From IMG/VR virus record IMGVR_UViG_3300048588_000052, positions 1-23,896 of that record: a DNA stretch of 23,896 bases; one strand, written 5' to 3'. Position 1 is the stretch's first letter. Every line of letters begins with the position of its first letter. This DNA is from a virus. Positions 1 through 23,896 of this stretch are shown one piece after another. The translations under genes were made by a program, and so were the position numbers. The notes below the pieces were generated by a model. That model was not told the DNA's origin, did not search any database, and was given only the letters and a program-made list of their open reading frames with translations.

Positions 1-2
1 CC

Positions 3-107
3 GACAAGTTCTGCGAGTGGGCGAAGATCGATGCCGTTCCCGATCTCCCGGCTCGCCACTTCGACAAGGCTGTCAACGTCCTCACACAGAGGCTTGGCAA
101 CTCATGA
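3..107 (+). CDS. C-terminal end of an upstream phage gene (possible recombination protein)
   Basis: An open frame enters from the left edge and gives 34 residues ending RLGNS before a TGA stop at 105-107. The visible end is mixed helical and contains the phrase DLPARHFDKAV. Its stop overlaps the ATG of the exonuclease gene in an ATGA junction, so the two are probably translationally coupled. In many phages a YqaJ-type exonuclease is encoded next to a single-strand annealing protein (RecT, Erf or Sak type), so this could be the end of such a protein. That identity rests on context only and the fragment is too short to prove it. Confidence 0.55.
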   Translation, partial: DKFCEWAKIDAVPDLPARHFDKAVNVLTQRLGNS

Positions 108-754
108 TCCAGATTTTCGACATGGAGCAAGGCTCCACCGATTGGCACATTGCCCGCGCAGGAATTCCTACCGCATCGATGTTCTCGACCGTGATGGCCA
201 AGGGCGAAGGCAAGACGCGTTCGAAATACATGCGCGTCCTCGCCGGCGAAATACTGACTGGAGAGCCAGCCGAAACTTACTCCAACGCCTATATGGAGCG
301 CGGCAAAGCGATGGAGGACGAGGCGCGCGAAACCTATGCCTTCATCCTCGACGTTGAGCCGGAGCGCGTCGGCTTCGTCCGCAATGGTATGAAAGGCGCG
401 AGCCCCGATAGTTTGATCGGTGCAAATGGCGGCTTGGAAATCAAGACAGCGCTGCCAGATATCCAGATCGATCGGCTGGAACGCGACCGGCTGCCGCCCG
501 AGCATGTCGCCCAAGTTCAGGGGAATATCTGGACCGTTGAACGTGAGTGGTGGGACTTCGTTTCCTTCTGGCCGAAGCTGCCGATGCTGCGTGTCCGCGT
601 CTATCGCGACGAAGCCTACATCAAAGCCATGTCGGACGAGGTTGACCGCTTCAACGACGAGTTGGCGGAGCTAGTCGAGCGCATTCGTCGGTACGGTGCA
701 AAGCCGGTCAACGACGATCTTCCCGACGCCGCAAAATACCTGATGGCGGGGTGA
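104..754 (+). CDS. YqaJ/lambda-type recombination exonuclease
   Basis: The predicted 216-residue protein is a member of the YqaJ/lambda-Exo nuclease family, which chews double-stranded DNA ends so that a partner annealing protein can recombine them. It has an N-terminal S-T-D-W-H-x-A-R stretch (residues 11-18), a conserved M-E-R-G-x-x-x-E segment near residues 64-71, and the catalytic pattern S-P-D at 100-102, L-E-I-K at 111-114 and Q-V-Q-G-N at 137-141. These match the Asp, Glu-x-Lys and Gln positions of the family. I chose ATG 104 because it overlaps the upstream stop and because the family homology begins right there; the open frame extends further upstream with unrelated residues. The length is normal for the family. 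The likely job is phage recombination and end processing during replication. Confidence 0.88.
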   Translation: MIQIFDMEQGSTDWHIARAGIPTASMFSTVMAKGEGKTRSKYMRVLAGEILTGEPAETYSNAYMERGKAMEDEARETYAFILDVEPERVGFVRNGMKGASPDSLIGANGGLEIKTALPDIQIDRLERDRLPPEHVAQVQGNIWTVEREWWDFVSFWPKLPMLRVRVYRDEAYIKAMSDEVDRFNDELAELVERIRRYGAKPVNDDLPDAAKYLMAG

Positions 755-760
755 AGCAAA

Positions 761-1276
761 ATGGCGAGCGCTCCAATCCCCCTACGGTACGAAGGTGACG
801 GCGATTTCCGCGTCATGTCCAATTTCTGGATGGCGCGGGCCGACAAGGAGTTTGTTGTCGGTGAAGTCTACAAGATGGTTGAGCACCACGACCGATCTGA
901 CGCCAGCCACAACCACTATTTCGCAGCCGTGAAGAATGGCTTCGACAATTTGCCCGACCACATGAAGGGCGAATATCCGACCGTTGAGCATCTTCGCAAG
1001 AAGGCTCTCATTCGCTGCGGCTACCGGAACGAGCGCGACATTGTTCTGTCATCCATGGCCGAAGCCGAGCGCGTGGCTGCATTCATGCGCCCGATGGACG
1101 ACTACTGCATCGTCGTGCCGGTTAACTGCGTGGTGCGTGTCTGGACCGCCAAGAGCCAGAAAAAGAGCGCGATGGATGCCCGCGAATTCCAGCAGTCCAA
1201 GACCGACGTGCTGGATTTCATTGACGACCTGCTTGGCGTGGAACGCGGCTCGACCGCGAAAAGCGAGGCAGCATGA
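761..1276 (+). CDS. Conserved phage protein of unknown function
   Basis: This 171-residue soluble protein begins 6 bases after the exonuclease stop, with GGGGTGA upstream as a ribosome site. It has a short N-terminal part with a basic patch, then a segment with HNHYFAAVKNGFDNLP (residues about 47-62) followed by a PTVEHLRKKALIRCGY stretch, and a C-terminal W-T-A-K-S-Q-x-K-x-A-M motif and an E-F-x-x-S-K-x-D-V-L-D-F-I end. I recall this pattern from many alphaproteobacterial prophages, always beside recombination genes and without a known function. A distant relationship to the NinB or DUF1367 recombination-associated proteins is possible, based on its position and the 'rxHNxxF' theme, but is not shown here. 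Confidence 0.8.
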   Translation: MASAPIPLRYEGDGDFRVMSNFWMARADKEFVVGEVYKMVEHHDRSDASHNHYFAAVKNGFDNLPDHMKGEYPTVEHLRKKALIRCGYRNERDIVLSSMAEAERVAAFMRPMDDYCIVVPVNCVVRVWTAKSQKKSAMDAREFQQSKTDVLDFIDDLLGVERGSTAKSEAA

Positions 1277-1479
1277 ACACCTTCATTCGCGAAATCATAT
1301 GGTGGTGGCAGCGCCGTCATAGCCCGATGTCTGCACTACCAGAATGGCGCAAGGCCAAGGAAGCCGAACAGATCGCGCGTCGTCGCGGATGCACTCAGGC
1401 CATCGGCCGCGCTCGCAAGGCCAAGTACCAGGCGGTCCATGCGGCCCTTCGCTCTCCTTCATTGAGCAAGGGGGCGTAG
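1273..1479 (+). CDS. Small basic protein, unknown
   Basis: The 68-residue ORF starts in an ATGA overlap with the previous gene and is followed without a gap by the DUF1364 gene, so its position within the operon supports it as real. It is strongly basic (many Arg and Lys) with a Trp-rich start (I-I-W-W-W) and no clear membrane span. No family was recognised. A nucleic-acid-binding role is possible from its charge only. Confidence 0.6.
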   Translation: MNTFIREIIWWWQRRHSPMSALPEWRKAKEAEQIARRRGCTQAIGRARKAKYQAVHAALRSPSLSKGA

Positions 1480-1854
1480 ATGGGCATCGTCTCCACGAAA
1501 CTCCGCAACAGCGCCAAGGGGCAGCCCTGCTCTTTCCAGATACCGCATGTCTGCAGCCACAACGCGGAGACAACGGTTCTTTGCCACGCCCCATCCGATG
1601 TGAAGGGTATGGGCAACAAGTCAGATGACTTCCATGCCGCATTCGGTTGCCTCGCCTGTCATGAGGCTCTGGACCAGCATCGGCTTGAGAAGTGGGAAGA
1701 ATACTTCTTCTGGCTTCGCGGCCTGCAACGGACTCATGCCTACTGGCATTCCAAAGGCTTGATGCTCGTCCCGGTAGACACGCATCGACCGACAAAATCC
1801 TCAAAAATCATGCCTCGAAAGCACCTCGGAACGGGAGAGATAATCAATGTCTGA
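1480..1854 (+). CDS. DUF1364 (YbcO-like) putative nuclease
   Basis: This 124-residue protein resembles the DUF1364 family, whose Escherichia coli prophage member YbcO is an HNH-like putative nuclease in the recombination region of lambdoid phages. The N-terminus R-N-S-A-K-G-Q-P-C is typical (family: 'R.A+G+.C..R.P.VC'). Potential metal ligands are C17, C25, H36, C57, C60 and H61, with the C-L-A-C-H group at 57-61 being the strongest mark. A Trp-rich helical part follows at about 71-93. The start ATG directly follows the previous stop and has AAGGGGG 6 bases upstream. A role in Holliday-junction or recombination processing is inferred from the family and from the neighbouring exonuclease. Confidence 0.85.
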   Translation: MGIVSTKLRNSAKGQPCSFQIPHVCSHNAETTVLCHAPSDVKGMGNKSDDFHAAFGCLACHEALDQHRLEKWEEYFFWLRGLQRTHAYWHSKGLMLVPVDTHRPTKSSKIMPRKHLGTGEIINV

Positions 1855-2422
1855 ACTCACACTTGAAAGCCTTGGCCTCGATCATGAGAAGCTCGCTGAA
1901 AAGCTAGTGGATCGACTCGCACAAAATATGCTCACCAGCATCGGATACGACGAGAATGGTGACGACTGGTTCGGCACCAGTCCATTCGCCAACAAGCTCA
2001 ACAACATGGTCAAGGCGCGGCTCGACAAGGTCGTGAACGAACTGGCCGACAAGCACGTCCTGCCTCGCGTTGAGGAAATGGTCGAGGGGTTGGTTCTCCA
2101 GCAAACAAACCAGTGGGGCGAGAAGGTTGGCAAGCCCGTCACCTTCATCGAATACCTGACGCAACGCGCAGAAGCATGGATGCGAGAGGAAGTCGACTAC
2201 GATGGCAAGGAAAAAGGTCAGAGCGGCGGTTTCAGTTGGAACAAGAGGGGCACGCGAGTGGCGTATCTGATCGACAAGCACCTTCAGCATTCAATCGAGA
2301 GGGCGATGGTTGCCGCCGTTTCGGAGGCGCACAAAACGATCATTGGCGGCCTGAAAGAGGCCGTCGATATCAAGCTTGGTCAGATTGCGGTTCAGCTTAA
2401 AACCGAAGTCAAGCCGAAATGA
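1847..2422 (+). CDS. Helical phage protein, unknown
   Basis: A 191-residue, highly charged and probably mostly alpha-helical protein. It overlaps the DUF1364 gene by 8 bases and has GGGAGA about 9 bases before the ATG. There is no signal peptide or membrane span. The middle contains a short glycine-rich loop (residues about 124-135) between two long amphipathic helices. I do not recognise a family; similar proteins of this size occur in early operons of rhizobial phages. No function is assigned. Confidence 0.72.
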   Translation: MSELTLESLGLDHEKLAEKLVDRLAQNMLTSIGYDENGDDWFGTSPFANKLNNMVKARLDKVVNELADKHVLPRVEEMVEGLVLQQTNQWGEKVGKPVTFIEYLTQRAEAWMREEVDYDGKEKGQSGGFSWNKRGTRVAYLIDKHLQHSIERAMVAAVSEAHKTIIGGLKEAVDIKLGQIAVQLKTEVKPK

Positions 2423-3129
2423 GCCCCGCCATGTCTGACATAGAGCAACGCCTGCGTGAGGCGATGGACGGCGTGACGCCGGGGCCTTGGGTTGCCAAGC
2501 AGACGGTTATTCACAAGAACGAGTACGGCGGATGGTGGCTGGAGGGTATAGACCTCGATCCTGAGGATGCCACCCGTCCGGAACGACTGATCCTAATTTC
2601 GGGGAGCGGCGGCGCGCGCTCCTACACGACCCGGATCATCGACCGCCAAATCCATGATGACAATGAAGCGAATATGAAGTGGTTCGCCCTCTGCTCTCCC
2701 GACAACATCGGCGCATTGCTGGACACCATCGCCTCTCTCCGTTCCAAGCTGGAAGAAGCAGAGGGGGCACTGGACGAAGCCTACCGGATTATCGGGAAGC
2801 TAGAAGAGTGCGCAATCAACGACATCATGTACGACGGTCGCCCTGTTGCTGCATGGTGCGCGAACTACGCCACTCGCCGCTCCGCCCTCGCCACAAAGCC
2901 TGCCGTCAAGGACGATGAGACGGTGGTGGAGGCGCTGGATGCGTCTGGCGCAATCGATGCTGTTGCTAAGGCCGTCGCGGAGTTGCAACGCCGCGTAGAC
3001 GCTGGCGAATACGTCATAGCCACCCTCATCACGAACCTAAAAACAGGCAACTGCCCGCCCGAAAAAGCAGTCGAGTGGTTCGAGGCCGAAGGGCGCGCCG
3101 CACTCGCTGCGAAGGATGTCCGGTCATGA
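2419..3129 (+). CDS. Ea22-like phage protein
   Basis: The 236-residue product carries the hallmark of the Ead/Ea22 group of phage early proteins: a segment D-N-E-A-N-x-x-x-F-A-L-C-S-P-D-N-I (residues about 81-97) followed by L-L-D-T-I-A-S-L and a coiled coil (S-K-L-E-E-A-E-G-A-L). The N-terminus includes the common T-P-G-P-W motif (about 20-24), which many such rhizobial phage proteins share. The gene starts in an ATGA overlap with its upstream neighbour; a second in-frame ATG at 2431 is an alternative start. The biochemical function of this family is unknown. The next gene is another member, so the two may be a divergent pair. Confidence 0.8.
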   Translation: MSPAMSDIEQRLREAMDGVTPGPWVAKQTVIHKNEYGGWWLEGIDLDPEDATRPERLILISGSGGARSYTTRIIDRQIHDDNEANMKWFALCSPDNIGALLDTIASLRSKLEEAEGALDEAYRIIGKLEECAINDIMYDGRPVAAWCANYATRRSALATKPAVKDDETVVEALDASGAIDAVAKAVAELQRRVDAGEYVIATLITNLKTGNCPPEKAVEWFEAEGRAALAAKDVRS

Positions 3130-3866
3130 GTGAGGCACTGGTTGACCGGTTGCGCGGTATCTACCGCATTCCAATCACTGACGGCTTGGGTGCCGTCGGC
3201 TCTGGCGAAGAGCCTGACAACCCAAACGAGTTCGTCAGAAAATTCGAGACGGCACCGATCCAACATGAAGCAGCCGACCGCATCGAAGCCCTTGAGCGGG
3301 AGGTCAAGGAACTTCGGGCGGACATTGAGACGTTCTGGAAGCCACAATTTGACGAACAGGTTGAGCGCGCCGAAGCCGCCGAGGCGGAACGGGATGAGGC
3401 GCGAATATCATTAGGCGAGGCTGAACATCACCTGTCGAATTTGCTGGCTCGCATCCATCGGGATGGTGGGCACTACGAAGCGGATCACGGTGCGGTCAAA
3501 GCAGCAGAGGATGCCAACAAGATTGTTGCCAACCTCTATGCCGCCGAGGCGGACAAGGCGCGGTTGAGCGAGACGGTGGCTGGCCTGTGCGACTGGATAG
3601 AGAACGAAGTCGGCGCAGAACTGCCTTTCGCCGCCCGCGCAGCACTATCCGGCTCTGTCTCCGGGTGGCGGGCGATGGACAGCGCGCCGGAAACAGGCTT
3701 CTTCCTCGCATGGTCGCCCGACTTCCCCGACATGGTATCATGCTGGAAGGCGGAGCTTTTCCACCAAGCTAGAAAGCCTGGAACGCCGCGACACCTGTCG
3801 GCAAACCACTTCACGCTTTGGCGCCCTCTCGACCTCCCCGCCGCTCCACAGCAAGGGGGTGAGTGA
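3126..3866 (+). CDS. Ea22-like coiled-coil protein with DUF551 C-terminus
   Basis: This 246-residue protein has an N-terminal part (R-L-R-G-I-Y-R-I-P) with an A-A-D-R-I-E-A-L-E-R-E motif, a long coiled coil rich in E, A and R, and a C-terminal DUF551-like domain (residues about 180-240) with W-R-A-M-D-S-A-P-E-T-G and F-T-L-W-R-P-L-D-L-P. DUF551 is a common tail of phage Ea22-type proteins; its function is unknown. I chose ATG 3126, which overlaps the previous stop, over an upstream in-frame start because the upstream residues are the antisense-like basic reading of the neighbour's end. The stop overlaps the methyltransferase start. Confidence 0.82.
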   Translation: MSEALVDRLRGIYRIPITDGLGAVGSGEEPDNPNEFVRKFETAPIQHEAADRIEALEREVKELRADIETFWKPQFDEQVERAEAAEAERDEARISLGEAEHHLSNLLARIHRDGGHYEADHGAVKAAEDANKIVANLYAAEADKARLSETVAGLCDWIENEVGAELPFAARAALSGSVSGWRAMDSAPETGFFLAWSPDFPDMVSCWKAELFHQARKPGTPRHLSANHFTLWRPLDLPAAPQQGGE

Positions 3867-4612
3867 TGCTGCGCGTCCTGATAGGCGGAGAATACAGCGG
3901 AACGATCCGGGATGCGTTTATTGCTCGCGGCCACTACGCGATGTCTTGCGACTTCTCCCCAACCACAGCCCCTGGCCCACATTACCAGGGCGACTGGGCA
4001 GATATTGAACACGATGGATGGGATTTGGCCATCTTTCACCGAACCTGCACCTTCATGGCAAATTCGGGGGCGAAACACCTCTACCAGAACATGAGCAAGA
4101 ACGGTGGTCTTAACGAAGACCGCTGGCTTCAGATGGGTCGGCATGCCTGGGCATTCTGGAACCACATGCAGAACTGCCCGGTCGAATATGCTGCGTGGGA
4201 GAACCCTGTCATGCTGGGCTACGCCCGACAGATGATCGGCGACCCGGATCAGACTGTGCAGCCGTGGTGGTTCGCATCGGACCCTGATGGTCCTGACAAT
4301 GTAACCAAAGCGACTTGCTGGTGGACGCGAAAGAAGCTCCCGAAGCTTCGCCCGACCGGCATTCTCGACGGTTCCACGGCGCGCGATGAAGTCTTCCGTA
4401 TGGCTCCTACCGCCGACCCGGAAGAACGTCGCATGGCGCGGTCAAAGTTCACACCCGGACACGCCGCGGCAATTGCACAGCAATGGGGCGACTACGTCAT
4501 GGTGCAAAAACAGCGTGTTACAAATGCTGGGGCTCCATCCGATGTGGTAGCAGGATTTGTAACATCAGCCGACGCCGGTCGCGCCGCTCTATCCGACGAG
4601 GTGACGCGATGA
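3866..4612 (+). CDS. C5-cytosine-methyltransferase-like phage protein
   Basis: The 248-residue protein resembles the compact DNA cytosine methyltransferase-like proteins found in many phages. The N-terminus V-L-I-G-G-E-Y-S-G-T-I-R-D-A-F (4-18) is the SAM-binding motif I, and D29 in S-C-D-F-S-P would hold the ribose. Motif VI appears as E112-N113-P114. The C-terminal R-S-K-F-T-P-G-H-A-A-A-I-A-Q-Q-W-G is also typical. In relatives I remember, motif IV reads H-P-P-C-T; here it is H58-R59-T60-C61-T62, so the cysteine is kept but both prolines are lost. The C-terminal 35 residues after QQWGDYV look unrelated to the family. ATG 3866 is preferred to GTG 3863 because AGGGGG lies at a better distance. 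Activity is uncertain. Confidence 0.8.
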   Translation: MLRVLIGGEYSGTIRDAFIARGHYAMSCDFSPTTAPGPHYQGDWADIEHDGWDLAIFHRTCTFMANSGAKHLYQNMSKNGGLNEDRWLQMGRHAWAFWNHMQNCPVEYAAWENPVMLGYARQMIGDPDQTVQPWWFASDPDGPDNVTKATCWWTRKKLPKLRPTGILDGSTARDEVFRMAPTADPEERRMARSKFTPGHAAAIAQQWGDYVMVQKQRVTNAGAPSDVVAGFVTSADAGRAALSDEVTR

Positions 4613-4905
4613 GCGCCAGAGACGTGATGGCGAAGGCGATACTGAACGCCGGCATGAACATGGGCGCATTAGCTCATCGGCGCGCAGACACGTTCGAAGG
4701 CAAGATCGTGGACTTCCAGATCGAAGCCCTCACCGCAGCCGGCTTCTCCATCGTCCACAAGGACGAGATACACGCGCCGAGCGTGGAAAGGGCGATTGGG
4801 GTCGCCGTCGAAACTTACGGCTCCGCTAAAGACTGGGATTATTTCGGATCGGCGCATGTGGCCATCGCCGCCGCTCTCCGCGAACTCATGAAGGAGGTGG
4901 GGTGA
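4609..4905 (+). CDS. Small phage protein, unknown
   Basis: A 98-residue soluble protein starting in an ATGA overlap with the methyltransferase-like gene and with GAGGTGA upstream. It is mostly helical, with a middle stretch Q-I-E-A-L-T-A-A-G-F-S-I-V (residues about 37-49). The longer open frame upstream lies in a different frame of the methyltransferase and is not used. Proteins of this type are frequent in rhizobial phage early operons, and I know of no function. Confidence 0.65.
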   Translation: MSARDVMAKAILNAGMNMGALAHRRADTFEGKIVDFQIEALTAAGFSIVHKDEIHAPSVERAIGVAVETYGSAKDWDYFGSAHVAIAAALRELMKEVG

Positions 4906-5066
4906 TGCGAGCCTTTATTGTTGCTGGCCTGTTCGCTGCATCTGCCTTTTGGCTGGCGCGCGGTGTTGGCATTCCCGTCTGGCGTGATTGGGATGCTGGA
5001 GACGCATCAGATATCGCCCTTTGCGTTTTCCTCGGCTTTCTCATGCTTCAGTGGGGTCGCCCATGA
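4905..5066 (+). CDS. 53-residue two-span membrane protein
   Basis: A short ORF of 53 residues begins at an ATG that shares one base with the previous stop (TGATG), preceded by a perfect AAGGAGG at about 10 bases. The translation starts MRAFIVAGLFAASAFWLA, a hydrophobic span, then has a polar middle (V-W-R-D-W-D-A-G-D-A-S-D) and a second span I-A-L-C-V-F-L-G-F-L-M-L-Q-W. Its TGA overlaps the ATG of the HNH gene. Tight coupling on both sides supports it as real. A hairpin topology in the inner membrane is inferred; the function is unknown. Confidence 0.68.
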   Translation: MRAFIVAGLFAASAFWLARGVGIPVWRDWDAGDASDIALCVFLGFLMLQWGRP

Positions 5067-5623
5067 CCGCTAACCTCCTATCCAGGCTGCAAGGGCTACC
5101 CGAAGAATGGCGAAAGGTGCCAGGCTGGCCTTACGAAGCTTCCTCTCTTGGCCGCATTAGAAACATGCGTAGCGGCAAGGTTCTGAAAGCCGCGATCTCT
5201 AGGACAGGCTACGAGAGAATTACTTTCGGCTTGGACAAGAAAAAGAAGGATATTCGCGTCCACCGCGCCGTCTATGAAGCTTGGTGGGGGGAATTGGGTA
5301 CCCTTCAAGTCAATCATATTGACGGCAATAAGCGAAACAATAGCCCGGCAAATCTAGAGGCTGTTACCCCGCTCGAAAACTCCCGGCACGCAGTTGAAAC
5401 GGGCCTGTATCCAACAGGAGACCGGCACTGGACCCACAGGTGCCCAGGGCGATTCAGAGGCGAAGACATCGGCACATCAAAACTCACTGAACCGGGTGTT
5501 AGGGAGATTCGGAGGCGGCGCGCCTCAGGAGAGCTCCTTTCAAGCATCGCGAAGGACTTCGGTGTCGGTGAAACACTAGTTTCGATGGTCGCAAGAAGAA
5601 AGATTTGGAAACATGTCGTCTGA
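5063..5623 (+). CDS. NUMOD4/HNH homing-type endonuclease with C-terminal HTH
   Basis: The 186-residue protein has a NUMOD4 DNA-binding segment at residues 14-35 (E-E-W-R-K-V-P-G-W-P-Y-E-A-S-S-L-G-R-I-R), an HNH_3 nuclease core with V-H-R-A-V at 66-70 and V-N-H-I-D-G-N-K-R-N-N at 83-93, then N-L-E-A-V-T and E-N-S-R-H-A. A C-terminal helix-turn-helix-like segment (about 139-186, K-L-T-E-P-G-V-R-E-I-R onward) should contact DNA. Such genes are free-standing homing endonucleases that spread between related phages. It sits in frame with the operon: ATGA overlap with the 53-residue gene and 11-base overlap with the next gene, so it seems to have been absorbed into the operon. Confidence 0.9.
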   Translation: MTANLLSRLQGLPEEWRKVPGWPYEASSLGRIRNMRSGKVLKAAISRTGYERITFGLDKKKKDIRVHRAVYEAWWGELGTLQVNHIDGNKRNNSPANLEAVTPLENSRHAVETGLYPTGDRHWTHRCPGRFRGEDIGTSKLTEPGVREIRRRRASGELLSSIAKDFGVGETLVSMVARRKIWKHVV

Positions 5624-6035
5624 TCTAATTAGCGCCTTGGCCTCTCTTACAGCGCCAGACCGGGAAGTGGATGCGCTGATTGCAACCACCATAGGCGGCT
5701 ATGTCTATGAGAAGCGCGATAACGACCGGAAGGCGTGGTACTATCCTACCGATAGTGGCGGCTGGCGCCAGCAGCTTTACAGCGCCTTTTCCGACAAGCT
5801 TCCAGCCTACACCGCCTCCCTCGACGCTGCTGTCGCCCTGTGCGAGCGCGTCTTGCCGGGGTGGAGTGGGGATATCGATATCGGGAAGCCGATTGCTGAC
5901 AGCGGGAAAGTTGGCGCTAGGCTGTTTCCGCCGGGAGACGGATGGCAAAATTATTCTGGCGTAGGCCCCACCCCCGCCATCGCCCTGCTCATAGCCATCC
6001 TGACTGCGAAGGAGGCCCGCGATGGAAAAGATTGA
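5613..6035 (+). CDS. Conserved rhizobial-phage protein (PAYTASLDAA type)
   Basis: This 140-residue soluble protein contains the phrase P-A-Y-T-A-S-L-D-A-A (residues about 64-73), a central predicted beta part with several Trp and Gly, and a C-terminal T-P-A-I-A-L-L-I-A-I-L-T-A-K helix. I remember this layout from many prophages of rhizobia, where the C-terminal helix reads 'A.PALAL..AAL.A'. No function is known to me. Its ATG lies inside the 3' end of the HNH gene and its end overlaps the next ORF by 14 bases; the shared sequence also provides the ribosome site of that ORF. Confidence 0.78.
   Translation: MSSDLISALASLTAPDREVDALIATTIGGYVYEKRDNDRKAWYYPTDSGGWRQQLYSAFSDKLPAYTASLDAAVALCERVLPGWSGDIDIGKPIADSGKVGARLFPPGDGWQNYSGVGPTPAIALLIAILTAKEARDGKD
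6009..6025 (+). repeat. Gene-junction repeat, copy 1
   Basis: The 17 bases AAGGAGGCCCGCGATGG carry the Shine-Dalgarno sequence and the ATG of the 62-residue gene, and also encode the KEARDG end of the upstream gene. An almost identical copy (16 of 17 bases) lies at 6184-6200 at the next junction, in the same reading relationship. Confidence 0.85.
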
Positions 6036-6210
6036 AGCCCTTTCCCTTTTCCTCGACGCTCTCGACGAATGGGGTTGCGATGACAACGACGATCGGGCGG
6101 CGGAGATTATTGCCTTCCTCGAAGGTGGTTGCGACCTGTCGGCTTACAAGGACGGTCCCCGGCTCACGGTCATCAAGGGTGGCAAGGAGGCTCGCGATGG
6201 CACTGAGTGA
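6022..6210 (+). CDS. Small acidic protein, unknown
   Basis: A 62-residue acidic ORF with a perfect AAGGAGG 6 bases before its ATG. It starts M-E-K-I-E-A-L-S-L-F-L-D-A-L-D-E-W-G, an amphipathic helix, and has a D-D-N-D-D-R acidic patch and a C-terminal L-T-V-I-K-G-G-K-E-A-R-D-G. It overlaps both neighbours by 14 bases. No family was recognised. The strong ribosome site and operon position support it as a real gene. Confidence 0.65.
   Translation: MEKIEALSLFLDALDEWGCDDNDDRAAEIIAFLEGGCDLSAYKDGPRLTVIKGGKEARDGTE
6184..6200 (+). repeat. Gene-junction repeat, copy 2
   Basis: The bases AAGGAGGCTCGCGATGG differ from the copy at 6009-6025 by one base. They form the ribosome site and start codon of the 18-residue ORF and again encode KEARDG at the end of the upstream gene. 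The overlap between stop and start is 14 bases in both copies. Confidence 0.85.
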
Positions 6211-6253
6211 GGCGCAGAGGCGAGTTCTGGAATGGCTGGGGTGGTTTCAGTAA
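6197..6253 (+). pseudogene. Very short ORF, probably a truncated phage gene
   Basis: A strong AAGGAGG precedes an ATG whose frame reads MALSEAQRRVLEWLGWFQ and then stops. The opening L-S-E-A-Q-R-R-V-L-E-W-L resembles the N-terminus of small (about 60-100 residue) phage proteins that begin 'SEAQRxxLxWL', as I remember them. The frame is cut at the point where the operon meets the convergent late genes, 24 bases from the end of the opposite gene. It may be a remnant left by a recombination event, or an 18-residue peptide. I cannot tell which. Confidence 0.4.
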
Positions 6254-6277
6254 GTGCCCGTCGTGCCGGGGAAATGG

Positions 6278-6520
6278 TCACTGCCGAAACCAACTGACGA
6301 TCTTCGACACGCTCTCACCAAACATGACGACGCCGCCGAGAATGCCAAGGATGGCAATGGCCAGCCATTTGGTGACCTTTCCAAAGCCGACAATGGCCTT
6401 GATGATGGGCAGGCCGGTTCTCAACGTCGCAACATCGTCACGACTGAGGCCGGCGAGGAATTGCCGGGTTTCCTCGGGCAACTCCACCATTCTGTTGACG
6501 GGTATGGCGCTCTCGTCCAT
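6278..6520 (-). CDS. Small single-span membrane protein at the end of the lysis cassette
   Basis: An 80-residue protein with a charged N-terminus including V-E-L-P-E-E-T-R-Q-F-L, a soluble helical part, and one hydrophobic span near the C-terminus (W-L-A-I-A-I-L-G-I-L-G-G-V-V-M-F), then K-I-V-S-W-F-R-Q. I start at ATG 6520, with AAGG about 8 bases upstream; a TTG six codons earlier is possible but has a badly placed ribosome site. It is the last gene of the late strand. Similar small membrane proteins sit next to lysis genes in rhizobial phages. A holin or holin-modulating role is possible but only suggested by position. Confidence 0.68.
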   Translation of the reverse strand: MDESAIPVNRMVELPEETRQFLAGLSRDDVATLRTGLPIIKAIVGFGKVTKWLAIAILGILGGVVMFGESVSKIVSWFRQ

Positions 6521-6557
6521 CGCATTTGCCTTATCCAATTCCCCGGCCCCTGCACTG

Positions 6558-6644
6558 CTAGAATGAAAGATAGATCGTGACAGCGGCGCAGATCAGAAAC
6601 GCCGCTATGAGGATGAAGGTTGCTATTCTTGGCCTGAGTTCCAT
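6558..6644 (-). CDS. 28-residue single-span membrane peptide overlapping Rz1
   Basis: The frame starts MELRPRIATFILIAAF and continues hydrophobic up to I-Y-L-S-F. The basic MELRPR start followed by one span of about 20 residues suggests an N-in membrane peptide. It overlaps the 3' end of the Rz1 gene by 22 bases in another frame, with GGAA about 10 bases upstream of the ATG. An upstream in-frame ATG would add ten residues (MRRSNRRNTA). It resembles the other 28-residue peptide at 7447-7533 only in size and layout. Existence is moderately supported by the lysis context; function unknown. Confidence 0.42.
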   Translation of the reverse strand: MELRPRIATFILIAAFLICAAVTIYLSF

Positions 6645-6892
6645 TGCCGTATTCCGTCGATTTGAGCGGCGCATGTCGCTAGAGCCGCTTCGGTGTATGT
6701 GAGCCTCGAAACAACGTCTGCCGTGGTCACCAGAGGCTTTCTCTGCTTTGGCGGGCATGGACGCAGCAAGGCAGCGGGAACGCTCTCACGGATGACGACA
6801 GGTGCCGTTACGACGGTCCTAGCGGTTGAGCAGTTCGCCAACGCCGGGAGGCACGCGGCCAGAAAGCCAATCCCGCACATCTTCATTCGCAT
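6623..6892 (-). CDS. Rz1: Rz1-like outer-membrane spanin lipoprotein
   Basis: The 89-residue frame begins inside the 3' end of the Rz gene in another frame, the usual nested Rz/Rz1 layout. The start ATG at 6892 has GGGAAG 7 bases upstream. After M-R-M-K-M a hydrophobic stretch leads to two possible lipobox cysteines: L-A-A-C at residues 11-14, a good lipobox, or L-A-N-C at 18-21, where Asn at -1 is unusual. The mature part has a P-C-P-P-K-Q proline patch and a C-terminal T-C-A-A-Q-I-D-G-I-R-Q-W that I recall from phage Rz1 relatives. It would sit in the outer membrane and pair with Rz for the last lysis step. Confidence 0.75.
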   Translation of the reverse strand: MRMKMCGIGFLAACLPALANCSTARTVVTAPVVIRESVPAALLRPCPPKQRKPLVTTADVVSRLTYTEAALATCAAQIDGIRQWNSGQE

Positions 6893-7181
6893 CTTTGAGC
6901 TTCCCGATTTCATCGCTGGTTTCCGAAACAGCGGTATTGATGGCCGCGATCTGCTCCGCCATCTGGGCCATGATCCTGTCATTGGCTTCCGCAGATGCCC
7001 GGAGCCGCCCTATCGTGGCTTCCTGAGCCTTGTTGGCAGCGATGGCGGTATCCCTGTCGGAAATGGCCTGCTGTGCTTCCTTGGCTGCGTCTGCCGCCTC
7101 TGCTCGGTAGTAGAGGGCAACACCGCCCAGCCCCATGAACGCCAGCAGCACGGCAAGGGCGATGTAGGCGCGGAGGGTCAT
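6819..7181 (-). CDS. Rz: Rz-like inner-membrane spanin
   Basis: A 120-residue protein with an N-terminal membrane span (residues about 4-25, A-Y-I-A-L-A-V-L-L-A-F-M-G-L-G-G) and a long periplasmic coiled coil rich in A, E, Q and D (about 28-110), ending in V-G-E-L-L-N-R. This is the i-spanin layout: the coil bridges to the Rz1 lipoprotein to fuse inner and outer membranes once the wall is cut. Its start overlaps the stop of the 90-residue gene (ATGA), and Rz1 starts within its last 74 bases. Confidence 0.85.
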   Translation of the reverse strand: MTLRAYIALAVLLAFMGLGGVALYYRAEAADAAKEAQQAISDRDTAIAANKAQEATIGRLRASAEANDRIMAQMAEQIAAINTAVSETSDEIGKLKDANEDVRDWLSGRVPPGVGELLNR

Positions 7182-7450
7182 GAGCGATATGCCTTCGCAA
7201 ACGAAGCCTCGCCCGCCCAGCCATTGTCGCCACCGTTCGCTTCATAGAGGGCGTGGGCTTCTGGCAAATACTGGTCTGCCCAATAGTGCTCACCGTCACC
7301 CATGCCAAAGAATGCGTTGCCGTCCAGCATCGCGAGCGTTTCCGCTACGGGTCGAAGCTTCAGCCTTTCCGAATCCGTGAAGCTGGAAGCCGTGCGCCAT
7401 CCGCCTTTCGGCTCTGGAATGCGGTCGTAAGTCGAGAGAATGCCAGTCAT
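7178..7450 (-). CDS. Conserved 90-residue lysis-cassette protein, unknown
   Basis: The 90-residue soluble protein starts at ATG 7450, within an ATGA overlap with the 28-residue peptide upstream. It has a polar start with R-I-P-E-P-K-G-G-W, a helical middle L-R-P-V-A-E-T-L-A-M-L-D-G-N-A-F-F, and a C-terminal part rich in aromatics: H-Y-W-A-D-Q-Y-L-P-E-A-H-A-L-Y-E-A-N-G-G-D and G-W-A-G-E-A-S-F. I remember relatives beside endolysin genes in other rhizobial phages, without assigned function. There is no signal peptide or membrane span. The longer frame upstream is an antisense/other-frame reading of the lysozyme gene. Confidence 0.72.
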   Translation of the reverse strand: MTGILSTYDRIPEPKGGWRTASSFTDSERLKLRPVAETLAMLDGNAFFGMGDGEHYWADQYLPEAHALYEANGGDNGWAGEASFAKAYRS

Positions 7451-7533
7451 ATCGCCAACCACCACCAGAACAGTGCCGCCAAGGCAGCCACGGTGAACAA
7501 TCCGCCAGCAACGGCGATGAGAAAGGGTTTCAT
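7447..7533 (-). CDS. 28-residue membrane peptide between lysozyme and downstream gene
   Basis: This micro-ORF reads MKPFLIAVAGGLFTVAALAA followed by L-F-W-W-W-L-A-I and stop: a Lys near the start and one continuous hydrophobic span. Its ATG overlaps the lysozyme stop (ATGA) and its TGA overlaps the start of the 90-residue gene (ATGA), so it fills the gap between the two genes exactly. Such precise double coupling is strong evidence for a real gene. In a lysis cassette, a small single-span peptide could be a holin accessory or antiholin, but the sequence alone does not show that. Confidence 0.7.
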   Translation of the reverse strand: MKPFLIAVAGGLFTVAALAALFWWWLAI

Positions 7534-7994
7534 TGGACACCTGCCAAGCAGTATTTCTGCTCATCTGTGCGGCGAACGACGAGGCCGCGAATGACGCGCC
7601 CACCAGCCTTGTTGAACGCAGGGATACGATTGCAGGCAGCGTGGTAGTCTCCGGCATTCGCAAACGCCGCCACAGACGACTTGCAGAAGCCGCCAACGCC
7701 GATGTTGTAGCTGAGCGACAAAAAGGCGATGTAAGGCTTGATCGGCACCGCGTCCGGCTGCTTGAGGCAAGCCCGCATGCCGGTTTCGAACTCGACAAGG
7801 CGCTTGGCGAACATCTCGTCGCATTCGGCCTTGGTGAACTTCATCCCGGAGCGGATGCCCTTGGTTTCGCCATAGCATGCGGTCCAGACGCCAATCACAT
7901 CGGCATAGCTGACAAGCCGCAAGCCCTCGTACCCGCCAATGAGAGCCACGGCAGCGGCCATCGCGGCCCCGCCCTTCTTCAGCCTACTCGCCAT
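7530..7994 (-). CDS. SAR endolysin, T4-lysozyme-type (R21-like)
   Basis: This 154-residue protein is a phage lysozyme that cuts the glycan of peptidoglycan. The catalytic triad follows the T4/P21 pattern E-8-D-5-T: E23 in G-Y-E-G, D32 in Y-A-D-V and T38 in V-W-T-A-C-Y-G-E-T. Residues 6-21 (K-K-G-G-A-A-M-A-A-A-V-A-L-I-G-G) form a weakly hydrophobic Gly/Ala-rich segment after basic residues, as in signal-anchor-release endolysins, which wait tethered to the membrane until the potential collapses. Several cysteines (C40, C76, C104, C121, C149) could control activation. AGGAG lies 7 bases before ATG 7994. It overlaps the holin candidate upstream by 11 bases. Confidence 0.9.
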   Translation of the reverse strand: MASRLKKGGAAMAAAVALIGGYEGLRLVSYADVIGVWTACYGETKGIRSGMKFTKAECDEMFAKRLVEFETGMRACLKQPDAVPIKPYIAFLSLSYNIGVGGFCKSSVAAFANAGDYHAACNRIPAFNKAGGRVIRGLVVRRTDEQKYCLAGVQ

Positions 7995-8214
7995 CACGGA
8001 CTCCTGAAACGCGGTCCTGCGCCACCAGTCTCGCGATGAAGGCCATGCAGACACAAAGGCCGGACAGCACGGCAAATGTCGTGGGGGGTACGGGCAGGAT
8101 GCCATCCAGGAGCGGCAAGGCCACTTCGAGGCCGGACAGGATGCCGGCAAGCAGCAAAAGCCGCACAGACCATGCGTGTTTCAGCACAGCCCGCCAGTTT
8201 GAGATGAGTTTCAT
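7984..8214 (-). CDS. Two-span holin candidate (DUF7940-like)
   Basis: The 76-residue protein begins M-K-L-I-S-N-W-R-A-V-L-K-H-A-W-S-V-R and has two membrane spans (residues about 17-38 and 44-65) joined by a P-V-P-P-T-T loop, then a charged tail. I recall this family in alphaproteobacterial phages directly upstream of SAR endolysins; it has been described as holin-like. Two spans, size and position fit a class II holin or pinholin that releases the SAR enzyme. A perfect AGGAGG overlaps the stop codon of the upstream gene and lies 5-6 bases before the ATG, so expression should be strong. Confidence 0.78.
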   Translation of the reverse strand: MKLISNWRAVLKHAWSVRLLLLAGILSGLEVALPLLDGILPVPPTTFAVLSGLCVCMAFIARLVAQDRVSGVRDGE

Positions 8215-8223
8215 GCCGGCCTC

Positions 8224-8634
8224 CTAAATCTCAGCCGCAGCCGTGAAGAAGGCGTCGATCTGCTCTGGCGTGAAGCCGAGCGCGGTAAAGCCCGCCTGCA
8301 TCATGGGTTCATCGCGGACGAAGGTGCCGCTGTTGTTGTAGGCGATCTGAACGGCCTGAGACTGCGTGGCGATCCAGCCTTCGACGGATGCCAGCAAGCC
8401 AGCCTGTAGAAGCGCGAGCTTGAACTGCCGTGCCGTAACGCGGTCGGGCGCTACTGGTTCGGGCGGGACATACTCCGCCACGTCGCCCTGAATGGCCTCG
8501 GCATAGATGGCAGGGCCATATTCCGTGCTGTCATCGGGGGATGCCGTGAACGGTATCCATCCAAGTTGAGGATGGTTGATTTCAACGTCGATTGTCCCTG
8601 CCGCGTTGAAGGCCGGGTTGCGAAATTCGATCAT
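8224..8634 (-). CDS. Tail-fibre-associated protein (possible assembly chaperone)
   Basis: A 136-residue protein following the tail fibre gene after one base. The N-terminus (M-I-E-F-R-N-P-A-F-N) and a segment with H-P-x-L-G-W-I-P-F-T-A-S-P-D-D are typical of small proteins encoded after phage tail fibres. The C-terminal half is helical: V-T-A-R-Q-F-K-L-A-L-L-Q-A-G-L then W-I-A-T-Q-S-Q-A-V-Q-I-A and a final F-T-P-E-Q-I-D-A-F-F. The 'tARQfklaL...gL' helix occurs in many tail-fibre-adjacent proteins. Assembly chaperone or fibre-attachment role is inferred from place and general layout. Confidence 0.68.
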   Translation of the reverse strand: MIEFRNPAFNAAGTIDVEINHPQLGWIPFTASPDDSTEYGPAIYAEAIQGDVAEYVPPEPVAPDRVTARQFKLALLQAGLLASVEGWIATQSQAVQIAYNNSGTFVRDEPMMQAGFTALGFTPEQIDAFFTAAAEI

Positions 8635-8635
8635 C

Positions 8636-9577
8636 TCAGGAAATCCTCAGCCATGCGGTGGAATAGCAGTTGGCGTCCGTGGTGTTGCGGGCTGACTGGC
8701 CCATGCATCGCCATGTGCCGGAGGGCGACGTGCCGCGCGTTGTGCCGCCGCTGAACTGCGAACCGGCATAGGTCAGGCTGGCCCCGGCAAGGGTTGAACC
8801 GGGCGCGTAGGTTGCGGACCCCCCGGTGGCCGGCATGAGATAGGCCCAAGTGCCGACATCACCCACAGCAAGCGCGGCGTTGCCTGCGCCGTAGTCGATA
8901 GTCAGCGTCTGGAAGGTGGGAAGCGCAGCAGCTCCGTTCGATGTCAGAACCTGCCCGGACGACCCAACGCTGGCGATGGATTGCTGCGCACCTGTCGCTG
9001 TCGTCCCGCCGCAGAGTACGGCGTATGCAGTATGAGACGACCGCCCCGTTCCGCCATCGGCAATCGCAAGGTCTGTGCCCCCTGTCCAAGTGCCGCCGTT
9101 GATTGTTGGACTTGTGAGCGTCTTGTTGGTGAGGGTCTGCGTTCCGGTGAGGGTCACATCGCCATTGCCAACCACCACTGCGCGGAACGCCGTGCCTGTG
9201 CAAACGATGAAGGCTGAAAAGCCATCTGCCAGAACCAGTGTCGTCGCCCCGTTGATCTGCTCGGAACTGTTCGGATCGACGGTGACCGCCCCGCCATCAC
9301 CCTTGACCCATAGACACCAGCCAGCGGTGAGTGTCGCCGCCGCAGTCAGGTTCAATGTCAGCGTCCCGGTTGCCCGGATCATCTGGTTATAGTCAGCTTT
9401 CAGCGCCGTGTAGGTGCCGCTTTTGTCGACAACCTTGGTAATGGCTGATGCTGTATCGGCCATAAGCTGGCGCAACGCATCATCGCCATTCTTGACGGAA
9501 TTCGACCCGGCAATGCCGATGCCGTTGAGCGTCGTGTTAGACGCCGCAGTTGACGAGTATTCCAGAACGCCTGCCAT
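8636..9577 (-). CDS. Tail fibre / receptor-binding protein
   Basis: The 313-residue protein is rich in Gly, Ala, Thr and Ser with little charge, as expected of a trimeric fibre. It has an N-terminal helical neck (about 27-56, D-D-A-L-R-Q-L-M-A-D-T-A-S-A-I), a beta-rich part, then the common fibre phrases D-V-T-L-T-G-T-Q-T-L-T-N-K-T-L-T-S-P-T-I, A-D-G-G-T-G-R and G-S-S-G-Q-V-L-T-S-N-G-A. The C-terminus ends W-R-C-M-G and A-W-L-R-I-S, seen in many rhizobial phage fibres. ATG 9577 is chosen because GGAAAGG stands about 8-10 bases upstream; the 12 extra residues upstream look non-coding. It is separated from the ejection genes by the inserted HNH gene. Confidence 0.85.
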   Translation of the reverse strand: MAGVLEYSSTAASNTTLNGIGIAGSNSVKNGDDALRQLMADTASAITKVVDKSGTYTALKADYNQMIRATGTLTLNLTAAATLTAGWCLWVKGDGGAVTVDPNSSEQINGATTLVLADGFSAFIVCTGTAFRAVVVGNGDVTLTGTQTLTNKTLTSPTINGGTWTGGTDLAIADGGTGRSSHTAYAVLCGGTTATGAQQSIASVGSSGQVLTSNGAAALPTFQTLTIDYGAGNAALAVGDVGTWAYLMPATGGSATYAPGSTLAGASLTYAGSQFSGGTTRGTSPSGTWRCMGQSARNTTDANCYSTAWLRIS

Positions 9578-9628
9578 TAAGCTACCTTTCCACAAGCAGA
9601 AAAAGAGCGGCAAAAGCCACTCTAGTCT

Positions 9629-9656
9629 TTGATTCCAGTGAGTTATTTGCTAGAAA
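9629..9656 (+). promoter_or_regulatory. Candidate promoter for the free-standing HNH gene
   Basis: TTGATT at 9629-9634 and TAGAAA at 9651-9656 with a 16-base spacer resemble a sigma-70-type promoter (4 of 6 matches in each box). A start around 9662-9664 would place the hairpin at 9661-9695 at the very 5' end of the mRNA. This is a pattern match only. Confidence 0.3.
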
Positions 9657-9660
9657 GGGC

Positions 9661-9695
9661 GAACCCGCTTGAGCGTTGGCGCGCTCAGCGGGTTC
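9661..9695 (+). promoter_or_regulatory. Strong stem-loop upstream of the HNH gene
   Basis: The arms GAACCCGCTTGAGCG (9661-9675) and CGCTCAGCGGGTTC (9682-9695) pair over 14 base pairs with a single bulged base and a six-base loop TTGGCG. There is no run of T on either strand, so a classical intrinsic terminator is unlikely. It lies 30 bases before the HNH start, between divergent genes, and may protect or regulate the HNH message, or stop late transcripts partially. Confidence 0.75.
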
Positions 9696-9725
9696 TAACC
9701 AAGCCAACCTTTGAAGGAGGTCAGA

Positions 9726-10304
9726 ATGGCTAGACCCAAGCGTATATGTTCCATTCCAGATTGCGGCAAGGCGCATAGCGGCCACGGTTATTGCCTCGAC
9801 CACTACAATCGATGGAAACGGTATGGAGACCCAACCGCTGGGGTCATCCCAAGATGGACAGCGCTGCGCTTCTACCAAGATACTGTGCTTGCGTACGATG
9901 GCGACGAATGCCTCATTTGGCCGTTTAGCACTACACGTGGTTACGGTCAGTTGCGCTACGAAGGCAGGCCACAAATCGTTTCTAGATTGGTGTGCATGGA
10001 AGCCCATGGCGAGCCTCCAGACGAAACCTATCAAGCCGCCCATTCCTGCGGGAAGGGCAATTTAGGATGCGTAGCAAAACGACATTTGAGCTGGAAAACC
10101 CAATCCGAGAACGAAGCAGATAAGAAGGAACACGGCACCGACAATCGCCGGGGCGGTGCCAAGTTGTCTGTACGGGAAGTTATCGCGATCAGACGACTGA
10201 AAGAGTTGACCGGACTAGCAAATTCTACAATAGCTACGTCTTTTGGAGTGGACCGCCGCGCTGTTGATAAAATCATCTCGCGCGAGACTTGGACTCAAGT
10301 CTAA
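9726..10304 (+). CDS. Free-standing HNH endonuclease with zinc finger and C-terminal HTH
   Basis: The 192-residue protein starts with a probable zinc-binding module (C8, C13, C23, H26; followed by Y-N-R-W-K-R-Y-G-D-P), common at the N-terminus of phage HNH proteins. The nuclease core is around S-R-L-V-C-M-E-A-H-G (86-95), A-A-H-S-C-G-K-G-N-L-G-C-V (104-116), H120 and N129. A C-terminal HTH-like module (146-192, K-L-S-V-R-E-V-I-A-I-R-R) resembles that of the other HNH protein in this window. AAGGAGG lies 5 bases before ATG 9726. The gene stands against the late operon, between tail fibre and the 714-residue ejection gene, and its stop codon overlaps that gene's stop. This is the pattern of a mobile homing endonuclease gene. 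Confidence 0.88.
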   Translation: MARPKRICSIPDCGKAHSGHGYCLDHYNRWKRYGDPTAGVIPRWTALRFYQDTVLAYDGDECLIWPFSTTRGYGQLRYEGRPQIVSRLVCMEAHGEPPDETYQAAHSCGKGNLGCVAKRHLSWKTQSENEADKKEHGTDNRRGGAKLSVREVIAIRRLKELTGLANSTIATSFGVDRRAVDKIISRETWTQV

Positions 10305-12445
10305 TAGAGACCTCCAAGGCCCTTGCCGATTGCTGCTGCGGCACCGGGCGAAATGCCCTTCATGCCGTCCATTGATCTGTTCGATTGAGTGCCGCCCAAG
10401 GCTCCCTTGGCCGTAGGCGCATTGGGGAAGCCAAGCCCGCCGACTGGAGACGGAGCGTTGATGACGCCGAATACCGGGCTGTTGAATGAAAGCATGCCCT
10501 GCTTGTTGCCGGTCAAAGCATCGAGCGGGTTCTTGCCCTTGGCGATGGAGCTCCCGAGAGCCGCGCCGATCAGGGAGCCGATAGGGCCGAGGGTGCTGCC
10601 GATTGCGCTGCCAACTGCACTCCCGACTACGCCGCGAGCGATGTTGCCTGTCTCGGTCTTGGCCGGCTGGATACCGAGAAAGCCCTTGGACTGTGTGACG
10701 CCCGGAGTGCCGAGAGGTCCGGAGATTGCCGATGGAGTCGGGGCAGATGGTGCTTTCGGCCCGAACGACACGCTAGAAAACCCGCTTGGGCTTGTCGTCG
10801 TCGTCACGCCGTATTGATTGGTGACGCTGATGTTTCCGAGCGCATCGCGGGACACCATGTTCTTGCCGGTGTTGTCCATCGCCTGCATGGCCGCGCCGCT
10901 ATACACGTCCATTGCCGTTGCGCGCGGGGCTGCTGGCATTGAAGGCCGAGAGGCAGGAGCCGAGACACGAGCAACGGGCGCGGGCGGTGCGGGCGGTGCC
11001 ACGACAGACGGCGGCATGAGCGTCGTCGGCTGGGGTGTGAATGTCTGTGTTGGTGCCGTGGGCGTTTTCGACACCAGCCCTGCGATTGCCGAAGTCGGGA
11101 CAGCCATGGACGGCGCGAATGCGGGCTTATTCATCGCCTGCAATGCAGTGGCCGGTGTGGGCGTCGTCGGACGGGCAGGCATGGAAACGGCAGGGGCCAG
11201 CCTCCCAACCTTGGCGGTGGTCATCGGATCGGGAGGCATGGACGCGGCCTGCGCCGCCGACACAACGCCGAAGCCGCTAGGCTGTGAAGGCGGTGTTACG
11301 TCATAAGCGAAACGGGCCGGATCGGGTGCGCGCGGCGCTGCCGGTGCCAATGCCATGCGTTCGACTTTGCCAACGGGAGCGGCTGCAAAGGCTGCGGGGG
11401 TTTCCGGGCGAGCCGTAGGCGTAGGAGCTGTCGTGCGCGGCGTTACGGCAAAGGTTCCAGCGCCATACATGTCCCGGATGGAGGCTTGCGCCCACCCCGG
11501 CAGCGACCCTATGTCTGCTTCGGAAACGTCGCCCGGCACACCGTCGAACTTGTTGATGCCGTTATAGCCTTGCGGACCCCATGCGGCGGGATTTGCGCGA
11601 GTGTCAACGTGCAGGCTACTCCCCGACGAATAGATGCCGATGCCCTTTGCGCCAGCCTCAATCGCGGTATCAATGATGGATTGCTTCTGCTCGTCGGTCA
11701 GTCCACGAACGTCGAGGTCAACGGCCTTGCCGACCATATGTTGCGACTTGCTTGCACCCTTGGCCGCTGCGTTCGTAGCGGCTGACCTGTAGCCGGAATT
11801 CACGCCTCCAATTGCTTGACCTGCTGAGGTCTTGGACAGCGCGTCCAGAACCTTGCCCACACTCGGATCAAGACCAACACGGCTATAGGACGCTAGCGGA
11901 CCAGTGCCTTTCAGGCCGTTCGGAGCCAACGCTTCCATGCCCTTCGGCGGGGATGGCGCAGCGCTTTTCATGCCATAAGCCTCAGGCGAAAGCATCGCCC
12001 GTGCCGCAGACTGCGGGGCCAACGGACCGGCAATGCTCGCCTTTGGTGTCACATAGCCAACAGCGGTCCGAATAGCCCTGTTCTGAGGATCATAGAAATA
12101 CTGGTGCCCGGTTGTAGCCGCCACCGGAGCGAGCCCAGAAGGCAGGTTCTTCGTTGCGTTCGGCGTGGCATAGAATGTGGCGTTGTGGACAGGGCCGAGC
12201 TTCTGGACGGTATCCCATGCTTTTTGAGCCAGCGAACGGTATGCAGAAGCGCCGGGAGGCAGACTTTTCCCGAACGCGCTGAACTGATTTGGTGCGCTGA
12301 CAATCGAGTGTGGTGTTTTTGCCGTTGCCGTCGCTCGGTTTGAGATGACCGATGCGATGCCCAGCATGTCTTGATATCGTTGGGCTTTGGTGCCTGAAAC
12401 GGCTTCGCCCAAGATCGTATCAATGACGGAATTGACTTTCGCCAC
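10301..12445 (-). CDS. Ejection protein with SleB-type and M15-type cell-wall hydrolase domains
   Basis: This 714-residue protein combines two peptidoglycan-cutting domains. Residues about 5-125 match the SleB/CwlJ hydrolase fold: E14 in I-L-G-E-A, the I-A-S-V-I-S-N-R helix, N53-Q-F-S-A and a C-terminal T-T-G-H-Q-Y-F-Y-D. Residues about 190-290 match an M15-type peptidase: S-G-Y-R-S at 217-221, H236 and D243 in S-Q-H-M-V-G-K-A-V-D, then S-L-H279-V-D-T-R. A Pro/Thr/Ala-rich linker (about 320-560) follows, then a Gly-zipper-like hydrophobic segment (604-636). As the last gene of the ejection-protein run, it probably travels in the virion and opens the wall and membrane during DNA entry. It ends against the HNH gene with a 4-base shared stop region. 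Confidence 0.85.
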   Translation of the reverse strand: MAKVNSVIDTILGEAVSGTKAQRYQDMLGIASVISNRATATAKTPHSIVSAPNQFSAFGKSLPPGASAYRSLAQKAWDTVQKLGPVHNATFYATPNATKNLPSGLAPVAATTGHQYFYDPQNRAIRTAVGYVTPKASIAGPLAPQSAARAMLSPEAYGMKSAAPSPPKGMEALAPNGLKGTGPLASYSRVGLDPSVGKVLDALSKTSAGQAIGGVNSGYRSAATNAAAKGASKSQHMVGKAVDLDVRGLTDEQKQSIIDTAIEAGAKGIGIYSSGSSLHVDTRANPAAWGPQGYNGINKFDGVPGDVSEADIGSLPGWAQASIRDMYGAGTFAVTPRTTAPTPTARPETPAAFAAAPVGKVERMALAPAAPRAPDPARFAYDVTPPSQPSGFGVVSAAQAASMPPDPMTTAKVGRLAPAVSMPARPTTPTPATALQAMNKPAFAPSMAVPTSAIAGLVSKTPTAPTQTFTPQPTTLMPPSVVAPPAPPAPVARVSAPASRPSMPAAPRATAMDVYSGAAMQAMDNTGKNMVSRDALGNISVTNQYGVTTTTSPSGFSSVSFGPKAPSAPTPSAISGPLGTPGVTQSKGFLGIQPAKTETGNIARGVVGSAVGSAIGSTLGPIGSLIGAALGSSIAKGKNPLDALTGNKQGMLSFNSPVFGVINAPSPVGGLGFPNAPTAKGALGGTQSNRSMDGMKGISPGAAAAIGKGLGGLY

Positions 12446-12461
12446 GGCGGATCACCATGTA
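12432..12461 (+). promoter_or_regulatory. Weak candidate promoter of the three-gene + strand cassette
   Basis: TTGACT at 12432-12437 is a good -35 match inside the 5' end of the opposite gene. A poor -10 (CATGTA, 12456-12461) follows at 18 bases. The 44-base gap between the divergent starts (12445 and 12490) is the natural place for a promoter of the cassette. Only the -35 is convincing. Confidence 0.28.
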
Positions 12462-12489
12462 TGAATGAAAGATGCTCTTGGAGACACAG

Positions 12490-12774
12490 ATGAAAGCCGC
12501 GCTGATAGCCGCTTGCCTTTTGGCTTCATCAGGCCTTGCGACCGCCGAAACCATCAAGATTTCGCCGGAAGCCGCTGCCGAAAACGAAGTTATTTCCGCT
12601 CTTTATGAAGCCGATCTTGCCTGTACTCACGGCATGAACCATGACGGCGACAAACTATCCGACGCGCAAATTAAAGATGCCTGTGTTAATCAGGTTGCGC
12701 TCATCGCACAGATGAAAACTGACCTCGGCTACTGCTTCAATGCCGAATACACCGATTGGTGGAAGTGCAAGTGA
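12490..12774 (+). CDS. Secreted four-cysteine protein, possible moron gene
   Basis: The 94-residue product starts MKAALIAACLLASSGLATAE, a clear Sec signal peptide with probable cleavage after A19 (A-T-A|E). The mature part is small and helical, with four cysteines (C45, C65, C82, C93), enough for two disulphides in the periplasm, and a W-W-K-C-K end. GGAGA lies about 8 bases before the ATG; an upstream in-frame start (MLLETQ) would spoil the signal peptide. It is on the strand opposite to the virion genes around it and starts a three-gene run. No family was recognised. The layout fits lysogenic conversion or superinfection exclusion genes, but that is inference. Confidence 0.75.
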   Translation: MKAALIAACLLASSGLATAETIKISPEAAAENEVISALYEADLACTHGMNHDGDKLSDAQIKDACVNQVALIAQMKTDLGYCFNAEYTDWWKCK

Positions 12775-12992
12775 CTGACCCGTCAAAAGACATGTTCGAA
12801 CAGATCACCGGCAGGCCATATCATCCCAGCGACCAGATAGTGGGCGAATTGCGTTCGGTGCAGAACGCGATTTCAATGAACACAAAAGCTACTCAGTCCA
12901 CTAACGCGATTTTGGGCAAGATTTGCACCATGGCCACTATCTGTGCCGTTTCGGTTGTGGGCATCGCCATGCTCTTGTTCATGCGAGGCTGA
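12771..12992 (+). CDS. Tail-anchored small membrane protein, unknown
   Basis: I take GTG 12771 as start because it forms a GTGA overlap with the upstream stop and has GGAAG 6 bases before it; ATG 12756 would add five residues and a longer overlap. The 73-residue protein has a polar N-terminal half with a likely amphipathic helix (residues about 21-49, Q/N/S/T-rich: E-L-R-S-V-Q-N-A-I-S-M-N-T) and one C-terminal span (51-71, I-C-T-M-A-T-I-C-A-V-S-V-V-G-I-A-M-L-L). The cytoplasmic helix and tail anchor suggest an oligomer in the inner membrane. It is translated together with the secreted protein before it. Function unknown. Confidence 0.68.
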   Translation: MTDPSKDMFEQITGRPYHPSDQIVGELRSVQNAISMNTKATQSTNAILGKICTMATICAVSVVGIAMLLFMRG

Positions 12993-13241
12993 ATGAGTTA
13001 CTTCCCCTACCTCATCCTTGGCGTGTCGCTGGTTCTGTTCAACCATGAACTGCCACCGATGGATTGGCAGGATTACGTCGCCTTCGTCCTATTCTTTGCC
13101 CTGATCCATTGGTGCTGCAAAGACCGTGCTGCCACGGTTGACGGCGATGGCCATGAGAGCGCGCGTAAGAGCATCGCGTTTCGACTCGGCAAGAAGCTGA
13201 ATCGCATTCTTCATTATCGGCTGCGGAACACCGCCCGATGA
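12993..13241 (+). CDS. Two-span membrane protein, unknown
   Basis: The ATG follows the previous stop directly (TGAATG). The 82-residue product has spans at residues about 4-17 (F-P-Y-L-I-L-G-V-S-L-V-L-F) and 27-41 (D-Y-V-A-F-V-L-F-F-A-L-I-H-W), then a basic tail. The last 50 codons run antisense through the end of the ejection gene on the other strand (153 bases of overlap), so the basic tail may be a recent read-through extension. It is the last member of the + strand cassette. No family was recognised. Confidence 0.55.
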   Translation: MSYFPYLILGVSLVLFNHELPPMDWQDYVAFVLFFALIHWCCKDRAATVDGDGHESARKSIAFRLGKKLNRILHYRLRNTAR

Positions 13242-14765
13242 AATGAGGCGGACGAGTTCGCCAACCGACTTCTTGGCAAGGTGTTCTGCCGTCTTCTGTG
13301 CGCCATAGCCGGCAATCATTCCAGTGACTTGCAATGGGATGGATGCACCACCCGTACCAATGGCCGTAGCTGCCTGAATGCTAGATAGCAGCCGGCCACG
13401 CGGCATCAAGCCACCGACTGCGTGAGCTACACGCTGACCGGGAGAATAGCCCGCCGCTGAGCCCAAGGCTTTCATTTCAGCAGCAGTAAATCCGCGTGTC
13501 TTGGCCTCACTCTGCAACACCCGCTTCAACTGGCCCATTGTCGTGCGGCCTACGTCGCCGCTGATTTGGGCGTCTGCGTTCTGCTGCCCGCGCAAGATGG
13601 CTTTTTCGACGGTATCGAGCTTCATCGCACGGTGCCAATGGCCGCGAGCTTCTTTGATGGCCTCGGCAGCGGCTTTCGGGTTATTGCCCATCAGAACCAT
13701 GGACGGATCGGCAGCGTTCACCAATTCGTCAATCCGATTGATGATCTGGCTAACGGCAGCATTATTCGATTGCAAGCCCGGACGGTAGCCGTTTGCTGCA
13801 ATCTTGCGCAGCGTGTCTAAGCCTTCGAACGTGACATTGCCATTCCCGATCCTCGCTAGATAATCGAGAACAGGCTTCACTCCTGGTTCGTTGACATCGT
13901 GGTAGCCGCGCGCTGTGAGGTCTTGAATAACGTCGGAGCGCAGCTTGTTGACGCCGTTCTGGTTGAACATCACACCGGCATTTTCAGCACGCTTGTACGC
14001 AGCCCTCCCCAAGTCCTTGAGGTCATCGACGCCCATTTGCGGCGCTTTGGGGTTGAACTTGCCTGCAACCTTGCTGACACCGGCACTGATAGCCTCGCCT
14101 GCCAGATTGCCAAGCCCGCCACCCACAGCGCCAATGCCCGCGCCCGTCGTAATATCCTGATCGTTGCCAGCAGCGGTCAAGGCACCGTACCCGCCGCCCT
14201 CCGCAGCCATAAGGCCGGTGCGGGCGAGAACACCGGGCGCGCCAGTCATTGCGGCTGTTCCGAAGCGACCGGCGAGCGTAGCGCCCTTCCCTGCCAGTTT
14301 CATTGGAGTTGCGACAGCGCCGGCAATCTCCGCGCCTGTGCCGGCACCACGCGCCCTGTTTCGGGCTTCCTGCGTCTTGGTGCGGGCGTCTGCCAATTCC
14401 TGCTCATAGGTCTTGTCGGTGAACATGGAACGCGCGCCGGCCACGGCCTTATCGCCAAAGCCCATTGTTGCGCCGTTGGCGAACAGTTGCAGCGTGTCGC
14501 CCGCAGCCACTATCGGCTTCTGCCATTCGGGCAAGGCGTCGTATTGCGCGCGCTGCCGATCTGCAACTGGGTTGCCTTCCGGCCCCTTGTCCAGCGCCCG
14601 AGTCATGGCTGACAGTTCGGAAGCGGCCTGTGAGGCTTCCGGTGCCTGCTGCACGCCAAGGCTCTGCGCTATCTCATCGACGGTGGCGTTCTGCTGCTCG
14701 GGAGAGAGCGATAGAAAGCTGTCATCGACTTTGACGCGCCGGCCATTAATGTTGAGTGTCGCCAT
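13089..14765 (-). CDS. Internal virion / ejection protein
   Basis: The 558-residue protein begins M-A-T-L-N-I-N-G-R-R-V-K-V-D-D-S-F-L, then S-L-S-P-E-Q-Q, an N-terminal module (about 1-38) I know from large phage internal virion or injection proteins. Residues about 144-230 are rich in Gly and Ala in a zipper-like spacing (A-G-I-G-A-V-G-G-G-L-G-N-L-A-G), suited to membrane insertion; the remainder is helical (L-A-R-I-G-N-G, then many charged helices). It starts in a one-base TAATG overlap with the upstream gene and would leave the particle with the DNA, as P22 gp7/gp16/gp20 or T7 gp14-16 do. The function is inferred from layout and module. Confidence 0.72.
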   Translation of the reverse strand: MATLNINGRRVKVDDSFLSLSPEQQNATVDEIAQSLGVQQAPEASQAASELSAMTRALDKGPEGNPVADRQRAQYDALPEWQKPIVAAGDTLQLFANGATMGFGDKAVAGARSMFTDKTYEQELADARTKTQEARNRARGAGTGAEIAGAVATPMKLAGKGATLAGRFGTAAMTGAPGVLARTGLMAAEGGGYGALTAAGNDQDITTGAGIGAVGGGLGNLAGEAISAGVSKVAGKFNPKAPQMGVDDLKDLGRAAYKRAENAGVMFNQNGVNKLRSDVIQDLTARGYHDVNEPGVKPVLDYLARIGNGNVTFEGLDTLRKIAANGYRPGLQSNNAAVSQIINRIDELVNAADPSMVLMGNNPKAAAEAIKEARGHWHRAMKLDTVEKAILRGQQNADAQISGDVGRTTMGQLKRVLQSEAKTRGFTAAEMKALGSAAGYSPGQRVAHAVGGLMPRGRLLSSIQAATAIGTGGASIPLQVTGMIAGYGAQKTAEHLAKKSVGELVRLISSGGVPQPIMKNAIQLLAESKRDALTRALMAIAVNRGSTVFAAPMDQGKE

Positions 14766-15829
14766 TATGGTTCAACCGTCCAAGTGACGCCGGATTGTGT
14801 GCGGTTTCCACCCTGCGGAGCCGGTGCAGATTGATGAGGAAATCCGCCTTGATCCATCCCCTGCCGCCCCGCTTGAGCTTCCAGCTTACGCAAGCCCTGC
14901 TGTACGAAATAGTTGAAGTCATCCAGCGCCTGATTGAAGTCTTCCACCGTCTGAGCCTGCGATAGGCGGGCAAATGCTTCCTCGGCTTTCTTGCCTTCGT
15001 AATCGGTGATGGCACCGCCGCCCTTGAGCATCTGTCGGGCTTGCAGAAACGCACCGCCTTGAAGCTGGTTGATTTTGCCCTGAACACGCGCGGCGTCTGA
15101 CGATACGTTCGGTAGACGAGAGTCAACCGGCCCGAGCATATTCGGCAGATATGGGTCGCTTTTGAGTTCCTGTATCTGCCGATCAAGTTCCGTCGCCATC
15201 TGTGTAGCGCCGGGCAATGCCACCTGTGCCGCGCCCGTTCCCTTCCCGGCCTCGGTCCCCGCTGCCTTGTCAAAATTCACGTCATAAGGGCCAATCGCCT
15301 CGGCGCTGTCAGGCATTCCGGACAGAACGACCGTGCCATCCTTGCGCATCTGCCCAAGGACCGGCTTTCCCGTCTTCTTGTCCCTGAGCCATACAGGCGT
15401 AAGACCGGCCACACTATCGACACCGCCGCCCGGAGCCGAAACCCATTCGCCCGTATCGGTGTTGAACAGATTGCCGCCGCCAGCATTGATGAAGCCCTGC
15501 CCCTTCGGTTCCTTCGCATATCGCTGTTGCGTATAGGTCTGCCAAGCCTCGTTGACCGGCATGCCAGCCTGCACCATCTCGGCATATTCGGGCGCATTCT
15601 TGCGGAAGAAATCCAATGTGCGGTTCTTTCCAGCCGTCTGTGCCGCTGTCTGCCCGTAGGCTGAGAAAGCATTGGCGAAGTTCTGGCCGTTGCCCTGCTG
15701 ACCCATGAGAGCCGCTGCGATAGGCATGGCGTTTTCAGGCGCAAGAAGTTGCTGGAGAAAGCCGCCACCTTGAGGCTGGGCCTGCTGCGGCACCTGCGCC
15801 TGTTGCTGCCCGAAATTGAACATCGGCAT
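14765..15829 (-). CDS. Virion/ejection protein with conserved helical module
   Basis: A 354-residue protein with a Gln-rich start (F-G-Q-Q-Q-A-Q-V-P-Q-Q-A-Q-P), a central part with glycine loops, and a conserved helical module at residues about 253-322 (I-N-Q-L-Q-G-G-A-F-L-Q-A-R-Q-M-L-K-G-G-G, then I-T-D-Y-E-G and A-R-L-S-Q-A-Q). That module occurs in many phage virion proteins next to ejection genes. The ATG at 15829 has AGGAG 6 bases upstream. Lack of signal peptide and the position between two other ejection candidates suggest an internal virion protein. Confidence 0.75.
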   Translation of the reverse strand: MPMFNFGQQQAQVPQQAQPQGGGFLQQLLAPENAMPIAAALMGQQGNGQNFANAFSAYGQTAAQTAGKNRTLDFFRKNAPEYAEMVQAGMPVNEAWQTYTQQRYAKEPKGQGFINAGGGNLFNTDTGEWVSAPGGGVDSVAGLTPVWLRDKKTGKPVLGQMRKDGTVVLSGMPDSAEAIGPYDVNFDKAAGTEAGKGTGAAQVALPGATQMATELDRQIQELKSDPYLPNMLGPVDSRLPNVSSDAARVQGKINQLQGGAFLQARQMLKGGGAITDYEGKKAEEAFARLSQAQTVEDFNQALDDFNYFVQQGLRKLEAQAGRQGMDQGGFPHQSAPAPQGGNRTQSGVTWTVEP

Positions 15830-15838
15830 TGGCGTCTC

Positions 15839-16159
15839 CTACCTGTTGATTCCGCCGTTCGGATCGCGGCGCGTACCGCCACTGGCAACGGGCCTCGGGC
15901 TGGCCGCAGGCGTCGTTGTGGTTGGGCGCGGCGACGTCGTAGCTGCGGGCTGCGGGCTGTAATCCGGCAATTCCATCGGCTTGTAGTACTGATTGAGCAG
16001 GGCGAGGATATCCGGCTGGGACTGGCCATATCCAGCCGCCAATTGGGCAGAGAGCGCATCGAGTTGGCCGGGCATGGCCGCAGGGACCGTCATTGTCGGG
16101 CGCGTGGTCGCCGCTGGTGTGGTCGCTGCCGGTGCTGCTGATTTTGAACTGCCGCCCAT
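15839..16159 (-). CDS. Small Pro/Thr-rich virion protein
   Basis: The 106-residue product is low in complexity: Ala/Pro/Thr-rich ends around a short ordered centre (P-G-Q-L-D-A-L-S-A-Q-L-A-A-G-Y-G, then I-L-A-L-L-N-Q-Y-Y-K-P). It begins M-G-G-S-S-K, nearly the same start as the gene just upstream (M-G-G-S-N-K). The start overlaps the upstream stop by one base (TGATG). A flexible internal virion component is likely from position. No family was recognised. Confidence 0.65.
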   Translation of the reverse strand: MGGSSKSAAPAATTPAATTRPTMTVPAAMPGQLDALSAQLAAGYGQSQPDILALLNQYYKPMELPDYSPQPAATTSPRPTTTTPAASPRPVASGGTRRDPNGGINR

Positions 16160-16989
16160 CAGAGTTTGCCCCCGGAATTGGCAAGGCTGGCTGCGCCAAG
16201 CCCCGCGCCAGCAATGTTCGAGAATGTGTTGCTAGGACCCTGTGCCGTCTGCGTGCCGGTCGAGTAGGCTCCCGCTCCATTGGCCGCAGCAAGGAGTGCC
16301 TGGATATTGGCCAGAGGGGCGTTCTGCGCTTCGTTGGCAATCCGAAGCTGGTCGTTGAGTGTTCTGCCGTAAAGGTCTTCGGACATCGAACCGAGGCCCA
16401 TGAGGACGTTCGATGGAGCCTGTGCCGCGTCGAAAGCAGACACCATGTTGCCTTGTCCGGTCTGTCCAGCATTGAACAACTGCTGTTGCGCATTGTCCTT
16501 TCGAGACTGAAAATTCTGATACTGCCGTGCGCCGAGGTCGCCAAGCTCGCGGGTCATGACCCCTTCATGCGTTCCAGACGCGTACCGGCCCAAGCCTGCC
16601 GCGTTCTGATTGACGGCGTTTTGCGTCTTGTCGAATACCTGCTGGAAGCCGGGATCAGAATTGATGTCGAACGCGCCGGTCGCGGTGTTCCTGATGCCTT
16701 CAAGCGCTGTCTGCTGGTCGGCATTGTAGCCGCCGTTATCAATGATGCCCTGCAACTGTCCGGAGAGGCCATTCCCACCAATATTGTCGTTGGCGAGGCC
16801 CTGTAGCGCGCCCATTCCCTGCGTCGTCTGCTGGGAGAAGGGAACGACGGTTGACATGGTGTTTGGTTTGACCAATCCGCCTGCATTGTACTGCTTCAAG
16901 GCATCGCCCATGCCCTTATCGAGCAGGGGTTGAGCAGCCTTGTAGGGCGTGTTCGTGCTGGTGGTTGTGGTCTTGTTGCTACCGCCCAT
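16159..16989 (-). CDS. Virion/ejection protein, Gln/Asn/Gly-rich
   Basis: I start this 276-residue protein at ATG 16989, which overlaps the upstream stop (TAATG); the frame is open further upstream but that part is another frame of the GNAT-like gene. It begins M-G-G-S-N-K-T-T-T-T, has a helical, Gln- and Asn-rich body with phrases G-R-Y-A-S-G-T-H-E-G-V-M-T-R-E-L-G and R-Q-Y-Q-N-F-Q-S-R, and ends A-S-L-A-N-S-G-G-K-L. Proteins of this pattern, often with R-Y-x-S-G-x-x, lie upstream of ejection proteins in podovirus genomes. A role in the internal or tail part of the virion is inferred. Confidence 0.73.
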   Translation of the reverse strand: MGGSNKTTTTSTNTPYKAAQPLLDKGMGDALKQYNAGGLVKPNTMSTVVPFSQQTTQGMGALQGLANDNIGGNGLSGQLQGIIDNGGYNADQQTALEGIRNTATGAFDINSDPGFQQVFDKTQNAVNQNAAGLGRYASGTHEGVMTRELGDLGARQYQNFQSRKDNAQQQLFNAGQTGQGNMVSAFDAAQAPSNVLMGLGSMSEDLYGRTLNDQLRIANEAQNAPLANIQALLAAANGAGAYSTGTQTAQGPSNTFSNIAGAGLGAASLANSGGKL

Positions 16990-17393
16990 TAGATTCGTTC
17001 CTCGTAGAGCGTCCGAAGCGGTTTCGCCTCGGGGAAAATCTTCTTCCAGCCATCGCGGCCTTCCGCGACCAACGAAGTCGCGCCGCAATTCACTGCTGCC
17101 TGCTTCACCCTTTCGTGAAGTTCCGGCATCCACTGGTCCATCTGGACGCCATAGAGAGCCAGGCACCGGAATTTCCCGCCTGACCGCCAGAGTTCCGGCT
17201 TCCAGACAGTCGCAGCGACCACCTTCTGATCGTCGTGGACCACGAACAGGAAGCAGTGCCCGGCGCGGCACCCCTGCCAGAGTTCACCCACGGTCAGATC
17301 GCCGCCGAACCTGTCCGAAGCTCTCTGAAACCCGTCCTTGACGCTTGGCCACACCCCGTCCACGAGATGCAGTGGAACCAGCGTTACGTTCAT
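16989..17393 (-). CDS. GNAT-like phage protein (T7 gp13-type)
   Basis: The 134-residue protein resembles the acetyltransferase-fold phage proteins grouped with T7 gp13. After a start with V-T-L-V-P-L it has E-L-W-Q-G-C-R-A-G-H-C-F-L-F-V-V (residues about 37-52), a V-V-A-A-T-V-W strand, and a central C-L-A-L-Y-G-V-Q-M-D-Q-W-M strand-helix followed by E-R-V-K-Q-A-A. The C-terminus (G-R-D-G-W-K-K-I-F-P-E-A, then R-T-L-Y-E-E) is typical of this group. In T7, gp13 is needed for virion assembly; enzyme activity has not been shown. The gene sits, as in T7-like phages, just before the ejection proteins. Both ends overlap neighbours. Confidence 0.75.
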   Translation of the reverse strand: MNVTLVPLHLVDGVWPSVKDGFQRASDRFGGDLTVGELWQGCRAGHCFLFVVHDDQKVVAATVWKPELWRSGGKFRCLALYGVQMDQWMPELHERVKQAAVNCGATSLVAEGRDGWKKIFPEAKPLRTLYEERI

Positions 17394-17764
17394 GCCTGCG
17401 CCCGTTGGCTTGAAAGCGTCGAAAGCACGGTGACCGTCACAACACTGGCCTTTGCAGCCTGCGCCTTGATTTTCTTGGCTGATGCCTTGGTGTAGAGGAC
17501 GATTGGCGCATCAAGTGCGACCGTGACAGTCTCATTTGCCGGGACCGACCGCTCGAAAATGGCGAAATCGGTCGTTCCGTCATTCCACCAGACGGTGACT
17601 TTCTGAGCTGATGGGTCCTGATTGACGATGATGATACCAACCACCGTCGTCGTGCCGCCAACCGTATCGATAGAGAGCGAAAGCACGTCCGTTGCGTTGG
17701 TGGTCGGCAGTTTGACCGAGGTCGGCTGTTGAACATTGCCGGGGACGGCGACAAGGATACTCAT
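17390..17764 (-). CDS. Small beta-rich virion protein
   Basis: A 124-residue protein made of alternating hydrophobic/Thr stretches (L-S-I-D-T-V-G-G-T-T-T-V-V-G-I-I-I-V) and the phrase V-W-W-N-D-G, and ending in a hydrophobic V-V-T-V-T-V-L strand. The pattern suggests a beta-sandwich, possibly a head decoration or tail component. It overlaps the gp10-like gene and the GNAT-like gene with ATGA junctions. No exact family recognised. Confidence 0.68.
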   Translation of the reverse strand: MSILVAVPGNVQQPTSVKLPTTNATDVLSLSIDTVGGTTTVVGIIIVNQDPSAQKVTVWWNDGTTDFAIFERSVPANETVTVALDAPIVLYTKASAKKIKAQAAKASVVTVTVLSTLSSQRAQA

Positions 17765-19206
17765 CGCAACCCCCCTGCCCTTGCCTTCGGCTCAACGCCT
17801 ATGACGTGGTTCCAGTCCGTTCCGGCCGGAATATCCATCTGGAGCGCATGAATCAGGGCAGAGGACCGGAAATGGCAGATGCCCGTTGCCCCATAAGGCG
17901 CGACCGGCATCCCCGTTGTTCTCGCGCCGCCATGCTTGTCCGAGGTAATGGCCTTCAGCGTGAAATCCGTGCAATCGGTGTAGACACGGGCCTCTTGCAG
18001 GAACGAGCGCGAGCCGGGATTGAGTTCAATGTCCGCCGTGGTGAGCGTCGCGGCCCTTGGAAGACCGGTAAAAAACCCCAGCTTGTTGTCGGCATCGAAG
18101 GCAGCGAACCGGAGTGCGCCACCCGCCAGCAAGGCGCTATCCCAAGGAATGTCGGCACTGTCCCAATCGGGAAACAGCGTCTCGATGCCATCCCATGTCA
18201 CGCCGGGCGTAGCCATGATGCACATTTCGGAAACATTGTTGTCGCCGTAGCACCAGCGATCCAATTGCCAGTGATAACCGAGCAGATACTTGGTGCCGGT
18301 CACGTCCTGGAACTGCCACCATGCGATTTTGCGAAACGGATCGGCAAAGCCCCTGACTTCTGCGATATACTGGCTGTCCGCGAGAGACTGAAACCACCCA
18401 TCGACACGTTCGGCCCCGATGGGCTTGCCCTCCACATTCATGAAGAACCCATCCTGAGCGAGATAGCAGAAGATGCCTGGGCCAATGGGAACGACCGACA
18501 AAGGCGCGATGACACCGCGAGACGGGTTGATGACCCTCGTCGTGAAGGAATAATCCCCGCCCGAAGTCAAAGCCACTTCGGTAAAGGCAGAGCGATGGGA
18601 GAGAATTGCGCCCCGCTCGCCGCCTTGGATATTCATGATTTCTTCGCCGTCCGCGAAGTCCTGTAGGTCGCAGCCGCGTTGACCGAGCGTCCAGAAGCCC
18701 GCATCTCCAATGCCTGAGAGCATGAGACGGTTCGGGAAGCCCGAGATGTAGCCAAGAGCCAGATATTCGCCAACCGTCGCGCAGTAGCGCGCCCAAGGTG
18801 GTGAACCCGGCAGGTCGGCAAAAGCCGTTCCGGTGTCGATATCGATATACTGCTGCGGCCCACCGAGATTGCAGAGGATCAGCAATTGACCGAACTTGGT
18901 TGCGCTCCACTTATCCCCGACCGGGCAGGCGTAAGGAGCTGAACCCCCGGAAACATCATCCCACGAATAATCGGTGCCGTTCAATTCGAGGATGGCAGTC
19001 GCGGTCGCCGCGAATATCCGGTAGGTGCCGTCCGTCTTGCGGACGGACCAAGCGCCGAGACATGGGCCCGCAAGCGCCTGTGTGAGCGGAACAAGATCGG
19101 GCAACGGTCCCCATCCATCAGCGACGGGAATGGCATTGACCAACGATGTAGAAGCATCGAGCGCGTATTTCGTCCGATCTGGCTCGAAATTTGCAAATCT
19201 GATCAT
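17761..19206 (-). CDS. P22 gp10-like packaged-DNA stabilisation / tail hub protein
   Basis: The 481-residue protein is close in length to P22 gp10 (about 470), which closes the portal and holds the packaged DNA. It is beta-rich with repeated short blade-like segments: C-L-G-A-W-S-V-R-K-T-D-G-T-Y-R near the N-terminus, L-A-L-G-Y-I-S-G-F-P-N-R-L, G-D-A-G-F-W and Y-H-W-Q-L-D-R-W-C-Y-G near the middle. The opening R-F-A-N-F-E-P-D-R and L-V-N-A-I-P-V-A-D-G-W-G-P-L-P also occur in relatives I recall. It follows the adaptor gene directly (ATGA), matching the gp4-gp10 order in P22. The assignment is from family pattern and gene order. Confidence 0.82.
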   Translation of the reverse strand: MIRFANFEPDRTKYALDASTSLVNAIPVADGWGPLPDLVPLTQALAGPCLGAWSVRKTDGTYRIFAATATAILELNGTDYSWDDVSGGSAPYACPVGDKWSATKFGQLLILCNLGGPQQYIDIDTGTAFADLPGSPPWARYCATVGEYLALGYISGFPNRLMLSGIGDAGFWTLGQRGCDLQDFADGEEIMNIQGGERGAILSHRSAFTEVALTSGGDYSFTTRVINPSRGVIAPLSVVPIGPGIFCYLAQDGFFMNVEGKPIGAERVDGWFQSLADSQYIAEVRGFADPFRKIAWWQFQDVTGTKYLLGYHWQLDRWCYGDNNVSEMCIMATPGVTWDGIETLFPDWDSADIPWDSALLAGGALRFAAFDADNKLGFFTGLPRAATLTTADIELNPGSRSFLQEARVYTDCTDFTLKAITSDKHGGARTTGMPVAPYGATGICHFRSSALIHALQMDIPAGTDWNHVIGVEPKARAGGLR

Positions 19207-19841
19207 GCGTCGAGATACCAGCGATCAGAACGATTGGCGGCGACAAGGCCGGGATCGACAGTCAGAACACCGCGCTTCGATTGTGCGATGGTGCTGCGGA
19301 TTGCCGGGATTGCCTCATCCAGAAGCCCCTTATGGCCCGCTGCAAAGGCCCCATCCTGCGTAAACACGCCGCCCCACATCAGCGAGGCCGCGAGATAGAC
19401 GTCTGGATGGTCCCTCAAGAGTGAATTGGTGGTGACGCTGCCAGAAAGCGCAAACCGCTCCTGATAGCGGAACCTGAAGCTGTAGGCCTGATCGCAAGGT
19501 CGGTCGAAGGCGATAGTTGAACCATCGATTGACCAGATAGAAGGCATCCCCTCGCTGTCGATGTAGGGGAATGTGCCGTTTGCCCTCATGAGCAATGGCC
19601 GCTCGCCACCAGTATCAGCGACGAACAGGGCGATTGGCTTGACCATCGCGATTGAGGAAATGTCGATGGTGCGGGAGGATATGACACCGACGAGCGCCAC
19701 ATCTGTCTCGACCGGGTTGAGTTCGCGGTTCAGCCGTGCCTCTGCAAGCGTGATGAAATCGGCTGCATTGCCAGACACATCGCCACGAGCCATCCAGTCG
19801 GAAACGGCCTGCTGCAATTCGGTGTAGTTGGTGATTGCCAT
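19203..19841 (-). CDS. Head-tail adaptor protein (P22 gp4-like / SU10 adaptor type)
   Basis: This 212-residue protein starts M-A-I-T-N-Y-T-E-L-Q-Q-A-V-S-D-W-M-A-R, followed by F-I-T-L-A-E-A-R-L-N-R-E-L, the well-known N-terminal pattern of podovirus head-tail adaptors that dock beneath the portal. A middle beta part has the phrase Y-S-F-R-F-R-Y-Q-E-R-F-A-L, then H-P-D-V-Y-L-A-A-S-L-M-W-G, typical of the family. I choose ATG 19841 rather than the GTG one codon before; GGGGTGAG lies just upstream. A hairpin separates it from the coat gene, and its stop overlaps the gp10-like gene. Confidence 0.88.
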   Translation of the reverse strand: MAITNYTELQQAVSDWMARGDVSGNAADFITLAEARLNRELNPVETDVALVGVISSRTIDISSIAMVKPIALFVADTGGERPLLMRANGTFPYIDSEGMPSIWSIDGSTIAFDRPCDQAYSFRFRYQERFALSGSVTTNSLLRDHPDVYLAASLMWGGVFTQDGAFAAGHKGLLDEAIPAIRSTIAQSKRGVLTVDPGLVAANRSDRWYLDA

Positions 19842-19863
19842 CACTCACCCCGCGCTAGAATGA

Positions 19864-19889
19864 GAGGGGCCAGCCGAAGCCAGCCCCTC
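19864..19889 (-). terminator. UUCG-capped hairpin after the coat gene
   Basis: On the minus strand GAGGGGC and GCCCCTC pair perfectly, two G-U wobble pairs and two G-C pairs continue inward, and the loop is TTCG closed by C-G, the very stable tetraloop. It starts 11 bases after the coat stop codon. The following bases (ATTCTA) hold few U, so it is probably a weak terminator or an mRNA 3'-end stabiliser that leaves coat more abundant than downstream proteins. Confidence 0.75.
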
Positions 19890-19900
19890 GATATGACGCC

Positions 19901-21145
19901 TTACGGAGTCGTGTTGCCGCTGAGGCGATGAGCAAGACGCGCATCAATGGTCTGGACGCCGTAGAGGATATCCAGACGGAAAGCGCTGGTATCATTCACG
20001 CCGTCATAGACGGGGATAACGCGAACGTTGGTCCCCTTGTAGGAACGGCGGGAAACGTCCACCGCGCCCGGAGGCGACACCAGAGGCACCGACACGAGAG
20101 CGAAGGCGTTCTTGTGGAACACGAGGTTCTGACGATCCACGGCGCTAGCCGCAGACTGCCAGGTAACAACCTGCGTGTTGAGGTCCGACAAGGCGGTGTC
20201 GATATTCTGGAAAGCGCCAGACCAGATCATGGCAGGCCAGATTTTCACCGTGGTCGCGCCGCCTGAAGCCGTCTTGTCCTCCAGGCAGGTGAACTGCTTC
20301 AGGAAGCCAAGCCGAGCCTTGGTCACCGGGTTGACGGCGTAGACGCCGGCAATCGTGAACACGTCACCCTTCTTGATGGTGTTCGTAGTGCCGAGGCCAG
20401 CCAGCGAAATCGTCTGCTCCATCGAATCCTTGACCGCCTCATAGGTGATGGTCGAGGTCGTGATGGAGGCACCAATCGTGCCGTTGGTGCGCGTTCCCGC
20501 CGTATGTGCCGGAACATTCTGGCTCATGTAGGTGTCAACGCCACCGATAGAGCCCAGCGACCCTTGGCGATAGGCGCCCTTGGCCGCATCCTGAATGTAC
20601 AAGCCGGTCTGCGAACCGAGCAGGCCCCAATGGTCGGCAGGAGCTAGCACAGCCGTACGACCATCGGTCGGGTTGGCATATTCGTCCATGCGCTCGGGAG
20701 CTTTGGAGAATTCGCCGTAGTTGCCGACCTTCTTGCCCGAAGTACCGACCCACGACGGAACCTTGTAGTATTCCGCCATGATTGAACGGTCGATTTCGTT
20801 GGCAAGCTGGACCATCGCCGGCTTGATAACGCGCTCGGACAGATCGCCAATCTTCAAGGTCAGGTCCTGGGACGAGAACTGGAAGTCAACGCCACGGCGC
20901 TGATTGACCGTGATGGTGGTCTTGCCTTCCTTCACTTCCTGAGCCGACATGGTTGCCGTGTTGCGCACGGTGAAGTCAGTCGGGCGACGAATAGAGATGG
21001 TTTCACCCACCTCGTAGCCGTTGATCTTCTTGTCAAACTCATTTTCGTAACCGCGAAACACCTGCTTCGCCATTACGAGGTTGTTGTCGAGGATGGTCAG
21101 CGCCTCTTTGGCGATGATATCCGCAGTCAGCACGTTCTGTGCCAT
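19901..21145 (-). CDS. Major coat protein, P22 gp5-like
   Basis: The 414-residue protein has the features of P22-type coat proteins (P22 gp5 is 430 residues): the N-terminal helix L-T-A-D-I-I-A-K-E-A-L-T-I-L-D-N-N-L, then Y-E-N-E-F, G-E-T-I-S-I-R-R-P-T-D-F-T-V-R, and the phrase R-G-V-D-F-Q-F-S-S-Q-D-L-T-L-K-I of the HK97-fold E-loop/spine region. The central G-T-S-G-K-K and later T-F-x-A-G-V-Y region belongs to the inserted and A-domain parts. GGAG is about 8 bases before the ATG. It follows the scaffold gene and precedes the hairpin, consistent with high expression in the head. Confidence 0.92.
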   Translation of the reverse strand: MAQNVLTADIIAKEALTILDNNLVMAKQVFRGYENEFDKKINGYEVGETISIRRPTDFTVRNTATMSAQEVKEGKTTITVNQRRGVDFQFSSQDLTLKIGDLSERVIKPAMVQLANEIDRSIMAEYYKVPSWVGTSGKKVGNYGEFSKAPERMDEYANPTDGRTAVLAPADHWGLLGSQTGLYIQDAAKGAYRQGSLGSIGGVDTYMSQNVPAHTAGTRTNGTIGASITTSTITYEAVKDSMEQTISLAGLGTTNTIKKGDVFTIAGVYAVNPVTKARLGFLKQFTCLEDKTASGGATTVKIWPAMIWSGAFQNIDTALSDLNTQVVTWQSAASAVDRQNLVFHKNAFALVSVPLVSPPGAVDVSRRSYKGTNVRVIPVYDGVNDTSAFRLDILYGVQTIDARLAHRLSGNTTP

Positions 21146-21221
21146 GGTAGTTCTCCATCGGGCGGCTCGCGGCCGCGCTGGGACTGGACGTCATCCGACG
21201 TTCAATCAGGGGTTTAGTGGA

Positions 21222-22121
21222 TCAGGCCCCGCGCCCTGCCTTTCGGGCTGCCGCGTACTCGTCCATGTCCATGTCGGCCAAAGACTTGCGAGCGGCTGGC
21301 GTCGAGCGTCCGCCGACAACCTTGAGTGGTTCGGTCGGCTTGGCTTGCGCCGTAGGCTTGGGGGCCGGTTTGTTGAGGACCTGGGCACCGATGCGGGCGA
21401 GGTAGATCATCTCGTAAATTCGAGGGTCCATCGTGTTCCGCAATTCGTCTGCGGTGATGCCCTTGGACATTGCGAAATCGATCACTTGCTTGTCGGTATC
21501 GGGAGTCCAGCCCTTGAGATTGGCTTTCACGTGTTCGTGCGTTTGCTGCATACGATTAGCGATTTCTCGCGTCGCCTCGGCAGATCGCTTCCCCTCGTGC
21601 TGTTGGATCGAGGCCTCCAACCGGCCTTTCTGGTCGCGGAGATGCTGCGCGTAGTTCCACGCCTCATCCGCGCTCAGCGGATCGCTCAAACGATGCTGCT
21701 GGTACTGCGTCCAATCGTATTCCTTGAACCGTTCCAGCTCCTTCGTCACCACACGAAGGTCCGCCCGCGCGTCAAGATATTCCTCGCTGGCCTGGAATTG
21801 CTGGTCGAGACGCTGTGAACGTTCGTCCAGATCCTTGCGAGCGACGGCATCTTCCTGAGCGCGTTTCGTGTAAGCAGATCGAAGCTGCTCCACGCTCTCT
21901 TTCAGCGACTTTGGGACGCTGTATTTCTTGTAGTTGAAGTCAAGTTCATCAAGCGGGTCTTCGTCCGCCTGACTACCATCATCATCTACGCCCTCGCCAT
22001 CATCGTCGGCTTCCGCAGCCGCCTCTGCGTCGAGGTTTACTGGCTCATCATTCTCTACTTCCGCCTCGATTACCGGTGTATCCGGGTCTACCGCGACAAT
22101 AGTTTCCTGTTCGCCGTCCAT
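21222..22121 (-). CDS. Scaffold protein
   Basis: A 299-residue, very hydrophilic protein directly upstream of coat. Residues 1-62 are strongly acidic (A-E-A-D-D-D-G-E-G-V-D-D-D-G, then D-P-L-D-E-L-D), followed by a long helical, E/K/R/Q-rich middle (R-L-D-Q-Q-F-Q-A-S-E-E-Y) and a C-terminal segment S-L-A-D-M-D-M-D-E-Y-A-A-A-R-K-A-G-R with a basic end. Scaffolds of P22-like phages have this layout: disordered acidic N-terminus, coiled body, and a short basic coat-binding C-terminus. AAAGGA lies about 9 bases before the ATG. Assignment rests on composition and on position before the coat gene. Confidence 0.82.
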   Translation of the reverse strand: MDGEQETIVAVDPDTPVIEAEVENDEPVNLDAEAAAEADDDGEGVDDDGSQADEDPLDELDFNYKKYSVPKSLKESVEQLRSAYTKRAQEDAVARKDLDERSQRLDQQFQASEEYLDARADLRVVTKELERFKEYDWTQYQQHRLSDPLSADEAWNYAQHLRDQKGRLEASIQQHEGKRSAEATREIANRMQQTHEHVKANLKGWTPDTDKQVIDFAMSKGITADELRNTMDPRIYEMIYLARIGAQVLNKPAPKPTAQAKPTEPLKVVGGRSTPAARKSLADMDMDEYAAARKAGRGA

Positions 22122-22131
22122 GTGCGCACAT
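22120..22131 (-). promoter_or_regulatory. 12-base palindrome over the scaffold start codon
   Basis: ATGTGCGCACAT is a perfect 12-base palindrome, and its left end is inside the scaffold ATG while its right end reaches the ribosome site. In RNA it could pair between two messages or form a short stem with no loop. In P22 the scaffold limits its own synthesis after transcription, so a regulatory role is conceivable, but chance is possible. Confidence 0.35.
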
Positions 22132-22180
22132 CCTTTCGAGGTTGGTGCAGTTTTGCGCCGTTACGTGGCGCGAACGTCCA

Positions 22181-23896
22181 TCAGGCTACGAGCAAGAGGA
22201 ATTCGGCGTCTGCCTCGTCCTCTTCTTCGATCCTGCGAATGAGAGCCGCCCGCATCTGCATGTGGAGCCGGCTGATGATGTCGTTGACGACGGTTGACGG
22301 GAATTCGACGGCCTCCTGCCGCACTTCTTCCCGCACGATTTGAAGCAATTCGCCCAATTGAGGCGGATCGGCTTCGATGATCTGCACGACGCGCTTTTTC
22401 GCGCGCTTGAGTGCTGCTTTCTTCTCCCGCTCGATCTGCGAAAGGGTCTTGCGCGCCCATGTGGTGCCAACGCCACCGGATGAGGTTGCTGAGGCCGAAG
22501 CGCCACCAGCAACCACGCCGCCAAAAAACTGATTATCGTTGGCGTAAAGCTGCCCTGTGATGGTCTGCGGCGTGTTCGGCTGGCTGATCGAAGCCGCGAA
22601 GAACGTATCCGCGTCGGTGTAAAGCGAACCTGCAATTGCATAGCTGGTCGAGACAGTGGCAGCATAAAACGCATCAGCGTCTGAATAGAGTGCGCCTGAG
22701 ACAGTGTAGGATGCGCTGACGGTCGAGCCATAGAATGCGTTGGCATTGCTGAATAATCCACCAGAAACAGCCTGTTCCGCCGCCGACTCGCTGACAATCT
22801 CGAATGCCACCGCACCGAAATTGGCTCCTGAGCCACCACGATTGGACGCTGTTACGGTGGAAGGTGTGAGAACAGTCTGACTGTCACCATAGAACCGAGC
22901 GCCACCACCGCCAGACGTACCGTTGTCGCGATCCTCGACCCAAGGCGCTGTCGGCGTCGTCGCGGTGTTCGCGCCCAGCCGCATGAAGCGGGTTACAGCT
23001 AGTGAATTGCTCCGCGTCGTAGTGAGAGCAGGCCCGATAATCGCACCGGACGTAACCGCCGCCTGACTGACATTAATGATTGGATCACCTGATCCGAGAC
23101 TCCCGGTATATGAATCGATTGCCGATGTCAGAAGATTGGTGCTCGTCCTTCCCGCATTCGATACGGTTGGTGCGGTTTCGCCCGCCTCCTTTCGCTTCCA
23201 CCAGAAGCCGACACGGTTAGTGCCAACATCAAAATCGGCAATCAGGTTCCAGTCGTCAGCACCGGACTTCGTGACTACAAAAGCAGTGTTGGACCCAATG
23301 CAGCCTGCCGATAGGATGAGCAGATCGCCAGTCGAGCCGGTTGGAATGACCGGCGCTACGCTTGTAGCCGCCGTGCTCGCCGCTACGTTGGCCCACGCCA
23401 CCCAAACAGGAGACGACCCAGGCTGCGTAACCGTGGCAGCATAGAAGCTATCCGGGTCGGTGTAGAGCGATCCCGCAATGTTGACGTCGCCACGTCCTAT
23501 CGTTGCCGCGTAGAAAGCATCTCCATCTGTAAACAGCGCCCCGGAAATCGTGACCGCGCCGGGAGCAACCGTTGCGGCGTAGAATTGCGCCGAATTGTCG
23601 AAACGCGCGCCTGTTATCGCGTATGTTTTGCTCAGCGTGGCAGCATAGAACGTGTCGGCATCGCTATACAGCGCACCGCTGATGTTTACCGCGCCCCGCC
23701 CGACTGTAGCGCCATAGAAGCTGTTCGAATTGGTGAACAGGCTCCCGGTTATCGACTGCCCACCGCCACCACTCGCCACCTTGAAGGCGATGATCATGCC
23801 GGAATGGGACTGCTTGGTGAACGGGAACGACGCGCCCGACGAATAGGACGTTGAGCCGTTCGCCGTTACGTCGCGAGACGCCACGCCGATGCTGTC
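22181..23896 (-). CDS. Large repeat-containing virion appendage protein, 5' end outside the window
   Basis: The frame is open from the right edge (first codons GAC AGC ATC GGC GTG), so the gene continues beyond the window; at least 571 residues are visible. It has two blocks of 22-25-residue repeats with the theme I-x-G-x-L-Y-x-D-A-D-x-F-Y-A-A-T-V. Between them lies a domain of about 200 residues, probably a jelly-roll (start S-P-V-W-V-A-W-A-N-V-A-A-S; end G-A-V-A-F-E-I-V). The C-terminus is a highly charged helical tail of about 95 residues (I-E-R-E-K-K-A-A-L-K-R-A-K-K-R) rich in R, K and E. Such repeats occur in rhizobial phage fibres and appendages. Placement before scaffold, where a portal would be expected upstream, hints at a head- or neck-bound fibre. 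Confidence 0.78.
   Translation of the reverse strand, partial: DSIGVASRDVTANGSTSYSSGASFPFTKQSHSGMIIAFKVASGGGGQSITGSLFTNSNSFYGATVGRGAVNISGALYSDADTFYAATLSKTYAITGARFDNSAQFYAATVAPGAVTISGALFTDGDAFYAATIGRGDVNIAGSLYTDPDSFYAATVTQPGSSPVWVAWANVAASTAATSVAPVIPTGSTGDLLILSAGCIGSNTAFVVTKSGADDWNLIADFDVGTNRVGFWWKRKEAGETAPTVSNAGRTSTNLLTSAIDSYTGSLGSGDPIINVSQAAVTSGAIIGPALTTTRSNSLAVTRFMRLGANTATTPTAPWVEDRDNGTSGGGGARFYGDSQTVLTPSTVTASNRGGSGANFGAVAFEIVSESAAEQAVSGGLFSNANAFYGSTVSASYTVSGALYSDADAFYAATVSTSYAIAGSLYTDADTFFAASISQPNTPQTITGQLYANDNQFFGGVVAGGASASATSSGGVGTTWARKTLSQIEREKKAALKRAKKRVVQIIEADPPQLGELLQIVREEVRQEAVEFPSTVVNDIISRLHMQMRAALIRRIEEEDEADAEFLLLVA
22502..22768 (-). repeat. Protein-level tandem repeat block 2 (four units)
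   Basis: Four units of 20-25 codons each encode the theme S-G-x-L-(F/Y)-x-(N/D)-A-(N/D)-x-F-(Y/F). The units start at V-S-G-G-L-F, V-S-G-A-L-Y, I-A-G-S-L-Y and I-T-G-Q-L-Y; the last is the most divergent. They diverge at DNA level, so they are old repeats of the protein. Confidence 0.85.
23414..23752 (-). repeat. Protein-level tandem repeat block 1 (five units)
   Basis: Five units of 22-23 codons follow each other with starts I-T-G-S-L-F, I-S-G-A-L-Y, I-T-G-A-R-F, I-S-G-A-L-F and I-A-G-S-L-Y. Each has F-Y-(A/G)-A-T at a fixed distance. Linkers alternate between G-R-G-(A/D)-V-N and other sequences. Confidence 0.85.

Follow-up and report, generated by a model that had tools for sequence, protein, structure and literature searches.

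The window, by which we mean the whole 23,896 bp IMG/VR fragment, comes from a P22-type podophage of rhizobial hosts, and its relatives are temperate alphaproteobacterial podophages. An integrase scored above cut-off in 5/8 records of relatives, one of them the contig with the Mesorhizobium sp. Root157 prophage; none is present in the window, which is a fragment. Early genes lie on the + strand and late genes on the - strand, the latter encoding the major head protein, scaffold, other virion structural proteins, three ejection-type proteins, a cell-wall hydrolase and lysis proteins. One ejection-type gene (16159-17271, -) belongs to the DNA ejection protein family phrog_4287, and that at 14765-15829 (-) is of the P22 gp20 type, matching phrog_2534 as P22 gp20 does. 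The second ejection gene (13089-14765, -) stands in the position of P22 gene 16 and its relatives are annotated as injection or structural proteins. As hhalign gave no similarity between its product and P22 gp16, its equivalence to gene 16 rests on position, the gp20-type neighbour and the annotation of relatives. A single genome scan for relatives of this ejection protein recovered only the Root157 prophage, and a scan with the phiGT1 ejection protein as query gave no matches. IMGVR_UViG_3300048591_000036 (15,488 bp) is 100% identical to the window from position 12648 onward over the 6124 bases compared and should reach past its right end. Three loci (L002, L003 and L013) are the same virus as the window (100% identical where compared) and are not counted as independent evidence.

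Three coupled genes on the + strand interrupt the late operon, and the frames proposed for them by an earlier sequence-only reading were confirmed, starts and stops included. Gene 1 (12490-12774, ATG 12490 to TGA 12774; 94 aa) follows a Shine-Dalgarno-like GGAGA. Gene 2 (12771-12992, GTG 12771 to TGA 12992; 73 aa) has a start that overlaps the gene 1 stop (GTGA), and gene 3 (12993-13241, ATG 12993 to TGA 13241; 82 aa) begins directly after the gene 2 stop (TGAATG). A predicted signal peptide in gene 1 and predicted transmembrane segments bear out the description of a reverse-oriented cassette of envelope genes. The same reading had placed the cassette between two ejection genes of the - strand. 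The gene order is as described and 13089-14765 is indeed an ejection gene; the gene on the other side (10301-12445, -), which starts 45 bp from gene 1 and is divergent from it, is a virion-type late gene with cell-wall hydrolase (SleB) and M15 peptidase domains. Nor does gene 3 lie cleanly between its neighbours, as 153 bp of it overlap the 3' end of the ejection gene in antisense.

The hydrolase module beyond the cassette (10301-12445 and the next genes of relatives) is freely swapped, with SleB/M15, lysozyme-like and other N-termini. A second reverse-oriented gene within the late operon (9711-10304, +) encodes an HNH endonuclease; its third-position GC of 0.54 is below that of its neighbours and it is likely to be a recent mobile insertion. 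The three genes cannot be read as a holin/spanin lysis cassette: the holin (7984-8214, -) and the other lysis genes lie on the opposite strand at a distance of about 4-6 kb.

Gene 1 encodes a protein with a predicted N-terminal signal peptide and four cysteines. The 75 aa mature form is acidic (13 D+E versus 6 K+R) and its AF2 model consists of two helices and a beta hairpin, with a block-mean pLDDT of at least 90 over residues 31-80. Assignment to a fold was abandoned because the matches to this confident two-helix model are generic and point to no family, the best being VIA with Z 6.0, a value common for helical proteins. Searches across the PDB gave no significant sequence or fold match for gene 1. 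A homologue in L011 (6976-7227, -) has 37% identity, and since it retains all four cysteines, gene 1 can be accepted as a real gene on comparative grounds. Among 397 genomes of the order, gene 1 gave only weak matches in long frames, taken as chance. The product of gene 2 has one predicted C-terminal transmembrane segment and is of the tail-anchored type. Its sole relative found is the same virus in another assembly, and it is probably a gene, judging from its coupling and transmembrane segment. The observation that none of the three matches a known family stands: genes 2 and 3 had no match in PHROG, where gene 1 had just weak matches to families of unknown function, and neither the defence library nor the other searches gave a match for the cassette.

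Gene 3 is the member that recurs. Its AF2 model contains helices at residues 4-17, 25-43 and 61-78 with low overall confidence (pLDDT 64). The first two are predicted transmembrane helices, and the third is basic and amphipathic, with a moment reached by 2.4% of shuffles. The family has the conserved core DWxDYxxF and is found inverted at the same site in about a dozen distinct phages and prophages, so that conserved frames are present in related phages, as the sequence-only reading would have it. Its members are found at the equivalent place and in the same orientation in the window, L004, L005/L091 (the Root157 prophage), L011, L014, L015, L018, L022, L121, RHph_I1_23 and L125-L130; among the 397 genomes scanned, only that of Root157 carries it. 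In long forms the basic C-terminal helix is encoded over the ejection gene, while short forms end near the stop codon of that gene; the two are homologous (hhalign 97%, E 1.7e-11). The short form has a dN/dS of 0.03-0.13, indicating strong purifying selection, and gene 3 is, from its pattern of conservation, a real gene.

The overlap in the window (13089-13241) encodes the C-terminal tail of gene 3 on the + strand and the C-terminus of the ejection protein on the - strand. Synonymous change in the ejection gene is suppressed there, pooled pS being 0.39, whereas the lowest of 99 windows from the gene body has 0.54; the suppression is clear in four sequences and weak or absent in pairs with L015. 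From this suppression it follows that both strands code in the overlap, with the antisense frame under selection as well. Across loci, the overlap of the inverted gene with the ejection gene ranges from 3 to 182 nt.

The position and orientation of the cassette are those of P22 sieA, a gene whose product blocks DNA injection and which lies antisense at 13336-13830 directly after gene 16 (end 13313; sieA end 13336; no overlap). All sieA genes examined in detail are at this place after gene 16 (PMC10883804). By mechanical count, an inverted ORF with a transmembrane segment follows the ejection gene in 24/35 loci, compared with 58/269 other late-gene junctions of the same loci (Fisher p 5e-8, only a guide since the loci share descent and are not fully independent). 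The figure of 24 is an undercount, as homology places members of the gene 3 family in L012, L009, L019, L023 and L024 too. Other small inverted membrane ORFs at the site occur in RHph_N3_2, phiGT1, pCB2047-C and EBPR podovirus 2. Unannotated inverted membrane frames were located in L009 (11106-11279, -), L006 (10631-10816, -) and L008 (10375-10731, -); the phages are RHph_I1_23, RHph_N3_2 and Ochrobactrum phage OH. A note in the phiGT1 GenBank record points out that closely related phages have small inverted frames at this site; neither that record nor the literature searched gives them a function.

The partners of gene 3 vary from locus to locus. L011 has a gene 1 homologue, a lipoprotein gene and a gene 3 homologue, coupled by start-stop overlaps, and L005 has a lipoprotein gene and gene 3. 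A four-gene form in L121 (2882-4345, +) encodes a secreted protein unlike gene 1, a membrane-anchored four-cysteine protein (no similarity to gene 1 by hhalign), a soluble frame and gene 3. In RHph_I1_23 and most short-form loci, inspection of the frames showed gene 3 by itself. NYA-2014a has a cysteine-containing frame, for a secreted protein or a lipoprotein, and a membrane frame of 48 aa, both unrelated to the genes of the window. In L126/L128 (2676-3995, +), more reverse-oriented frames fill a gap of about 1.5 kb between the short gene 3 and the next late gene; one looks like a helix-turn-helix regulator and recalls the P22 immI region beside sieA. On sequence comparison, gene 3 is the constant part of the cassettes, a predicted inner-membrane protein beside the ejection gene, and its partners appear exchangeable. 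Co-occurrence elsewhere thus extends to genes 1 and 3, which recur in the coupled three-gene cassette of L011, and not to gene 2, which is absent outside the same virus. A fixed complex of the three proteins, as once suggested, finds no support, given the conservation of gene 3 alone, the lack of conservation of gene 2 and the variety of upstream partners.

Which type of inverted gene a locus has follows the C-terminal region of its ejection protein and not the next late gene. When 18 loci were grouped by inverted-gene type (long gene 3, short gene 3 and RHph_N3_2 type), likeness over the C-terminal 200 aa of the ejection protein was 0.60 for the same type and 0.07 for different types (highest 0.17; 0/2000 permutations). 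For the next late gene the values were 0.18 and 0.12 (182/2000 permutations), and the next late genes of RHph_I1_23 (short gene 3) and L026 (N3_2 type) are 0.99 alike. The ejection proteins of L024 and L086 are 0.69 alike at the N-terminus and 0.04 at the C-terminus, and their inverted genes differ. Escape mutations from SieA map to the C-terminal regions of gp16 and gp20 (PMC10883804). Co-inheritance fits a blocker matched to its target; it is support and not proof, because the overlap could tie the genes physically and because SieA itself is not closely matched. As SieA works against quite different ejection proteins (PMC10883804), the SieA model does not require tight matching of the C-terminus.

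By analogy, we put at about even the chance that this is a superinfection-exclusion locus at the sieA site, built from proteins unrelated to SieA, with gene 3 as the working part and genes 1 and 2 as accessories. Superinfection exclusion or host benefit had been proposed from the sequence; the sieA-like position and orientation and the integrases of relatives agree with the former, and the function is one that we infer. Gene 3 would be made from the prophage, as a small hairpin protein of the inner membrane whose cytoplasmic tail is basic. It may act on the conduit that the ejection proteins of an incoming related phage form, hindering its assembly or function; the ejection protein encoded by 13089-14765 is the probable target, and with the conduit spoiled the incoming DNA would fail to cross the inner membrane. 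Gene 1 may act in the periplasm, where its target could be the conduit or else the cell-wall hydrolase of the virion (T4 Spackle acts likewise on gp5 lysozyme), and gene 2 may be an inner-membrane partner; both would be exchangeable. Late transcription of the - strand operon would traverse the cassette in antisense, a circumstance that would favour expression in the lysogen. The cassette was also thought to have its own expression signals, but a promoter scan of it found no promoter-like site, a negative of little weight when the host is alphaproteobacterial. A bolder form of the exclusion reading, which we consider doubtful, is a target-matched device spanning the envelope, in which secreted, tail-anchored and inner-membrane proteins would act together, the blocker would be encoded antisense over its target gene, and blocker and target C-terminus would be exchanged as a unit among rhizobial podophages.

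It is rather unlikely that the inverted membrane protein instead helps or times the phage's own cycle (ejection, assembly, membrane state or lysis inhibition). Conservation as a unit with the ejection C-terminus would be expected of a helper of that protein too, and one carrier of an inverted gene here, phiGT1, has been described as lytic (PMC10386132). However, the orientation opposes the late operon, whose transcription would make antisense RNA of the gene, the lysis genes are elsewhere, and the type of protein differs from phage to phage, as is not expected of a core function. Distinctly unlikely is lysogenic conversion without exclusion, whereby the cassette would alter the lysogen's envelope to the benefit of the host (stress, colonisation or predation). 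The variable secreted and lipoprotein partners in temperate relatives (L011, L005 and L121) are in keeping with such a role; yet the conserved member is a predicted inner-membrane protein whose type tracks the ejection protein, which host benefit would not require. We think it very unlikely that the inverted gene is only a moron-type passenger, co-inherited through its antisense overlap and without functional meaning. The overlap does join the two genes and SieA is not tightly matched to ejection proteins (PMC10883804), but the opposite neighbour, which in many loci is about equally close, is not co-inherited; moreover, linkage speaks to coupling and not to function. That these are not genes at all, but antisense frames kept open by conservation of the ejection gene, accords with the overlap of gene 3 and the uniqueness of gene 2 but is close to untenable, being largely refuted for genes 3 and 1 by the short homologues almost wholly outside the ejection gene with their low dN/dS, the suppressed synonymous change and the cysteine pattern kept in L011.

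The site marks a place in podophage genomes at which to seek unannotated exclusion candidates; RHph_I1_23, RHph_N3_2 and Ochrobactrum phage OH each have an unannotated frame of this kind. PMC10883804 leaves open how SieA can act on ejection proteins that differ so much. The present set offers many natural pairs of small inverted membrane protein and ejection C-terminus, some of which share N-terminal parts and swap C-terminal ones (L024/L086), making matching testable.

Among known exclusion systems, T4 Imm and Spackle are two products that jointly exclude superinfecting phage (PMC7677548). Spackle is a small, secreted, helical protein with one disulfide and a mature length of 75 aa (PMC7677548), the length of mature gene 1; it is a helical bundle, whereas gene 1 has four cysteines and a predicted beta hairpin. 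Imm is set beside the cassette by description, and both T4 genes are early genes of a lytic myovirus, unlike the cassette. The HK97 gp15 superinfection exclusion moron is reported to block DNA injection, as cited in PMC10883804. Like gene 3 it is a small protein from the late region, but its gene shares the strand of the late genes and stands between tail genes. Gene 3 has no similarity to gp15 (phrog_5031, which gp15 itself matches), and the gene 3 family has none to SieA (hhalign probability 0.2; as a control, P22 SieA matches phrog_7745 at 9e-109); direct homology to either was rejected on this ground. phiGT1_20 and the other small inverted frames have the cassette's position and orientation but are of another protein type. 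P22 SieA (phrog_7745) is longer, with 162-164 aa and three spans compared with 82 aa and two predicted spans, and sieA is a single gene that does not overlap gene 16, whereas here a multi-gene cassette overlaps the ejection gene. The two loci are nevertheless alike in that a temperate podophage has, immediately behind its last ejection gene and antisense to it, a gene for a small protein of the inner membrane (by prediction in the case of gene 3), and in both cases several barely related sequence types occupy one site. What would be new is this analogy to SieA by position with unrelated proteins, in multi-gene form and with dual coding over the likely target.
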